Assembly: GCF_013912375.1 (NCBI RefSeq)
Contig: NZ_JACETV010000002.1
Span: 1,054,001-1,118,000 of the forward strand
DNA from: Emticicia sp. BO119
GTDB lineage: Bacteria; Bacteroidota; Bacteroidia; Cytophagales; Spirosomataceae
DNA: 64,000 bases
Direction of reading: 5' to 3'
Position numbers and translations under genes: made by a program. Shown here piece after piece: positions 1 to 64,000 of the stretch. The stretch's first letter is position 1; each line of letters starts with the position of its first letter. The notes beneath the pieces were generated by a model that did not search any database, was not told where the DNA came from, and was given only the letters and a program-made list of their open reading frames with translations.

Positions 1-487
1 TGAATAAACCTGTCTGTACATTGATCGAACCTGCGCTCCAGGTAGGGTCGCATAAGTACCATTTATTATTAATTTTTACAGCATTCCATGAGTGTCTTTC
101 AGGTGAAAAGATCAGAGCATTTGTGTGAAGATCCGGGCTCTTACTATAGCCTGTTACGTTATAAGCTTTGATGTTTAAGGCAATACATAAATCCTGAAAA
201 AGATTGGTATAACCCATACATACAGCTTTTTTGCGTTGAATCACTTTCTCAGATTTTTGGGCTTCTGCATACTGCTCAACAGTCTTGATATTCATTTCAT
301 TAAACAAATCAATATCATATGCAATATTATCAGTCACCCACTCATAAATGGCACGTACTTTTAACGAATCTGTACTGATACCACCTGTTATTTGTGAGGC
401 TAAGCGTTTCACCTGTGGCGAAACAGTTTGAGCAGTAGTTGTAAGCCCTGTAAAAAAGAGTAACAGCATGTAGAGTTTCTTTTTCAT
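1..487 (-). CDS. Transglutaminase-like domain protein, secreted (partial, runs off the window)
   Basis: The reading frame is open from the ATG (complement of 485-487) to the left edge, so the C-terminus is missing. Residues 1-20 form a signal peptide ending in TTTAQ. The visible part has the transglutaminase-like core: Cys90 in KAVCMGY, His132 in RHSWNAV and Asp147 in LCDPTW, the Cys-His-Asp triad of microbial transglutaminase/protease-like folds. From the family, such proteins act as cysteine peptidases or cross-linking enzymes in the envelope; the substrate cannot be read here. It is divergent from the sulfur genes that follow. The domain call is good, the specific function unknown. Confidence 0.75.
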   Translation of the reverse strand, partial: MKKKLYMLLLFFTGLTTTAQTVSPQVKRLASQITGGISTDSLKVRAIYEWVTDNIAYDIDLFNEMNIKTVEQYAEAQKSEKVIQRKKAVCMGYTNLFQDLCIALNIKAYNVTGYSKSPDLHTNALIFSPERHSWNAVKINNKWYLCDPTWSAGSINVQTGLF

Positions 488-672
488 AATCACATTTAAG
501 GTGTCATTTCAATATAAAAATAATAAAATTGCTTCTGATGAGAAAAAAAAGATGGATAAACTCATCTATTTATTAATTGCACAATTAACGTTTGAGTGTA
601 CAAAACTGGTGTGTTTGTATTATAAATATTAGCTTCACTAAGTAAATCACCTAAAACAGAATAGCCGGCCTA

Positions 673-717
673 TGTAACAATTATCACGGACACGCAAAAT
701 ATAAGGCAATAGTTTTG
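673..717 (+). promoter_or_regulatory. Crp/Fnr-type operator plus -7 box, site A (upstream of tauE-like gene)
   Basis: TGTAA-N6-TCAC (673-687) has the GTGA-N6-TCAC geometry of Crp/Fnr dyads. It is followed by a -7 box TAGTTTTG at 710-717 matching TAnnTTTG. No TTTG lies 19 bp upstream of the box, as expected for an activator-dependent promoter. The dyad centre is about 40 bp before the inferred start point. The same 45-bp architecture recurs at 1563-1607 and 4361-4405. Confidence 0.72.
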
Positions 718-728
718 TAGCCGATTAA

Positions 729-1553
729 ATGATAAACGCTATAAAAATGAATATAATAGAAATTGTCGGTTTTGCTTCTTCGTTATTGATTGGAATTAGT
801 TTAGGGCTTATAGGTGGTGGAGGGAGTATTCTTACTTTGCCCGTTTTAGTATATCTTCTCAATGTTAATCCTATTTTGTCTACTGCTTATTCGCTGTTTG
901 TTGTAGGCACTACATCTTTAGTGGGCTCAACCAGCTATATGAAACAAAAACTGGTCAATTATCAGGCTGCCCTTGTGTTTGCTATCCCATCGTTTATTAC
1001 AGTTTTTCTCACCCGTAAATACCTGGTTCCGGCTATTCCTGATCCTATTGTGGAGTTAAATGGATTTGAAATCTCAAAGAATGTCGGAGTTATGCTCTTC
1101 TTTGCACTCATTATGCTGGCGGCTTCTTACTCAATGATTAAAAGTAAGAAAACTGATAAGCCAGATAATAGTCAGGAAGTAAAGTTTAATTATCTGATGA
1201 TTGCATTAGAAGGAAGTATTGTAGGAGTACTGACTGGTATTGTAGGGGCAGGGGGAGGTTTCCTGATTATTCCTGCACTGGTACTGTTTGCCAGACTACC
1301 CATGAAATCAGCAGTTGGTACTTCTTTACTCATTATTGCAGCGAAGTCATTGATTGGGTTTTTAGGTGATTTATCAAATCTTGAGGTAGACTGGCCTTTT
1401 TTACTCGAATTTACCGGATTATCAATAGTAGGAATTTTCGTTGGCTCTTATCTGGCTCGTTTCATTTCAGGCGATAGACTCAAAACAACTTTCGGTTGGT
1501 TTGTCTTACTTATGGGGGCTTATATAATTACCAAAGAATTATTATTAAAATAA
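729..1553 (+). CDS. Sulfite exporter TauE/SafE family (TSUP) membrane protein
   Basis: A polytopic inner-membrane protein of 274 aa with two homologous halves. Each starts with a glycine-rich helix: GISLGLIGGGGS near residue 24 and GVLTGIVGAGGGF near residue 165, the hallmark of the TSUP family. Members move sulfite, sulfoacetate or other small organosulfur anions. The setting beside a persulfide dioxygenase makes sulfite or thiosulfate export the likely role, which is inference. The ATG at 747 (MNIIEIV) is an alternative start; 729 lies only 11 bases after the -7 box, so 747 may be the true one. Expression probably depends on the Crp/Fnr-type site just upstream. Confidence 0.85.
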   Translation: MINAIKMNIIEIVGFASSLLIGISLGLIGGGGSILTLPVLVYLLNVNPILSTAYSLFVVGTTSLVGSTSYMKQKLVNYQAALVFAIPSFITVFLTRKYLVPAIPDPIVELNGFEISKNVGVMLFFALIMLAASYSMIKSKKTDKPDNSQEVKFNYLMIALEGSIVGVLTGIVGAGGGFLIIPALVLFARLPMKSAVGTSLLIIAAKSLIGFLGDLSNLEVDWPFLLEFTGLSIVGIFVGSYLARFISGDRLKTTFGWFVLLMGAYIITKELLLK

Positions 1554-1562
1554 ATACAGGAG

Positions 1563-1607
1563 TGTAATAAATGTCACATACTATTCAGTAGTGGAACAAT
1601 AATTTTG
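1563..1607 (+). promoter_or_regulatory. Crp/Fnr-type operator plus -7 box, site B (upstream of persulfide dioxygenase gene)
   Basis: TGTAA-N6-TCACA at 1563-1578 is the best match of the three to a TGTGA-N6-TCACA dyad. The -7 box TAATTTTG is at 1600-1607. Distance from the TCAC half-site to the box is 26 bases, identical to sites A and C. No -33 TTTG is present. The start codon lies 26 bases after the box. Confidence 0.72.
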
Positions 1608-1633
1608 TCTTAAAATAATAAACTTATATAACT

Positions 1634-3049
1634 ATGTTTTTTCAGCATATATATGACAAATCCTTGGCTCAGGGGAGCTATTTTATTGGTTGCCAGAAGG
1701 CGGGAGTAGCGATGGTGATTGACCCTAAAAGAGATATAGACACTTATTTAGAGATAGCCCGGCAAAACAATATGAAGATAACCCATATTGCTGAAACGCA
1801 TATTCATGCAGATTTTCTTTCGGGCTCAAGAGAGTTGGCAAAGGTTACTGGAGCGTCAATGTACTTATCAGATGAGGGAGGAAAAGACTGGCAATATGAG
1901 TTTGACCACGTGGGGTTAAAAGATGGCAATGTTATTTACGTAGGGAATCTGAAATTTGAAGTAATTCATACACCGGGGCATACACCAGAAAGCATAAGTT
2001 TTTTATTAACCGATACTCCGGCAAGTTCTGAGCCGGTTATGCTATTTACAGGTGATTTTGTATTTGTAGGTGATATTGGCAGACCTGATTTATTGGAGAA
2101 AGCTGCAGGCTTGAAAGGTACACAAAACGCAGGTGCTGAACAAATGTATAAATCGCTCAGAAGGTTTGACAAACTCCCTGATTTTATCCAGGTCTGGCCT
2201 GGTCATGGAGCAGGGTCTGCCTGTGGTAAGGCATTAGGTGCTGTGCCAAGCTCAACTGTTGGGTATGAGAAAATCAGAAACTGGGCTTTTAAATATCAGG
2301 ATGACAAAGATGGATTCGTGGATTATCTGTTAGCCGACCAACCAGAGCCACCGAAATACTTTGCTATGATGAAAAAACTTAATAAAGTAAACAGACCTTT
2401 ATTGACAGAAGTACCAACACAAACCAAACTATCAGCCCAACAGGTAAAAGAGGGGTTGGTTGCAGGCATTAAACTTATAGATACAAGAAATAAGGGAGAT
2501 TTTGCGGCAGGGTTTATTCCGGGCAGCATGAATATCCAGGGCAATAACTCATTTGCAACCTGGATGGGCTGGTTTGTTAATTATGAAGAACCATTTATGT
2601 TAATAGCTTCTGATACACAAATTGAGGATTTAACCCGCAAACTGATGAGAATCGGATTAGATAATGTATTAGGTTATATAACCGATGTAAACTCTTTAGG
2701 TATAAAATTAGAAAAAAGCGATATTATTACAATTGAGGAGTTTAAAACTTTAGCCGCAGAAGATGAGGTACAGGTTATTGATTTAAGAGGAGTTTCTGAG
2801 TATAAGAGCGGTCATATAGAAGGTGCAGAGAATATTTTTATCGGCACTTTACCACAAAATCTCGATAAAGTAAGTAAAGACAAACAAGTGGTAATTTATT
2901 GCCAGGGGGGTGATAGAGCAGCCATTGGCTATTCAATTCTTAAGAAAAATGGATTTAATAACGTAAAAAATTACTCAGCCGGAATGAATGAGTGGATTGG
3001 CAAGGAGAATCCGGTAATAATCGGTGAATTGGTTGGTGAATTTTGCTGA
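1634..3049 (+). CDS. MBL-fold persulfide dioxygenase with two C-terminal rhodanese domains
   Basis: 471 aa, cytoplasmic. Residues 1-250 are a metallo-beta-lactamase fold of the ETHE1/Blh type: THIHAD (His56, His58, Asp60), HTPGH (His112, His116) and the GDFVFVGDIGRPDL segment specific to persulfide dioxygenases. These oxidise glutathione or low-molecular-weight persulfide to sulfite. Two rhodanese-like domains follow (about 265-355 and 370-471). The first lacks a recognisable active-site Cys; the second has Cys423 in CQGGDRA and so can carry sulfane sulfur. Its own operator (1563-1607) precedes it. With the neighbouring exporter it forms a plausible chain: persulfide to sulfite to export. Confidence 0.9.
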   Translation: MFFQHIYDKSLAQGSYFIGCQKAGVAMVIDPKRDIDTYLEIARQNNMKITHIAETHIHADFLSGSRELAKVTGASMYLSDEGGKDWQYEFDHVGLKDGNVIYVGNLKFEVIHTPGHTPESISFLLTDTPASSEPVMLFTGDFVFVGDIGRPDLLEKAAGLKGTQNAGAEQMYKSLRRFDKLPDFIQVWPGHGAGSACGKALGAVPSSTVGYEKIRNWAFKYQDDKDGFVDYLLADQPEPPKYFAMMKKLNKVNRPLLTEVPTQTKLSAQQVKEGLVAGIKLIDTRNKGDFAAGFIPGSMNIQGNNSFATWMGWFVNYEEPFMLIASDTQIEDLTRKLMRIGLDNVLGYITDVNSLGIKLEKSDIITIEEFKTLAAEDEVQVIDLRGVSEYKSGHIEGAENIFIGTLPQNLDKVSKDKQVVIYCQGGDRAAIGYSILKKNGFNNVKNYSAGMNEWIGKENPVIIGELVGEFC

Positions 3050-3201
3050 TAATGAACTTCAAACCCTCATCTGAACTACCGGATGAGGGTTTTGTTTTTG
3101 ATAATAGCGTTATTATAAGAGGTTATTTGAATAGAAACAGGTATTCAGCCTATGTATTTCAGTAGCTGATGTAGCATATAATTTTAACTTGAGATGTCTG
3201 A

Positions 3202-4248
3202 ATGAATAATAAAATTAATGAAAAAGAAGTTAAACGGCTTTTTGTCATTTTAAAAATTCTGGTACTACTGATATTCATTACAATAGGGAGCCTGATTGCC
3301 GGAACATTTCTGAGTAATACCTCTATAAAACTCCATACTGATTCAAAGAAACCCTTTGTAAAGATTGATACAAACTTTACAAATCTCTGGACAGCTCCGT
3401 CAGACTGGCGATTGGTTCGCTTAAGTGCCGAAGAGCAATCAATGATTAAATACGGGAAAGAGTTGATTGCACATACAGCCGATTACCTTGGTCCAAAAGG
3501 AAGTGTGGCTTCAATCTCAAATGGGATGAATTGTCAGAATTGCCATCTGAATGCAGGAACTCAGCCTTGGGGGAATAATTATTTTGGGGTTGAGGCCAAT
3601 TATCCCAAATTCAGAGAGCGCTCAGGAGCAGTAGAAAATCAGGTAAAGCGAGTAAATGATTGTTTTGAGAGGAGTCTTAATGGAAAAAAACTTGATTCAA
3701 GCAGTCACGAAATGAAAGCTATTTTGGCTTATATTAAATGGCTTGGCTCAGACGTCCCCCGAAAAACCACACCACGGGGTACAGGCATATTCAAATTAAA
3801 AGGGCTCAGCAGAGCAACTAACGCAGAAAAGGGACATCTGGTATATGAACAGAAATGCCAGAGTTGCCATCAGGCTAATGGTGACGGGTTAATGGCTGCA
3901 AACGGTAAAAGCTATACCTATCCGCCCTTATGGGGAGCTCATAGCTATAATAACGGAGCAGGCTTGTATCGTATCTCAAATTTTGCCGGATATGTAAAAT
4001 ACAATATGCCCCTTGGCACATCCTATAAGCGACCACAACTGACAGACGAAGAAGCCTGGGATGTAGCTGCATTCGTTAATTCAATGCCCCGGCCTGAAAA
4101 AGATTTAAGCAAAGACTGGCCGGATAAAGCCGGTAAACCATTCGACCATCCTTTTGGCCCTTATGCCGACCCATTCTCTGAGGTACAACATAAATACGGG
4201 CCTTATAAGCCTATTAAAGAATGGAAAGAAGCACATAAGAAAAAATAA
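3202..4248 (+). CDS. tsdA: Diheme cytochrome c, TsdA-like thiosulfate dehydrogenase
   Basis: 348 aa. An N-terminal membrane anchor (about residues 12-36) places the rest in the periplasm. Two heme-binding motifs are visible: CQNCH at 111-115 and CQSCH at 219-223. Between them is NDCFERSLNG with Cys154, corresponding to the INGCMERSMNG segment of TsdA, where a cysteine takes part in unusual His/Cys heme ligation. The sequence around CHLNAGTQPWGNNYFGV also follows TsdA. TsdA joins two thiosulfates into tetrathionate, or does the reverse, passing electrons to other cytochromes. The direction here is unknown. It fits the surrounding sulfur genes. The Crp-type dyad of its neighbours is not seen upstream. 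Confidence 0.82.
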   Translation: MNNKINEKEVKRLFVILKILVLLIFITIGSLIAGTFLSNTSIKLHTDSKKPFVKIDTNFTNLWTAPSDWRLVRLSAEEQSMIKYGKELIAHTADYLGPKGSVASISNGMNCQNCHLNAGTQPWGNNYFGVEANYPKFRERSGAVENQVKRVNDCFERSLNGKKLDSSSHEMKAILAYIKWLGSDVPRKTTPRGTGIFKLKGLSRATNAEKGHLVYEQKCQSCHQANGDGLMAANGKSYTYPPLWGAHSYNNGAGLYRISNFAGYVKYNMPLGTSYKRPQLTDEEAWDVAAFVNSMPRPEKDLSKDWPDKAGKPFDHPFGPYADPFSEVQHKYGPYKPIKEWKEAHKKK

Positions 4249-4360
4249 AGCATTAAAATAAGCTGTTTTTTATATTCTCTGTTTACGCATGAGCTGCATT
4301 TATGATTTTTTCATGAGTGCAGTTTTTTCTTCCGGTTATTAATCAGGATTATTCCTTCAA

Positions 4361-4405
4361 TGTAACTTTTGTCACGGACACCCATCATGACCAAATGTAC
4401 TTTTG
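4361..4405 (+). promoter_or_regulatory. Crp/Fnr-type operator plus -7 box, site C (upstream of porin gene)
   Basis: TGTAA-N6-TCAC at 4361-4375 continues into GGACAC, sharing TCACGGACAC with site A. The -7 box TACTTTTG is at 4398-4405. All elements are in the same register as sites A and B. The site lies inside the longest open frame of the porin, which argues that translation starts downstream of it, at 4413 or 4425. Confidence 0.72.
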
Positions 4406-4412
4406 TATCATA

Positions 4413-5825
4413 ATGGCAAGAATTATGACACAAATCAATATCTGTTATGTGGTGGGGGCATTGTTTATATCAACTTATCTGGTTCAGGCACAAAACCCTG
4501 AATCAATAGCAGAAAAAGATACAAACAATTTAGGGTATCAACTCAGAAAAGGAGGAAAGTTTTACGTTCAGGCAAGGACTTATTTTTCAACAACAATCAA
4601 TGATGGCAGATTAACAGACTACTATGCTTTGGGAATTGGCGCAGGAATAGGGTATGAAACACCAAGAGTTTTCAGGTACTTTCAGGCAAGGGTGAGCGGG
4701 TATTCTATGTTTAATGTGGCTTCTTCGAATCTACAAAAAACCGATCCTCGCACCAACCAGTTGAATCGGTATGAAATAGGATTATTTGATATTGAAAATC
4801 CAGACAATCATAAAGATTTAAACCATCTGGAAGAACTTTATATTAAGGCATTTGTAAGTACAAAATCAAAGATTATTGTCGGTAGGCAAATACCACAGAC
4901 ACCCTTCATTAATCCGCAGGACGGGCGTATGAGGCCGACCTTTGTAGAATCTGCTGTTGTAGATTTGAATGAGTGGAAAAACCTGAAGATTTATGGAGCG
5001 TATATCTGGCAGATGTCTCCCCGGTCAACTATAAGATGGTTTAATATCGGCGAAAGTATCGGTCTTTATCCGGTTGGCGTTGGAGTTACAGGAGAGTCCT
5101 CTAAATATAAGAATAATACTTCCTCTTCAGGTATAGGCATAGCGGGCATCAGTTATCAGAATAAGAGATGGAATATTCAGCTATGGAATAATTATGTTGA
5201 TAATATCAACAATACCGGGATGCTCAAAGTTGAATGGAAATCAAAACCAAACGCAGGTAAAAACTGGCTGTTTGGCGGACAATTCATTCATCAGAATACT
5301 TTAGGCGATGGGGGTAATGAAGACCCTGCAAAAGCCTATGCTCAGAAGGGCAATGGCGCAAATATTATTTCAGGGCGGCTCGGGCAACAATCAAACAAAT
5401 TTACGTGGTTTCTGAATGCGACCAGAATCACAGATAAAGGTCGCTACCTTATGCCACGCGAGTGGGGCAGAGATCCGTTTTATACCTTTATCCCCCGTGA
5501 AAAGAACGAAGGCTTTGGCGATTTAACCGCTGTTACAGTTAATACTTTCTGTACTATACAGAATCATATCAGACTTGAGCTAAGTGCCGGATATTTTCAG
5601 CTGCCCGACGTAAAAAACTTCACGCTCAATAAATATGGTATGCCTTCTTATGCCCAGGTTAACCTTGGGCTGACCTACCAGTTTGAAAATTATCTGAAAG
5701 GCTTGAATCTTCTTTTGCTGATTGCGCGGAAAGACCAGATCGGTGAAACCTACCAGAAAGACCGATTCGTGCTCAACAAAGTGAATATGACACACCTCAA
5801 CCTGATTCTCAATTATCAATATTAA
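4413..5825 (+). CDS. OprD-like outer-membrane porin
   Basis: The open frame begins at a GTG at 4317, but that start lacks a signal peptide and overlaps the promoter. The ATG at 4413 (or 4425) gives a signal peptide ending in YLVQAQ, so 4413 was chosen (470 aa). The mature part is rich in alternating aromatic/hydrophobic strands and ends in LILNYQY, a C-terminal aromatic strand typical of barrel proteins. PREWGRDPFYTF and the downstream GYFQLPDV segment resemble Bacteroidota OprD-family porins. The likely role is diffusion of a small anion across the outer membrane. Co-control with the sulfur genes suggests thiosulfate or sulfite as cargo, which is inference. Confidence 0.72.
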   Translation: MARIMTQINICYVVGALFISTYLVQAQNPESIAEKDTNNLGYQLRKGGKFYVQARTYFSTTINDGRLTDYYALGIGAGIGYETPRVFRYFQARVSGYSMFNVASSNLQKTDPRTNQLNRYEIGLFDIENPDNHKDLNHLEELYIKAFVSTKSKIIVGRQIPQTPFINPQDGRMRPTFVESAVVDLNEWKNLKIYGAYIWQMSPRSTIRWFNIGESIGLYPVGVGVTGESSKYKNNTSSSGIGIAGISYQNKRWNIQLWNNYVDNINNTGMLKVEWKSKPNAGKNWLFGGQFIHQNTLGDGGNEDPAKAYAQKGNGANIISGRLGQQSNKFTWFLNATRITDKGRYLMPREWGRDPFYTFIPREKNEGFGDLTAVTVNTFCTIQNHIRLELSAGYFQLPDVKNFTLNKYGMPSYAQVNLGLTYQFENYLKGLNLLLLIARKDQIGETYQKDRFVLNKVNMTHLNLILNYQY

Positions 5826-5839
5826 ATAAAACGAACCTT

Positions 5840-6415
5840 ATGAATCAAATTATGGAGTTGATCACTCAACCCTGGCCCTGGTATGTGGCCGGGCCTCTTA
5901 TTGGTCTTACAGTACCTACGCTTTTGCTGATTGGGAACAAGTCCTTTGGCATTTCCTCTTCACTCAGGCATATATGTGCCGCCTGTTTGCCGGCAGGCAT
6001 TCCGTTTTTTAACTATGACTGGAAAAAAGAAATCTGGAATCTCGTATTTGTGTCAGGCATTTTTTTTGGCGGAGTAATTGCTACTAATTTTCTTGAAAAC
6101 CCCGATACCTTTATTCTTTCAGAGCGAACAATTACAGATTTAAAAAAACTTGGAATCCATGATTTTGCAGGGCTAATGCCTGCTGATTTATTTTCTGTTA
6201 ATGCGCTGTTTACTATAAAAGGATTTATATTTTTTGTATTAGGGGGCTTTATGGTAGGATTTGGTACACGCTATGCCGGAGGTTGTACTTCCGGGCATGC
6301 CATTATGGGCTTATCAAATCTTCAACTGCCGTCGCTTATTGCTACCTGTTGTTTTATGGTTGGAGGAATTACCATGACACATCTCATTCTGCCATACATA
6401 TTTAAGTTATTCTGA
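5840..6415 (+). CDS. YeeE/YedE family transporter, first half (copy 1)
   Basis: 191 aa with about four to five hydrophobic helices. The conserved [20 protein letters not shown] stretch near residue 140 carries the cysteine of the YeeE/YedE (Sulf_transp) family, whose studied member takes up thiosulfate. It starts 15 bases after the porin stop and is followed by its partner half after 35 bases, so porin and both halves are probably one transcript. Bacteroidota often split this transporter over two genes. A close paralog lies at 10084. Confidence 0.87.
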
Positions 6416-6450
6416 TTTTTAATCTTAATTAAACAGACATTACAATCGAA

Positions 6451-6942
6451 ATGAAAAATAGTCAAGAAGTTGCCACACAAGAAGAATTTGTCTGCGAGGC
6501 TCCTAATAATATGGTAAAAAAAGAGCCTCCGCTTGAAAATCTTAAGTACCTTATTGTTGGAATTATGTTTGGTATTATATTCGTAAAAGCCGAGATAATT
6601 TCATGGTTCCGTATTCAGGAAATGTTCCGGTTTCAGAGTTTTCATATGTATGGGGTAATAGGTAGTGCCGTAATTGTTGGTATGATTTCGGTATTTCTGA
6701 TTAAAAAATTCAATATTAAAACCATGAGCGGAGAAAAAGTAGATTTTCACCCTAAAAAATTCCAGAAAGGACAAATCTACGGTGGATTAATTTTTGGGCT
6801 GGGCTGGGCACTTACCGGTGCGTGTCCGGGGCCACTTTTTGCGCAAATTGGTAGTGGTTTTGTAGTGGTAATTGTTACTTTGATTAGTGCTGTCGCTGGA
6901 ACATGGGTATATGGCTATTTCAAAAATAAACTTCCTAACTAA
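6451..6942 (+). CDS. YeeE/YedE family transporter, second half (DUF6691 type, copy 1)
   Basis: 163 aa. After a hydrophilic N-terminus of about 30 residues come four predicted helices. FGLGWALTGACPGPLFAQIG holds the second conserved Cys of the YeeE/YedE fold. Together with the 5840 gene it would make one full thiosulfate-type permease. A clear intrinsic terminator follows at 6961, closing the porin-yeeE-yedE unit. Confidence 0.86.
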   Translation: MKNSQEVATQEEFVCEAPNNMVKKEPPLENLKYLIVGIMFGIIFVKAEIISWFRIQEMFRFQSFHMYGVIGSAVIVGMISVFLIKKFNIKTMSGEKVDFHPKKFQKGQIYGGLIFGLGWALTGACPGPLFAQIGSGFVVVIVTLISAVAGTWVYGYFKNKLPN

Positions 6943-6960
6943 TATTTAAACAGGCTTGTT

Positions 6961-6996
6961 AAAATAGCTCCGGGCATACCTCGGAGCTATTTTTAT
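6961..6996 (+). terminator. Intrinsic terminator after the porin-yeeE-yedE unit
   Basis: Stem AAATAGCTCCG / CGGAGCTATTT with an 8-9 base loop, followed by a T-run. Confidence 0.85.
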
Positions 6997-7051
6997 TATT
7001 GCTCATAAGAGGTTTTATTGTGTTATAACGCACTAAATCTGATAAATTTTG

Positions 7052-7059
7052 TAGATTTG
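7052..7059 (+). promoter_or_regulatory. -7 box of the amidohydrolase gene
   Basis: TAGATTTG matches TAnnTTTG and lies 39 bases before the start codon. No good -33 TTTG at the proper distance. Confidence 0.4.
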
Positions 7060-7098
7060 TTTAAGAACTACACATAAACTAAACTTACCTTATACATT

Positions 7099-8730
7099 AT
7101 GAACTTCATTCATCAAAGAAAATTACTTTCTCTTAAATTAGGGCTTTTGGGGTTATTTCTGATGGCCAACCTGCTAAGTGCAACAAGCATTGCCCAGCAA
7201 TACGATTTGATAATTAAAAACGGAAGGATTGCAGATGGTTCGGGGAATCCCTGGTTTGCCTCTGATGTGGCAATTAAAGGTACTAAAATAGCCGGAATAG
7301 GGAAGTTTGAAGCAAGTGAGGGAAAACAGGTAATTGATGCCAGAAATCAGATTGTTTGTCCGGGGTTTATAGATGTTCATACCCATGTAGAAGACGGTAT
7401 CAGAAATGTATCAACGGCTGATAACTTTATCCATGATGGTGTTACGAGTGTGATTACGGGAAACTGTGGGTCATCGGAGGTGAATTTAGCAAAATTTTTT
7501 GATGAATTGAAACAGTTGCAGATAAGTGTCAATTTAGGTTCATTAATCGGGCATAACTCAGTAAGAAGACAGGTAATGATGAATGTATTCCGTGACCCTA
7601 CTGCTCAGGAGCAACAAAAAATGGAGGCATTGGTCGAACAGGCTATGAAAGATGGCGCAGTAGGTCTGGCAACAGGATTGATTTATATACCAGGTACCTA
7701 CTCTAAAACACCGGAAGTAGTAGGGCTGGCAAAAGCGGCCTCTAAATTCGGGGGTATTTATGCTTCACATATCCGTGATGAGGGCGTGAAGGTGAGGGAT
7801 GCAATAGAAGAAGCAATTAATATAGGCAGAGAAGCACATATTCCGGTTGAAATATCGCATTTCAAAATTTCAAGTAAACCACTATGGGGACAAAGTGATA
7901 TGACGATTGGTATTGTAGAAAAAGCCCGTTTGGAAGGAATAGATGTGAATGTAGACCAATACCCTTATACTGCCAGTAGCACTAATATGGGAACCATGCT
8001 GCCCTCATGGGCTTTAGCCGATGGTGATTCAATGGTGCATGCACGGTTGAATCACCCTGAAACAAGAAAGAAAATTCGTGATGAAATGATAAAAGGTGTA
8101 AAAGCCGATAAGCGTAAAAATTATGATTATGCCTTTGTTGCCCGTTACAGAGCCGACTCAACATTGAATGGAAAAAATGTGAGTGAAATAAACAGGCTTT
8201 TAGGCAGAAAAAGTGACTTGGCTACAGAAGCAGATTTGATTATGGACATGGTTGATAAAGGGGGAGCACAGATGGTATTTCATAAAATGAGCGAAGATGA
8301 TGTAGCTAAAATCTTACGATACCCAAATACAATGATAGCCTCAGATGCAGGCGTCATTCAGTTTAACAGAAATATGCCGCACCCGCGTGGCTATGGTTCT
8401 AATGCCCGTGTATTAGGCAGGTATGTACGCGAGAAACAGGTACTTCGTTTGGAAGATGCCGTTCGTCGTATGACGTCATTGCCAGCTCAAAGATTTAAGA
8501 TAGAAGACCGGGGGTTAATCAGAACAGGTTATGCTGCTGATATAGTAATTTTTGATAAAAACACAGTAGCTGATAAAGCAACCTTCGAAACCCCTCATGC
8601 TTATTCAGAAGGTATTGACTATGTTCTGGTAAACGGAACAATCGTATTAGAGAATGGCAAACATACGGGCAAAAAGCCTGGTGAAATTATCTATGGCAAA
8701 GGCAAACTTAATTCAGGCGCGGGTCAGTAG
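7099..8730 (+). CDS. N-acyl-D-amino-acid deacylase family amidohydrolase, secreted
   Basis: 543 aa with a signal peptide (about residues 1-33, ending in ATSIAQ). It is an amidohydrolase of the D-aminoacylase group: metal-binding HTH in GFIDVHTHVED, GVTSVITGNCGSS, the EISHFKIS segment, and a late SDAGV aspartate. Enzymes of this family hydrolyse N-acylated D-amino acids or related cyclic amides using one or two zinc ions. A periplasmic location could mean a role in peptidoglycan-fragment or D-amino-acid turnover, but the substrate is not readable. The end overlaps the convergent YqgE gene by 23 bases. Confidence 0.85.
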   Translation: MNFIHQRKLLSLKLGLLGLFLMANLLSATSIAQQYDLIIKNGRIADGSGNPWFASDVAIKGTKIAGIGKFEASEGKQVIDARNQIVCPGFIDVHTHVEDGIRNVSTADNFIHDGVTSVITGNCGSSEVNLAKFFDELKQLQISVNLGSLIGHNSVRRQVMMNVFRDPTAQEQQKMEALVEQAMKDGAVGLATGLIYIPGTYSKTPEVVGLAKAASKFGGIYASHIRDEGVKVRDAIEEAINIGREAHIPVEISHFKISSKPLWGQSDMTIGIVEKARLEGIDVNVDQYPYTASSTNMGTMLPSWALADGDSMVHARLNHPETRKKIRDEMIKGVKADKRKNYDYAFVARYRADSTLNGKNVSEINRLLGRKSDLATEADLIMDMVDKGGAQMVFHKMSEDDVAKILRYPNTMIASDAGVIQFNRNMPHPRGYGSNARVLGRYVREKQVLRLEDAVRRMTSLPAQRFKIEDRGLIRTGYAADIVIFDKNTVADKATFETPHAYSEGIDYVLVNGTIVLENGKHTGKKPGEIIYGKGKLNSGAGQ

Positions 8731-9259
8731 GGTAATTAGATAAAACCTTATATTCTCCGCCCATACTTTTTAATATGGCACGCCAGAACTGGTCGGCAGG
8801 GGTATCAAAAATGAAATGAGCATCGGTTTCTGAAACTATCCACGAATTCCGGTTCATTTCATCAACCAATTGCCCTGCTGACCAGCCCGAATAACCAATA
8901 AACAGGCGAATATCATTCTCAGATACCTTACCTATATTTATCAGGGTCTTTACACTCTCAAAATCACCCGACCAGTAGATTCCATTGCCTATATCAACGG
9001 CACCTTCTATCTGGTTGCCTAATCGATGAATAAAATGCAGTGTATTTTGTTCTACGGGGCCTCCAATAAATAAGGGCAGTTCGCCATAAACATTCTCTAT
9101 AACATCATCTAAATGTAAACTGGTAGTCTGATTCAAGACTAAACCAAACGACCCTGTTGAATTATGCTCACATAAAAGTACTACACTTCGTTCAAAATTG
9201 GGGTCACCTAAAAATGGTTCAGCAATTAATAATTTCCCTTTACCCACCGACATATCCAT
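8708..9259 (-). CDS. YqgE/AlgH family protein
   Basis: 183 aa. The N-terminus GKGKLLIAEPFLGDPNFERSV and the GSFGLVLNQ motif are diagnostic of the YqgE/AlgH (UPF0301) family, with GPVEQNTLHFIH and GYSGWSAGQL following. The family is widespread and structurally characterised, but its biochemical role is unsettled. Its 3' end overlaps the convergent amidohydrolase gene tail to tail. Confidence 0.9.
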   Translation of the reverse strand: MDMSVGKGKLLIAEPFLGDPNFERSVVLLCEHNSTGSFGLVLNQTTSLHLDDVIENVYGELPLFIGGPVEQNTLHFIHRLGNQIEGAVDIGNGIYWSGDFESVKTLINIGKVSENDIRLFIGYSGWSAGQLVDEMNRNSWIVSETDAHFIFDTPADQFWRAILKSMGGEYKVLSNYPTDPRLN

Positions 9260-9462
9260 CGAATATTTTTTATAGTATTATTTCTGATTTTATAATTAAC
9301 TCACTTAACATCTGAGATGTTTCCGAACTTTTATAATAGCCCTACAAAATAGAGGTTTTCAAAAGAATGAAAAAACAATTTCTTAAAAAACTTCTGTTGG
9401 AAATCCGAAAATTTTCAGCTATATTGCCTTGCAAATATGAAACCGCTAATCTTAAATGTTGT

Positions 9463-9972
9463 ATGGGCAGGAAAGTTTTAGTTTTAAATGCCGATTATAG
9501 TGCATTAAGTATTTGTACCGTTCCAAAAGCCTTTTCATTGGTTTATCTCGACAAAGCCGAGTTAGTGTCTGACTCCCAGAAAGGCTACCTCCGAACAGTA
9601 GACACCACTTACCCGCTCCCCTCAGTTATACGTCTCCATCGCTATGTAAGTTTACCCTTTAAAGGTGTCATGCTCAGTAGGCAGAATGTATTCAGGCGGG
9701 ACGGTAATAAATGTGTATATTGCGGAAGCCACGAAGACCTCACACTTGACCACGTAACACCAAAATCTAAGGGAGGCAAAACAAACTGGGATAATCTCGT
9801 AACTGCTTGTCGCCGCTGTAACTCCCGAAAAGGCGACCTCTCCCCTGAAGAAGCAAAACTCTCTCTCTCTCGAAAACCTTACAAACCATCTTTTATCATG
9901 TTCCTACGCGATTTCGCAGGCTCTATTGAAGAGAACTGGGTTCCGTTTCTGGGAATAAAGGAAAAAACATAA
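9463..9972 (+). CDS. HNH endonuclease family protein
   Basis: The frame is open from 9367, but homologous Bacteroidota proteins begin at the RKVLVLNADYSAL segment, so the ATG at 9463 was chosen (169 aa). A C-terminal HNH domain is clear: zinc-ligand pairs CVYC (Cys84, Cys87) and CRRC, the LTLDHVTPKSKGG core and NLVTACRRCNSRKGD. The N-terminal 65 residues are the companion domain found in this very widespread lineage of solitary HNH proteins, which are not linked to restriction systems. DNA nicking or cleavage is expected from the fold; the cellular role is unknown. A longer product from 9367 cannot be excluded. Confidence 0.83.
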   Translation: MGRKVLVLNADYSALSICTVPKAFSLVYLDKAELVSDSQKGYLRTVDTTYPLPSVIRLHRYVSLPFKGVMLSRQNVFRRDGNKCVYCGSHEDLTLDHVTPKSKGGKTNWDNLVTACRRCNSRKGDLSPEEAKLSLSRKPYKPSFIMFLRDFAGSIEENWVPFLGIKEKT

Positions 9973-10083
9973 AAGATTGGAAATATACTCATGAGTAGCT
10001 AAGGAATTTATTTTAAGAAACTTACGTTTGCAGTCTATTAATTTGATAGATTTTTAGTGACCTTAAAATAAAAACTTTATAAT

Positions 10084-10638
10084 ATGCTTGAACTTCTCAA
10101 ACAACCCTGGCATTGGTCAGTAGCTGGTGTCATTATTGGTCTATTTGTTCCTTTGCTATTGGTGGTAGGTAATAAGACATTCGGAATATCGTCTTCCATG
10201 AGGCATATCTGTGCGGCAATTCTTCCTGCTAAGATTTCTTACTTTAAATACGATTGGAAAAAGGAAAGCTGGAATCTGACTTTTGTAGCAGGTGTTATCA
10301 TAGGTGGTTGGATAGCATCGCATCTATTGACTAATCCAGCACCTATCAAAATAGCTGATAGCACTAAAGCATACCTGCAATCTATAGGTATTCAGGAGTT
10401 TGGCACTTTAGTGCCTACTGACCTGTTTAGCTGGGAAAACCTGTTTACCCTTCGTGGATTTACCTTTATTGTGGTTGGAGGCTTCTTAGTGGGGTTTGGT
10501 ACACGCTATGCCGGTGGTTGTACTTCGGGGCATTCTATCATGGGCTTATCCAATCTTCAATTACCGTCATTAATCGCTACTATCTGTTTTATGATAGGCG
10601 GGTTTATAGTTACATGGTTAGTTATACCTTATTTATAA
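10084..10638 (+). CDS. YeeE/YedE family transporter, first half (copy 2)
   Basis: 184 aa and clearly paralogous to the 5840 gene: both start with QPW-WxVAG, share NKTFGISSSMRHICAA and the [20 protein letters not shown] motif with its conserved Cys. It would form one half of a thiosulfate-type permease with the next gene (10-base gap). No Crp-type dyad is seen upstream, so this copy may be controlled differently from copy 1. Confidence 0.87.
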   Translation: MLELLKQPWHWSVAGVIIGLFVPLLLVVGNKTFGISSSMRHICAAILPAKISYFKYDWKKESWNLTFVAGVIIGGWIASHLLTNPAPIKIADSTKAYLQSIGIQEFGTLVPTDLFSWENLFTLRGFTFIVVGGFLVGFGTRYAGGCTSGHSIMGLSNLQLPSLIATICFMIGGFIVTWLVIPYL

Positions 10639-10648
10639 TTCAAAGGTT

Positions 10649-11140
10649 ATGAAAGAGATAAAAGACATAGATACTTTAGATTTTGAAACCCAGAATCTGG
10701 CTGATACCTCAACAGAAAAAAGAACAATAGGGAGTCTGATAAAATACCTGATTTTAGGCATTGGCTTTGGGATTGTGTTAGTAAAAGCCGAAGTTATTTC
10801 GTGGTTTCGTATTCAGGAAATGTTTCGTTTAGAGTCATTTCATATGTATGGGGTTATCGGCACAGCCGTAGTCGTTGGAATCATCTCTGTACAAGTTATC
10901 AAGCGTTTCAGGATTAAAAGCCTGAGCGGAGAGCCCATCAGATTAGATGCCAAGCCATTCAGCAAAGGGCAGATTTTCGGTGGTTTATTTTTTGGATTTG
11001 GTTGGGCATTAACGGGTGCCTGCCCAGGGCCAATCTATGCGCAGATAGGCACGGGAGTTACCGTATTTATGGTTACTTTATTGAGTGCCTTAGCCGGAAC
11101 TTGGTTTTATGGCTTAATCAGGAAAAAATTGCCGCATTAA
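10649..11140 (+). CDS. YeeE/YedE family transporter, second half (DUF6691 type, copy 2)
   Basis: 163 aa, the same length as its paralog at 6451 and with the same KAEVISWFRIQEMFR and GWALTGACPGPIYAQIG motifs. The N-terminal 30 residues are hydrophilic and differ most between copies. It completes the second permease pair. Gene order and lengths of the two pairs are the same, so they most likely come from duplication followed by insertion or rearrangement of the 7.1-10.0 kb genes. Confidence 0.86.
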   Translation: MKEIKDIDTLDFETQNLADTSTEKRTIGSLIKYLILGIGFGIVLVKAEVISWFRIQEMFRLESFHMYGVIGTAVVVGIISVQVIKRFRIKSLSGEPIRLDAKPFSKGQIFGGLFFGFGWALTGACPGPIYAQIGTGVTVFMVTLLSALAGTWFYGLIRKKLPH

Positions 11141-11390
11141 AAGAACTATATTTTCCAGATGCAATTTTAAAATTATAAAAAAAGCAAGTAGATCGTGTTG
11201 CCACAATGTCCACAAAATACACAATAGTATTACTTGGTGTCTCAATTGTGTACATCATAGCGAATTTGTGTTATTATAACACAAGTTCTTATTTAAAGTC
11301 AAAAAAATATAATAAAAAGCTAATATATCGTTAGAGAGATGTTAAAATGTTGCGTTACTTTGCTTATTCATTTTTCAATCCTCTAAACAC

Positions 11391-12413
11391 ATGAAAAAAT
11401 TAGTTCTGTTATTATTATTAAGTCCTGTGATACTTTTTGCACAAACCAAAGAGGTAAAGTTAGTCAGAGACGATGCCAATAAAAAAGTAAACGTATTAGT
11501 AGATGGTAAACCATTTACTTCGTACTTCTATCCGGGACCAGACGTGCTTAAAAAAGCGGTTTTGTATCCTGTTTATACTTCTAAAGGGACGGTTATTACC
11601 CGTGGATGGCCTTTAGACCCTCGTCCGGGCGAAAGAGTTGACCATCCGCACCATGTAGGTATCTGGTTGAATTATGAAGATGTAAACGGCCATGATTTCT
11701 GGAACAACTCAAATACGCCTCCGAACCCTAAAGGCACGTATGGTACAATTGTGCATACAGGTATCAAATCAGTAAAATCGGGCAAGAAAGGCTCTTTGGT
11801 TGTAACAGCTGACTGGTTGGACAAAGAAGGTAAACTGATGCTTACAGAAGAAACTACCTATACCTTTCAGGGAACAGCCAACCAACGTATCATAGACAGA
11901 ACCACTACATTGACAGCCGCAGATAAAGAGGTGGTCTTTAAAGACGTGAAAGACGGTATGTTTGCCATGCGTTTGGCGCGTCAACTGGAACACCCATCAA
12001 ATAAAGCTGAAGTATTTACAGATGCCAGTGGGGTGGCTACTAAAGTGCCCGTTTTAGATAATTCAGGTATTACTGGTAGTTATCGTAACAAAGAGGGGAT
12101 AGAAGGAGAAGATACATGGGCAAAACGTTCGGAATGGGTTAATCTCAGAGGGCAGATTGGTGATGAGAAAATCTCGGTAGCTATTATTGACCATCCTAAA
12201 AACCCTGGCTATCCTGCTTACTGGCACTCACGTGGCTATGGTCTTTTCTCAGTGAATCCATTAGGCCAAAAGGTATTCTCTAATGGAAAAGAAACTTTGA
12301 ATCTGACTTTAGCACCTAAGCAATCAACTACTTTCCGCTACCGAGTAGTAGTAACGTCAGGCGAAGTTTCAGATGCTGATTTGAATAAGTTGGAAGCTGA
12401 TTTTGGGAAGTGA
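11391..12413 (+). CDS. PmoA-like (DUF6807) family secreted protein
   Basis: 340 aa with a signal peptide ending in VILFAQ. DHPHHVGIWLNYEDVNGHDFWNN near residue 85 and the downstream beta-rich sequence match the Bacteroidota family annotated as PmoA-like or DUF6807. Despite the name, there is no reason to link it to methane oxidation. In polysaccharide-degrading Bacteroidota, relatives often sit beside sugar-catabolism genes. Here it stands alone, with 250 bases upstream and a palindromic repeat downstream. Family call moderate to good, function unknown. Confidence 0.75.
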   Translation: MKKLVLLLLLSPVILFAQTKEVKLVRDDANKKVNVLVDGKPFTSYFYPGPDVLKKAVLYPVYTSKGTVITRGWPLDPRPGERVDHPHHVGIWLNYEDVNGHDFWNNSNTPPNPKGTYGTIVHTGIKSVKSGKKGSLVVTADWLDKEGKLMLTEETTYTFQGTANQRIIDRTTTLTAADKEVVFKDVKDGMFAMRLARQLEHPSNKAEVFTDASGVATKVPVLDNSGITGSYRNKEGIEGEDTWAKRSEWVNLRGQIGDEKISVAIIDHPKNPGYPAYWHSRGYGLFSVNPLGQKVFSNGKETLNLTLAPKQSTTFRYRVVVTSGEVSDADLNKLEADFGK

Positions 12414-12451
12414 GAGATAATATAGGAATATATTATTTCCGAATTTATTAT

Positions 12452-12563
12452 TCCATAGGGATGATATATCGGTAGAGATTTATAGAGAATTAAAATCTTA
12501 GTCCCTACGGGACTAAGACATTCATTGGGGAAATATTACTACCGATATACCATCCCTACAGGA
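12452..12563. repeat. Nested palindromic (REP-like) intergenic element
   Basis: The outer arms 12452-12475 and 12539-12563 are imperfect inverted repeats carrying TAGGGATGATATATCGGTAG and its complement. Inside is a perfect palindrome CTTAGTCCC / GGGACTAAG (12497-12517). The core TCCCTA-GGGA occurs three times. It lies between convergent genes and may also serve as a terminator. Confidence 0.7.
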
Positions 12564-12579
12564 TTTTATTTTAGCCTCT

Positions 12580-13587
12580 TCACAACATCGCCCCGGTACC
12601 ATTCACATTCGGGAAGATAGGCTTGCCCTTATCTAAATACACACCTGTGGCAGGGTCATTAGAGATAAGGATAGAGCCATCCATATCTACGTAGTCTAAG
12701 AGTGGTAATAATTGCCCGATGGCAGAAATGCCAATACTCGTTTCGGTCATACAGCCACACATTACTTTCATACCTAAAGTTCGGGCTTCAGCGATCATTC
12801 TTCTGGCAGGGGTAAGCCCTCCGCACTTCGCTAATTTTACATTTACGCCGTGGAACCTTCCGAAACATTTCTTTACGTCTTCTTCGATGATGCAACTTTC
12901 GTCGGCTATCAAAGGTAATACCGAGTGTTTCATCACTTCTTCCATTGCGGCATAAGCACCTTTTTCCATCGGTTGTTCGATGAACTCCACATTGAGTTTA
13001 CTGAATTCAATCGAGTTTTTGATGGTTTCTTCTACACCCCAGGCACAGTTGGCATCTACTCTGAAAAGCGCATCGGTATGTTTGCGTAATTCTTTTACGA
13101 TTTCAACATCGTGGTCGGTACCTAATTTGATTTTATAGATAGGGAAATCAAATTCCTGCATTTTCAATACCATTTTCTCAATGGTATCAATACCGATGGT
13201 ATAATTAGAGTAAGGTACTTTATCGATTGAAAGTCCCCATAGTTTATATAATGGTTGACCCTGTTTCTTGCCCCATAAATCCCAGGCGGCCATGTCTAAA
13301 GCACAATGCGCAAAAGGGTTATCTTTCAGATGGGGGTATATCAATGCCCAGAAATCTTCGGGATTCTGTAAATCATAGTTTTCAATTAGCGTTTGGTATT
13401 CGGCCAGTTTATCTCTCATGCCCTCGGCTGTTACACCATAGTAGGGGATAGGAGTAGCCTCTCCATAACCGCTGAATCCGCCATCTTGTAGTTCTACAAT
13501 AAATGCATCAATGTCGTCACGCGAACCATGTGCGATGGTAAAAGTATGCCGCATCTGCAGCTTAAGGATATGAAATTTTAGTTTCAT
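12580..13587 (-). CDS. Dipeptide epimerase (L-Ala-D/L-Glu epimerase type, enolase superfamily)
   Basis: 335 aa. The N-terminal capping domain is followed by a TIM barrel with the enolase-superfamily ligands: the KxK pair in IYKIKLGTD, VDANCAW, IEQPM and ADESC for metal binding, and VKLAKCGG with the second acid/base lysine. This set and spacing are those of the muconate-lactonising subgroup and specifically dipeptide epimerases, which invert the second residue of L-Ala-D-Glu released from peptidoglycan. Substrate range in Bacteroidota varies, so other dipeptides are possible. It lies 70 bases downstream of comB on the same strand. Confidence 0.87.
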   Translation of the reverse strand: MKLKFHILKLQMRHTFTIAHGSRDDIDAFIVELQDGGFSGYGEATPIPYYGVTAEGMRDKLAEYQTLIENYDLQNPEDFWALIYPHLKDNPFAHCALDMAAWDLWGKKQGQPLYKLWGLSIDKVPYSNYTIGIDTIEKMVLKMQEFDFPIYKIKLGTDHDVEIVKELRKHTDALFRVDANCAWGVEETIKNSIEFSKLNVEFIEQPMEKGAYAAMEEVMKHSVLPLIADESCIIEEDVKKCFGRFHGVNVKLAKCGGLTPARRMIAEARTLGMKVMCGCMTETSIGISAIGQLLPLLDYVDMDGSILISNDPATGVYLDKGKPIFPNVNGTGAML

Positions 13588-13657
13588 GATGAAGGATGTA
13601 AAAAATGAGCGATTTAGTGATTGAGTGCTTTTTTACACTCATTCTGTTCAAACCAAT

Positions 13658-14365
13658 CTATAAGTTTACTAATTCGTTTCCACGTAAAATAGGTACTACG
13701 TCGTACAGGTCTTTTTGCAGGCAATAGGCAATGTCTTTATGGATACCTAAGTTTTGCAGGCGACGGATATGAGATGAGTTAGCCAGATAACCAATCAAAT
13801 CGTCCTTGGCCTGTTTATAAAGGCGTAGTGACATGATGGCACTATCTTCAGGTACGAAATATTCGTCTTCCAGTGCTTCAATTAATGCTCCTGCAAATAG
13901 CGTATCCTCAATATTCACACGCCCTTTCCAACCTGCACACAATACCAATACATCGTAAGGTTGTGTTTTTAAATACTTAACTATGGCATTCAGATTTAAA
14001 AAGGCACCTGCTAAAACCTTTACTGCCGAGGCTTTTGCTTTGGTAATTGAATAGGTACCATTGGTAGTAGTCATGGCGATTTTTTCACCGATTAGTCTTT
14101 CGCTCATATAACTGAAGGGCGAATTATCTAATTCAAAGCCTTCTACTTTTTTTGCATTACGTTCAGCAGCAGCAATATAGCCCATTTCCTGAAGTTTCTT
14201 ACATTCTTCTACCGTTTCAACCGGAATAATGCTTTTTACACCATAAGCGAAGCCGGTTATCATACACGAAGTAGCCCGGAAAATATCTGCTATAATTACT
14301 ATTGAATTGTCGATACTATGGAGATGTAATAAATCGGGTGTCAGGCAAACGTCAATATTTTTCAT
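13658..14365 (-). CDS. comB: 2-phosphosulfolactate phosphatase
   Basis: 235 aa. The ComB family is recognised by VVIADIFRATSCMITGFAYG near the N-terminus, AAERNAKKVEGFELDNSP, TTTNGTYS and VLCAGWKGRVNIEDTLFAG. ComB removes phosphate from 2-phosphosulfolactate to give sulfolactate, a step in coenzyme M or sulfonate synthesis. In Bacteroidota, where coenzyme M is not made, the enzyme is thought to serve sulfonolipid or sulfonate metabolism; that link is inference. It is divergent from folA. Confidence 0.88.
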   Translation of the reverse strand: MKNIDVCLTPDLLHLHSIDNSIVIIADIFRATSCMITGFAYGVKSIIPVETVEECKKLQEMGYIAAAERNAKKVEGFELDNSPFSYMSERLIGEKIAMTTTNGTYSITKAKASAVKVLAGAFLNLNAIVKYLKTQPYDVLVLCAGWKGRVNIEDTLFAGALIEALEDEYFVPEDSAIMSLRLYKQAKDDLIGYLANSSHIRRLQNLGIHKDIAYCLQKDLYDVVPILRGNELVNL

Positions 14366-14501
14366 TCAATGGTCGAGAAAAAAAATCAGATAAGCGATTG
14401 GATTATCTGATTTGGCTTTGAGACTAAATTTTGGCAAAGATGCCAAAAAATGCTGTAAAAGCCTATTAAAAAACCTAAATTGCAGGCATAAAAATAAGAT
14501 T

Positions 14502-14996
14502 ATGATTACGATAATAGTAGCAGTAGCCGAAAACGGCGCGATAGGAAAAGACAACCGATTATTATGGAGACTCTCTGATGATTTGAAACAGTTTAAAGCC
14601 CTGACAAGTGGTCATGCCATAATTATGGGCAGAAAAACGTTTGAGTCAATTGGTAAACCTTTACCTAACCGAACCAATATCGTGATTACAAGGCATGGTA
14701 AAGTTTCAGACGATGAATCGGTGATAACAGCTAATTCTATCAAACGTGCCATTGAAATGGCCAAAGAAGTAAAAGGTGAGGATGAAATCTTTATTATTGG
14801 TGGTGGGAATATCTACGAGCAATCTTTGTCTATCACAGATAAAATCATTCTGACCGAAGTAAAAGTGAATATAGAAGGTGATACATTTTTCCCTAAACTG
14901 AATGAAGAGGATTGGAGAGAGGTATCACGAAAATCATATCAGAAGAATGAGAATAACGACCATGATTTTGATATTGTGGAGTTGTTGAGGAAGTAA
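14502..14996 (+). CDS. folA: Dihydrofolate reductase
   Basis: A longer frame starts at 14412, but the family N-terminus is ITIIVAVAENGAIGKDN, giving the ATG at 14502 and 165 aa, a normal DHFR length. The active-site segment LLWRLSDDLKQFKALT, the NADPH-binding MGRKTFESIGKPLPNRTN and the IFIIGGGNIYEQ loop are all present. It reduces dihydrofolate to tetrahydrofolate with NADPH. thyA, a frequent neighbour, is not next to it. A terminator-like hairpin follows at 15041. Confidence 0.95.
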   Translation: MITIIVAVAENGAIGKDNRLLWRLSDDLKQFKALTSGHAIIMGRKTFESIGKPLPNRTNIVITRHGKVSDDESVITANSIKRAIEMAKEVKGEDEIFIIGGGNIYEQSLSITDKIILTEVKVNIEGDTFFPKLNEEDWREVSRKSYQKNENNDHDFDIVELLRK

Positions 14997-15040
14997 GATA
15001 GGAATACGGTGTTTTTAAAGTCCTGAAAATGAACAAATAT

Positions 15041-15071
15041 AGAGACAATGGCATTGCTTTGTCTCTTTTTA
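15041..15071 (+). terminator. Probable terminator after folA
   Basis: AGAGACAA / TTTGTCTCT stem with a loop of about ten bases, then TTTTT. Confidence 0.65.
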
Positions 15072-15079
15072 GATAAAAG

Positions 15080-15106
15080 GTAGGGTTCACAATTTTGAAC
15101 CCCTAC
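15080..15106. repeat. Palindromic repeat between folA and hemB
   Basis: Arms GTAGGGTTCA and TGAACCCCTAC around a short AT-rich centre, with one extra C in the right arm. It resembles dispersed intergenic palindromes of Bacteroidota and may aid termination of hemB from the other strand. Confidence 0.5.
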
Positions 15107-15134
15107 GTGTTTTATGCCCGAAACGCAAATGATT

Positions 15135-16106
15135 CTACGCTTTCAGTTGTGCAAACTCCTTAGCAAAGTAGCTCAGTATCACATTAGCTCCTGCACGTTT
15201 GATGCTTAATAGTAACTCATACATCGCTTTCTGTCCATCAATCCAACCATTTTGTGAGGCAGCTTTAATCATCGCATATTCACCAGAAACATTGTAAGCA
15301 GCTATCGGTAAGGGGAAATTATCTGATAGAGTTTTGATGACATCCAGATAAGAGAAAGCCGGTTTTACCATCAGGAAGTCAGCACCTTCTTCCATATCCA
15401 GTTGTCCTTCTATCAAAGCCTCTTTTACATTGGCTGGGTTCATCTGGTAAGTTTTTTTATCGCCAAATTTAGGGGCAGAATCAAGTGCATCACGGAATGG
15501 GCCATAGAATGCACTGGCATATTTAGCGCAATACGACATGATGCTTATTTCACTAAAGCCTTCATCATCCAATAGCTCACGGATATAACCTACACGACCA
15601 TCCATCATATCTGATGGCCCCAGAATATCTGCTCCGGCACGGGCTTGTGCTAATGCCATTTTGCCCAGTACATCTAAGGTTTCATCGTTCAGAATCTTTC
15701 CGTTTTCTACTATCCCGTCGTGCCCGTCGCTGCTATAAGGGTCTAAGGCAATGTCGGTCATTAGTGCTAAATCCGGGAATTTATTCTTGATTTCGCTTAA
15801 AGCTTTCAGGTAAAGTGTACCCGCTTTATAACTTTCGGTAGCATATTTATCCTTTTTTGATTCAGGATAATTCGGGAACAAACAGATAGATTTAATACCT
15901 AAATCAGTTACTTCTTTGAGTTCTTCAAGGAGCGTATCCAGAGAAAAACGATAGATATTAGGCATTGATTTGATTTCGCTTTTGATGTTGTCGCCTTCCA
16001 TGACAAACATCGGGAAGATAAAGTCATTAACCGAAAGTGTAGTTTCCTGCACTAAATCTCTGATAGCAGCGCTTTTGCGGTTTCTTCGTGGGCGGTGAAT
16101 AAGCAT
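15135..16106 (-). CDS. hemB: Porphobilinogen synthase (delta-aminolevulinate dehydratase)
   Basis: 323 aa, normal length. The N-terminal RPRRNR arm and FIFPMFV segment are typical. The Schiff-base lysine lies in FLMVKPAFSYLD, and the other active-site lysine and metal region are at DIALDPYSSDGHDG. It condenses two 5-aminolevulinate molecules to porphobilinogen in heme synthesis. The metal-site segment DPYSSDGHDG lacks the three cysteines of zinc-dependent enzymes, so this is likely a magnesium-type HemB. It lies 24 bases downstream of the LON-domain gene and is probably cotranscribed. Confidence 0.95.
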   Translation of the reverse strand: MLIHRPRRNRKSAAIRDLVQETTLSVNDFIFPMFVMEGDNIKSEIKSMPNIYRFSLDTLLEELKEVTDLGIKSICLFPNYPESKKDKYATESYKAGTLYLKALSEIKNKFPDLALMTDIALDPYSSDGHDGIVENGKILNDETLDVLGKMALAQARAGADILGPSDMMDGRVGYIRELLDDEGFSEISIMSYCAKYASAFYGPFRDALDSAPKFGDKKTYQMNPANVKEALIEGQLDMEEGADFLMVKPAFSYLDVIKTLSDNFPLPIAAYNVSGEYAMIKAASQNGWIDGQKAMYELLLSIKRAGANVILSYFAKEFAQLKA

Positions 16107-16130
16107 ATATTATGTAATGTTTTAGACTGG

Positions 16131-16760
16131 TTAAAAATTTAAGGCGTCAAATTCCTTAAAATGGCCATTCATTGAAATACGATCTTTGGTTCGTTCAACC
16201 TCTGAAACAATAGGTAAGATTCTTTCAAGGTGCGTCATCAGTATCTTCTGACGCTGGATTTCAGAAGCCACAGTCAATAATTCATATTCTTCATTAACTG
16301 AAAGACCGATTTTATGGGCAATGCGATAACTGAAAGGCTGATATTCGGGTTTGTTGTAATCCACCTTTATTTTCAGTAGCAGATAAAGTCTATCAACCAA
16401 AGTTAATAAAAACGGATTTACGGCTTCATTCAGACCATCATTATCTATAAAATCTACCTCACCACCTGCATAGAGTTTATTTTCAAAAGGATTCTGAAAA
16501 TCTATAATTCTGAAAACCCTTAGCCCTTTGGTTTTAATATCCATACGGCCATCACCATAGCGCTTAGAAAGCTGGGTAATGTGTACTTCTGTTCCGTAAC
16601 CTGCCAGTTTATTATTCACAAAAGTTGGAATTCCGAAACTTGTCTGATTTTCGAGACACTCATTAATCAGTTCCTTATAACGAGGCTCAAAGATATGGAG
16701 ATTCAAATCTTCATGCGGAAAGACTACCAGATTTAGCGGAAAAAGCGGTAAGAAACTCAT
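16131..16760 (-). CDS. LON peptidase substrate-binding domain protein
   Basis: 209 aa. The N-terminus FLPLFPLNLVVFPHEDLNLHIFEPRYKELI is the classic start of the LON N-terminal (PUA-like) domain. GIPTFV and the KGLRVFRI segment follow. No AAA+ ATPase or Ser-Lys peptidase domain is present, so it is a stand-alone substrate-binding-like protein and not Lon protease. Such proteins are common in Bacteroidota and of unknown role. Confidence 0.88.
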   Translation of the reverse strand: MSFLPLFPLNLVVFPHEDLNLHIFEPRYKELINECLENQTSFGIPTFVNNKLAGYGTEVHITQLSKRYGDGRMDIKTKGLRVFRIIDFQNPFENKLYAGGEVDFIDNDGLNEAVNPFLLTLVDRLYLLLKIKVDYNKPEYQPFSYRIAHKIGLSVNEEYELLTVASEIQRQKILMTHLERILPIVSEVERTKDRISMNGHFKEFDALNF

Positions 16761-16801
16761 AGAAGCCCGGTTGGTTTATGAGGATAACCCGAATTTTTGC
16801 A

Positions 16802-17281
16802 TTATTGTTTCGGCGGCAAAGGTTTTTCAACGCTTAGTCCAATCGACATTATGAAAGGAAGGGGGTCTTGCCGCATATATTGTTGAAGCTTGATGGTGTA
16901 CTTTCCCTTTTTAGGAAATTTGTACCCATGGCTTGAGAGCACTTTACTATCCCATATATCGCCTAAACCCTTGCCTAACGGTTTACCTGTTTTGGGCTCA
17001 AATAAAATAACCTGTTCCAGCCGCTTATTAATTAGCTTATTATCCGGCCCGTAAATGTATCGGGTTACATAAAGATTATTGTAGGGATATTGTGAGGCAT
17101 TTCTGACTAACAGATAGATGTCATAAGGGATAGTTTCGTCTTTTACTTCAAAAGTAAAAGACGGAACATCCTTGATATACCAGTTTGTATCTTTAAAATC
17201 TATAAAAGACTTATAAATAGCGTTGCTGTCGCAACCAAAAACACTCAAACAAAGGACGAAGCCTATAATAAGGTTTTTCAT
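16802..17281 (-). CDS. gldH: Gliding motility lipoprotein GldH
   Basis: 159 aa with a lipoprotein signal; the lipobox ends at Cys17 (SVFGC). The body DTNWYIKDVPSFTFEV, YNNLYVTRYIYGP and LGKGLGDIWDSKV matches GldH, a lipoprotein needed for gliding in Flavobacterium and found next to the RicT-like gene in many Bacteroidota, as here. GldH is thought to act with the envelope gliding/type IX machinery; its exact function is unknown. Presence does not prove that this organism glides. Confidence 0.9.
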   Translation of the reverse strand: MKNLIIGFVLCLSVFGCDSNAIYKSFIDFKDTNWYIKDVPSFTFEVKDETIPYDIYLLVRNASQYPYNNLYVTRYIYGPDNKLINKRLEQVILFEPKTGKPLGKGLGDIWDSKVLSSHGYKFPKKGKYTIKLQQYMRQDPLPFIMSIGLSVEKPLPPKQ

Positions 17282-17304
17282 TAAGCAAATGTATTTGAAA
17301 CCTG

Positions 17305-19158
17305 TCAGCTGGGCTGATTCGGGTCATTGGGTTTATTGTTAGCCTGAGGGGTGTTTTTCTGCTGATTTCCTTGTTGTGGTTTATTCCCTCCCTGGTTATT
17401 GTGTTGTTTGTTTGGGTTGCCTCCCTGATTAGGCTGATTCCCTTTTTGGTTATTTGGATTCTGCTGTGGCTTATTCCCTCCCTGATTATTCTGTTGCTTA
17501 GGTTGGTTTCCTCCCTGATTCGGCTGATTCCCCTTTTGATTATTTGAGTCTCCACTCCGGGGATTGCCACCTTGGTTCTGATTATTCTGTTGCTTAGGTT
17601 GGTTCCCTCCCTGATTAGGCTGATTCCCTTTCTGATTATTCGGGTTTCCACCAGGGTTATTCGGTTGTTTATTCTGGTTATTACCCTGAGTGGGCTGATT
17701 TCCTTTTAGGTTTCCGCCTTGATTATTTTGTTGTTTATTAGGATTGCTACCTTGATTTTGATTGCCTCCCTGATTGTTTTGCAGAGGTTTAACCTGATTA
17801 TTCTGGTTATTATTCTGTTGTTTATTAGGGTTTCCGCCTTGGTTAGGATTTCCCCCTTGCTTAGCTTGTGGGTTTTGACCCTGATTATTTTTATTCTGTC
17901 CTTGAGTTGTCTGCTTTTGGTTAGCGTTTTGGCTATTCTGGTTATTCTGAGCCGGATTTGCAGGTTTCTGGTTATTATTCTGCGCTTTAGATTCTCCTTT
18001 CTGATCTCTGTTAAACTGTTGAGGTTTTTTCCCTTTATCAGTATATTTTTTATCCAGACGGTCTAAGTCCGAGTTTCTTGGGGCATTTTTATCTATAGCA
18101 GTAATATCAAGTAGATTCAAATCATCGAGTGAAGTTGGGACAACCCCCTTTTCATTCATTTTCATGATTTCAACCACCTTATGAATAGGCAAAGAATGCC
18201 AGTTAATATCATTGTTGTAGCTAAACCACATGATGCGGCGGAAGATGTCAGTTTTCTGTAAAACTGCAATTCCTTTTTCGGTCTTCAATGGCTTTTCTAC
18301 TGTAGGAATATCACTTAGGGCATCAAGATAAGTCTCTAATTCGTAGTTTAGGCAGCATTTTAAGCGCCCGCACTGGCCAGAAAGTTTAGCGGGGTTCAGT
18401 GAAAGGTTCTGATAACGGGCAGCAGAAGTAGGAATAGCCCTGAAATCAGTAAGCCAGGTAGAACAACACAATTCCCTACCACAAGAGCCTATCCCACCTA
18501 CACGGGCGGCTTCCTGACGAAGGCTGATTTGTTTCATTTCAACCCGAATCTTGAATTCAGCAGCTAATAGTTTAATTAATTCACGGAAATCTACCCTGTC
18601 ATCAGCCGAATAATAGAACGTAGCTTTGGTGTTATCTGACTGAAACTCTACATCAGATACTTTCATCTGTAACTTTAATTCCTTGGCAATTTCACGTACC
18701 CGATACATGGTAGGTAAATCACGGGCAATGGCCTGTTGATGTTTTTCAAGGTCTTTCTCCTGACTTACACGCAGGATTTTCCTGATGGTGTCGTCGTCCT
18801 GAATCCCTTTTTTTATCATTTGCAAACGAACTAACTCGCCTTGCAAAGAAACACTACCAACGTGAAAACCCGTCTGCATTTCGCAAACCACAAAGTCTCC
18901 TGTATAAAGTTCAAGGTTATTGGTATTTCTGAAATACTCTTTTCTTCCACCTTTAAACTTTACTTCTACCATATTGTAACGCATACTCATGGGCACTTCC
19001 ATATTAGAAAGCCAGTCGTAAGCGTTCATTTTATTACATCCACCTGTCGAACAGCCGCCTGATGAGCAACCTGCCACAGTTTTATGATTCGATTTTTCGG
19101 TTCTATCTAAGGCTTTTACTGCTCCGCAGCCACCTGATGAACATTGTCCACAGCCCAT
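17305..19158 (-). CDS. ricT: RicT-like PSP1-domain protein with long Asn/Gln/Gly-rich tail
   Basis: 617 aa. The N-terminal 45 residues are Cys/Gly-rich (CGQCSSGGCG, CSSGGCSTGGC). The PSP1/RicT core (about 60-330) has the conserved cysteine set in CGRELCCSTWL and SGQCGRLKCCLNYE, used for iron-sulfur binding in the Bacillus RicAFT complex, which affects RNA maturation and development. From about residue 378 the protein becomes a low-complexity tail of NNQKGNQPNQGG-type repeats ending near the stop. Family members are normally much shorter, so the tail is a lineage-specific extension. gldH follows after 23 bases. RicT identity is firm; tail function unknown. Confidence 0.85.
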   Translation of the reverse strand: MGCGQCSSGGCGAVKALDRTEKSNHKTVAGCSSGGCSTGGCNKMNAYDWLSNMEVPMSMRYNMVEVKFKGGRKEYFRNTNNLELYTGDFVVCEMQTGFHVGSVSLQGELVRLQMIKKGIQDDDTIRKILRVSQEKDLEKHQQAIARDLPTMYRVREIAKELKLQMKVSDVEFQSDNTKATFYYSADDRVDFRELIKLLAAEFKIRVEMKQISLRQEAARVGGIGSCGRELCCSTWLTDFRAIPTSAARYQNLSLNPAKLSGQCGRLKCCLNYELETYLDALSDIPTVEKPLKTEKGIAVLQKTDIFRRIMWFSYNNDINWHSLPIHKVVEIMKMNEKGVVPTSLDDLNLLDITAIDKNAPRNSDLDRLDKKYTDKGKKPQQFNRDQKGESKAQNNNQKPANPAQNNQNSQNANQKQTTQGQNKNNQGQNPQAKQGGNPNQGGNPNKQQNNNQNNQVKPLQNNQGGNQNQGSNPNKQQNNQGGNLKGNQPTQGNNQNKQPNNPGGNPNNQKGNQPNQGGNQPKQQNNQNQGGNPRSGDSNNQKGNQPNQGGNQPKQQNNQGGNKPQQNPNNQKGNQPNQGGNPNKQHNNQGGNKPQQGNQQKNTPQANNKPNDPNQPS

Positions 19159-19432
19159 ATCCTCTGTATATATATAGTTTATATTTGGTTAAGAGTGATG
19201 TCGAAGAGAATGGTGAATTAGTGATTTGCGAATTAGCGAATAAACGGTTATCGCAATAAAAATGATTTTTAAAACTAACTCAACTCATCATCTATAAACA
19301 TCATTGTATTTATACAGATACAGGCAAAAGTGTGAGAATAATGTATTTCTTTAGCGAATTATGGGGCTATTTCTTATTTGTAAGCTATGATTTCGGGTGT
19401 TAAAATCTATATATAATAAGTCTCGAAATATC

Positions 19433-20731
19433 TTATTCCTGTTCTTTCAAAAACTTTAAAAGGTCTTTGCCTATATCTTTTCTGTAATATCTGCCGTCAA
19501 ATATAATATTTTTTGCTAATCTTTGTGATTTCTGACGGGCAGAATTTAAGGTGCGAGCCATTGCTACAGATACAATTACCCGTCCACCATTGGTTAATAC
19601 TATTTTATCACCAGCCAGTTTTGTGCCAGCATGAAAGATAATGGTATCTTTTTCTGCTTTAGGAATTATCATCAAATCTCCTTTTCTGTAGTCTTCAGGA
19701 TACCCCCCTGCAACTACAACAGTTGCAATAGCGACCTTCGGATTGAGCGAAAGTTTGATTTTATCCAGTTTGCCTTCAGCCGTTGCTTTCATCAGTTTTA
19801 CCATATCGGTTTTTATTCTTGGTAAAACTACCTCTGTTTCTGGGTCGCCCATGCGTGCATTATATTCAATCACATAAGGTTCTCCACCCACATTCATTAG
19901 TCCAACGAAAATAAAACCTACATATTTGATTCCCTCGGTCTGTAAGCCTGCCAAAGTAGGCTTCACAACCCGTTCTTCTACTTTTTGCAGAAAGGCTTCA
20001 TTAGCAAACGGAACCGGAGAAACAGCACCCATGCCACCGGTATTTAAGCCTTTATCTCCGTCACCAATGCGTTTGTAATCTTTTGCTTCAGGTAAAATTT
20101 TGTAGTTTTTGCCATCTGATAATACAAATACTGATAGCTCAATACCACTCAGGTACTGCTCAATCAATACTTTACTACTGGCATCACCAAATTTGGCTTC
20201 TGCCAGCATTTCATGCAGGCTTTGTTTGGCTTCTGCCAATGTTTCTGCAATAATTACGCCTTTACCGGCGGCTAATCCGTCAGCTTTTAATACGATTGGG
20301 AGTGATTGTTTCTCTAAATAAGCAAGACCTTCGTCAAGGGTATCTTTCGTGAAAGTTTGAGAGGCAGCAGTTGGAATACCATATTTTTGCATAAAATTCT
20401 TTGAAAAATCTTTGCTACCCTCCAATTGCGCACCTGCAGCATCAGGGCCTACAATTTTAACTTTTTTAAGACTTTTATCTTTTTTGAAGAAATCAACAAT
20501 ACCTTTTACAAGTGGGTCTTCTGGCCCTACAATAATCATTTCGATATTGTGCTCTTTTACTGCCTGCGCAATTCCTGTAAAATCACTTACGGCAATTGGT
20601 AGGTTGGTAGCTAATTGTGCCGTGCCTGCATTACCCGGTGCAACAAACAATTGCGTAAGATTTTTTGATTGAGAAATCTTCCAGGCAAATGCGTGTTCAC
20701 GACCACCAGAGCCAATAATCAGAATGTTCAT
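19433..20731 (-). CDS. purD: Phosphoribosylamine-glycine ligase
   Basis: 432 aa, full length. The N-terminal MNILIIGSGGREHAFAWKI, the VVGPEDPLVKGIVD phosphate-binding part, the ATP-grasp segment LPIVLKADGLAAGKGVIIA and NARMGDPETEVVLPR (metal and phosphate ligands) are all intact. It joins glycine to 5-phosphoribosylamine in step two of purine synthesis. It is a single gene with about 90 bases to the upstream peptidase gene. Confidence 0.96.
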   Translation of the reverse strand: MNILIIGSGGREHAFAWKISQSKNLTQLFVAPGNAGTAQLATNLPIAVSDFTGIAQAVKEHNIEMIIVGPEDPLVKGIVDFFKKDKSLKKVKIVGPDAAGAQLEGSKDFSKNFMQKYGIPTAASQTFTKDTLDEGLAYLEKQSLPIVLKADGLAAGKGVIIAETLAEAKQSLHEMLAEAKFGDASSKVLIEQYLSGIELSVFVLSDGKNYKILPEAKDYKRIGDGDKGLNTGGMGAVSPVPFANEAFLQKVEERVVKPTLAGLQTEGIKYVGFIFVGLMNVGGEPYVIEYNARMGDPETEVVLPRIKTDMVKLMKATAEGKLDKIKLSLNPKVAIATVVVAGGYPEDYRKGDLMIIPKAEKDTIIFHAGTKLAGDKIVLTNGGRVIVSVAMARTLNSARQKSQRLAKNIIFDGRYYRKDIGKDLLKFLKEQE

Positions 20732-20820
20732 GTAATCTAAAATTTGAGTTTCAAAGGGGCAAAGGTCGGAAGTTTTTTGGAAAAGAAAAAAATGCTTGCA
20801 GAAAATGGTAACTCAATTAG

Positions 20821-21555
20821 TTAAAATTCAAATATATTATCCTGTTTTACTTTCAGAATAGTTTGATAAATAGCCTGTTTCCCACCATAAGCAATTTTTC
20901 TGGAAACAACAGAAGCTGAAGTGAAATAAGCTAATTTCGTATATAACTCGCCCTGACCGAAAAACTGTTTTTCAGTCTTTAGTTGTTCTAATGGAAGAGA
21001 TTTTCCTGAAAAGAAAAACAATTCATCGCGATAGGCTTTAAAACGCTGAATACTATCCTGAGCCTCAACAAAACGGTAATCAAGCATTAGAGCTATGCCT
21101 TCATCAAACCAGGTCGGGATTTTTGTTCTGGTTTTCCACCAACCCAGGCGGGTCATTAATTCGTCGTGTGACATTTCGTGGGCAATTACATCAGGGTTAA
21201 GACCGTCTGTATTTAGAACTATCCATGACCCTACAGGTGTTCCGATAGTACAACCTGCTCCTTCAGATGTCCGGCAGTATTTCTGATATTCCTCTGAATC
21301 ATTGCAGAATATAATTGTGGCGTCACCTTTTTGACTGCCCCAGAAATCCTCTACACGCTTTTTAGCGATTTTAATATACTTTTTTAATGAATCTTGTTGT
21401 TTTATGGTAGAAGTAGTGGCTGCATACAAATTGGGCTCTATATTAATAAAGTCATCATATTTTACAAAAGAGCAACGCAATACCTGCGGGAAAACCGAGA
21501 TAAAAAGCAGAAAACAGAAGAAAAGTAAGATAAATATGGGTTTCAGAAATCTCAT
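20821..21555 (-). CDS. Membrane-anchored or secreted zinc metallopeptidase-like protein
   Basis: 244 aa. A strongly hydrophobic N-terminus (about residues 5-25) is a signal or anchor. HEMSH (His126, Glu127, His130) is a zinc-binding HExxH motif, and Glu152 in WFDEGIAL is the likely third ligand, the arrangement of peptidase MA/M1-like gluzincins. Four cysteines in KYCRTSEGAGC and nearby could form disulfides. No close named family was recognised. The upstream region is divergent from the 21666 gene. Confidence 0.65.
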   Translation of the reverse strand: MRFLKPIFILLFFCFLLFISVFPQVLRCSFVKYDDFINIEPNLYAATTSTIKQQDSLKKYIKIAKKRVEDFWGSQKGDATIIFCNDSEEYQKYCRTSEGAGCTIGTPVGSWIVLNTDGLNPDVIAHEMSHDELMTRLGWWKTRTKIPTWFDEGIALMLDYRFVEAQDSIQRFKAYRDELFFFSGKSLPLEQLKTEKQFFGQGELYTKLAYFTSASVVSRKIAYGGKQAIYQTILKVKQDNIFEF

Positions 21556-21626
21556 TGTTCTGTTAACATCTGATAGCTAACTGAAAGTTCGCACCATAAC
21601 ATGTATGTTATTAAAAGTTTATGACG

Positions 21627-21634
21627 TAATTTTG
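21627..21634 (+). promoter_or_regulatory. -7 box upstream of the 21666 gene
   Basis: TAATTTTG, 31 bases before the start codon; a clear -33 element is not seen. Confidence 0.45.
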
Positions 21635-21665
21635 GCAAAATTTTTTAATCTAACGACTTAAGCAA

Positions 21666-22103
21666 ATGTATCAAATTATCCAACCGATTCACTCATATCT
21701 GGCATATCTGACCTTATTTCTTTTGGCTTTTGCTACCATTAACGGGATAATGGGATCAAGTAGTCAGAAAGCTTTTGAAGAGAAGCACCTGAAAATCAAT
21801 AAATTTGCTCTCATAGCTACGCATACCATGTTTCTGTTAGGGATTATTTTATTGTTTATTTCACCTATTACACAAACTGCCTTTGCTGATATGAAAGCTA
21901 CGATGAAAGATAGTACTCTGCGTCAGTATGCTGTTGAACACCCCACTATTAATTTAATTGCCGTTATTCTGGTAACTATCGGCAATGCCCGTGTGAAACG
22001 TGCAGTGGGTAACGGAAAGAAATTCAAGCAAACGGCCATTTTCTTTGGTTTAGCTTTAGTGTTGATTTTAAGTCGTATTCCTTGGAGTGCATGGTTTAAT
22101 TGA
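21666..22103 (+). CDS. Small four-helix membrane protein (cytochrome b-like, unassigned)
   Basis: 145 aa with four predicted transmembrane helices, at about 12-30, 47-66, 93-108 and 122-137. Histidines occur in or near helices (IHSYLAYL, THTMFLL, EHPTINL), so heme binding is conceivable. Bacteroidota homologs are often called cytochrome B, but that name is weakly founded. It lies 78 bases upstream of the cytochrome c maturation gene on the same strand, which suggests a role in respiration or membrane redox chemistry. Confidence 0.6.
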   Translation: MYQIIQPIHSYLAYLTLFLLAFATINGIMGSSSQKAFEEKHLKINKFALIATHTMFLLGIILLFISPITQTAFADMKATMKDSTLRQYAVEHPTINLIAVILVTIGNARVKRAVGNGKKFKQTAIFFGLALVLILSRIPWSAWFN

Positions 22104-22180
22104 TTTGGTAAAGGTTTAGCCCGGAAACGGACAAAACCTTCAGGAGAATCAGTTACCAATTCAAGTTTATCAAATAATTT

Positions 22181-24712
22181 ATGTTAAGACCATATTTAGG
22201 AAATATAGGGCATTTGTCCATTATTATTGCGTTTGTTGCTGCCTTAGTTTCTACATATGCCTATTGGCAAGCAAGTCGCCCGACGGCTCAGGTGTTGAAA
22301 GATGCAGCCACTGATTGGCTCAGATTTGCCCGTCGTGCGTTTTATGTACATACTTTGGCTGTTATTACAGTGTGTGCGTCATTATTAAGTATTATTTTTA
22401 ATCATTATTTTGAATACCATTATGCCTGGGATAACTCTTCCTGGAGTTTACCCTTAGGCTATGCTATTTCTTGTTTCTGGCAAGACCAGGAGGGTAGTTT
22501 TTTGCTCTGGATGTTCTGGAACGTGATTGTTGGTGTACTATTGATTAACTCATCGCTGCGAAAAAATAAAAATTTAGAAGCACCAACGCTTACTGTATTT
22601 ACATTGGTGCAGACATTCCTGGCTTCTATGATTTTAGGTGTAGTTATTTTTGGAGAATTTAAAGTAGGTAGTTCTCCATTCCTTACGCTGAGAGAATCGA
22701 TGCCGGATATTCCTGTCTGGAAAACAAACCCGGATTTTATTCCAAAAGATGGAAATGGCCTGAATCCTTTGCTGCAAAACTACTGGATGGTAATTCACCC
22801 ACCTACCACTTTTTTAGGTTTTGCACTCACTTTGGTGCCATTTGCCTTTTGTATGGCAGGTTTGTGGAGAAAACAATATACAGAATGGATAAAACCTGCC
22901 TTGCCCTGGACATTGGTAGCCGCCGTAATTTTAGGTACAGGTATTATGATGGGAGGCATCTGGGCTTATGAAACCCTCAACTTTGAGGGGTACTGGAACT
23001 GGGATCCTGTCGAAAATGCAGTATATGTTCCCTGGTTAGTTTTAGTAGCAAGTTTTCATACAATGCTATTGGCCAGAAAAAACAGTTCAGCTCTAAAATA
23101 TACCATCATTTTAGTAATAGCTCAATATGTATTGATCCTTTACTCTACATTTCTGGCAAGAAGCGGAGTTTTGGGTAATGCTTCTGTACACTCATTTACT
23201 GACTTAGGTCTTTCTGGGCAGCTACTGCTCTATTTATTTACTTTCATTATTGCTTCAGCAGGTTTATCAATTGCCCGTTGGAAGCATTTGCCGAAAGACG
23301 AAAAAGAGATTTCAACCTTCTCACGTGAGTTCTGGATTTTTATGGGAGTATTGGTATTGAGCCTGGCAGCCTTTCAGATTATCGTTACTACTTCTATTCC
23401 GGTATATAACAAGATTGGTGAAGTGTTTGGAATAAAACTAAATATGGCTTTGCCTACTAATCAGGTAGAACACTATACTCGCTTTCAGATGTGGTTTTTC
23501 GTGGTAATAACAATTCTGACAGGTATTGCTCAGTTTTTCTGGTGGAATCGTGTAAAGAAAGAAAGCCTTTCAAAGTTATTAAACCCACTTATTATTACGC
23601 TTTTGGTTACTGCCTTGATTATCACTTTTGCTAAAGTAAATAACTGGCAGTACATCATCTTGCTGACTGCCTCTACTTTTAGTATTGTTGCCAATGCAAG
23701 TATCCTGACTGACATTCTGAAAGGTAAATTTAAAGTAGCCGGAGGAGCTATTACCCACATTGGAGTAGCTTTGATGTTAATCGGGATTATGTTTTCATCA
23801 GCCTATGAAAAAATCGTTTCCCTGAATTTTTCGGGAGCAGAAATATTTCAGGGCAACGATAAAGAAAACAAGGAGAATGCCTTGCTATGGCTGAACCGCC
23901 CTACCGAATTCAGTGATTTTTCCTTTACCTACAAGGGGCAGTTTGTAGATGTAAGAAAGGTACCGGGCTATATCGAAAAGAAATACATTATGCCGGTTCC
24001 GGGTAGCAGTTTTAAAGGTATTGCAAGAGCTGACGTTGTAGATGGAGATAAAACTTTCTATAAACGGGGTGATACTTTAGAATATGAAGCCGAAAATACT
24101 TACTATCAGGTAGCTTATACAGATAAAAACGGAAAGAGCTTTAATCTCTATCCACGTTTTCAGATTAATGAAAAAATGGGAAATGTGGCTTCGCCTGATA
24201 TTAAGAAATTCTGGAATAAAGATATTTATACCCACGTGCGTTTCGTAACATTAGACGAAGACAGAGAGTGGAGTGTACCAGAACAGTTTACGGTTGCTGT
24301 TGGGGATACTTTCTTTGTAAATGACTATGTGGCAGTTTTAGAAAACGTAGAGGGAATAAGAGAAGTTGATGGCATGAAACTCAATGAGGGAGATGCTGCC
24401 GCCAGAGCTATTGTAAAAGTATTAGACAGAAATGTGGCTGTAACCATGCGCCCTGTGTTTGCTATCAGAAACCATGAAATATGGAGTAAGCCGGAAGTAA
24501 ATACTGAAATGGGACTACGACTACAACTGACAAAGATTGACCCTGCCACTGGTAAATTCACTTTTGCAGCAAGTAGAGGACAACGGGAGTTTATTGTATT
24601 AAAGGCCCTGGAGAAACCGCATATTAATTTACTCTGGCTTGGATTTTTGTTGGTCATTACAGGCATTAGCCTTGCGGCTGTCAGGAGGTTTGTGATAGTC
24701 GGGGCGGAATAG
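22181..24712 (+). CDS. ccmF: CcmF/CcsA-type cytochrome c biogenesis protein
   Basis: 843 aa. The first 600 residues have about 14 hydrophobic helices, and the heme-handling WWD-type loop is present as YWNWDPVENAVYVPWL. The conserved WKTNPDFIPKDGNGLNPLLQNYW and MVIHPPTTFLGF segments are those of CcmF. A soluble periplasmic part follows (about 600-815) with one last helix. CcmF delivers heme to apocytochrome c as part of cytochrome c maturation system I. Products such as the diheme TsdA-like protein in this window would need this machinery. Other ccm genes are not in the window. Confidence 0.88.
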   Translation: MLRPYLGNIGHLSIIIAFVAALVSTYAYWQASRPTAQVLKDAATDWLRFARRAFYVHTLAVITVCASLLSIIFNHYFEYHYAWDNSSWSLPLGYAISCFWQDQEGSFLLWMFWNVIVGVLLINSSLRKNKNLEAPTLTVFTLVQTFLASMILGVVIFGEFKVGSSPFLTLRESMPDIPVWKTNPDFIPKDGNGLNPLLQNYWMVIHPPTTFLGFALTLVPFAFCMAGLWRKQYTEWIKPALPWTLVAAVILGTGIMMGGIWAYETLNFEGYWNWDPVENAVYVPWLVLVASFHTMLLARKNSSALKYTIILVIAQYVLILYSTFLARSGVLGNASVHSFTDLGLSGQLLLYLFTFIIASAGLSIARWKHLPKDEKEISTFSREFWIFMGVLVLSLAAFQIIVTTSIPVYNKIGEVFGIKLNMALPTNQVEHYTRFQMWFFVVITILTGIAQFFWWNRVKKESLSKLLNPLIITLLVTALIITFAKVNNWQYIILLTASTFSIVANASILTDILKGKFKVAGGAITHIGVALMLIGIMFSSAYEKIVSLNFSGAEIFQGNDKENKENALLWLNRPTEFSDFSFTYKGQFVDVRKVPGYIEKKYIMPVPGSSFKGIARADVVDGDKTFYKRGDTLEYEAENTYYQVAYTDKNGKSFNLYPRFQINEKMGNVASPDIKKFWNKDIYTHVRFVTLDEDREWSVPEQFTVAVGDTFFVNDYVAVLENVEGIREVDGMKLNEGDAAARAIVKVLDRNVAVTMRPVFAIRNHEIWSKPEVNTEMGLRLQLTKIDPATGKFTFAASRGQREFIVLKALEKPHINLLWLGFLLVITGISLAAVRRFVIVGAE

Positions 24713-24724
24713 ATTTTTTATGCA

Positions 24725-24850
24725 GAGGCGTATTGCGATACGTCTCCAAAGGGCTATGTAATCCAATAAATCTATTTTGAAATGCGGTTTTAAACGAAAG
24801 AAAATCATTAAAATATAGACAGGGCAATGAGACGTATTACGATACGTCTC
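24725..24850. repeat. Pair of near-identical 22-bp palindromes, 104 bp apart
   Basis: Palindromes at 24725-24746 and 24829-24850 share the form GAG-A/G-CGTATT-G/A-CGATACGTCTC. Together they bound a 126-bp intergenic block between ccmF and the next gene. The arrangement suggests a small non-autonomous element or paired REP units. Confidence 0.65.
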
Positions 24851-24875
24851 TAACATTTTTAGCCGTAATACAACC

Positions 24876-24883
24876 TACCTTTG
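24876..24883 (+). promoter_or_regulatory. -7 box upstream of the 24904 gene
   Basis: TACCTTTG matches TAnnTTTG, 20 bases before the start codon, with no clear TTTG at -33. Confidence 0.5.
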
Positions 24884-24903
24884 CACAATAGCATTTAGTA
24901 TTT

Positions 24904-26046
24904 ATGACCTTTTTAGAAAATAGCTATCAGCGTTTTGAATCGAAAATTAATCTTTTCTTAGAGGCAAGCAATTGGCGATGGCGCGTGGTAGTGGTTTCGG
25001 GCATCTTAATGCTATTATCATTTTTTAACAACACTATGCCTTTTGATGATTTTAGGCTGTTTTACGAAGAAGCGATTGTGAAGAAAGATGAGTTTTTTCT
25101 ATATAAAGTAACCAGAGACCGTGCTCAGAACTTAACCGAACACCGGGTTTATTTAGAAGGAGCGTCCAATAACCGTGTTTTTCGGCTTACCCTGCCAGTT
25201 ATTATTAAAGTATTACATATCAGACATGTGAGCTTATTTGTTTATGGCTTGCAATTAATGTTAGGTGTTTTACTGTATTTCATGCTGACTTCGTTCCTGT
25301 TTGAGTTGCTTAATGATAAAATGGCGACGCTTTTGGCTATGATTTCGCTTGCCTGTATTTATTTCGGAAGTTCTTTTTTTATTGAAAACTGTGGCTATGG
25401 AGACTTCTACACCTTTTTCTTCCTGTTTTTAGGAATGTATTTCCGAAATCCGCTCGTTATTTTTGTTTCTGTATTTTTAGCTACCTGGTGTGATGAGCGT
25501 GCTGCGGTTGCCAGCGGATTGGTGTTCTTATGGTGGTGGATTGCACCAACAATAAAATATAACCGGAAAATAACTTTTATACCCAGCTGGCAGATGATAG
25601 CTATAGTATTTGGCGTTATTGCTTATGCAGCAATACGTTTGTATCTGATGAAATATGTGGGTATGTCGGCTACTTATAAAGAGGGGGAGTTTATGCAGAT
25701 GATACAGGATAGCTGGCGTTCTTTTGGTTTTAAGTTTACCTGGGTATTAGAGGGTTTCTGGCTAATTATGCTTCTGGCTTTTGGTATTTTATATAGCACT
25801 AAAGATTATCTTAAATTAACAGCTATAGCAGGTGGAACCCTGACAATGCTTTTTTTAGGAATGACCACCTACGACTCTACCCGGAGCGGCTCTTATGTAT
25901 TCCCAATGATTTTTTTAGGGATTATGGTTGTACGCGCCAGGCTGACTGACCGGCAACTCAGAATTGTGTTAGCAATTGTGGCTTTGATATGTTTTTTACA
26001 CCCATTGGCAACCAAAACCAGAGGTGTAGGGTATTTTCTGATGTGA
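24904..26046 (+). CDS. Polytopic membrane protein of unknown function
   Basis: 380 aa with about nine or ten transmembrane helices, starting after a short cytoplasmic N-terminus (helix at about 28-42). The first loop is long and charged (residues 45-90: DDFRLFYEEAIVKKDEFFLYK). That acidic extracytoplasmic loop followed by many helices recalls GT-C glycosyltransferase-like membrane proteins, but no catalytic motif is certain. It is followed by porZ after 25 bases, so they may share a transcript from the -7 box at 24876. Confidence 0.55.
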   Translation: MTFLENSYQRFESKINLFLEASNWRWRVVVVSGILMLLSFFNNTMPFDDFRLFYEEAIVKKDEFFLYKVTRDRAQNLTEHRVYLEGASNNRVFRLTLPVIIKVLHIRHVSLFVYGLQLMLGVLLYFMLTSFLFELLNDKMATLLAMISLACIYFGSSFFIENCGYGDFYTFFFLFLGMYFRNPLVIFVSVFLATWCDERAAVASGLVFLWWWIAPTIKYNRKITFIPSWQMIAIVFGVIAYAAIRLYLMKYVGMSATYKEGEFMQMIQDSWRSFGFKFTWVLEGFWLIMLLAFGILYSTKDYLKLTAIAGGTLTMLFLGMTTYDSTRSGSYVFPMIFLGIMVVRARLTDRQLRIVLAIVALICFLHPLATKTRGVGYFLM

Positions 26047-26071
26047 TACGGAATACTATTTGAATCATATA

Positions 26072-27778
26072 ATGCTTAGAATTCTTCTCTGTTTTTTTAC
26101 TTTTCAGGCATTTGCACAAATCCCTACCAATACCTGGCAGACACACAACAACTATGTTAATCTGAAAGGGCTTGAAATAATAGAGAAAAAAATATATACA
26201 TTCTCCGAAAATGGTTTTTTCTACTTCGATAAGACTAATAAGCAAGCTATTAAACTATCTAAAGCAGATGGTCTTTCAGAAGCCAATCTGGCGCAGATTC
26301 GCTATAGCCCGGATCTGAGAAAACTATTGATTGCCTATGAAACAGGAAATTTAGATTTAACAGAGATAGATTCAGACGGATCGATAGGTGATATTCAGAA
26401 TATAAACTTCATTAAAAACACCAATACAATTCAGATTAACAAGCGCATTAATGCTATTGAATTTCAGGGTGATTTTGCCTATTTAGCCAGCGATTTTGGT
26501 TTGGTAGTGTTGGATACCAAAAAAGCCGAGATCAAAGAAACCTATCAGAATATAGGTAGTGGAGGCAAGACAGTAAGTCTGAAACAGATAGCTTTTGCAA
26601 GAGATAGTATTTTCATAAATACCCCCGATGGTATCCTGGGGGCAAAGTTTGCCGCCGATGTCAATCTCCAGTTTTTTGGTAACTGGAAATCTGTCATTGA
26701 CATTGAGTTATTTAAACCGAAGCAATATCCGCAAGACCCTCTCATTAATACCCCACACGAAATAGAAACCGATAAAGAAGGCAAAGCCTGGATAGCTGAT
26801 GAGACTAATGGATTGATTAGCAACTGGGAAGGTTCTTTTAAAAGCTACTCACCAAATGGCCCAAAAGGACAAATCAGTGAGCTTTTTTATCTGGAATCGA
26901 AGATATATACTATCGGAAGTACAGGAAATATTTTTAGTAATAATGAGTGGCAAAATATCTCTTTGAATCAGATTCCGGCATACTCAAAAGATGTGATAGA
27001 TGAGTATGGTTTCAGGTGGCAGATTGTTTCTAATGGTGTACGGGTAACTGATGATGCTACCCGACAGACTCGCTTATATACCATAGGGAAAAATACAGGA
27101 AACCTACCAAGTACAATAGTTAATGCTATTGCTATAGATAAAGAAGGTACTATCTGGATTGGCACCAATGATGGCATTGCGGCAGTGATTCCGGCAAGAG
27201 ATATTTTTATAAGGGCAGTAGATGCTTATACCCCTTTTAATAATCAGGGAAGGAGGATTTTATTGCAGGAAACCGTGAAAAAGATAGTAATTGACGGAGG
27301 TAACAGAAAATGGATTGGGACAAATAACGGGCTGAATCTGTTTGTACCTGCTGTAGATGAACTGATACAAAATTTTACTGAGACAAATAGCCCTTTGCCC
27401 ACCAATGAAATAACAGACTTGAGCATTGATACAGCAAGCGGAGAACTTTTTGTATTGACACCCAAAGGATTACTTTCTTACCAGAGCGATGCCTCAGAGC
27501 CTAAAGAAGATTTTAGTGGTGTGAAAATATTCCCTAATCCCATTCGTCCGGGTTATCAGGGAGTTATGACCATTTCTGGCCTGAGAGATAATAGTGCAAT
27601 TAAAATAACCGATGCTGCTGGTAGGTTAATTTATGAAACGAAATCTAATGGAGGTACGGCTTCCTGGAATTTGAATGATTCAACAGAAAGCCGCACTATC
27701 TCGGGTATTTATATGGTCTTTTGTATTGCCCAAGATGGCTCCGAAAGTTTAGTCGGTAAAGTAGCTGTGGTAAAATAG
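26072..27778 (+). CDS. porZ: Type IX secretion attachment-complex protein PorZ
   Basis: The longest frame begins with a TTG at 26060; the ATG at 26072 gives a proper signal peptide (FTFQAFAQ) and 568 aa. The sequence opens with PTNTWQTHNNYVN, as PorZ proteins do, and continues with beta-propeller repeats containing WIADETNGL, WIGTNDGIAAV and WIGTNNGLNLF. The last 85 residues (VKIFPNPIRPGYQG to GKVAVVK) are a type A C-terminal sorting domain. PorZ works with PorU, PorV and PorQ to process and attach type IX cargo to the outer-membrane surface. This is direct evidence for a type IX system in the organism. Confidence 0.9.
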   Translation: MLRILLCFFTFQAFAQIPTNTWQTHNNYVNLKGLEIIEKKIYTFSENGFFYFDKTNKQAIKLSKADGLSEANLAQIRYSPDLRKLLIAYETGNLDLTEIDSDGSIGDIQNINFIKNTNTIQINKRINAIEFQGDFAYLASDFGLVVLDTKKAEIKETYQNIGSGGKTVSLKQIAFARDSIFINTPDGILGAKFAADVNLQFFGNWKSVIDIELFKPKQYPQDPLINTPHEIETDKEGKAWIADETNGLISNWEGSFKSYSPNGPKGQISELFYLESKIYTIGSTGNIFSNNEWQNISLNQIPAYSKDVIDEYGFRWQIVSNGVRVTDDATRQTRLYTIGKNTGNLPSTIVNAIAIDKEGTIWIGTNDGIAAVIPARDIFIRAVDAYTPFNNQGRRILLQETVKKIVIDGGNRKWIGTNNGLNLFVPAVDELIQNFTETNSPLPTNEITDLSIDTASGELFVLTPKGLLSYQSDASEPKEDFSGVKIFPNPIRPGYQGVMTISGLRDNSAIKITDAAGRLIYETKSNGGTASWNLNDSTESRTISGIYMVFCIAQDGSESLVGKVAVVK

Positions 27779-29422
27779 CTACTCTACTTTCTTGAGTGTT
27801 ACATAAAAATTCTCATCTGATTTTATATCCTTCACATCTTTCTTTAAGGCTTTCCAGCCGGTAGTTGGATAAATAAAATCCATTTTCCCACCGTTGATAG
27901 AAACTTTCACAGGCATATTAAACCCATCAATACAATTGGTCCATTGATAAGATATTTTACCCTTTTCAATCTTATATTCTAATACCGGAATACGAATATC
28001 TCTCAGATACTGGTCAAATACCTTAGTGAAGTCCTTACCGCTATTTTCAGATATATAATCTTCAATCTGTTTGCTTACAACAGTCTGATGATAGAAAGTT
28101 TTATTTAATCCTCTTAATACCTGTCTCCAGCGCTCATCATCATTCACAATCTGGCGCATGGTATGCAGCATATTTCCACCTTTATAATACATATCGCCCG
28201 AGCCGCCATGATTCACATTGTATATACCAATAATAGGAGTTTTGTTCTGGATGTTCTTCCTGCAACCAATCACATAAGCAGCTCCAGCCTCTTTGCCATA
28301 ATAGTATTCAGTAAATAGGTTTTCAGAGTAATTGGTAAAACTCTCATGAATCCACATATCGGCTATGTCTTTATACGTAATATTGTTGGCAAACCATTCA
28401 TGCCCCGACTCATGCACAATAATGAAATCCCATTTTAACCCCCAGCCAGTACCAGATAAATCTCTGCCTAAATATCCATTCTGGTATTTGTTACCATAAG
28501 TAACCGAGCTTTGGTGTTCCATACCCAGATACGGCACGTCAACTAATTTATAGCCGTCTTCATAAAAAGGATAAGGACCAAACCAGTGTTCAAATGCTTT
28601 AAGCATCATAGGCACCTGCTTAAATTGTTCTTTGGCTTTATCCAGATTTTCAGGCAGTACATAATAATCAAGCGTGAGTTTTCCTTTTTCACCATCATAA
28701 ATCTCATTAAAATGCTCGTAGTTGCCTACATTCATATTGATACCATAATTGTTGATAGGATTTTTTACAAACCACTCAAACGTTTTGGTGCCATTATCAT
28801 TATCAATTACTTTACGCAATCGTCCGTTTGAAATATCTTTCAGTTTTTCAGGTACGGTTATGCTTATGAGCATACTGTCGCACTCATCATACATATGGTC
28901 TTTGCAAGGCCACCAGGCGCTTGCACCTAAACCCTGACACGAAGTAGCCACATAATCATTGCCTTCCTTATCTTTTACCCATTGCACACCCCCATCCCAG
29001 GGTGGACGCTTTGCCACAATAGGATTCCCCGAATAATGTACCACAATAGATTCGTTTTTGCCTTTCTCCTGTGTTTTCTTCAGGGTAATCATATAAGCAT
29101 TTTTGCCATCTAATTTATAAGAAAGCTCCTCCCCGTCTTGTGTTACTTTATCGACTTTGAGCGGTGGTTGCAGGTCTATCTGAATCACCTGATAAGGTTT
29201 GAGTACTTCATAAAATACAGTAGTGCTACCCGACAGGAATCTTTCGGGTGGATTTACCTTGGTACGGAGTTCATAATATTTTAAATCCCACCAGCTTCTT
29301 TCGGGAGTGATGCTTCCACGAAGGGTATCATCCCGGCTGAATTCCGGAGTTTTTATTTGTCCGCAAGCAGCAAAAAATAGAAAGGTGTTGATAAAGAGTA
29401 GTGATGCTTTTAGCATTTTCAT
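27779..29422 (-). CDS. M1 family aminopeptidase-like lipoprotein
   Basis: 547 aa. The signal is of lipoprotein type (FLFFAACGQ), so the enzyme is likely anchored in the envelope. The zinc motif HESGH (His337, Glu338, His341) with the later glutamate in WIHESFTNYSE is the M1 HExxH-x18-E signature. The substrate-anchoring GxMEN loop appears as LGMEHQSSV. M1 peptidases remove N-terminal residues from peptides; a periplasmic peptide-scavenging role is likely. The product starts with a beta-sandwich domain (about 40-230). It abuts porZ tail to tail with no gap. Confidence 0.88.
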   Translation of the reverse strand: MKMLKASLLFINTFLFFAACGQIKTPEFSRDDTLRGSITPERSWWDLKYYELRTKVNPPERFLSGSTTVFYEVLKPYQVIQIDLQPPLKVDKVTQDGEELSYKLDGKNAYMITLKKTQEKGKNESIVVHYSGNPIVAKRPPWDGGVQWVKDKEGNDYVATSCQGLGASAWWPCKDHMYDECDSMLISITVPEKLKDISNGRLRKVIDNDNGTKTFEWFVKNPINNYGINMNVGNYEHFNEIYDGEKGKLTLDYYVLPENLDKAKEQFKQVPMMLKAFEHWFGPYPFYEDGYKLVDVPYLGMEHQSSVTYGNKYQNGYLGRDLSGTGWGLKWDFIIVHESGHEWFANNITYKDIADMWIHESFTNYSENLFTEYYYGKEAGAAYVIGCRKNIQNKTPIIGIYNVNHGGSGDMYYKGGNMLHTMRQIVNDDERWRQVLRGLNKTFYHQTVVSKQIEDYISENSGKDFTKVFDQYLRDIRIPVLEYKIEKGKISYQWTNCIDGFNMPVKVSINGGKMDFIYPTTGWKALKKDVKDIKSDENFYVTLKKVE

Positions 29423-29443
29423 ATATTAATAGATTTTGGTAGG

Positions 29444-29451
29444 CAAATTTA
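29444..29451 (-). promoter_or_regulatory. -7 box of the M1 peptidase gene
   Basis: On the minus strand this reads TAAATTTG, 21 bases before the start codon. No -33 match. Confidence 0.4.
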
Positions 29452-29640
29452 ATCTAAATTCTTTAGTTTGATAAAAACACATCAACAATTTCAAAAATTG
29501 TATTCTGTATTAAAAACGGCAAATAAATTAGGTTTTCGAAAACTGTTTTCAGATTAAAATTGTACTAATTTAAGAAAGAGGATTTCATTCTATGCGTATA
29601 AAATGAGAAGCTTTATTCGTTTCTCACAGATTAATCAAAC

Positions 29641-30894
29641 ATGAAGCAAACCAAAGACCCTTATGCTGCGCTCCGGTATCCCGAATTCAGGTATTTCGTT
29701 ACCGCACAATTCTTATTTACCATAGCAATTTTAATACAGGAAGTAGTAATTAGTTACTATCTATACGAAATCACACATGACCCTCTTTCATTAGGCTTAA
29801 TCGGGCTTTTTGAAGCAATTCCTTATATTTCATTAGCTTTATTCGGCGGGTATTTTGCCGACCGCAAAGAGAAAAAAACTATTATTCAGCTTTGTTACGG
29901 CATCATCATTATGTGTTCACTGCTCTTGCTTTGGGTAACGCATCCGTCAACAGAGCATGGTTTCAGTATCTTACAGCAAAAAAACTTTATTTACCTGACC
30001 GTCTTCTTTTTGGGAGTAGCCCGGGGGTTTTATGGCCCGGCATGGTCTTCATTAAAACCTTTTTTAGTATCAGCAGAACATTATTCCAATTCGGCCTCGT
30101 GGGGCAGCCAGTTCTGGCAGATAGGGTCTATTCTTGGCCCTGCTTCAGCCGGATTCCTCTACAGTTGGTTAGGGCTTACTAATACCCTTATTTTAGTAAT
30201 CATATTTTTTCTGTTTGCCTTCGTCTTTGTTTCCCGGATTTCAAAAAAAGGCATTCAGAATATCGAAAAACAAGCTGACGTTTTTAGTAGCTTAAAAGAA
30301 GGAATCAGGTTTGTAACAGGCAACAGAATACTGTTTTACGCTATTCTGTTAGATATGTTCTCGGTATTGTTTGGTGGGGTAGTGGCTATTTTACCAGTTT
30401 TTGCCAAAGATATTTTAAAAGTAGGAGCAGAGGGCTTAGGTATTATGCGGGCCGCTCCTGGCCTGGGAGCTGTATTAACGATGCTGGGTACTGCCTATTT
30501 TCCACCCACGCGTCAGGCATGGCGCAATATGCTGATTGCTGTTACAGGTTTTGGGTTGGCAACACTGGTTTTTGCTTTTTCTACGAGTTTCTGGTTATCA
30601 GTAGCAGCATTATTCCTGACAGGAGCTTTTGATAGTGTGAGTGTAGTAATCAGACAGACTATCTTACAGGTATTACCGCCCGACGATATGCGAGGTAGAG
30701 TAAATTCTGTCAGTGGTATTTTTGTCAGCTGTTCTAACGAACTCGGCGCCTTTGAGTCGGGGGTATTAACCAAATTTATAGGAGCTATCCCAACAGTTAT
30801 CTTTGGGGGTGTAATGACTCTGGTAATAGCAGGAACGCTTTTTATAAGGTCAAAAGAACTCTTTGATTTTAAATTAGAAAAGGCCTTAAAGTAG
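29641..30894 (+). CDS. MFS transporter (EntS/MFS_3-like)
   Basis: 417 aa with 12 predicted helices. GGYFADRKEKK between helices 2 and 3 is the MFS motif A (G-x3-D-R/K-x-R/K-K). ARGFYGPAWSSLKPFLV and LPPDDMRGRVNSVSGIF are typical of the enterobactin-exporter-like MFS_3 group. It probably exports a small molecule with proton exchange; the substrate is unknown and no biosynthetic genes are near. It ends at a strong bidirectional hairpin shared with greA. Confidence 0.82.
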   Translation: MKQTKDPYAALRYPEFRYFVTAQFLFTIAILIQEVVISYYLYEITHDPLSLGLIGLFEAIPYISLALFGGYFADRKEKKTIIQLCYGIIIMCSLLLLWVTHPSTEHGFSILQQKNFIYLTVFFLGVARGFYGPAWSSLKPFLVSAEHYSNSASWGSQFWQIGSILGPASAGFLYSWLGLTNTLILVIIFFLFAFVFVSRISKKGIQNIEKQADVFSSLKEGIRFVTGNRILFYAILLDMFSVLFGGVVAILPVFAKDILKVGAEGLGIMRAAPGLGAVLTMLGTAYFPPTRQAWRNMLIAVTGFGLATLVFAFSTSFWLSVAALFLTGAFDSVSVVIRQTILQVLPPDDMRGRVNSVSGIFVSCSNELGAFESGVLTKFIGAIPTVIFGGVMTLVIAGTLFIRSKELFDFKLEKALK

Positions 30895-30898
30895 TACT

Positions 30899-30942
30899 AA
30901 TAATAAAGGTCTTTTCTATCAGAAAAGACCTTTATTATTATA
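30899..30942. terminator. Bidirectional terminator between MFS gene and greA
   Basis: A long perfect stem built on AATAAAGGTCTTTTCT and its complement, with a tiny loop and A/T-rich flanks on both sides, between convergent genes. Confidence 0.85.
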
Positions 30943-30989
30943 TCATTGAGAAAAGTGGTTTCTTAATATATCGGCGCAACAGAAATGTT

Positions 30990-31463
30990 TTATCTGCTAA
31001 TTTCTAATACTTCAACTTCTACCAAACCGGCAGGAGCTTGTATCTGAGCTGTTTCACCTACTTTTTTTCCAAATAAGCCTTTGCCAAATGGAGAATTGAC
31101 AGATATTTTACCTTGTTTTAAATCAGCTTCTTCTTCCGAAACCAAAGTATAAACCATCATTGCACCGTTTTTCTTACTTTTAATCTTTACTTTAGATAAT
31201 AAAGAAACTTTAGATGTATCAATAGTTGATTCATCAAGGATACGGGCATTAGCTACCAGTTCTTCTAATTTAGAAATCTCCATTTCCATCAGGCCTTGTG
31301 CATCTTTAGCAGCGTCATATTCGGCGTTCTCCGATAAGTCGCCTTTATCACGAGCTTCTGCAATCTGGCGGGCAATATCAGCCCTGCCTTTACCTTTTAG
31401 GTCATGAAGCTTATTTTTCAGGTTATTGTAACCTTCCTCTGTGTAGTACTGAAGTTTTGACAT
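30990..31463 (-). CDS. greA: Transcription elongation factor GreA
   Basis: The frame extends upstream to 31508, but GreA proteins start at MSKLQYYTEEGYNNLKNKL, so the ATG at 31461-31463 was chosen (157 aa). The N-terminal coiled coil carries the acidic tip residues in GDLSENAEYDAAK, and the C-terminal domain ends with INSPFGKGLFGKKVGE and the beta strand EVEVLEI. GreA stimulates transcript cleavage by stalled RNA polymerase. The leader holds two terminator-like hairpins with a promoter further upstream, so expression is probably attenuated. Confidence 0.95.
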   Translation of the reverse strand: MSKLQYYTEEGYNNLKNKLHDLKGKGRADIARQIAEARDKGDLSENAEYDAAKDAQGLMEMEISKLEELVANARILDESTIDTSKVSLLSKVKIKSKKNGAMMVYTLVSEEEADLKQGKISVNSPFGKGLFGKKVGETAQIQAPAGLVEVEVLEISR

Positions 31464-31478
31464 ATCTCTTATAAATTT

Positions 31479-31501
31479 AAAAACCCCTTTCTTCTGAGGG
31501 G
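31479..31501 (-). terminator. Second terminator-like hairpin in the greA leader
   Basis: On the minus strand CCCCT / AGGGG with an eight-base loop, followed by TTTTT, 16 bases before the greA start codon. Confidence 0.55.
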
Positions 31502-31506
31502 CGGAC

Positions 31507-31536
31507 AAAAAAAGAACGGCGACAATTCGACCGTTC
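31507..31536 (-). terminator. First terminator-like hairpin in the greA leader
   Basis: On the minus strand the stem is GAACGG-CGA / TCG-CCGTTC with one bulged T and an ATTG loop, followed by seven T. It lies about 90 bases after the inferred start point and before the greA gene, so it would end transcripts prematurely. A 23-bp AT palindrome (31538-31560) sits directly upstream. Confidence 0.75.
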
Positions 31537-31634
31537 CTGATAAAATTTTAAATTTTATCACAGAAACTACCTGAATTTTACTCGAAAAAATACTTTATTT
31601 GCTCGATTTTGTTTCATTTGTGCAATTTAGATAA

Positions 31635-31663
31635 CAAAGGTACAAAGATTTTTTTTAAATCAA
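31635..31663 (-). promoter_or_regulatory. greA promoter
   Basis: On the minus strand TTG-N18-TACCTTTG: the -33 is at 31661-31663 and the -7 box at 31635-31642, close to the Bacteroidota consensus. A start point near 31628 gives a leader of about 165 bases. Confidence 0.6.
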
Positions 31664-31664
31664 G

Positions 31665-31672
31665 TATTTTTG
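31665..31672 (+). promoter_or_regulatory. -7 box of fmt
   Basis: TATTTTTG on the plus strand, 29 bases before the fmt start codon. It abuts the -33 of the divergent greA promoter, so the two may compete. Confidence 0.45.
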
Positions 31673-31701
31673 AGACCACATAATTATATAACGATTAAAA
31701 G

Positions 31702-32613
31702 ATGAAAATAGTTTTTATGGGGACACCCGATTTTGCTGTAGCAAGTTTACGTAAGTTGGTAGACAACGGGTGTGAGGTAGTAGCGGTAGTAACGGCACCG
31801 GATAAACCCTCTGGCAGAGGGTTACATATGAACCAGACGCCCGTTAAGCAATATGCTGTTTCTAAGGGAATTCCGGTGTTACAACCCGAAAAATTGAAGA
31901 ACGCGGATTTTATTGAACAGCTAAAAACCTATCAGGCTGATTTGCAGGTGGTTGTGGCATTCAGAATGTTGCCGGAAGTGGTCTGGAATATGCCGCCAAA
32001 AGGTACTTTTAATCTGCATGGCTCGCTTTTACCTCAATACCGGGGTGCAGCACCTATTAACTGGGCCGTGATTAACGGAGATGTGGAAACGGGAGTGACA
32101 ACATTTTTTATCAAACATGAGATTGACACAGGTAATATCATATTTGTAGACAAAGAACCAATTTACCTGCACGATAATGCGGGTACGGTGCATGACCGCT
32201 TGATGGAAAGAGGAGCAAATCTGGTATTGAAAACAGTTAAAGCTATTGAAGCAGGAGATTACCCGCAACTACCACAGGCAAATGATATTGAATTGAAACC
32301 TGCGCCAAAAATTTTTAAAGAAACCTGTGAAATTAACTGGAACCAACCCGCTGAGAAGGTTCATAATTTCATACGTGGACTTTCGCCATATCCGGCGGCC
32401 TGGACTACATTATCGGGTAAAATATGTAAGATATATCAATCTGAATTAACCGATATGGAGGGCAAAGATATAAAACCCGGAGAAATGGAAACAAACGGAA
32501 AGACTTTTTTAGCCTTTAAGTGCGCCGATAAACTCCTGAGAATAAAAGAGCTACAGATAGAAGGGAAAAAGAAAATGGGAGTAGAAGATTTTTTGAGGGG
32601 ATTCAGGTTGTAG
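31702..32613 (+). CDS. fmt: Methionyl-tRNA formyltransferase
   Basis: 303 aa. The N-terminal MKIVFMGTPDFAVASLRKL, the catalytic FNLHGSLLPQYRGAAPINWA with His and the HEIDTGNII segment are all standard for Fmt. The smaller C-terminal OB-like domain begins near residue 205. It formylates initiator Met-tRNA using 10-formyltetrahydrofolate. It is expressed as a single gene between greA (divergent) and a strong terminator; def is not adjacent. Confidence 0.96.
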   Translation: MKIVFMGTPDFAVASLRKLVDNGCEVVAVVTAPDKPSGRGLHMNQTPVKQYAVSKGIPVLQPEKLKNADFIEQLKTYQADLQVVVAFRMLPEVVWNMPPKGTFNLHGSLLPQYRGAAPINWAVINGDVETGVTTFFIKHEIDTGNIIFVDKEPIYLHDNAGTVHDRLMERGANLVLKTVKAIEAGDYPQLPQANDIELKPAPKIFKETCEINWNQPAEKVHNFIRGLSPYPAAWTTLSGKICKIYQSELTDMEGKDIKPGEMETNGKTFLAFKCADKLLRIKELQIEGKKKMGVEDFLRGFRL

Positions 32614-32616
32614 GCT

Positions 32617-32670
32617 AAAAAAAAGAATTGTCCTTTGGTTTACTCATAAACCAAAGGACGATTCTTTTCT
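32617..32670. terminator. Bidirectional terminator between fmt and a lipoprotein gene
   Basis: A stem of about 22 bp built on GTCCTTTGGTTTA and its complement, loop CTCA, with an A-run on the left and T-rich sequence on the right. Confidence 0.9.
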
Positions 32671-33998
32671 TAATACATATCCAGCACAGTTGTGAAATCG
32701 GCTGAAACTTTCATCGTCTCATGCACAATCACATTGCATTTTTCATCAGCTTCATGTCTGGTACAAACTGTGCCTGTAATTTGTCCTTTCATGATAGTCT
32801 TTCCGTCAGCTTTATAGAGCTTTTCAATAATAATAGTACCCGATTCACTCTTATCTTCTCTGCAATGTTTGTATATGGAAGACCCCGCTTTTTTCTTTGA
32901 TGGATGCACTGCCCCAACATAGGTATTTTTAATATTGAATGGAAATTTACCAACCTTTAAATTTTCACAGTAGACAGTCAGTGTATTTCCCAGATTGTCT
33001 TCAAAATTCATATACAATAAACCTGAACTGGCCGTAGCATGAATAGCAATGTTGGTTGGGTCTGAACCATCTACACTAAATGAGTTTTCGGTATTAATAT
33101 ACAAATTACTTACTAATAATAGTTTGGCTTTACCACCATGTGATAGTTCTACACTAATAGCAACCGGATTGTAAGCATCTGCTGGCTTTTTATTTGGTGC
33201 AGTATATAAAATAACCGCTTTATTTCCTTTATTGACAAATCCTAACAACCCTGAAGTTGCATCTTTAGGTGGTTGATTTGTACAATCTACGCCATTCAGG
33301 TAAAGTTTAGTAATGTCTGTTCGATCGGCTAATTTAGGCGCATTCAAAGGAATGAGTAGGGCCAAATCAGCAGGTGGGGTTTTGCTGTCTGTCCAGGGCC
33401 ATTCAAAACCATTATCTAAAAATTCTACCTGTAATTCTTTTGTCTGTTTTATTTGTACTGTATCGTATTCAGGCAAGAGACGATAACGGGTAATCATAGA
33501 CCACCAACTAAAATGTCTGATAGCCCCCGTAATAGTTTTCTGGCTGGTATTAACCGTTAAAGGTGCAGTCATTTGCCAGATTTTGGTTTGATCCTGGAAA
33601 GCCAATGCCATATTATCCAATGAAACGCCACTCATTTCCTTATCATTGTACTTGTAAGTAAAAGTAACAGGCTTGGCAAATTCACTGCCATCAGGACCAA
33701 ATTCGTAGCCTGTACCTACACCACCCCAAGCTTTATTTTCTACGGGGCGTATCGTAATATTGGTTTCTTTGGTTAAGGCACCTGCCGGGAAAGCCAAGGT
33801 AAGCTTACCGTCAGGGGTAGAGATACTACCGCCTTGTGCGCCAATTATTTTTGAGGTAGTGGCTCCCAATGGTTTGCCAACTTCGGTTGCTGTTCCTTTT
33901 GAAGGTTGCTCGGGTTTAGGACTTTGCTGGTCAGTTTCACAAGATAATAATCCTGTGAGTGTGAGAAGTGTAATGGCGACAATTTGTAAAGTTTTCAT
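32670..33998 (-). CDS. Lipoprotein with ZU5-like domain
   Basis: The frame is open from 34079, but the ATG at 33996-33998 yields a clean lipoprotein signal (lipobox TGLLSC) and lies 50 bases after a -7 box, so it was chosen (442 aa). IIGAQGGSISTPDGKLTLAFPAGAL followed by ITIRPVENKAWG and YEFGPDGSEFAKPVTFTYKY is the ZU5-like pattern seen in bacterial surface proteins. The C-terminal half is beta-rich with no recognised domain and has three cysteines near the end (CRED, CTRHEADEKC). Function unknown. Confidence 0.7.
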   Translation of the reverse strand: MKTLQIVAITLLTLTGLLSCETDQQSPKPEQPSKGTATEVGKPLGATTSKIIGAQGGSISTPDGKLTLAFPAGALTKETNITIRPVENKAWGGVGTGYEFGPDGSEFAKPVTFTYKYNDKEMSGVSLDNMALAFQDQTKIWQMTAPLTVNTSQKTITGAIRHFSWWSMITRYRLLPEYDTVQIKQTKELQVEFLDNGFEWPWTDSKTPPADLALLIPLNAPKLADRTDITKLYLNGVDCTNQPPKDATSGLLGFVNKGNKAVILYTAPNKKPADAYNPVAISVELSHGGKAKLLLVSNLYINTENSFSVDGSDPTNIAIHATASSGLLYMNFEDNLGNTLTVYCENLKVGKFPFNIKNTYVGAVHPSKKKAGSSIYKHCREDKSESGTIIIEKLYKADGKTIMKGQITGTVCTRHEADEKCNVIVHETMKVSADFTTVLDMY

Positions 33999-34051
33999 AA
34001 TTTTAAAGTAATAGCTTTTCATATAATTGAGTGATATCAAATAACATGATG

Positions 34052-34059
34052 CAAACTTA
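34052..34059 (-). promoter_or_regulatory. -7 box of the ZU5-like lipoprotein gene
   Basis: On the minus strand TAAGTTTG. It lies inside the longer open frame, which supports the downstream start at 33998. Confidence 0.45.
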
Positions 34060-34180
34060 GTAGATGGAGAAAACTCCATAAATCAACTAACACATGAACT
34101 GTATAATAGCTCGCGGCAATTGCTAAAACCATGTGATGAATTGCAAAATCGGAAGATGAATAATGCGAGTCTATTGCAAC

Positions 34181-34204
34181 AAAAAAGGAGAGCATTGCTC
34201 TCCT
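34181..34204 (-). terminator. Terminator after the LytTR regulator gene
   Basis: On the minus strand AGGAGAGC / GCTCTCCT with a three-base loop, then six T. Confidence 0.85.
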
Positions 34205-34225
34205 CAGATAAAATTTTAATTATTT

Positions 34226-35017
34226 TTATTTCCCCATCCAATCTTTAAAATCTGCCACTTTTTCCCGGCTGACAAGGGCTTGTTTGGCATGAGACGGGCG
34301 TAGCGTCAAAGCCAGGCGATTACCGAAATACGGTTCCATTTTCTCAACAGTTTTGTGCGTAAGTATCATCCCTCTGTTAATTCTGAAAAAACGGGTTGGA
34401 TTCAATGTTTCGGCAATTTCGTCTAAAGTATAATCTACCAGAAATTTCTGGTTGTTGTGCGTGGTAAAGAAACTATATCGTTCATCGGTAAAGAAATAAG
34501 CAATTTCGCCTACTTCAATAGAAAGTAGCTTCTGATTTTGTTTGACTAAAAAACGCTCACGGTATTCAGGCGTAGCACTTAGCTTTAAATCTTCTAATAG
34601 CTTTTTAATACCACTTAGCGAATCTTGAGCAGGTTGTGTCGGTTTTGCCTTAAGTGCTTCATATTTATTAAGGCTTCTCTGTAAATCATCCCGATGAACT
34701 GGTTTTAATAAATAATCAATACTATTTACCTTAAATGCCTGCAAAGCATATTCATCGTATGAAGTAGTAAAAATAACCGTGCTTTTTACTTCTGTTCGGT
34801 TAAAAATCTCAAAACTCTGTCCGTCAGATAATTCTATATCCAGAAAAATCAGGTCAGGATCGCCATGCTGGCTGGCTCTGTTTTTCTCCAGCCAATCAAC
34901 TGTATCTTCTATACTATCAGTTACGCCTACTACATGAATCTCAGAAGTGATTTCATTAATAATCTTCTTTAATCGGCGGACTGACAATGCTTCATCCTCT
35001 ACAATCAATGCATTCAT
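34226..35017 (-). CDS. LytTR-family response regulator
   Basis: 263 aa. The receiver domain (about 1-120) has acidic pocket residues in VEDE and the phosphoacceptor Asp60 in LIFLDIEL, with Thr in FTTSYDEYA and Lys in LLKPVHRDD. A linker leads to a LytTR DNA-binding domain (about 160-262) with FLVKQNQKL, FRINRGMILTH and RLALTLRPSH. LytTR proteins bind direct repeats upstream of target genes. It is 42 bases after a LytS-type kinase gene and forms a two-component set with the two upstream kinases. Confidence 0.92.
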   Translation of the reverse strand: MNALIVEDEALSVRRLKKIINEITSEIHVVGVTDSIEDTVDWLEKNRASQHGDPDLIFLDIELSDGQSFEIFNRTEVKSTVIFTTSYDEYALQAFKVNSIDYLLKPVHRDDLQRSLNKYEALKAKPTQPAQDSLSGIKKLLEDLKLSATPEYRERFLVKQNQKLLSIEVGEIAYFFTDERYSFFTTHNNQKFLVDYTLDEIAETLNPTRFFRINRGMILTHKTVEKMEPYFGNRLALTLRPSHAKQALVSREKVADFKDWMGK

Positions 35018-35059
35018 ATCAACAGTTATTAGTTTAATTTTCTTTTATATCCTTACTAT

Positions 35060-36175
35060 TTAGCTTATAGACTTTGCAATCAATGGCAAAGTGACTATAA
35101 AATAATCCGGCCCGTTTTCAATAACAGGTTCAGATACTACAAACTTATTTTGTGCCAACAGATTGTACTTGGCCTGAATATTAGCCAGGCCGATCCGTGT
35201 TGACTCCAGATTTTCCAGGCCTGATACATTTTTCTTTTGAAGGTTATTCCGTACCTGCAAGAAGCCGTCATTAGTACTGAAAATCTCCACAGTTAACGGT
35301 CGGCTTGACCTGATGATGTTATGTTTTACTGCATTTTCTACCAACAATTGTAGTGTAAGAGGGGGCAGCAGGTACGACAAATATTTTTCGTTGACACTAA
35401 TAGTCAGATGCATACCTTCTCCATAGCGTGTCTTTAATAAATGGTAATAAGACTCAATAAATGAGAGTTCATTGTTTAATGAAGTCAGATGATTAACCTG
35501 GTCTTCGTCTACCGTTGACTGATTGGTTTGTAACAGATACCTGTACACCCTTGCCATCTGGTCAACAAATTCTTCCGCTTTTTCAGAATCTTCAGCAATA
35601 AGGGTTGAGAGTGAATTAAGGCTATTAAATAAAAAGTGCGGACTTATCTGCGCTTTCAGGCTTTGTAGTTGTCCTTGTATATTTTCTTTTAACAATTTTT
35701 CTTTATTAAACTCATGGTGTTTCCAGTGCCCTAATGAGTGGAACGTCTCTTGAATGACCATTGTCAGAACAATAGCCATCATATTAATCACATAGACTAT
35801 AATGATAGATTTATAGCTGACAGTAGCACCAAACCACCTGAATTTAACATATAATGTAGCAATCAACAGCAGAAATAATCCTGACAAAACAGCATGAACA
35901 AATACAGATACAGCTACCCGCTGAATGGTCTGATTCAAGCTGGAATATCTATGAGCAATAATGGTATTGACTCGATTCTGAATCAAAAAAGTACAGGTCA
36001 ATAAAAAACCATTCAGTATGGTAGCCCCAACAAATGTTCTGATGTCAGAAAAATAACCTGAGCCAATCAACAGATAACTGAAAAACATCAGAAACACAGG
36101 CATGGTCAGTGCATACGACCAGCTTGTTTTGGCTTCAGGTTTTTCATTTAAAGCATTGGCGAAAGGATTCTTCAT
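35060..36175 (-). CDS. LytS-type sensor histidine kinase
   Basis: The frame starts at 36190 (MINSLM); the ATG at 36175 (MKNPFANAL) is equally likely, giving 371 aa. Four hydrophobic helices (about residues 20-150) form the sensor. The kinase part has the His_kinase signature LKAQISPHFLFNSLNSLSTL with the phosphoacceptor His, followed by an ATPase N-box in LLVENAVKHNI. A clear G-box is weak, as usual for this family. No periplasmic domain is visible, so the stimulus is probably membrane-borne. Probable partner of the adjacent LytTR regulator. Confidence 0.9.
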   Translation of the reverse strand: MKNPFANALNEKPEAKTSWSYALTMPVFLMFFSYLLIGSGYFSDIRTFVGATILNGFLLTCTFLIQNRVNTIIAHRYSSLNQTIQRVAVSVFVHAVLSGLFLLLIATLYVKFRWFGATVSYKSIIIVYVINMMAIVLTMVIQETFHSLGHWKHHEFNKEKLLKENIQGQLQSLKAQISPHFLFNSLNSLSTLIAEDSEKAEEFVDQMARVYRYLLQTNQSTVDEDQVNHLTSLNNELSFIESYYHLLKTRYGEGMHLTISVNEKYLSYLLPPLTLQLLVENAVKHNIIRSSRPLTVEIFSTNDGFLQVRNNLQKKNVSGLENLESTRIGLANIQAKYNLLAQNKFVVSEPVIENGPDYFIVTLPLIAKSIS

Positions 36176-36290
36176 CAGACTATTAATCAAAACATTTTAT
36201 TTTTTCTTTACAAACAAAATAAGCAGGTCTTATGCTGATTCTATCCTCTGCTTTACATCAATCCTCATAAACCATGTATGAATTGAGGAT

Positions 36291-37349
36291 TTATCCCGAC
36301 CAATTGCTTAATTCTTTTTCTATAATTACCGGAAGGATCACCGTAAAATTGTTGTCTTGCTCAATTACCTCAACAGGCTCATTAGATAAAAAACTGTATT
36401 TAGCCACAAGATTAGATAGTAGGGCTTCCTGAGTATCTATACTTCTGATTTTTCTCTGCAGGTTATTTTGTACACTTATCCGTCTGTCAGGCAAAACATT
36501 AATTGTAATGATCAGAGGTTTACTGATTGTCATCATATTGTGCTTGATGGCATTATCGACCAGATTCTGCAAACTTAGTGGAGACAAAACAATACCTTTA
36601 TAGAAATTTGGTTCAGGGAAGTTAAATTGTAAACCATCACCATAGCGAACTTTTAAAAGTCGGGCGTATGTTTCCAGAAACTCCAATTCGGTAGAAAGGC
36701 AGGCATACTCTACTTTGGCAGCCTGTAGCATATAGCGGTATATTCTGGAGAGGTCTTCTACAAATTGCTCGGCCATGTCTTTATCTTCGCCGATTAAAGA
36801 TGAGAGGGTATTGAGGCTATTAAAAAGAAAATGCGGATTCACCTGCCCTTTCAGTGTATCAAACTGTTGTTGCAGCGCAATTCTTTCTAATTTTTCGCTT
36901 TCAGTCTGGTTCTGTTTCCACTTTTCGAAGGCGTAGAATAAGCCCAGCGCTGCGCAGAGGAAAAAATCGAAGAATACACCTAATATCATGATAGGCCATA
37001 TTTTGTCCCAGACAAAACCTACTTTCAGATAAGGGAAGATGCTATATGCCCATACATCAAAAATAGCTAATAGCATGGTCATGCTACCAACCAGTATAAG
37101 CATTACCAACAGGCGGATTCCGTTTTGGCGGAAATGCGGGAAGCGCGCTATTACCCATCGAATGGCTATCGTAAGCACGACAATAGAAAACCAGTAGAGA
37201 ACAAAAACAAGCTCGGTTCCAATCAGGAATGTCTTAAAATCAGCAAAGTAACTATCACCAATAAAGTAATAGTTACCTGCCACAAAAAAGATGGGCATCA
37301 TTGTGAGGTGATACCACCATTCGTATTTTGAAAAAAATCGGGGCCTCAT
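36291..37349 (-). CDS. LytS-type sensor histidine kinase (second, paralogous)
   Basis: 352 aa, the same layout as the next gene: four helices (about 12-140) and then LKGQVNPHFLFNSLNTLSSL with the phosphoacceptor His and NLVDNAIKHNM for ATP binding. The two kinases are clearly paralogs but their sensor helices differ. Only one response regulator lies nearby, so both may feed it or form a heteromer. The upstream minus-strand sequence TATTTTTG (37383-37390) may be its -7 box. Confidence 0.9.
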   Translation of the reverse strand: MRPRFFSKYEWWYHLTMMPIFFVAGNYYFIGDSYFADFKTFLIGTELVFVLYWFSIVVLTIAIRWVIARFPHFRQNGIRLLVMLILVGSMTMLLAIFDVWAYSIFPYLKVGFVWDKIWPIMILGVFFDFFLCAALGLFYAFEKWKQNQTESEKLERIALQQQFDTLKGQVNPHFLFNSLNTLSSLIGEDKDMAEQFVEDLSRIYRYMLQAAKVEYACLSTELEFLETYARLLKVRYGDGLQFNFPEPNFYKGIVLSPLSLQNLVDNAIKHNMMTISKPLIITINVLPDRRISVQNNLQRKIRSIDTQEALLSNLVAKYSFLSNEPVEVIEQDNNFTVILPVIIEKELSNWSG

Positions 37350-37382
37350 GAAATTTCAGTACAGTGCGTGTCAGGCAATTTT

Positions 37383-37390
37383 CAAAAATA
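37383..37390 (-). promoter_or_regulatory. -7 box of the kinase operon
   Basis: TATTTTTG on the minus strand, 33 bases before the first kinase start codon, without a good -33. Confidence 0.4.
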
Positions 37391-37503
37391 AAAATTCTTT
37401 CACGAATGTTTGCATGCACCGTACCTTATGAGGCCATATTTATGTATGAATTGCTAAAAGTGATGTGCGATTTGTAAAAGTGTGGATATTTTATTGGTCT
37501 AAA

Positions 37504-37941
37504 TTACTTGACCGCTACTAAAGTAAACTCCTGATCTGTTTCATCTACACTCTTGATTGATAATTTATTGCCTTTTACCGAGCCTACATTCTCTCCCTCA
37601 TAAATTAAATTAATAATACCGCTACCTTGCGAAGCTATCACACCTGTTACCTTTCCTACCAGAAAATCTTCATTGGTAGTTTTCTGACGGATATTCAAAT
37701 CTACATCTACTGTTGTTTCAGTAGCACGTGTAATCTTAACAGAGCCTTTAATGTTTGTCTGGGTAGCAGGGATGGTTTGTCCATCAATCACCACTTCGGT
37801 AAAGGCATAATTACCTTCGATTTGCGTAGCTAAATCCGGTGCCGGGTCTTTTTCTTTATTCTTATCGCAAGAAGTAAGAAATAAGCTTAGCATCATACAG
37901 ATGCCTAAAACAGATTTTAATGAGTAACGTAAAGCTTTCAT
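37504..37941 (-). CDS. Small lipoprotein of unknown function
   Basis: 145 aa. It has a lipoprotein signal with lipobox FLTSC and an acidic/basic linker (DKNKEKDPAPD). The rest is beta-rich: GNYAFTEVVIDG, GSVKITRATETTVDVDLNI, GKVTGVIASQGSGIINLIYEG. This layout (lipobox, charged linker, small beta domain) is common among Bacteroidota surface lipoproteins resembling lipocalin-like folds. It is probably transcribed separately from the kinase operon 155 bases downstream. Confidence 0.6.
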   Translation of the reverse strand: MKALRYSLKSVLGICMMLSLFLTSCDKNKEKDPAPDLATQIEGNYAFTEVVIDGQTIPATQTNIKGSVKITRATETTVDVDLNIRQKTTNEDFLVGKVTGVIASQGSGIINLIYEGENVGSVKGNKLSIKSVDETDQEFTLVAVK

Positions 37942-38380
37942 AACGTGTAAAAATAATTTTGTTTGAATAATTGATAAAGCAAATCAGTTTTCTGCTACAC
38001 AGATTTCCTGTTCGCTCTGCAAAGATGATGGCTTAGACACCTGATCTGAAATGCTATCCTCACTGAAATGCAGGCTCTCTGGTGTGAAATGTAATTTTAG
38101 ACGGATAAGTTGTAAATAAGAGATTATTGTCGATCTGTAATTAAATAAGAGCAGAAAGGACTCAAAATGCATTAATACTTTCTAAGAATTTAGAGAAATC
38201 TCCTTTGGGTATCAGCCGAAAATTTACCAGTTCATGTGACCATAACTACAATTAATAACCCGAATCCGGCAATTGAAACAGGCAACAATGGGAGCAGAAA
38301 AAGCACACCCATAGTTTTGCATCACAAACTGATAGCCAAAGAAAATTATTAATACTTCGATTTAAAGCATTTTATCAATT
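37942..38380. other. Intergenic region between divergent lipoprotein genes
   Basis: 439 bases with no convincing gene. A TAnnTTTG box (TAGTTTTG, 38312-38319) lies 62 bases before the 38381 gene and may drive it. A 62-codon frame on the minus strand (37984-38172) has no signal, motif or close promoter and was not called. No repeat or hairpin stands out. Confidence 0.5.
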
Positions 38381-39865
38381 ATGAAAAAGTTAAACACAAT
38401 GAAACGCACATCAATTATTATCCCCCTTTCACTGGCTTTGTTCAGTGCTTTGATTTCCTGTAAAGAAACAGAAGAAACACCTGAACCGACCCCCGTCGTA
38501 AATCTGAAAGCCAATGCCGGAGCAGACCAGGATGTATTACCTATACAGGCAACAACGCTTGATGGCTCGGCCTCTACCGGAAACAATACCAAAACTTTTA
38601 GTTGGACAATCGTTAGCAAACCCAGCAATAGCAAACTGACACTGGCTCAACCTACGGCAGTAAAGCCAACTTTCACACCTGATATTGTTGGGTATTACGA
38701 ATTTGAACTGACAGTAACGCAGGGCAACGAAAAAAGTCAGGACAGGGTTAGAGTTAAAGTTGAATACAAAGAGCCTATTACAATTGACAAACCTATCAAT
38801 GAAAAAACACATCTGGCTGACCGTTTTATTGACCCTATGAAACCTGACTATCTGGTAACAAAGGATATTTCAGTAAATGCCGAACTAATTGTTGCTCCGG
38901 GTGTAACGATGGCATTTGACCGTGATAAAGCCTTAAGCATTGAAGAAAAAGGAATGATTGACGCCGTAGGATTGAGCGAAAATCGCATCAGATTTACCGG
39001 TATGCAATTGCAAAAAGGATATTGGGCAGGTATAAAACTGTATTCGCCAGGTGCAGCCAACAAGATGGCTTTCGTGAATGTAGAATATGGCGCAGGTAAA
39101 ATTGCCTTTACAAATACCAAAGCAGGCCTGGCTATGTTCGGCAATAAAAAAGCACAGATAAGTTTATCCGATTGTCTTTTCGCTACGAACGATGGCTATG
39201 GTTTATATGTACAAACGGGTGCGGTACTCAAAGACTTTAAAAGAAACAGCTTTGAGAGACAATCGCAGGCGGGTATTCTGATTGATGCAATCAATGCTAC
39301 CTATCTGGATGCAGATTCGAAATTTACGGGAGCCAATGAGCGTGATGTAGTGGAAGTAAGTTCATCTATAATCAAAGAAGGGACTAACGTAAGCTGGCCT
39401 GCTTTTAAGGACGAAACTAAATACAGAATATTAGGTAATATGGAAGTAGAAACAGGCTGGACACTAAAGCCGGGTGTAACGGTAGAGGTAGAAAGAGATG
39501 TGATGATTAGTGTGAATCGGAACGGCTACTTATCTGCGCAAGGAACAACAGACAAGAAAGTAGTGATAACAGGAGTCAGAAGAAATGAAGTGTACTGGAG
39601 AGGAATTATCATTTATTCAGTGAGTAATCAGAACGTGATTCAGCATGCAGAAATAAGCGGCGGGGGTAGTGCTGTCATTGTATCAGGCAGAAGAGCAAAT
39701 GTAGTGGCTTATGGCAAAGGAGCTAAGTTAACTATCAAAAATACCAGATTGACCTATAGTGGGGGCTATGGTATCTTGTACACCTCTGATGCCGACGTAA
39801 ACAGTGATGCAGCCACGACTAACACTTTTGCCAGCAACAATGCTGCTAATGTAGCCAAGTTTTAA
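38381..39865 (+). CDS. Lipoprotein with PKD-like and right-handed beta-helix regions
   Basis: 494 aa; the ATG at 38399 (MKRTSII) is an alternative start. The signal has a lipobox FSALISC. Residues 45-125 (ANAGADQDVLPIQATTLDGS to RVRVKVEY) form a PKD/cadherin-like module. From about residue 150 there are two similar passages with VAPGVTMAFDRDKALSIEEKG and LKPGVTVEVERDVMISVNRNG, each followed by IRFTG or VVITGVR plus a short beta-strand ladder, a parallel beta-helix of the pectate-lyase type. Such surface proteins often bind or cleave polysaccharide; no catalytic residues could be assigned. The next gene is also a lipoprotein. Confidence 0.7.
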   Translation: MKKLNTMKRTSIIIPLSLALFSALISCKETEETPEPTPVVNLKANAGADQDVLPIQATTLDGSASTGNNTKTFSWTIVSKPSNSKLTLAQPTAVKPTFTPDIVGYYEFELTVTQGNEKSQDRVRVKVEYKEPITIDKPINEKTHLADRFIDPMKPDYLVTKDISVNAELIVAPGVTMAFDRDKALSIEEKGMIDAVGLSENRIRFTGMQLQKGYWAGIKLYSPGAANKMAFVNVEYGAGKIAFTNTKAGLAMFGNKKAQISLSDCLFATNDGYGLYVQTGAVLKDFKRNSFERQSQAGILIDAINATYLDADSKFTGANERDVVEVSSSIIKEGTNVSWPAFKDETKYRILGNMEVETGWTLKPGVTVEVERDVMISVNRNGYLSAQGTTDKKVVITGVRRNEVYWRGIIIYSVSNQNVIQHAEISGGGSAVIVSGRRANVVAYGKGAKLTIKNTRLTYSGGYGILYTSDADVNSDAATTNTFASNNAANVAKF

Positions 39866-39925
39866 ATCAGTTTTTTGGCAGAGAGATAATTCTCTCTGCC
39901 TATTTACCTCAACATTTATAAAACC

Positions 39926-40687
39926 ATGAAATCGATTATATATTTTTTGCTAATATCCTTAACAACAATGGCATGTACCATAGAGGCAGGTAATATACCT
40001 ACGCCAGACGACACTGATTCACACCCGGGTAAAGTAGAGAAAGGGATAGTAAAAGGAAGGGTGACTGATAGCAATAACAAACCGATTGCCAATGCTAAAA
40101 TTGTAGCCAATAGCCTCGATTATGCTGATGCACGCATTGGTTATACAGACGCAAATGGCAATTATAGCATCAAACTGCCAACAGGTATTGGTTCAGGTTC
40201 TTTTTATGTAAGAGGGAGTGTAAAAGTAAAATATAATGGACAAAACTATGATTTAGCACTTTTTACGGAAAACGACGGACAGTTTTCCCCCTATGATGGT
40301 GCTATTAAAAACCTTACTTTGAAATTGACAGGTAAACGTACAGGCAATTTTGGAGATGATGGTTTCTATGGTGGTACGATTGAAATACTACATGATTTCG
40401 ATAATCTGGAAGTAGAGAACATAGAAGTAACCTTAGTGCCTGATGGACCATTGGTAGATGGTAGTGCCGGACACACCTTGGTAAGACGTGTAGCTGCTAA
40501 TGATTACCATATTTATGATGTAGCTGTAGGTAAGTATAAAATTATGGCAAAAGACGTGAGTACAGGCAAAAAACTAAAGGTTAAAGTAAGATACGATGAG
40601 AAAGATTATAGCGACTCAACTACCGGAATTTTTATACCTCCTTATGAATTGGCTGAGCATTATGAACTGACATTATTAATCAAGTAG
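39926..40687 (+). CDS. Lipoprotein with carboxypeptidase-regulatory-like domain
   Basis: 253 aa. Lipoprotein signal with lipobox TTMAC. GIVKGRVTDSNNKPIANAKIVA and YTDANGNYSIKLPTG make up one carboxypeptidase-regulatory-like (CarboxypepD_reg, Cna-B-like) beta sandwich at about residues 38-110; the remaining half is beta-rich and unassigned. It follows the beta-helix lipoprotein by 60 bases and is probably cotranscribed. Its last 15 codons are inside a 173-bp unit that has been duplicated directly downstream. Confidence 0.7.
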   Translation: MKSIIYFLLISLTTMACTIEAGNIPTPDDTDSHPGKVEKGIVKGRVTDSNNKPIANAKIVANSLDYADARIGYTDANGNYSIKLPTGIGSGSFYVRGSVKVKYNGQNYDLALFTENDGQFSPYDGAIKNLTLKLTGKRTGNFGDDGFYGGTIEILHDFDNLEVENIEVTLVPDGPLVDGSAGHTLVRRVAANDYHIYDVAVGKYKIMAKDVSTGKKLKVKVRYDEKDYSDSTTGIFIPPYELAEHYELTLLIK

Positions 40688-40759
40688 TAAAAGATATTTA
40701 GAAAATAGAAGTAGGTTTAGAATCAGTATTTACACACAACTTTTAATCAAAATTCCACA

Positions 40760-40791
40760 AAAGTATTCTTCATCCCGAGAATACTTTTTTT
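40760..40791 (+). terminator. Terminator, first duplicated copy
   Basis: AAGTATTCT / AGAATACTT stem, then seven T. It ends the two-lipoprotein unit. Confidence 0.85.
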
Positions 40792-40813
40792 ATAGCTGAT
40801 ATGTGCTTGCTTA

Positions 40814-40860
40814 CTTATGAATTGGCTGAGCATTATGAACTGACATTATTAATCAAGTAG
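40814..40860 (+). pseudogene. Duplicated 3' fragment of the 39926 lipoprotein gene
   Basis: It repeats the last 15 codons and the stop of that gene with no start codon or ribosome entry. A by-product of the tandem duplication. Confidence 0.8.
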
Positions 40861-40933
40861 TAAAAGATATTTAGAAAATAGAAGTAGGTTTAGAATCAGG
40901 ATTTATCACACAACTTTTAATCACAATCCCACG

Positions 40934-40965
40934 AAAGTATTCTTCATCCCGAGAATACTTTTTTT
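40934..40965 (+). terminator. Terminator, second duplicated copy
   Basis: Same stem and T-run as the first copy, giving two terminators in series. Confidence 0.85.
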
Positions 40966-40980
40966 ATAGCTGATATGTGC

Positions 40981-41009
40981 TTGCTTACTCACAAATTTTT
41001 CTATTTTTG
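40981..41009 (+). promoter_or_regulatory. Promoter of the S10 peptidase gene
   Basis: TTG (40981-40983), 18 bases, then TATTTTTG (41002-41009). The -33 lies in the last bases of duplicated copy 2 while the -7 is outside it. Confidence 0.6.
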
Positions 41010-41034
41010 CCCTATAACAATTACCTGAACGCTC

Positions 41035-42552
41035 ATGACCAGACTTCGACAAGCTATCTTTTTTCTATTTACTTGTATTACTATCTCAGCTTTTGCCCAG
41101 AATACAGACAAAAAACCAGACGAAAAACCAGCGGTTCTGCCTCCTGTTCCGGCACCTATAGAAACCAAAGGGCAGGTAACTATTGGCGGGCAAACCATTA
41201 ATTATACCACCCGCACTGGCTATATGGTATTAAAAGATGAAAGCGGTAAGGCCAAGGCCAATATCTTCTTTATTGCTTACACCAAAGATGGCGTAAGCGA
41301 CTTATCAAAACGCCCGGTTACTTATACCTTTAATGGTGGTCCGGGTTCGGCTTCGGTTTGGTTGCATATGGGGTGTATCGGGCCAAAACGTATTCCAATG
41401 AGTGATAAAGGGGAAGCCTTAGCACCGCCATATTCTTATGTAAATAATGAGTACAGTTGGTTAGATAAAACAGATCTGGTATTTATTGACCCTGTAAACA
41501 CAGGCTACAGCCGGGCTGTGCAAGGTGAAAACGAACGCCAGTTTTTAGGATATGTAGAAGATATCGAGTCAGTAGGGGAGTTTATCCGCCTGCATGCTAC
41601 CAAGTATGGTCGTTGGGCATCTCCAAAATTTTTAGCAGGCGAAAGTTACGGTACCACCAGAGCAGCGGGTTTATCAGGCTATCTGCAAGATAAATACAAT
41701 ATGTATATCAATGGTATCTCCCTGATTTCTTCTATCCTGAATTTTCAGACAGCCTTGTTTGATAAAGGGAACGATTTACCTTATGAGCTATTCCTGCCTA
41801 CTTATACGGCTATGGCATGGTATCATAAAAAGATAGCTCCTGAATATCAGGCAGATTTACAGAAGACTTTGCGAGAAGTTGAAAAATTTGTACTGAACGA
41901 ATATTCAACCATATTAATGAAAGGAGATCAGGCCAGTGAAGCTGAACAAACGATGGTTACTGAGAAACTAAGCAAGTTTATGGGATTATCTAAAGATTTC
42001 ATCAAACGTGCAAATAACCGGATTGAAATCAGTCGTTTTGTAAAAGAATTGTTGCGTGAAGACGGCAAAACAGCAGGCCGCTTAGACGGGCGTTTTACAG
42101 GTACTGACTATGACAACGCCGGAGAACGCTACGAGTTTGACCCAAGCCTTGATGCCACTATTTCTGGGCCTTATTCAGGTACAATTAACCAGTACTTACG
42201 TCAGGAATTAAAGTATGAAAATGATTTACCCTATCTGATTCTCACAGGTAGAGTTCAGCCGTGGAATTATAGTAATGTGCAGAATAAATACCTCAATGTG
42301 AGTGAAACCCTACGTCAGGCGATGTCGAAAAACCCTTATTTAAAAGTATGGGTAGCAGCAGGATACTATGATTTGGCCACACCTTATTTCGCAGCTGAAT
42401 ATACTTTCAACCACATGATGTTGCGCCCTGAACAAAAGAAAAATGTAAATTTTACTTATTTTGAGGCAGGGCACATGATGTATATTCATAAAGAATCGTT
42501 AATTAAATTGAAAAAGGATGCGGATAGGTTTTATGAATCTGCTTTAAAATAA
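41035..42552 (+). CDS. S10 family serine carboxypeptidase-like peptidase, secreted
   Basis: 505 aa. Signal peptide ending ISAFAQ, then a Pro/Lys-rich stretch. An alpha/beta-hydrolase of the S10 family: oxyanion region FNGGPGSASVW, nucleophile Ser204 in AGESYGTTRAA, Asp in GYYDLATP and His in FEAGHMMY. S10 enzymes remove C-terminal residues and are best known from eukaryotes, with many secreted members in Bacteroidota. The product is likely periplasmic. Single gene with its own promoter. Confidence 0.88.
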   Translation: MTRLRQAIFFLFTCITISAFAQNTDKKPDEKPAVLPPVPAPIETKGQVTIGGQTINYTTRTGYMVLKDESGKAKANIFFIAYTKDGVSDLSKRPVTYTFNGGPGSASVWLHMGCIGPKRIPMSDKGEALAPPYSYVNNEYSWLDKTDLVFIDPVNTGYSRAVQGENERQFLGYVEDIESVGEFIRLHATKYGRWASPKFLAGESYGTTRAAGLSGYLQDKYNMYINGISLISSILNFQTALFDKGNDLPYELFLPTYTAMAWYHKKIAPEYQADLQKTLREVEKFVLNEYSTILMKGDQASEAEQTMVTEKLSKFMGLSKDFIKRANNRIEISRFVKELLREDGKTAGRLDGRFTGTDYDNAGERYEFDPSLDATISGPYSGTINQYLRQELKYENDLPYLILTGRVQPWNYSNVQNKYLNVSETLRQAMSKNPYLKVWVAAGYYDLATPYFAAEYTFNHMMLRPEQKKNVNFTYFEAGHMMYIHKESLIKLKKDADRFYESALK

Positions 42553-42581
42553 AGAATTATTATTTGGTATTTAATCTTTAA

Positions 42582-42618
42582 ACCACGGAGCTTCGGTCGC
42601 TCTGAGAAACTCCGTGGT
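42582..42618 (+). terminator. Hairpin after the S10 peptidase gene
   Basis: ACCACGGAG / CTCCGTGGT stem with an 18-19 base loop and no strong T-run; a terminator or dispersed repeat. Confidence 0.4.
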
Positions 42619-42705
42619 AAAATATCTTAGTTAGTATATTGAGAATTATTCACCGCAGCGGCGACCGCTCAATAACCTATTATAAAAGAATCCACTTACG
42701 TAGCT

Positions 42706-43143
42706 ATGAAAATCAGGCCGGCTGTAGTTATTATAGAAAACGAAAAAATCCTGACCATGCACTATCGATATGGTGGTCAGGATGTATATAATTTGCCGGG
42801 CGGCAATCTGGAATTCGGCGAATCGCTAACACTTGCTTTAACAAGAGAATTAGAAGAAGAGTTAGGAATAACAGTCGGAATAGGAGAACTGACTATGGTG
42901 GGAGAAGTCCACTTCCCGGATCTTCAGAAACAAACCATTCATTTTGTTTTTGAAGGTAATATATTGGCAGGCAAACCTAAACTCAATCCTCAACATACCT
43001 CTGCTTTAGCTGTCAGATGGTTAAACATAGACGAGCTGTCAACGGTTAATCTTTATCCTAATATCACAAATAGCCTGAAAGCATATCTTTCAGGAAATCT
43101 GAGTGATAAGTATATCGGTAAACTCGACCAGACCTGGTTTTAA
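42706..43143 (+). CDS. Nudix hydrolase
   Basis: 145 aa. The Nudix box is complete: GGNLEFGESLTLALTRELEEELG matches G-x5-E-x7-REUxEExGU. The N-terminus KIRPAVVIIENEKILTMHY and the C-terminal ALAVRWLNIDEL are typical of small pyrophosphohydrolases acting on nucleoside diphosphate derivatives. The substrate is not defined. The 3' end overlaps the convergent MFS gene by four bases. Confidence 0.9.
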   Translation: MKIRPAVVIIENEKILTMHYRYGGQDVYNLPGGNLEFGESLTLALTRELEEELGITVGIGELTMVGEVHFPDLQKQTIHFVFEGNILAGKPKLNPQHTSALAVRWLNIDELSTVNLYPNITNSLKAYLSGNLSDKYIGKLDQTWF

Positions 43144-44330
43144 TAAACAGTTGCAGCTTTCATCCGGCGAACTTTACCCGAAAACAGATAGGCAAAGGCT
43201 AAAGCGGCCAGTCCCCCCATTATCAGGAAAGCATAAGGCATACGACCGATGCTATTATGATAAATCTCTGCCGACAGGAATGCCCCTAAACCAATCCCGG
43301 CCTCCATCGAAATGTACATAGTGGCAAGTGCCCTGCCTCGATTATTCTCGTCACATAAATCAATTGTCCATGCCTGTAATATAGGAGAGAGGATTCCCTG
43401 CGCAATTCCGAAGAAAATGGCAGCTACCACAAACAGATAGATATTATTGGCAAATGCAGTAAAACCCATAGCTATAATTAATGCAAAACTTCCCCAGCGT
43501 AATACAGGAATCCGCCCGTTTCTGTCAGAAACTTTACCGGCCGCAAACCTGATAAATAATGACGCCAGAGTATAAATCAGAAAGTAAAGCCCCTTATTAT
43601 GCAAACCAATACTTTTGCTTAAATCGGGCGAAAGCGTAGCTACTGCACCAAAACTGAAAGAGCAAAGGAAGATCATAATTGCTGCAGGTAAAACCATGAC
43701 ATCAAAAATATCATTTTGTGTAACCTTCAGAGAGTTCGCACTGAATTTCTCCCGCTGATTTTCCGGCAGCGTTTCTTTCATGTTATACAATATCGCAATA
43801 GAAATCAGCGCAAACATCGATGAAACATAAAATAGCGCATTCATAGAGAAAGTATCTGCAATCCAGCTACCCAAAGCAGGGCCGAAAGCCATTCCGAAAC
43901 TACTCATCAATCCATGCATACCCATTGCCTCGCCTCGTCTGTTAGCAGGCACAATATCTGCAATATAGGCGGCAGTTCCGGTAGGCTTAAATCCGGTTGA
44001 AAAACCATGCACCAATCGTAGCATTAAAAAAGGGAAAACTGTCGTAACCAACGGATAGAAGAATCCACACACAAAGCAAACTAAAGAACCAAAAGCCATA
44101 ACTGGCACTCGACCAATGCGGTCGGTCAGGCGTCCGCTAAACGGGCGTGAAAACCCTGCCGTAAGTGTAAAAAGACTAATGATAAGACCCTTAGATTCAG
44201 CCCCGCCTAATTTAGACAGATAATCAGGTAGCTCAGGTATGAGCATATTGAAACTGGCAAAGAAAACTAACGAACTTATGCAGAGAAGCCAATACTGGAG
44301 AGAGAATATACTGTTAGATTGTTGTTCCAT
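43140..44330 (-). CDS. MFS transporter
   Basis: 396 aa with 12 predicted helices. GRLTDRIGRVPVMAFG between helices 2 and 3 is a good MFS motif A, and KVSDRNGRIPVLRWG is its counterpart in the second half. PANRRGEAMGMHGL and DENNRGRALATMYI are conserved loop pairs. Drug-efflux-like relatives of this type are common; substrate unknown. Single gene; its promoter region is shared with the divergent 44601 lipoprotein gene. Confidence 0.85.
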   Translation of the reverse strand: MEQQSNSIFSLQYWLLCISSLVFFASFNMLIPELPDYLSKLGGAESKGLIISLFTLTAGFSRPFSGRLTDRIGRVPVMAFGSLVCFVCGFFYPLVTTVFPFLMLRLVHGFSTGFKPTGTAAYIADIVPANRRGEAMGMHGLMSSFGMAFGPALGSWIADTFSMNALFYVSSMFALISIAILYNMKETLPENQREKFSANSLKVTQNDIFDVMVLPAAIMIFLCSFSFGAVATLSPDLSKSIGLHNKGLYFLIYTLASLFIRFAAGKVSDRNGRIPVLRWGSFALIIAMGFTAFANNIYLFVVAAIFFGIAQGILSPILQAWTIDLCDENNRGRALATMYISMEAGIGLGAFLSAEIYHNSIGRMPYAFLIMGGLAALAFAYLFSGKVRRMKAATVY

Positions 44331-44600
44331 TTACAAAAATAAAGCATCGTATAGGGTATTTGCAAGACAAACTTTGTTTCCAAATATCATTCAATGGTAA
44401 AGTGCAATTTTTTATTTTTTTTAGCTGAAAGACTTCATAATCAGGTGTTTCCAAATTTTAATTTGGCCTGTGCAACCCTTTCTGCAAGCGGCTTCGTCCT
44501 TGTAACAGGTTCGCTAATCTATAACCAAAGTTTCGTTGATTATGGTAAAAAGTGTACACAAATTTTTATTTGTTCACTATTTAAAATCTAATTAAAACCG

Positions 44601-45566
44601 ATGAAAAACAATTTTTTTAAAATTGCTTCACTGTGCATTGCTCTTGGGGTGGCAGTCACGGCCTGTACAAAAGACACCGACAGCAACTCTGTAACACCAG
44701 ACGCGCAATCGGCAGCGGTAGTAGCCGATAACCAGACAATTCAGGATGAATCAGAAGATGTGTACGATTTAGTAGATGATGTAACATTTTTACCATTTGG
44801 TGGAAGAAATTTCCGTGAGACAGGAGAAGGCGGTGGAGGAGATAAGGATAAAGGAGGGCATGGCGGACATTTTCCTGCTTTGGGGATTGGTTGGGACAGA
44901 CCCTGGAAAGGCAAATTTGATAATTGCGCTGATGTGAGTAAAACCGTTGCCAACAACACAATTACGATCGTATATGACTATACAAGTGTAGCCAATGGCG
45001 TATGTGGCGATGATGCCGTGGGTGGAAAAATGACCATTTCGATTCCCGTTAAACCTGATTCGGGGTTCTCAGGTACGCTTACCCGTACCGTAACTTATGA
45101 AAATCTGAAAAGAGATACATTGGTAATTAATGGTACACATACCATAACAACTACTGTAGCTAACGGCAAAGCAACGGCCAGTGAAAAACTGGCAAATATT
45201 ACCATTACAAACACCAATACCAATAAGATAATTACTTATACAAGCACTAAAAAACGCATAGTTGATAATAAAGGAACAGCAACCAGAGATGATGACGAGT
45301 CACAAACCACAGGTATGACTTCTGCCAAAGGGAGTGATGGAACCGAGTTCACAGCCAATATAACCAAGGCTGTTACAGTGAAGTTCTCATGCAAAGATTC
45401 ACGAGGTTTCCCTGTGAGCGGAACCGTAGAAATCAAGCCAGTTTCAGGCGATACAAAAATTGTCGATTATGGTGATGGTACCTGTGATCTGAAATACACA
45501 GTGACCATGAATGGCGTGACAGAGGAGAAGGAAAAAACAAAACCAACAAAAAGGAAAAAAGGTTAG
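44601..45566 (+). CDS. Lipoprotein-like protein of unknown function
   Basis: 321 aa with lipobox AVTAC near residue 21. An acidic segment (DESEDVYDLVDD) and a Gly/His-rich linker (GEGGGGDKDKGGHGGH) precede a beta-rich domain of about 200 residues with NNTITIVYDYTS, GTLTRTVTYEN and NGTHTITTTV. The C-terminus is very basic (KEKTKPTKRKKG). Two CxD motifs (NCAD, SCKD) flank the beta domain. No known family was recognised. A strong terminator follows. Confidence 0.6.
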   Translation: MKNNFFKIASLCIALGVAVTACTKDTDSNSVTPDAQSAAVVADNQTIQDESEDVYDLVDDVTFLPFGGRNFRETGEGGGGDKDKGGHGGHFPALGIGWDRPWKGKFDNCADVSKTVANNTITIVYDYTSVANGVCGDDAVGGKMTISIPVKPDSGFSGTLTRTVTYENLKRDTLVINGTHTITTTVANGKATASEKLANITITNTNTNKIITYTSTKKRIVDNKGTATRDDDESQTTGMTSAKGSDGTEFTANITKAVTVKFSCKDSRGFPVSGTVEIKPVSGDTKIVDYGDGTCDLKYTVTMNGVTEEKEKTKPTKRKKG

Positions 45567-45588
45567 TAATACGTTTAAATATGTCAGA

Positions 45589-45624
45589 AAGTGTTGCCTG
45601 TTTTTGGCAACACTTTTTTTTTGG
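45589..45624 (+). terminator. Terminator after the 44601 lipoprotein gene
   Basis: AAAGTGTTGCC / GGCAACACTTT stem with a six-base loop and a T-run of nine or more. Confidence 0.9.
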
Positions 45625-45764
45625 TTTATCTCTTATAGTTTCCGAAACTACCCACAGTTCATTCCTGTTTAGCTTATGGGGGTTTTTATTGAAAAGCATA
45701 TAATGAGGACTGCGTGTCATACTTTGCATAAAGATTTGAAGACATGATAATATTAGCAATATTG

Positions 45765-46880
45765 TTAAAAAAAGAGAGATGGATTAATTTTTTTCCTAAT
45801 CTCTTTTTCTTCAAAATATTCCGATGGGACAAAGAAAAAATCCCCACTTTCAACAGGTACTGTTTCAAAATGAGGTTTGTTAGATTTATAGCATTGTTTT
45901 AAAAGCCTTTCTATCCTTACAGAGTCGCTATAATCGCGTCCTTGAATATATACTTTTAAATTAGTTTTAAAATCTTTTTTGTCTCCTAAATTGCTAAAAA
46001 AAGCTTGATCAATTAGTCTATTAACAGTAGGGAAAGAGTATCCTATAATTACTACAATATCGGTCTTTTCAGCAAGTTTTTTAAGCTTCTCTTTTAATTC
46101 CTCATCGTTTTGATTTTCCCAGGCAAACTTAATTGGATTAGATTTAGTGTGAGATTTAAATAATTCATCTAATGTTCCAAAAAAATAATCATCATGATTG
46201 TTACCACTATTATCTTTTAAGAATATATCTTCATTTGTTGAATTGTTAAAGGCACTTCCATTTAATTTAAGTATTTTAGCCCCTCCATAAATACCATCAT
46301 TTTGCTCTTTATCTTGAAAGCAATCGACAATTCTATTATTTTCTATACCTCTTGGTTTTTTATCTTTAACGACTGCACTTTCGAAAAGTACATCATAGTT
46401 CCAAGTAACAAAATCAAAATTGTTTGGTATTTCTACCTTTAGTTCCTTGTCTGGACTATCTGTAATCTCTCCTATAGTTCGAATTAAATTTTCATATCTT
46501 GGATCACCATGATTGGGTCTTATGCCTAAATCATACTCATCCTCAGGATTAACTAAAGTATAAAAATGTTGAAAGCAAAATATTAATTGCAAAAAAAGCT
46601 TATACCGTCTATAATTTTGAGTTTTATCGAAATTTTGATGTTGATAAATTCTTTTTGCTAAAGTGTCCATGCTTGAAACTTTTTCAAAATCTGAAGAGAA
46701 ATCTTTCAGAACATCTTTAATATATCCTAAATAAGAATATTTATGAACATCTTTTCTTAAGTATAAAGATAGAAACTTGTCTAATCTATCAGGAACCCAT
46801 TTAAAATCAGCCACGACAGGAATCCCCATTGCACTTGCCCCGGCACCCATATAATAAGTAATGTTGTATTTTTCAGCCAT
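45765..46880 (-). CDS. SIR2-like domain protein, possible stand-alone NAD-dependent defence protein
   Basis: The frame opens at 46904; the ATG at 46878-46880 (MAEKYNITYY) is preferred (371 aa). GAGASAMG (12-19) is the glycine-rich nucleotide loop, TWNYD (159-163, Asn161) equals the TTNYD motif of bacterial SIR2_2 proteins, and VVIIGYSFPTVNRLID near residue 300 is the family's late Rossmann strand. Where relatives read KLHGS with the catalytic His, this protein has LKLNGS, Asn207. SIR2-like domains in anti-phage systems hydrolyse NAD on infection. The gene is notably richer in A/T than its neighbours and has its own -7 box. No partner gene is adjacent. Defence is inference. Confidence 0.7.
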   Translation of the reverse strand: MAEKYNITYYMGAGASAMGIPVVADFKWVPDRLDKFLSLYLRKDVHKYSYLGYIKDVLKDFSSDFEKVSSMDTLAKRIYQHQNFDKTQNYRRYKLFLQLIFCFQHFYTLVNPEDEYDLGIRPNHGDPRYENLIRTIGEITDSPDKELKVEIPNNFDFVTWNYDVLFESAVVKDKKPRGIENNRIVDCFQDKEQNDGIYGGAKILKLNGSAFNNSTNEDIFLKDNSGNNHDDYFFGTLDELFKSHTKSNPIKFAWENQNDEELKEKLKKLAEKTDIVVIIGYSFPTVNRLIDQAFFSNLGDKKDFKTNLKVYIQGRDYSDSVRIERLLKQCYKSNKPHFETVPVESGDFFFVPSEYFEEKEIRKKINPSLFF

Positions 46881-46926
46881 AATTAAGTTTACTTGGATTA
46901 ACAACTCACTATTTTGTGGTATTAGT

Positions 46927-46934
46927 CAAAAGTA
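46927..46934 (-). promoter_or_regulatory. -7 box of the SIR2-like gene
   Basis: TACTTTTG on the minus strand, 46 bases before the chosen start codon and after the tRNA-Cys terminator. It supports independent expression. Confidence 0.5.
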
Positions 46935-46999
46935 AGAAAATTTATGTATCGGTACTAAGGTAAGAGGAAACAAAATTTAATAGGAGAGTGAATAAACAA

Positions 47000-47025
47000 A
47001 AAAAGCACCCTTTCAGGTGCTTTTT
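47000..47025 (-). terminator. Terminator after tRNA-Cys
   Basis: AAAAAGCACC / GGTGCTTTTT stem with a six-base loop and a T-rich tail on the minus strand. Confidence 0.85.
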
Positions 47026-47035
47026 GATTTTTTCG

Positions 47036-47106
47036 AGGTCCCGAGCGGATTCGAACCGCTGTACAAGCTTTTGCAGAGCTCTGCCTAGCCACTCGGCCAC
47101 AGGACC
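47036..47106 (-). tRNA. tRNA-Cys (anticodon GCA)
   Basis: 71 bases including the discriminator. Acceptor GGTCCTG / CGGGACC pairs with one G-T. The anticodon loop is CTGCAAA (GCA) and the T loop is GCGGTTCGAATCCGC. CCA is not encoded. Confidence 0.95.
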
Positions 47107-47118
47107 ATTACGGGAGTG

Positions 47119-47149
47119 CAAAAGTACAAGCATTGTACCAAACTCCAAA
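47119..47149 (-). promoter_or_regulatory. tRNA-Cys promoter
   Basis: On the minus strand TTTG-N19-TACTTTTG: an exact match to the Bacteroidota -33/-7 consensus and spacing. Confidence 0.8.
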
Positions 47150-47503
47150 AAAAATCTAAAAAAAAATATAAAATTTCTCAGAAGCCATAACAAGGCTTTT
47201 AACCCATTTTCACTAAACCATTGATAAGAAATAGGTTAGGGAATTTATCTCTACGCACCTCCAACAGTTCAATTCTGCCAAAAACCTCTCCAAAGACTTT
47301 GAAAGCACAATCCAAAATCGGAAATTTAGGAGAACGCATAGTCGGGACTCCAGTCACGGATAATAATTTCTAACAAATACTGGCATAGAGGAAAATAAAG
47401 AGAGGCAAGCGGAGCGCAGGTGGTAAAGATACAACAACTTAGCTATACTTACCTACAGGTAGGGTCAGAGTCTGTAAAAGTATCAGCCACTCAGGCGGTA
47501 TCA

Positions 47504-47662
47504 GAAAAGGTTGCCAATATGGTGGGAACCTTTTTAACAAAAACAGCAATAACCTTCAGAAAATCAGAGTTACAGCTCCTGAAATGAAACCTGAAAAGGT
47601 TACCAATATGGTGGGAACCTTTTTGAAAAAGAACGGTAATGGTTTCCAAAAAATCAGAATAA
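47504..47662. repeat. Two direct repeats of about 70 bp at 89-bp spacing
   Basis: Both carry AAAAGGTT-G/A-CCAATATGG followed by TGGGAACCTTTTT, so each copy also has an internal inverted repeat (AAAAGGTT / AACCTTTT) able to form a hairpin. Similarity fades after the AAAATCAGA segment. Confidence 0.75.
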
Positions 47663-47820
47663 CGACCAAGGTATAGAACCGGATACAAGGGTAAATATTC
47701 TGGCTATTGGAACGTCAAACAGTCTCAACCAAAAAATATTTTACAACCATCAATATTTTTTTATTTCCAACGCAACCCTTTCAATAGTTTTTTGCATCTT
47801 GCTTATGAACGTATGATTTT

Positions 47821-48375
47821 ATGACACGAATTTTATCCTTATTCACTAACGAGTACGACCTCGCAAGAGCCGTACAAAGGCAAGACCCGAAAGCACAGAC
47901 TCGGTTATATGAGAAATTTGCTTCGAAGATGCTGGCCGTTTGTAATCGTTATGTGGGAGATAAAATGGAGGCAGAAGATGTGATGATTGAAGGATTCATG
48001 AAGATTTTTGACAAGATAGACCAGTTTACTTTCCAGGGAAGTTTTGAAGGATGGGTCAGAAGAATCATGATTAACGAGGCGTTAATGTATGTACGAGGCA
48101 AAAAAATGATTGCGGTTGATCTGGAATATGCCATTGAAGAACCAAATGATGCAGCCTTTAGTACAGATCTGGAAGCAGAAGATTTAATGAGACTGATAGA
48201 ACAATTGCCTGAGGGCTATCGTATGGTTTTTAACCTGTATGCCATAGAAGGGTATAATCATCAGGAAATAGGCGAGTTATTGGGGATTTCGGAAGGAACT
48301 TCGAAATCTCAGTTAAGCAGGGCAAGAGCCATTTTACAAACGAAGTTAATGAAGTTAGAAAAGAGTGTCATTTAA
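47821..48375 (+). CDS. ECF-type RNA polymerase sigma factor
   Basis: 184 aa. Sigma region 2 (about 20-90) includes the GDKMEAEDVMIEGFMKIFDKI core-binding segment and FEGWVRRIMINEALMYVR. Region 4 (about 120-180) has LPEGYRMVFNLYAIEGYNHQEIGELLGISEGTSKSQLSRARAIL, the promoter -35 helix-turn-helix. Regions 1 and 3 are absent, so it is an ECF sigma factor. The next gene encodes a protein with one membrane segment, as expected for an anti-sigma partner, and the third a barrel protein that may be target or sensor. Confidence 0.93.
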   Translation: MTRILSLFTNEYDLARAVQRQDPKAQTRLYEKFASKMLAVCNRYVGDKMEAEDVMIEGFMKIFDKIDQFTFQGSFEGWVRRIMINEALMYVRGKKMIAVDLEYAIEEPNDAAFSTDLEAEDLMRLIEQLPEGYRMVFNLYAIEGYNHQEIGELLGISEGTSKSQLSRARAILQTKLMKLEKSVI

Positions 48376-48437
48376 TATTTCCCGCTCATGGGCGAGCCGA
48401 CGATTCGGCAGGAGATATGAAAATATCAATAATCAAA

Positions 48438-49331
48438 ATGAAGAAACATCCAATTGACGAACTTTTTGCCAGGAAATTGGCAGAACACCGCCAGGAACCT
48501 TCTCAAAAGGCTTTTGAGAAATTTCAGGCACGTTTGCAGGAAAAACAGGCCAGACGTCGTGGTGGAGTTCTTGCTATGAACCGCAACTGGGGCTACTATG
48601 CAGCCGCAGCAGGGATAATAGCTGCCCTGACAATAGGAGTTCTATCACAACGCAATACTAATGATATAGTAGTAGCAGATACAGAAAAACCAAAGACCGG
48701 TGTACCAGTACAAAAACCTGCTTCTCCTATCACTCAGGACAATTCAAGTCAAATTGCCCAAACCAACATAGAAGACAAAAAAGAATTAAATACTGTTAGA
48801 CAAGCGCTATCTGTAAAATCAGCTAATGATATAGTTGCAGCAAAAAGATTCAATGTACCTGCGAAAGCTCCGGCTGTAAAAGAAATTGCATCGCCAATAG
48901 ATGAAGGATCTATTGAGGCTATTGCTTTGAATAAACCGGAAGAAGTACAAACCAATCCATTACAGGCAGAAATTTTAACAAGTAGAAATACAACTGACGT
49001 AGCGACTTATGCTGATAATAATTCTTCTATCACTAATAAATATAATCCAGGCGAAACCGTTGTGGTAGTGATTACGCCAATAGAAGAGACTGCTGTTCAA
49101 GCTCCGGTCGAAACCGAAACGATGGCAGAAAAAGCTGAAAAAGAAAAATCATTCTTAGCAAAACTGTATGGTGAATACAAACACTTTAAATATGGCGAGA
49201 AAGTAGATTTAAAGGGCATAGGTGTGAAAGACGCAATGGCAAAAGTTGACGACAATTTGTTTAAGGAAGAGCGTGAAGATGTCAGAGACTTTGTGCAACG
49301 TAGAATAGGCAGAATGCAGAAAAGGGAGTAA
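48438..49331 (+). CDS. Single-pass membrane protein, probable anti-sigma factor
   Basis: The frame starts at 48417, but the ATG at 48438 (MKKHPIDELFARKL) gives a better N-terminus (297 aa). A cytoplasmic helical part (about 1-47, DELFARKLAEHRQEPSQKAFEKF) precedes one membrane segment (WGYYAAAAGIIAALTIGVL). The long periplasmic part is low-complexity in A, E, K, P, T and ends in a charged helix (VKDAMAKVDDNLFKEEREDV). The cytoplasmic segment carries no zinc-binding HxxxCxxC, so it would be a non-canonical anti-sigma. Position directly after the sigma gene is the main evidence. Confidence 0.65.
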   Translation: MKKHPIDELFARKLAEHRQEPSQKAFEKFQARLQEKQARRRGGVLAMNRNWGYYAAAAGIIAALTIGVLSQRNTNDIVVADTEKPKTGVPVQKPASPITQDNSSQIAQTNIEDKKELNTVRQALSVKSANDIVAAKRFNVPAKAPAVKEIASPIDEGSIEAIALNKPEEVQTNPLQAEILTSRNTTDVATYADNNSSITNKYNPGETVVVVITPIEETAVQAPVETETMAEKAEKEKSFLAKLYGEYKHFKYGEKVDLKGIGVKDAMAKVDDNLFKEEREDVRDFVQRRIGRMQKRE

Positions 49332-49395
49332 TCAAGTTTAATATAGTGTAGCCATACAGAAAATACAATAGAAAAAATTAATAGGCAATAATTCA

Positions 49396-50442
49396 ATGAA
49401 AAGATTAGGTTTTATCCTCTTGTTACTGTTGGGAGGAATTTCGGTAAAAGCATCTTATAAGCAAGACACCACTATCGTAGAGTTTACAGACAGAGGTGTT
49501 AAGAAACGTGTAACGGTTTATACCTCAAGCAAAAAGGATTTTGAGCTGCCACGCAACCTGAATATAGATAACGTATTGAAAACTATGGGGGTGGATTCAT
49601 CAGAACGAAAAAAAGCATTGGTTTTAATCGGGCAGGATGGGGCCAGGCAAGATACTATTCTTTTAGTTACGAGCGATGGCAAAAATATCAAGATTGTTGC
49701 AAGAGATGCCAGAGACCAACTAAGTAGGAGGGATACTTTACGCAATGGGAATAATGACCACTGGAGCCGTTCGGACAGAAATGATGATCGGGACGATGAT
49801 AATGACAAGAACTACGAAAAACCAAAGAAAAAGAGCGGGAATAGCAGATTCTTCTCCCGTACAGACTTTGGGTTCTATCTGGGATTGAATAACTGGGCTA
49901 ATGGGCCATCTACCGTGCCATCTTTACAAACATGGGGTTCGCGTTTCATTGCCTTATCCTTCCAGCGAAACGCTACCTTGGTAAATGGCAAACAAGTTGA
50001 TTTGGCTTTGACCTATGGGCCTGAAATAGCCTGGAACAATTTCATGTTTGAAGATAAAAACTATATAGACCATACAAACGAACAGGTTGAGTTTCTGGTT
50101 GCAAATAAAGACCTGAGTAAAACCAAACTGGTTGAAACCAGTCTGAACCTACCGGTTATGCTGAATTTCGGTTTTGAAGAAGCCAGATTGAAAATCGGTT
50201 TAGGCGGGTATATTGGCTATAGAATCGGGACTTACCGCAAACTGAAATATAGCGATAGCAGTAAAAAAGAAATTGATAGAGACAATTATGGACTGAACGA
50301 TTTCCGGTATGGTCTTACAGCTGAAATCGGTAAAAGAAGAGGAATTACATTTTTTGGCAGATACGATATGGGAGACTTGTTTAAATCAGGTCAGAAGAAT
50401 GTAGCTGGCATGCAGGCCTGGACTATCGGAATAAGATTATAA
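49396..50442 (+). CDS. Outer-membrane beta-barrel protein
   Basis: 348 aa with a signal peptide ending in SVKAS. An N-terminal region (about 20-150) has a charged Arg/Asp/Asn stretch (SRSDRNDDRDDDNDKN). From about 150 the sequence is an antiparallel barrel with DFGFYLGLNNWANG, FIALSFQRNATL, LNLPVMLNFGFEE and the terminal strand AWTIGIRL. It resembles Bacteroidota PorT-like barrels. It is third in the sigma/anti-sigma unit (64-base gap) and ends at a strong terminator. Confidence 0.75.
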   Translation: MKRLGFILLLLLGGISVKASYKQDTTIVEFTDRGVKKRVTVYTSSKKDFELPRNLNIDNVLKTMGVDSSERKKALVLIGQDGARQDTILLVTSDGKNIKIVARDARDQLSRRDTLRNGNNDHWSRSDRNDDRDDDNDKNYEKPKKKSGNSRFFSRTDFGFYLGLNNWANGPSTVPSLQTWGSRFIALSFQRNATLVNGKQVDLALTYGPEIAWNNFMFEDKNYIDHTNEQVEFLVANKDLSKTKLVETSLNLPVMLNFGFEEARLKIGLGGYIGYRIGTYRKLKYSDSSKKEIDRDNYGLNDFRYGLTAEIGKRRGITFFGRYDMGDLFKSGQKNVAGMQAWTIGIRL

Positions 50443-50455
50443 AAAATAATATCTT

Positions 50456-50493
50456 AAAAAAGTGGCAAAAATCACGGTTTTTGCCACTTTTTT
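50456..50493 (+). terminator. Terminator after the sigma/anti-sigma/barrel unit
   Basis: AAAAGTGGCAAAAA and its complement form the stem with a five- to six-base loop, followed by T. Confidence 0.9.
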
Positions 50494-50555
50494 GCTTGTA
50501 AAATGAGGGGGTCAAAAAAAAATCAAAAAGAAATTATTTTTTTTGTGAGTGAATA

Positions 50556-50586
50556 TTTGACAATTAAAAAAAAGAACTTAATTTTG
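50556..50586 (+). promoter_or_regulatory. Promoter of the tRNA-Tyr cluster
   Basis: TTTG (50556-50559), 19 bases, TAATTTTG (50579-50586): an exact consensus match. It probably drives the tRNA array and possibly tuf. Confidence 0.85.
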
Positions 50587-50647
50587 CACTCCCATTCGGA
50601 ACGTAACGTTCTTTGATAAGTGTTCTGAATGAGACAAAGAAATAATT

Positions 50648-50730
50648 GGGGGTGTACCAGAGTGGCCAAATGGGGCAGACTGTAAATCTGCTAGCTTACG
50701 CTTACGGTGGTTCGAATCCATCCGCCCCCA
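50648..50730 (+). tRNA. tRNA-Tyr (anticodon GTA)
   Basis: 83 bases with a long variable arm (class II). Acceptor GGGGGTG / CGCCCCC, anticodon loop CTGTAAA, T arm GGTGGTTCGAATCCATC, no encoded CCA. Confidence 0.96.
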
Positions 50731-50776
50731 CAATTACTAGTTGCGAATCAGCTAATCGCAAATTAGTAAATTATCA

Positions 50777-50846
50777 GCGGGAGTAGCTCATTTAGTAGAG
50801 CGACAATTCCATTGCGGTAGCCTTCCAAGTTATAGTTGGCAGCGCA
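50777..50846 (+). pseudogene. Degenerate tRNA-Gly copy, 5' half intact
   Basis: Begins exactly like tRNA-Gly (GCGGGAGTAGCTCATTT). After the D arm it carries an inserted CAATTCCATTGCGG, then a damaged anticodon arm and unrelated sequence instead of a T arm. Confidence 0.85.
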
Positions 50847-50862
50847 AAATTTGAAATTATCA

Positions 50863-50935
50863 GCGGGAGTAGCTCATTTGGTAGAGCGATAGCCTTCCAA
50901 GCTATAGGTGGCGGGTTCGAGACCCGTCTCCCGCT
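50863..50935 (+). tRNA. tRNA-Gly (anticodon TCC)
   Basis: 73 bases, fully paired acceptor GCGGGAG / CTCCCGC, D arm GCTCATTTGGTAGAGC, anticodon arm ATAGC-CTTCCAA-GCTAT and T arm GCGGGTTCGAGACCCGT. It is the only intact copy in a row of damaged relatives. Confidence 0.95.
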
Positions 50936-50940
50936 CAGAA

Positions 50941-51008
50941 AGCGATAGACGTTTCAAGCTTAGGTGGTGGCGGTTCGGTCGTTACCGATTCGAGACCCGT
51001 CTCCCGCT
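50941..51008 (+). pseudogene. Degenerate tRNA-Gly copy, 3' half
   Basis: It keeps the 3' acceptor and T-arm end (GAGACCCGTCTCCCGC) but lacks the 5' acceptor and D arm and has about 16 extra bases around TTCGGTCGTTACCGA in the T arm. The anticodon stem no longer pairs. Confidence 0.85.
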
Positions 51009-51013
51009 CAGAA

Positions 51014-51096
51014 AAGCGTCAATTCCATTGCGGTAGACATTTCAAGCTTAGGTAGCGGCGGTTCGGTCGTTACCGATTCGAGACTCGTCTCCCGCT
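51014..51096 (+). pseudogene. Degenerate tRNA-Gly copy, 3' half with second insertion
   Basis: It shares the T-arm insertion with the previous fragment and also the CAATTCCATTGCGG insertion of the 50777 copy, linking all damaged copies to a common history. Confidence 0.85.
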
Positions 51097-51105
51097 CAGA
51101 AAAAT

Positions 51106-51177
<72 letters not shown>

Positions 51178-51366
51178 CAAGCTTTGAAAGGGCAATCTTG
51201 ATAAGGAAAGCTCAGAAAAAGAAATCAGATAAATAGTATAGGTGTTGTGTTTATAGGTATCTGATTCTGAGTTTGTAAATTTAATTTTAGGAGTTTTCTT
51301 TCGTAACCAGGAAACTTGACAAGTTCAATCAACAGTTCTGCAGGAAGGATCATCAAAGTGAATAAT

Positions 51367-51374
51367 TAATTTTG
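51367..51374 (+). promoter_or_regulatory. -7 box upstream of tuf
   Basis: TAATTTTG, 31 bases before the tuf start codon, no -33 TTTG. tuf may be read from here or from the tRNA promoter. Confidence 0.5.
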
Positions 51375-51405
51375 TAATAAATCTAATATTTAGACTTCAA
51401 TAATC

Positions 51406-52593
51406 ATGGCAAAAGAGAATTTTGACCGTAGTAAACCTCACGTAAACATTGGTACTATTGGTCACGTTGACCACGGTAAAACAACTTTGACAGCTGCCAT
51501 CACAAAGGTACTTTCAGAGAAAGGATTGGCAGAGAAAAGAGATTTCTCATCTATTGACAATGCCCCAGAAGAAAAAGAGCGTGGTATCACTATTAATACA
51601 GCGCACGTAGAATATCAAACAGCAAACCGTCACTATGCTCACGTTGACTGTCCAGGTCACGCTGACTACGTGAAAAACATGGTAACTGGTGCTGCCCAAA
51701 TGGACGGTGCTATCCTTGTGGTAGCTGCAACTGATGGTCCTATGCCACAAACCCGCGAGCACATCCTTTTGGCTCGTCAGGTAGGTGTACCTCAATTAGT
51801 TGTGTTCATGAACAAAGTAGACATGGTTGATGACCCAGAGTTATTAGAACTTGTTGAAATGGAAATCCGTGACTTGTTATCATTCTATAAATATGATGGC
51901 GATAATATCCCAGTTATTCAAGGTTCAGCTCTTGGTGGTTTGAACGGCGAAGCTAAATGGGTAGCAACTATCGAGCAATTGATGGAAGCTGTTGATACAT
52001 TTATTCCACTTCCTGCACGTGCAACTGACAAGCCATTCTTGATGCCGGTTGAAGACGTGTTCTCAATCACAGGTCGTGGTACTGTAGCAACAGGTCGTAT
52101 CGAAACAGGTATCATCAACTCAGGTGAGCCAGTTGAAATCTTAGGTATGGGTGCAGAAAACTTGAAATCAGTTGTAACTGGTGTTGAGATGTTCCGTAAA
52201 ATCCTTGACCGTGGTGAAGCTGGTGACAACGTAGGTTTATTGTTACGTGGTATTGAGAAAACCGATATCAAACGTGGTATGGTTATCTGTAAACCAGGTT
52301 CAGTTAAGCCGCACGCTCACTTCAAAGCAGAGGTTTACGTATTGAGCAAAGAAGAAGGTGGTCGTCACACTCCATTCTTTAACAAATACCGTCCTCAATT
52401 CTATTTCCGTACAACTGACGTAACTGGAGAGATCACTCTTCCAGCAGGTGTGGAAATGGTTATGCCAGGTGATAACATCACTATCGAAGTGAAATTAATC
52501 AATGCCATCGCTATGGATAAAGGTCTTCGTTTCGCGATTCGTGAAGGTGGACGTACCGTAGGTGCTGGTCAGGTAACTGAAATCCTTTCTTAA
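51406..52593 (+). CDS. tuf: Elongation factor Tu
   Basis: 395 aa, full length. G1 GHVDHGKT near residue 19, the switch I region [13 protein letters not shown]3 DCPGHADY, G4 NKVD and the following domains II and III are intact. It carries aminoacyl-tRNA to the ribosome using GTP. It follows the Tyr-Gly-Thr tRNA array, as in most Bacteroidota. Codon use is visibly more biased than in neighbouring genes, as expected for a very highly expressed protein. The usual downstream tRNA-Trp, secE and nusG are missing: a terminator follows. Confidence 0.98.
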
Positions 52594-52615
52594 TTCATAT
52601 TAAGATAGTATATAG

Positions 52616-52648
52616 AAAAGCACTTCCCTACGGAAGTGCTTTTTGTTT
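52616..52648 (+). terminator. Terminator after tuf
   Basis: AAAAGCACTTCC / GGAAGTGCTTTT stem with a four-base loop, then T-rich sequence. Confidence 0.92.
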
Positions 52649-52729
52649 TTATAAGCTATTGAGAAAAGATAAAATATTTGAATAGGGGTTTGATACGTAT
52701 GTGTTGTCTATTAAAAAACAGTATAATCT

Positions 52730-53845
52730 ATGCTCTATCTTAGTGGAATCATTATTACATTTTTTCTGGCAATCCTTTTGATAAGTAAAAAGGATAAATC
52801 AAAAGCTGATATAGTTCTGGCAATTTGGCTTTGCCTTATCGGCGTACACCTGCAATTATTCTATCTACATTATAGTGGTGAATATATTCATTTCTCTTAC
52901 CTATTGGGGCTTGAAATCCCGATGCCATTGTTGCATGGCCCTTTTCTATATCTTTATATACGCTCATTAATATCCACTGCTAAGCAATCCTATACATTGC
53001 CTTTACATTTTCTTCCGGCTTTTGTAGCTTATATTTCCTTAATTCCTTTTTTAAGACTTTCCTCAGAGGAGAAAATTTCGGTTTACCAACACAATGGCTC
53101 CGGCTTCGAAAGTCAGACAACCACTATTTTCTGTTTCATTATTCTATCAGGAATCTCTTATGTAACGCTAAGTCTCTATCTATTTTACAAAAACAGGGAA
53201 AGTATTAAAAATAGTTTTTCGTTAAATGAATCCTTAAGAATAAAATGGGTATCATATCTGATTTATGGAATCGGTGCTATATGGATAATAGTTATTCTTG
53301 GTAATGATATACTCACTTTTGCATCAGTAGCAGTATTTATATTATTGATTGGCTATTTAGGTATCAAACAAGGTACTATATTCAGCAATTATAGCTTAGC
53401 TTATCTACCAACCCAAAATAGAACTGCCGATTTGACGGAGGAAGTTCAGGAAAAAATAAAGTATCAGAAGTCGACTTTAAAAGAAGAAGATGCTGTAAAG
53501 ATTCATAATAAGTTGAGTGAAATCATGATGCAAGAAAAACTCTTTAAAAATCCTGAGCTATCTTTAGGAGATTTAGCCGAAAGGCTTGACATTCATCAGA
53601 ATACCTTATCACAGGTCATTAATTCATTTGAACAAAAACATTTCTACGATTATATTAACGAACTGCGTATTGTTGAGTTTAAACAAATTGCTTTAACACC
53701 TGATAGCCAGAAATACACGCTACTCTCTTTAGCTTTTGATTGTGGCTTTAATTCAAAAACTACTTTTAACAGAACCTTTAAAAAGTCTACAGGTATTTCT
53801 CCAAAGGAATATTTAAATCAAGCTATTACCAGAATCGCAGCTTAA
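52730..53845 (+). CDS. AraC-family regulator with membrane-spanning N-terminal domain
   Basis: 371 aa. About seven hydrophobic helices fill residues 1-220. The C-terminal HTH_18 domain (about 265-365) carries LGDLAERLDIHQNTLSQVINSF and the second helix-turn-helix LLSLAFDCGFNSKTTFNRTFKKSTGISPKEYL. This membrane-anchored layout is common in Bacteroidota and suggests sensing at the membrane. The next two genes on the same strand, 90 bases downstream, are plausible targets. Confidence 0.88.
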   Translation: MLYLSGIIITFFLAILLISKKDKSKADIVLAIWLCLIGVHLQLFYLHYSGEYIHFSYLLGLEIPMPLLHGPFLYLYIRSLISTAKQSYTLPLHFLPAFVAYISLIPFLRLSSEEKISVYQHNGSGFESQTTTIFCFIILSGISYVTLSLYLFYKNRESIKNSFSLNESLRIKWVSYLIYGIGAIWIIVILGNDILTFASVAVFILLIGYLGIKQGTIFSNYSLAYLPTQNRTADLTEEVQEKIKYQKSTLKEEDAVKIHNKLSEIMMQEKLFKNPELSLGDLAERLDIHQNTLSQVINSFEQKHFYDYINELRIVEFKQIALTPDSQKYTLLSLAFDCGFNSKTTFNRTFKKSTGISPKEYLNQAITRIAA

Positions 53846-53934
53846 AAACTACTAAAATCAGGTATCAACTTACATATTGGGGCGATTGGTACATTTTAAC
53901 GATTCAATTTTGCTGAAAATTTAAAGCAAAAATT

Positions 53935-54927
53935 ATGAATCAAACATTAAGTATTATTTCAGCAACACTGCTCACATTTTTTATCTTGAGTTGCGAAAAA
54001 GAATTATCTATTAACGACGATGGCAACTTAGTCCCTAAAACAGTCGACCAGGATGCTTCATTGCCTTCTATCACAGTCAATAATACTCAGCTCCATGCCG
54101 AGACTTTTGGTAATCCTGCCAATCGTATGCTGGTCATTTTACATGGCGGCCCCGGCAGTGATTATCGTTACCTCCTCAATTGTAAAGCATTTGCCAATCA
54201 AGGTTATTACGTAGTTTTCTACGACCAGAGAGGCTCAGGTTTATCAAAAAGACACCCCAAAAGTATTTACTCCATTCAAATCATGTTAGATGATTTAAGT
54301 GCGGTTATTGCGCATTATAAAACTTCTGCATCTCAAAGAGTATTTTTATTGGGGCATTCGTGGGGTGCTATGCTGGCAACTGCCTATATTAACGCTTATC
54401 CTAAAAGTATAAGCGGTGCAATTCTGGCAGAACCCGGCGGTTTCATCTGGCAGGATGTTCTGGATTATGTTGGTCGCTCACGAAGTTTCAGACTTACTTC
54501 TGAAACCCTTAACGACGCTACTTATTTAGACCAGTTTATCACAGGTAAGCAGAACGAACAGGCTATCCTGGATTACAAATTTTCATTAATGGCTTCGGCT
54601 GATGAATCGGCAGAAAGCTCTTTGGGCAATGATGGCCCATTGCCCTTCTGGCGCAGTGGTGCAGTTATTCAGGAGGCTTTGTTTGAGGTTGGAAACAAGG
54701 AAAAACCAGACTGGACCACAAATTTGAATTTATATACTAATAAAATACTCTTTATTTATAGCGAACGGAATAAATCTTATGGCTTAGCTCATGCGCAAAA
54801 AGTATCTTCAGCTTATCCCAATATCCAACTAGAAAAAATTATTGGTGCAGGGCATGATATGATTAGTTTTCCTACGGGTTGGAGTACCTTTTATCCTAAA
54901 GCATTAAACTACTTAAACGCACTCTGA
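53935..54927 (+). CDS. Alpha/beta-hydrolase lipoprotein (proline iminopeptidase-like)
   Basis: 330 aa. Lipoprotein signal with lipobox FILSC. The oxyanion region HGGPGSDYRYL, YDQRGSGLSKRH and nucleophile Ser142 in LGHSWGAMLA are those of proline iminopeptidase-like hydrolases; the catalytic His is probably in GAGHDMI. Proline iminopeptidases cleave N-terminal Pro, but the family also includes esterases and lactonases, so specificity is open. The next gene starts after one intervening base and is surely cotranscribed. Confidence 0.82.
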   Translation: MNQTLSIISATLLTFFILSCEKELSINDDGNLVPKTVDQDASLPSITVNNTQLHAETFGNPANRMLVILHGGPGSDYRYLLNCKAFANQGYYVVFYDQRGSGLSKRHPKSIYSIQIMLDDLSAVIAHYKTSASQRVFLLGHSWGAMLATAYINAYPKSISGAILAEPGGFIWQDVLDYVGRSRSFRLTSETLNDATYLDQFITGKQNEQAILDYKFSLMASADESAESSLGNDGPLPFWRSGAVIQEALFEVGNKEKPDWTTNLNLYTNKILFIYSERNKSYGLAHAQKVSSAYPNIQLEKIIGAGHDMISFPTGWSTFYPKALNYLNAL

Positions 54928-54928
54928 T

Positions 54929-55594
54929 ATGAATACTACTAAATTAATTTTTATTTTCTGTTTTATTACAATGAGTTTTTGCCATGCGCAAACAATTAAC
55001 TGGGCAAGCCTGCAAAGAGAACAGCGACACATTACTAGTCTCAATACTGGCTTAGATTATGGAGTGACTTTTGGTTTGGCTTATCACTGCCAATTAAAAA
55101 CGACCTTGCCAATAGTTGTAGGTGCAGAGTATTCAATACCATCTGGTAAAAACCTGGTTGATGATTTTAAAACTAAAGTAGGGGGAACCATCAGATGGAT
55201 TAGTATAGGAGATTTTCAGTTCAGTACCAAAGTAGAGGGGGTTTTCAGAAGGTATGAAAACAATTATGTAAGACTGAACAATTTTGGAAGCGATTTATCT
55301 GGTATTATTGGTTACTACAGACCTAAATGGTTTCTGGCGGGCGAGGTAGGTTTTGACAAAGCCATAGTAACACATTTTAAACATACTGATTTGATGAAAG
55401 AAAATTTTGCAGCTAAAGATGGTTGGTATAACCCCGCTACAGGAGGTAACTTGTATTACGGAGTGCAATCTGGTCTTAGTTGGCGAAGCCATGATTTAAC
55501 TCTTAAAGCAGGTAGAATCGTTTCCCAGGATTTTAAAACGAAACCATTATTGCCCTTATATGTCCAGTTTGGGTATAATTTGAAGATAAAATAA
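54929..55594 (+). CDS. Putative outer-membrane protein
   Basis: 221 aa. Signal peptide ending SFCHAQ. The rest is a series of alternating hydrophobic strands with many aromatic residues (GVTFGLAYHCQL, WFLAGEVGFDKA, LYVQFGYNLKI), and the C-terminus ends in a barrel-type strand. No family was recognised. It begins one base after the hydrolase stop codon, which points to coupled expression and a shared task. Confidence 0.6.
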   Translation: MNTTKLIFIFCFITMSFCHAQTINWASLQREQRHITSLNTGLDYGVTFGLAYHCQLKTTLPIVVGAEYSIPSGKNLVDDFKTKVGGTIRWISIGDFQFSTKVEGVFRRYENNYVRLNNFGSDLSGIIGYYRPKWFLAGEVGFDKAIVTHFKHTDLMKENFAAKDGWYNPATGGNLYYGVQSGLSWRSHDLTLKAGRIVSQDFKTKPLLPLYVQFGYNLKIK

Positions 55595-55647
55595 GAGAGA
55601 TGTAAGTTATTCAATTTTCCACACAACTTGAATAATTGAGATTAGCC

Positions 55648-56553
55648 TTAAAAACTATTCAGTATCTCAATAATGTTTTGCTCATCTAACCCTGATTGGG
55701 TTTGGTGAAAGAGTTGGTCACCATAAGTGCCATCGGGGTAACCCTGTGCTCTCAGGCTGATAAATTTATGAGGAGAAATACCATTTTCTAATAGTTGCAA
55801 AGATAATTGCTGACCTAAACCTCCGATACTTACGTGTTCTTCAACTACTAATATATTTGAAGATTTTTGTAATAACTCAATGGCATTGGTATCTAATTGC
55901 AGAGGTAAAAAAGTAGCAGTGCAAACATCAAACTGCTCAATTAAACCCGATTTATACAAGGCAGAAAGCACATTATTAGTTACCGGACCTAAAGAGAGTA
56001 TAGTGCCTTTCGATTGATTAGTTTGATTAACTAATTTCAAACTACCGAACTGCACCGGATTATCCGGCGTATTTTTTCCTGCTCCTAAACGTAAATAAGC
56101 TGGGCGTGCTTCTGCTACTATCTGACTAACAATTGGTGATACTTCATCTACAAAAGCCGGAATCCAGCATTTAATATTTTGCAGGCCACTCAATGCAGCT
56201 AAATCTTCAATGGCATGATGCGAACTACCCATTATGCCATAGCCATAGCCACCCCCATTACCTATCAAAAAAACTGGAAGATTATGCAGGCAAACGTCAT
56301 TACGAAACTGCTCCAGGCAACGATATACAATAAAAGGGGCGATACTATAACAAAAAACCTTGAAACCTTTGTAGGCAAATCCTGCGGCTACACCTATCAT
56401 GTTTTGCTCAGCTACACCTGCATTGATGAAGCGGTTACCTAACTTCTCCTGTAAATTTTCGAGCGCATTATAGCCTAAATCGCCCGTAATAAAGATGATT
56501 TTCTCATCTTTCATGGCGATGCTTTCAATAGCGTCCGAAAACTCTCGTCTCAT
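55648..56553 (-). CDS. Transketolase C-terminal half (pyrimidine-binding and C-terminal domains)
   Basis: 301 aa. It has the transketolase Pyr domain: FSDAIESIA at the start, NAGVAEQNMIGVAAG with the Glu that activates thiamine diphosphate, and GGYGYGIMGSSHHAIEDLA. The C-terminal domain starts near residue 180. The N-terminal half is encoded separately at 59315. The two genes are separated by an epimerase-glycosyltransferase and a methyltransferase, so this is a real two-subunit enzyme and not a frameshifted gene. Similar split transketolases occur in sugar or secondary-metabolite clusters. It is last in the operon. Confidence 0.88.
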   Translation of the reverse strand: MRREFSDAIESIAMKDEKIIFITGDLGYNALENLQEKLGNRFINAGVAEQNMIGVAAGFAYKGFKVFCYSIAPFIVYRCLEQFRNDVCLHNLPVFLIGNGGGYGYGIMGSSHHAIEDLAALSGLQNIKCWIPAFVDEVSPIVSQIVAEARPAYLRLGAGKNTPDNPVQFGSLKLVNQTNQSKGTILSLGPVTNNVLSALYKSGLIEQFDVCTATFLPLQLDTNAIELLQKSSNILVVEEHVSIGGLGQQLSLQLLENGISPHKFISLRAQGYPDGTYGDQLFHQTQSGLDEQNIIEILNSF

Positions 56554-56564
56554 TTTAATTCAGT

Positions 56565-57323
56565 TTATTTGTTAAAAATAATTGTATATCCCAATGGATC
56601 ATCAGTTGAGCCTAATTTAAGTATGAGGGCAATGTGCGAAAATATAACCGCAACCGCTAATATTGGTAGTAAGAGCAGTAACAATAGGAACTTAAAAGGC
56701 ATTAATACTATATCCTTTAAACTGAAATCCCAGGTAAGCAGATTTCCAAAAAACATCACTATCATTTTTGAAACAATTGTATTAATATCTGTCCCTCTGT
56801 TCTGGATATTTACTTTACTGAATTGTTTAAACAACTGAGCCAGTTTGTGAGGGGTATATCTGCAAAAATCATAAGGCGCAAAATGTACACGTGCCGACCA
56901 GGGTAATGTAACAATACCAAGTCCACCCGGTTTTAAGACACGGTGCATTTCTGCAATAATTTTTTCCGGTTTAGCTATATGTTCTATTACTTCAGTACAA
57001 ATAATGTTCTCAAAATACTCGTCAGTAAAGGGAATATTTTCACCATCAAAAACTACTATATCCTCATTCTGGTAATCAAAATTATCTGCGCCTGCTATAT
57101 CAATTCCGGTATATTTACATTGCTCGGCATTCACTAAGAATTTAAAAGGGCTATTCCCGCAACCTATATCCAGTACCTTGCCTTTCATAGCAGGTACGTA
57201 TTGGTTGAGATATTTATAAATTGTCAATGTCTGGAAATCAAGCGTTAATCGTCCATAAAATTTGAGGGTATTCAAAATATTATCAGGTGGATGATGTGCC
57301 ACTGGTCTGAATTTTTCCGTCAT
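56565..57323 (-). CDS. SAM-dependent methyltransferase (class I)
   Basis: 252 aa. SAM-binding motif VLDIGCGNSPFKFL near residue 52, IVVFDGENIPFTDEYFENIICTEVIEHI and EMHRVLKPGGLGIVTLPW are those of class I Methyltransf_11 enzymes. The last 60 residues are strongly hydrophobic (LLLLLLLPILAVAVIF), so the protein may be membrane-associated. Its start overlaps the stop of the epimerase-glycosyltransferase gene by four bases (ATGA). The likely role is methylation of the sugar or lipid-linked sugar made by this operon. Confidence 0.85.
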   Translation of the reverse strand: MTEKFRPVAHHPPDNILNTLKFYGRLTLDFQTLTIYKYLNQYVPAMKGKVLDIGCGNSPFKFLVNAEQCKYTGIDIAGADNFDYQNEDIVVFDGENIPFTDEYFENIICTEVIEHIAKPEKIIAEMHRVLKPGGLGIVTLPWSARVHFAPYDFCRYTPHKLAQLFKQFSKVNIQNRGTDINTIVSKMIVMFFGNLLTWDFSLKDIVLMPFKFLLLLLLLPILAVAVIFSHIALILKLGSTDDPLGYTIIFNK

Positions 57324-59302
57324 TTTCTTTGAGTCTTGATAAATGTCTTGATTTCTTCTGAAGTGTTATATCTACGCACGCCCTTACGAACAGCCGTTCT
57401 GATAAATTTCGGTCGCTTCTTGGTCTCTTCAAAAATCTTGCTGATATATTCTCCTAAAAATGAAATACCTAACAGATTAATTCCTCCAAAGAATAATACT
57501 AAGGTGATAACAGTCGGAAACCCATGTGGAATATCAGGGAAAAAGAAGGTAAGTACAACCTGCAGGAATGCACCTAAAAACGCAAATCCGGTGAAGATGA
57601 ATCCAGCATAGGACATCGCTTCTAATGGAGCAAAACTAAAAGAAAAAATGGCCTTTTTTGCCCACCAGATATTCTTTACCCAATTGTTGGTAGATACCCC
57701 GAACATCCTTTCGGGACGAACATAATTAACACCAACCTGTTTAAAACCGACCCATGCCCTTAAACCACGTAAAAACTGCTCGGTTTCGGGTAGATTAATT
57801 AATTCCTTAACAGCCTTTCTGTCAATCATTGAAAAATCACCCGCATCTTTCGGAATTTTGACATAAGAAAGTGTCTGAAAAATACGGTAAAATAAACGAT
57901 AGAAGAAATGTATGCGGGGTTTCATCTCTCGTTGTACACGCACGCCATATACTACTTCATTGCCTTGCATCCATTTTTCGTAAAAGGCAGGGATAATCTC
58001 GGGAGGGTCTTGTAAATCTCCGTCCATTAATACTACAGCATCGCCAGTTGAAACCTCCATACCCGACATAAAAGCCGATTGTGAACCGAAATTTCTGGAA
58101 TGAGTGATGGCTATGACATTCTGGTCTTTATTACATATGCTGTCTAATACTTCTTGTGTATTATCAGGCGAGCAGTCATTCACAAAAATGATTTCATAGC
58201 GGACTTTCATTTCATTGAAAGTCTTCACCAGTCTTTCATACATATAGGGGATAGCCTGTGCATCTCTATAGCAGGCAATAATAGCTGTAATCACAGGATT
58301 CAGATAAGGATTATTAAAAGCAGTCAGTACATCATCTTCATAATTAATCCGATCCTGCCAAAAGTAATATTTACGTAGGCCATCAGCTAAAGATATTTTG
58401 GTCTGCCAGCCTAAGTCTTTATTGGCTTCAGTTGCATCTCCGTACCATTCAGTCAGATCCCATTTTCTGTTGGGCATACTTCCCCAATCAGGTGTAGCCG
58501 AAATTCCAAATTCGGTTTTGGTCACTTCAACCAGTTCTTTCATGGTTGTTTTTCTACCACTGGCGATATTATAGGATTTTCCTCTGATTTCAGGTTTCAT
58601 TTGCAAAGCGGCATCCACAAATGCTTCAACACAATCAGTTACATATACAAAATCACGGCTGATATCAGGCGCAACAAAATTGGGCAAAGTGCCTTTTCTA
58701 ACTTTTTCAATCAATTGCGGAATCAGTCGGTCTGGTTCTTCCCAATCCCCATAAATAGCATATAGACGTAGATTAAGTGTGTTTTTTTTAAAAAATCTCC
58801 CATAATATTGAATCATATATGCAGCTGAAACCTTTGAAACCGAATAATGGCTATTCGGTTGTAATTCGTCTGATTCTTTAGGGGCAGCACAATTATAGCC
58901 ATATTCAGAACTACTTCCAGCATGGATATAAACAGCGTCTTTAGCAAGTGTTTCTAAAATATTATGTGTGCCTAAAACATTGGTTTCATAGGTAAGTGTG
59001 GTATCTTTCTGCTTGGAATAAGCACCATAGGCAGCTAAATTAAAAATTGTCTGTGGCTGAATACTCTCAAAAGTTTCTTCTACCGAATATTTCGAGACGA
59101 TATCACAATGGACTATATTTTCAGAAGGAATATTTAATAGTTTAAGCCTCCATGCTCTTTGTGCATCATGTGTTAGAGCAAAAACATCTTTACGAACCGT
59201 AAAAATATCTTTGAACAGATTAGCCCCAATAAATCCGCTTGCCCCAAAAACAAAAATCGGGCCTTTTAATTCAAGTATTTTATCTTTCAGAACATCAGTC
59301 AT
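57320..59302 (-). CDS. Fusion of NAD-dependent sugar epimerase/dehydratase with GtrB/CsbB-like glycosyltransferase
   Basis: 660 aa in one uninterrupted frame. Residues 1-310 are an extended SDR: Gly20/Gly23/Gly26 (FGASGFIG), SSSEYG, Tyr153-xxx-Lys157 (YSVSK) and the later KSYNIASGRKTTM. After a linker, residues 340-660 are a family-2 glycosyltransferase with VNDCSPDNTQEVL, the DGD metal site (Asp427-Gly-Asp429, LMDGDLQDPPE) and two C-terminal helices (SYAGFIFTGFAFLGAFL and TVITLVLFFGGINLLG), the GtrB/CsbB/DPM1 layout that loads a sugar onto a polyprenyl phosphate. The N-terminal half probably makes the nucleotide sugar used by the C-terminal half. Confidence 0.9.
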   Translation of the reverse strand: MTDVLKDKILELKGPIFVFGASGFIGANLFKDIFTVRKDVFALTHDAQRAWRLKLLNIPSENIVHCDIVSKYSVEETFESIQPQTIFNLAAYGAYSKQKDTTLTYETNVLGTHNILETLAKDAVYIHAGSSSEYGYNCAAPKESDELQPNSHYSVSKVSAAYMIQYYGRFFKKNTLNLRLYAIYGDWEEPDRLIPQLIEKVRKGTLPNFVAPDISRDFVYVTDCVEAFVDAALQMKPEIRGKSYNIASGRKTTMKELVEVTKTEFGISATPDWGSMPNRKWDLTEWYGDATEANKDLGWQTKISLADGLRKYYFWQDRINYEDDVLTAFNNPYLNPVITAIIACYRDAQAIPYMYERLVKTFNEMKVRYEIIFVNDCSPDNTQEVLDSICNKDQNVIAITHSRNFGSQSAFMSGMEVSTGDAVVLMDGDLQDPPEIIPAFYEKWMQGNEVVYGVRVQREMKPRIHFFYRLFYRIFQTLSYVKIPKDAGDFSMIDRKAVKELINLPETEQFLRGLRAWVGFKQVGVNYVRPERMFGVSTNNWVKNIWWAKKAIFSFSFAPLEAMSYAGFIFTGFAFLGAFLQVVLTFFFPDIPHGFPTVITLVLFFGGINLLGISFLGEYISKIFEETKKRPKFIRTAVRKGVRRYNTSEEIKTFIKTQRK

Positions 59303-59314
59303 TTTTCTCAGTTA

Positions 59315-60136
59315 TTAGGATAGCTCTGTTTCCAAAGCGTATAATTGTTTGAGTTCTTCAAGGGCTTGTTGATATTGCTCCGGTTTCATTGGTAAATAAT
59401 GCCACTCTAATTTATTCTCCATATAAGTTACACCCTTACCTTTCACCGTATCTGCAATAATCATTTTAGGCAAACCATTTTTTTTTGTTTTGAACTCGGT
59501 AATAATAGATATCAGTTTTTCAATATCATGTCCATCAGTCTCAACTACTTCAAAACCAATAGCCTGCCATTTATTTATATCTGCCGAAAGCCCTAAAACT
59601 TTATCTGTATTGCCAAAACCTTGTAAACCGTTACAGTCGATTAGCACAATCAGGTTATCTAATCGTTTGCTTACAGCATAATGTCCTGCCTCCCAGCTTG
59701 TTCCCTCATTGGTTTCTCCATCTGACATCAGGACGTAGGTCATTTTATCATTTTGCAGGAGTTTGTTGGCATGCGCAATTCCAGCACCAATCGGTAATCC
59801 ATGCCCTAATGAACCTGTGGCAAACGGAATACCTTTGATTTTATTAGGGGCCGGGTGCGCTGGTAATACCGTGCCATTTTTATAAAAAGTATCTAAAATT
59901 TCATCAGATAATTCACCCATTTGATTCAGGCAGGCATATAAAGCGGCGGCGGCATGGCCTTTAGATAATAAAAAAACTTCATCAGCTTGACGATGAATAA
60001 TGAGTGTAGCTATGATTAAATCAATACATGAAAGTGAACAGCCAATATGACCAGCATTCGCTTTGAAGTACATCTTCAATAATTTCAACCTCAATTGACC
60101 ACTCAGTTTTCGATATGTCTGATTACTATTGGTCAT
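59315..60136 (-). CDS. Transketolase N-terminal half (PP domain)
   Basis: 273 aa. The thiamine-diphosphate PP domain is clear: GHIGCSLSCIDL, LSKGHAAAALYACL, GSLGHGLPIGAGIA and SDGETNEGTSWE followed after the usual spacing by NLIVLIDCNGLQG. The start codon overlaps the YfhO-like gene by 11 bases. With the 55648 product it should form a complete transketolase-type enzyme moving two-carbon units between sugars. Confidence 0.9.
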   Translation of the reverse strand: MTNSNQTYRKLSGQLRLKLLKMYFKANAGHIGCSLSCIDLIIATLIIHRQADEVFLLSKGHAAAALYACLNQMGELSDEILDTFYKNGTVLPAHPAPNKIKGIPFATGSLGHGLPIGAGIAHANKLLQNDKMTYVLMSDGETNEGTSWEAGHYAVSKRLDNLIVLIDCNGLQGFGNTDKVLGLSADINKWQAIGFEVVETDGHDIEKLISIITEFKTKKNGLPKMIIADTVKGKGVTYMENKLEWHYLPMKPEQYQQALEELKQLYALETELS

Positions 60137-62633
60137 TAGCTTCTTTTTCGCTTAATTTCGTAGGTTTTTTCTTTCTCCAGAACGATAAGCCTACCAATAA
60201 GCCATAAGTTACAAACGAAATACCAGACACCATACTCCCGGTTTTCAGATAAGGCGCTTCATAATAGAGCTTTACCTGATGTTTGCCTTTGTCTAACACA
60301 ATTCCCGTCATACCAAAGGTAACCAGACGGGTTTCTGCAGGCTTTCCATCTACTTCTGCTTTCCAACCTTTATCGAATGGGATGGAAAGAAAAAGAAGCT
60401 TGGTTTGATTGATATCTATGGTTCCGTCAAAATGCTGGTCGTCATAAGAAGTAATCTGCAAAGTGTCTTTTCTACATTCGCTGATTAATTGATTAAAGGC
60501 CTCAACCGTCACACTTTGCAACGAGTCTTTGATTTCTCCGAATGCAGAGTATTCTGCTTTCTCGTCGTTATTAATTACGAAACCCCTATATATAGAAGCA
60601 TCTTTTTCGACAGTCGAAAGTTTCTCGAAGTTTTCTTTGGTCATGTACTTCTCAAGTGTAAAGCCCATCGGTAAGGCATTTGTATTTTTGAAAACCTTTA
60701 CATCCTGAAAAGTAGTGAGTGAATCAAAACCAAAACGCTGGAACGGGAATATGCCTTTTACCAGATAATATTTAACACTTGTCAAAGGCATTAATAGCGG
60801 ACGTCCACGCACCCCGCCAATCCAACGGGTAGCTGTTTCCTGATTTGGTGGAATGGTATTTAACCCATTCATAAAAGCCACGTAATATCTGTGATTAAAA
60901 GAGTGATAGCTTGAGGTACTCTGGTAATTCTGTACCATCGCATCATTGAGACTCTCATGAATGGCACTACCCGACGAATAGTTTTTCTCTACTCTGAAAA
61001 AGGATTTATCTCGTTGTCTGATATAATCAATGGCTTCTAAGGTATAATCGTTGAACCCTGCTTTGGATTTGAACTCTGCTACTGTCTGGATACTACGTTT
61101 ATTCAATGTTTGGTTATCAAAGTAAATCATTTCTACAAATGTAATGCCTAAAAAAAAACACAAGGCCACTTTTCGAATACTACTCACCCGGGTTGCAGCA
61201 AACAGTAGTGCATAGATAAATAACAACAGAACAGCCGAAGTACGGATGCCCTTATTAACTGTAGATGCTAAATCATCTGAAAAATTGAAAAGTAAAAGAA
61301 ACTGAAGAAACAAGAAAGTACCACCTAAAGCCAGCAGATTAATTTTATAGCCTTTAATTATGGCCTCTATTACTTTAAGACATCCGAGGAGTAAACCAAC
61401 AGCAATAAAAGCGGCCATTACCCTATAGTAATTTCCTGTAAATAACCAGAAGATATATCTGAAATAAGGGAAAGTCATAATAATAAATATAAGCCCGGTA
61501 ACCACTCCATAAGCAATTCTTTCACGGCGATTGCCCATTACGAATAGCTGTGGCAATAGCAATAACATACCTATACCTACATAGAACGCCGGAGCCTCCA
61601 TATAGTTCTGCCAGCCTTTATAAGTACCTGCATAACCTAAAATATCATTACTAAACCAGCGCAAATAAGTAGTGAAAAGCTCAATACTATCGGCAGTTTG
61701 CAAGATAGGTTGAGATGAAAGTGTACTTGTATAGGAAACATCTCCAGAACCGCGGGGGCTATTGAGTAGTAAAAGAATATGAGAGTAGCAAATCAAAAAG
61801 CCCATGCCTATACCTAATGCACTGAAAGCCACTAATTGAGCCAGAAATTTTCCATTTTCAAGCCAGTTAGTAAGTCTGTCTTCCACATATAGCCTAACCA
61901 GAAGGTAAATAATAGTAAATTCAGCGATGATAGTGAAATTGAAAGGCTGATCAACAGCGATAAGCATGGTCGCTATCGGAATGAGATACCATTTTTTCTC
62001 TCTCAATAACTGCTCAATGCCTATTAGTAATAATATGCTGTATAACAAGCTGTTCGCCAGTAAGGGTGTCCATCCTAATACCAAAGCTGTAAAGCCCATG
62101 AGCGCAAAGCAAACCCCGCCGACAATACTTGTATAATTATTATAATTGATTGTTTTCAGAAACCAGAAGAAGACCAGCCCATTGACGATAATACGTAAAA
62201 ACTCAATCCAGCCCGCTATTAAAGGAATATTTTTGCCATCGCCTAAATAATATAAGAAATAGAAAGGGCTATTCATAAACGGAGAGATATCCTGCCCCAT
62301 ACCTTGTTTAAACGACCAGCTCAACATACCATACTGCTGAAAATAATCTGTTGCCATTTTATAGATAGGATAAAAGGCATTGGTCATATCACTACCAATA
62401 TCTAAATAAAGCGTTGTCTTTTTTGAAAGCAAAAAATCTTTGAATATAAAAAAGGCCGCTACTGCTAATAGGCCTGTTATCAGCCCCCAGGCTAATTTAT
62501 TAGAAAAAGTAAAAAGCGGATTATTATTCGATAAATGAGTTTCTAAAATTTTCGGAGTTGGGTTTACCGTTACCTCATCTTGCTTTTTTTGTGGTATGTT
62601 TTGCTGGCTAACGGGTTTGTTCTTCTTTTTCAT
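60126..62633 (-). CDS. YfhO-family membrane glycosyltransferase-like protein
   Basis: The frame opens at 62660; the ATG at 62631-62633 (MKKKNKPVSQ) is preferred (835 aa). A Lys/Gln-rich cytoplasmic N-terminus of about 45 residues precedes some twelve helices (about 50-500). The acidic first extracytoplasmic loop has YLDIGSDMTNAFYP and a later LLNSPRGSGDVSYT loop. A periplasmic domain of about 280 residues follows and then a last helix. This is the YfhO architecture: in Bacillus, CsbB (a GtrB-like enzyme) loads GlcNAc on undecaprenyl phosphate and YfhO transfers it outside the membrane. Here the CsbB counterpart is the fused gene downstream. Confidence 0.85.
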   Translation of the reverse strand: MKKKNKPVSQQNIPQKKQDEVTVNPTPKILETHLSNNNPLFTFSNKLAWGLITGLLAVAAFFIFKDFLLSKKTTLYLDIGSDMTNAFYPIYKMATDYFQQYGMLSWSFKQGMGQDISPFMNSPFYFLYYLGDGKNIPLIAGWIEFLRIIVNGLVFFWFLKTINYNNYTSIVGGVCFALMGFTALVLGWTPLLANSLLYSILLLIGIEQLLREKKWYLIPIATMLIAVDQPFNFTIIAEFTIIYLLVRLYVEDRLTNWLENGKFLAQLVAFSALGIGMGFLICYSHILLLLNSPRGSGDVSYTSTLSSQPILQTADSIELFTTYLRWFSNDILGYAGTYKGWQNYMEAPAFYVGIGMLLLLPQLFVMGNRRERIAYGVVTGLIFIIMTFPYFRYIFWLFTGNYYRVMAAFIAVGLLLGCLKVIEAIIKGYKINLLALGGTFLFLQFLLLFNFSDDLASTVNKGIRTSAVLLLFIYALLFAATRVSSIRKVALCFFLGITFVEMIYFDNQTLNKRSIQTVAEFKSKAGFNDYTLEAIDYIRQRDKSFFRVEKNYSSGSAIHESLNDAMVQNYQSTSSYHSFNHRYYVAFMNGLNTIPPNQETATRWIGGVRGRPLLMPLTSVKYYLVKGIFPFQRFGFDSLTTFQDVKVFKNTNALPMGFTLEKYMTKENFEKLSTVEKDASIYRGFVINNDEKAEYSAFGEIKDSLQSVTVEAFNQLISECRKDTLQITSYDDQHFDGTIDINQTKLLFLSIPFDKGWKAEVDGKPAETRLVTFGMTGIVLDKGKHQVKLYYEAPYLKTGSMVSGISFVTYGLLVGLSFWRKKKPTKLSEKEANDQ

Positions 62634-62905
62634 TGAGATTTTTAGGGGTAATAGGAACAATAATGCTTATCACACAAATTTTCTATTCAAATATGAGATA
62701 TTTTTTGCAAAATAATAGATTTTCTTATATGTATTATCTGGTAATAATAGTCCAAAATGTATGCCAAAATATAAAAATGTTACCTTTTAGTAAATGATTG
62801 TTAATTTTTATAATACCGCAAAATTAATAATGATAATACAACTTTAATTGCCAAAAATATTAACTTTAAACCGACTAAAAAATTATTCATCTTTAAACAT
62901 AAACA

Positions 62906-64000
62906 ATGAAACAATTATTGAGACTACTGCTACTGATTATTTTAGGAAGTTCTTTTGCTATGGCGCAAAATACCACCGTTGTTGTAACACCTAATACTAA
63001 TATACCTACTAATGGGGTGCATCTTGGCCATAATGTAGGCCAGAATATGTCCTCTGATAGCTCGGTTATGATTGGCTCAGGTGCAGGACAAAATAGCTAT
63101 TATTCCAGAAGTAGCGTGTATATAGGAGCTGATGCCGGGAGATATTCAACCTTTGAAAAAAATGTCTTTATCGGAAGAGCTTCCGGTGAGAACAACACAA
63201 ATGATGAAAATACTTTTATGGGTTTTTGGGCAGGAAGAAAAAATACGAGTGGAAGATATAATCTGATTGTAGGTTCACAGGCTGGATATTTTAATACAAC
63301 TGGCAAACAAAATGTATTCTTAGGGCATGTTACAGGATATAGAAACACTACAGGAGAAGATAATACCTTTGTAGGGCGTTCAGCCGGATTTGATAATACC
63401 ACCGGCACAGGCAATACATTTATTGGTACTTATGCAGGTGGCTTCTGTTGGACGAGTTGTAATATATGGACAGAAAGTACCAATATTACGGGCAATTACA
63501 ATGTGATGATTGGCTATAAGGCTATTCCAACCATAACAGGGCTTACCAATGCAATTGCGATTGGTAGCAATGCGAAGGTATCGAGTAGTAATAGTATGGT
63601 TTTAGGTGGTACAGGACAATATGCGCTCAATGTCGGAATTGGTACGCAATCTCCTACTGCTAAGTTGGAGATTGTAAGTGATGCCAGCAATACTTCCGGT
63701 TTAAAGCTAACTAATCTGACAAATAGTTCTTCAATTAGTAATTCATCAGACAAAGTCCTATCTGTAGATAATACCGGTAATGTGATTTTAGTGTCTAATA
63801 CAACTAATTACTTCGCCAATCCGGTGGGAATAGGTGCAATACCTGTACAGGATTATATTTTGTCAATTTGTGGTAGAGCACGCGCCAGTGATCTGGTGGC
63901 AGATCCTAAATGGTGCGATTATGTTTTTGAAAAAGACTACAAACTAATGTCTGTTAGTCAGTTAGAAGCTTATGTGAAACAAAACAAGCATTTACCTGAA
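62906..64000 (+). CDS. Repeat-rich surface protein with YadA-head-like repeats (partial)
   Basis: The frame is open from the ATG at 62906 to the window edge (365 codons visible). Signal peptide ending SFAMAQ. At about residues 53-175 there are eight repeats of 16-17 residues of the form VxIGxxAG, e.g. SVMIGSGAG, SVYIGADAG, NVFIGRASG, NTFVGRSAG. These resemble the left-handed parallel beta-roll heads of trimeric adhesins. They are followed by a Ser/Asn-rich linker and WCDYVFEKDYKLMSVSQLEAYV, a segment that in Bacteroidota tail-fibre-like proteins leads to a terminal coiled coil. A sizeable C-terminal part is missing. Confidence 0.8.
   Translation, partial: MKQLLRLLLLIILGSSFAMAQNTTVVVTPNTNIPTNGVHLGHNVGQNMSSDSSVMIGSGAGQNSYYSRSSVYIGADAGRYSTFEKNVFIGRASGENNTNDENTFMGFWAGRKNTSGRYNLIVGSQAGYFNTTGKQNVFLGHVTGYRNTTGEDNTFVGRSAGFDNTTGTGNTFIGTYAGGFCWTSCNIWTESTNITGNYNVMIGYKAIPTITGLTNAIAIGSNAKVSSSNSMVLGGTGQYALNVGIGTQSPTAKLEIVSDASNTSGLKLTNLTNSSSISNSSDKVLSVDNTGNVILVSNTTNYFANPVGIGAIPVQDYILSICGRARASDLVADPKWCDYVFEKDYKLMSVSQLEAYVKQNKHLPE

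Follow-up and report, generated by a model that had tools for sequence, protein, structure and literature searches.

Three promoters in a 64,000 nt stretch of the Emticicia sp. BO119 genome (hereafter the window; C12:1054001-1118000 of a 6.57 Mb assembly in 28 contigs) share one operator design, in which a Crp/Fnr-type dyad lies at a fixed distance from the -7 box. Computation gave the operator, its fixed spacing, the content of the regulon and its association with one regulator gene, L051:7307-7942. The assignment to this Crp/Fnr-type regulator, and of the site as a class II operator, is highly probable on sequence grounds, and we infer that the protein encoded by L051:7307-7942 binds the site. 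The explanation taken as a whole, a Crp/Fnr class II activator of sulfur genes with sulfane sulfur as its signal, is probably correct.

The three 45-mers of the original prediction were found on the forward strand at 673..717, 1563..1607 and 4361..4405, with zero mismatches. Operator-promoter 1 consists of the dyad TGTAACAATTATCAC (673-687) and the -7 box TAGTTTTG (710-717), with a predicted start at 722. Operator-promoter 2 has the dyad TGTAATAAATGTCACA and the box TAATTTTG (1600-1607; predicted start 1612), and operator-promoter 3 the dyad TGTAACTTTTGTCAC (4361-4375) and the box TACTTTTG (4398-4405; predicted start 4410). An extra GGACAC after the dyad is common to sites 1 and 3.

Domain matches agreed with the genes that these promoters had been said to serve, all on the forward strand. 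They are a TauE/SafE-family permease gene (729..1553; PF01925, E 2e-43; start at 729 or 747), the gene for a persulfide dioxygenase-type protein with a metallo-beta-lactamase fold and rhodanese domains (1634..3049), and an OprD-like porin gene (4413..5825; PF03573, E 7e-8; start at 4413 or 4425), which leads into a YeeE/YedE-type sulfur transporter half (5840..6415; PF04143) and a second, DUF6691/YeeE half (6451..6942; PF20398 and PF04143). Terminator-like stem-loops, of which there are 12 in the region against 4.6 in shuffles, lie on the same strand 3′ of the dioxygenase gene (3061..3092), 5′ of operator 3 (4291..4325) and at the end of the porin-YeeE unit (6961..6993). The first two suggest that the transcription units are separate.

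A dyad centred at -41.5 is the standard position for class II activation. In a study of mapped transcription starts in Flavobacterium psychrophilum (PMC9723704), the sigma-A box TAnnTTTG is placed at -12 to -5. On this flavobacterial numbering, which underlies the predicted starts, the dyad centre of each operator that has the window's spacing falls at -41.5, in line with the class II placement that had been proposed. The predicted starts give leaders of 22 bases to the start codon at 1634 and 25 bases to that at 747.

The last base of the right half-site, a C, is at -35; together with the G and the A that are favoured at -33 and at -32, it covers the place of the -33 TTTG element. The original prediction had set the absence of this element at the three sites against its presence in unregulated tRNA promoters. 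The comparators hold, as the promoters of tRNA-Cys (47149-47119, reverse strand) and tRNA-Tyr (50556-50586) read TTTG-N19-TAnTTTTG, and the element is indeed absent from the three sites. Its absence is not counted as independent evidence, however, since the right dyad half and the bases that follow occupy this position. Across regulon sites, TTTG was found at -33 in 0/80 and TTG in 2/80, most placements being excluded by the motif itself. We infer that control is by activation and not by repression, because the promoter is without an upstream element of its own and the protein would supply the contact. From this layout, a class II activator is predicted to work with the unusual Bacteroidota -33/-7 promoters by covering the -33 element.

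The exact spaced motif occurs three times in the window and not once in 100 dinucleotide shuffles, whereas the dyad alone (up to one mismatch) is not enriched there (19 found, 16.4 expected), so that the signal is carried by the fixed spacing. The whole genome was searched with the pattern TGTAA-N6-TCAC-N22-TAnnTTTG, and the reversed pattern served as a control. Four sites matched without mismatch (control 0), and seven, with one mismatch or none, once the motif admitted purine/pyrimidine variants (control 1). At up to two mismatches the 28 matches are no more than the 30 of the control, and thus the tight motif alone is informative. The fourth exact match precedes a rhodanese-thioredoxin fusion gene (L050:7246-7953), the start of which lies 68 bases downstream of the start of the dyad. 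Two further sites, L051:8130 and L051:9663, precede a second persulfide dioxygenase gene (8218-9639) and a rhodanese gene (9738-10064), respectively.

Six of the seven sites at up to one mismatch therefore lie at sulfur genes, counting the porin gene that leads into YeeE, and the enrichment that a genome scan was expected to reveal was found. The proposed regulon of three promoters stands as far as these three are concerned, but it is wider than that, with at least six promoters in this genome. The seventh site (C1:949861) is followed by an SGNH-like gene, next to which is an MBOAT-like one (both named by reading their translations); without a sulfur gene downstream it may be a chance match, and it was treated as such and not as a regulon member, the control also giving one match at that stringency. 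The window also carries a SoxA/TsdA-like cytochrome c gene (3202..4248, forward strand) without a spaced site, the homologue of which in a congener has one (L250), a further sign of a wider regulon.

A Crp/Fnr gene had been anticipated near a homologous sulfur cluster, and one was found beside the second dioxygenase/rhodanese locus. It encodes 211 aa (L051:7307-7942), lies directly upstream of the second dioxygenase gene, and is on the same contig as the window, about 450 kb away. Among 21 cNMP-domain matches in the genome, in one of which the frame is cut by its locus (L029), it is the only one that combines, by pattern, an R-E-x3-R helix with a C-x5-C loop.

The regulator gene and the operator occur together across the order. 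A regulator match (E up to 1e-25) was found in 150 of 291 genomes; a strict site is present in 84 of these 150 and in 3 of the 141 others (Fisher 2e-27, kinship ignored), and the order genomes contain 174 strict sites against 8 for the reversed pattern. The strict site is absent from 66 of the 150 regulator-bearing genomes. A search at up to one mismatch in 24 of these 66, plus the three exceptions, gave 62 sites (three of them the exceptions' strict sites) against 18 control matches in the 27 genomes, with several of the sites beside the regulator gene. Within the genus (11 genomes), six carry a close orthologue (at least 300 bits), and in each of these six there are exactly four strict sites; all five others (a distant match of 122-172 bits, or none) have zero, a split with an arithmetical chance of 1 in 462.

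A scan with 12 aligned orthologues gave 579 confirmed regulator loci, of which the best 80 were used as the named loci; nearly all are from named Bacteroidota, and one is from a MAG labelled Fibrobacteres. Among these best 80 of 579, the regulators share 72 percent identity in Runella, 70 in Flectobacillus and 68 in Emticicia, and 44-54 percent in Flavobacteriales, Saprospiraceae and Prolixibacteraceae. Dyads matching at 9/10 or better were paired with -7 boxes at varying distances. With boxes of 5/6 or better, 96 pairs occur at the spacing seen in the window, compared with a mean of 5.1 and a maximum of 15 at 41 other distances, and with the full box the figures are 44 pairs against a mean of 0.20 and a maximum of 1. 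The 41 do not include the two neighbouring distances, shorter and longer by one base, which gave 4 and 13 pairs (5/6 box) or 1 and 3 pairs (full box). A site at the window's spacing is present in 56 of the 80 named loci, and by the criteria used there is none at that spacing in the other 24; several named loci stop at contig ends. Three quarters of the sites (75/99, in 45 loci) are in noncoding sequence no more than 150 bases from a start, and 7/99 lie inside called coding sequence. These comparative data support the proposal that a Crp/Fnr-type class II operator controls sulfur genes.

For 30 of the 87 strict-site genomes, the gene downstream of one site was taken, and 28 of the 30 sites precede sulfur or thiol-redox genes. 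The 30 genes comprise 7 for TauE, 2 for dioxygenases, 3 for peroxiredoxins, 1 YgaP-like, 2 for fatty acid hydroxylases (one of them 242 bases from its site), 7 that match the rhodanese-thioredoxin reference (the single one scanned is a thioredoxin) and 8 for rhodaneses, six of which owe their label to a match of 43-48 bits with the reference for the dioxygenase or the fusion, with one of the six confirmed by Pfam. Since peroxiredoxin, thioredoxin and fatty acid hydroxylase genes also follow such sites, the signal could be broader. The 75 well-placed sites of the named loci divide into 37 before sulfur reference genes (15 TauE, 12 dioxygenase, 4 rhodanese, 2 porin, 2 YeeE, 1 cytochrome and 1 rhodanese-thioredoxin), 7 before the regulator gene and 31 before other genes, meaning those outside the ten reference genes. 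Fourteen of these 31 were scanned and encode a SulP-STAS permease (3), YgaP-like (2), DUF983 (2) and OsmC (2) proteins, a DsrE, a DUF6132 and an HMA protein, a peroxiredoxin and an FAD-dependent oxidoreductase.

Core sulfur genes (TauE, dioxygenase, YeeE and DUF6691) account for 54 of 592 genes within four genes of the regulator, compared with 12 of 621 farther away. With one named locus set aside as it has no regulator call, a core gene is found within four genes of the regulator in 30 of 79 loci and any labelled gene in 54; the other 25 have no gene labelled by the ten references within that distance. Persulfide dioxygenase and rhodanese genes are present in many of the loci seen.

The regulator has an N-terminal cNMP-binding-type domain and a C-terminal Crp helix-turn-helix, which place it in the Crp/Fnr family. 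PF13545 (E 7e-9, 36 bits, cut-off 27) and PF00325 (25.2 bits, cut-off 21) were matched, and PF00027 scored 26.9 bits on the protein, just below its cut-off of 27.5, and 27.9 bits, above it, in the genome search. The modelled structure has the fold of CRP by Foldseek, with PDB 3dv8 and Thermus CAP as the best matches; the mean pLDDT of the model is 87, but the block 81-90 averages 52, and residues 83-85 are under 50. The recognition helix reads SREVVSR (S184, R185, E186 ... R190), and among 80 relatives R185 is conserved in 79, E186 in 70 (the other ten have Val) and R190 in all 80.

The stretch that aligns with IGELGLFEEGQERSA of CRP reads CAMSLTCCLGQKRSE. By alignment alone, the Glu position of the cAMP cassette is Met and the Arg position is Arg, so the Glu plus Arg of a cAMP-responsive CRP (GELG...RSA) are not both present; in the 80 relatives the cassette Arg is kept in four and the Ser in all. 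FNR, a [4Fe-4S] oxygen sensor, has an N-terminal cysteine cluster, and no cysteine precedes residue 80 in the Emticicia protein. All 101 regulators compared (the Emticicia protein, 80 named and 20 further) have Cys80, while Cys86 and Cys87 occur in 76 and 75 of the 80 named and are less regular among the 20 further. Two Larkinella proteins (L096 and L097) keep only Cys80 of the three, and those of L197, L198 and L207 have a single cysteine in their entire length. In the alignment, Cys80 and the near-invariant residues around it fall on the nucleotide pocket. Cys80 is also retained in a distant paralogue that occurs in congeners (CIMSFLGG, with the helix TARVVVSR).

A general triple-cysteine or disulfide switch was considered and rejected, as several sulfur-linked members are without Cys86 and Cys87, and for this reason the general mechanism cannot be an intramolecular disulfide or tetrasulfide. 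As certain sulfur-linked members contain a single cysteine, the likely sensing residue is Cys80, with the other cysteines at most helping.

Protein and operator were also compared at residue 186, which corresponds to Glu181 of CRP and is Val in 19 of 100 relatives. G:C is the central base pair in 92 of 146 half-sites from loci with Glu (48 of 81 such loci have sites) and in 5 of 40 from loci with Val (14 of 19). The preference for G:C is thus lost with Val, as classical CRP mutants at position 181 would lead one to expect. The difference gives a Fisher value of 7e-9 and a per-locus value of 1e-6, both ignoring descent. Corrected for descent, it is not significant, with six changes on the tree, three supported pairs and a median p of 1, and the covariation is for that reason counted as suggestive.

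In the proposed mechanism, a dimer of the activator would bind TGTRAY-N4-RTYAC centred at -41.5, with the right half of the bound site reaching onto the -33 element of the phylum's unregulated promoters, and would recruit RNA polymerase to the TAnnTTTG -7 box. It would switch on genes for the disposal and use of reactive sulfur, namely those for the TauE permease, persulfide dioxygenases, rhodaneses, the rhodanese-thioredoxin protein, and import by way of the porin and YeeE. Persulfide or another form of sulfane sulfur would react at Cys80 (with Cys86 and Cys87 where present), in a loop that replaces part of the phosphate-binding cassette of CRP. The balance tips slightly towards persulfide or related sulfane sulfur as the signal.

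The same regulator and operators could instead respond to general thiol or electrophile stress, by way of a disulfide bond or peroxide, and govern a wider thiol-homeostasis regulon. Cysteine switches are known in the Crp/Fnr proteins CprK and FLP, and sites precede genes for peroxiredoxin (L174, L175, L178 and L087), thioredoxin (L173) and OsmC (L110 and L157); yet TauE, persulfide dioxygenase and rhodanese come up most often among the labelled targets, and the members with a single cysteine could form no intramolecular disulfide, so this appears unlikely, with some chance of being right. Rather less probable is a response to a ligand (hydrogen sulfide, sulfite, thiosulfate or a metal ion) bound in what was once the nucleotide pocket, in place of covalent persulfidation. 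The alignment of Cys80 and its neighbours with that pocket would suit such a ligand, as would the YeeE/DUF6691 and SulP transporters among the targets. Against it, enzymes that handle persulfide are prominent among those targets, and the downstream genes that were scanned included only one for a metal-type protein (HMA, L086).

An ordinary cAMP-CRP regulon, with sulfur genes as a minor part, would account for the CRP fold, the CRP-type recognition helix and the CRP-like half-sites, but it is very improbable given that Met aligns with the Glu of GELGLF, that the cassette Arg is kept in 4/80 relatives, and that the sites in this genome are a handful and mostly before sulfur genes. That the three sites arose by chance, or were duplicated with their genes and regulate nothing, can practically be dismissed in spite of the GGACAC shared by two of them, given the spacing peak, the tie to the regulator, the absence of sites in congeners without a close orthologue, the 174 sites against 8 in the control and spacers that are otherwise dissimilar by eye.

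Several bacterial groups have known regulators of persulfide stress. Those of the FisR, SqrR/BigR, CstR and OxyR types belong to protein families unrelated to Crp/Fnr, and several are repressors. They share their targets (persulfide dioxygenase, rhodanese and a TauE-like permease) with the system proposed here, in which sensing by cysteine is a proposal. No CsoR/CstR (PF02583) was detected in 28 genomes, that of Emticicia sp. BO119 included, at E 0.001, the same search detecting it in 6 of 14 control genomes. Among titles, the openings of abstracts and open-licence papers, neither a persulfide-stress regulator of Bacteroidota nor a prior description of a Crp/Fnr persulfide regulator was found. 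With about even confidence, these proteins may form an undescribed and widespread Bacteroidota branch of Crp/Fnr, in which the pocket has become a cysteine-based sensor of sulfane sulfur and which, as a class II activator, is the phylum's main regulator for persulfide; it would do the job of CstR, SqrR or FisR elsewhere. With an operator, a regulator and a list of targets in hand, the question is directly testable.

The candidate system resembles CRP of the E. coli type in its fold, its helix (SREVVSR, compared with SRETVGR), its half-sites (like TGTGA-N6-TCACA) and the predicted position of the dyad at -41.5 over an upstream promoter element. It differs in having the Bacteroidota -7 box TAnnTTTG and not a -10 box, a cysteine loop in place of part of the cAMP cassette, and a small, sulfur-centred regulon. 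Among solved structures, the Crp/Fnr protein of Eubacterium rectale (PDB 3dv8) is the best match by sequence (E 6e-18) and the best match in fold by E-value; it has a C-x5-C pair at the positions of Cys80 and Cys86, and differs in having Ile at that of Cys87.

The promoters of tRNA-Cys (47119–47149, minus strand) and tRNA-Tyr (50556–50586, plus strand) both read TTTG-N19-TAnTTTTG, and are a clean unregulated reference for the Emticicia sp. BO119 genome. The same genome carries a copy of the operator motif (Crp-type dyad at its fixed distance before a TAnnTTTG -7 box) that departs from it at one base (TGTGATATTTCTCACA; C1:949861–949905, corresponding to L052:6862–6906 on the minus strand). This copy is flanked by MBOAT-like and SGNH-like genes (names read off their translations), with sulfur genes not nearby, and is probably a chance occurrence. 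In two genomes (L184, L192), the strict operator precedes fatty acid hydroxylase genes, for which a sulfur link is not obvious; 242 bases separate operator and gene in L184.

Immediately 5′ of the start codon of the Crp/Fnr-family regulator gene (L051:7307–7942) is a near-match to the dyad, TGTAAAAAAATCATT (L051:7277–7291), without the spaced -7 box; it could reflect either autoregulation or chance. With an E-value of 3e-4, far under the cut-off, residues 14–126 of the regulator weakly match the NCBIfam model for the shell protein of family 2B encapsulins; this match overlies the cNMP-like domain.

A further Crp/Fnr subfamily (L259–L261, L263 and L264 from congeners, and the sulfur-linked L197 and L198) has a CIMSFLGG-like sequence where the regulator has CAMSLTCC, and its recognition helix is TARVVVSR. 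In L197 and L198 its gene adjoins TauE and YeeE, and the sites are of the form TGTAAC-N4-GTAAC. This subfamily may represent a parallel sulfur regulator.
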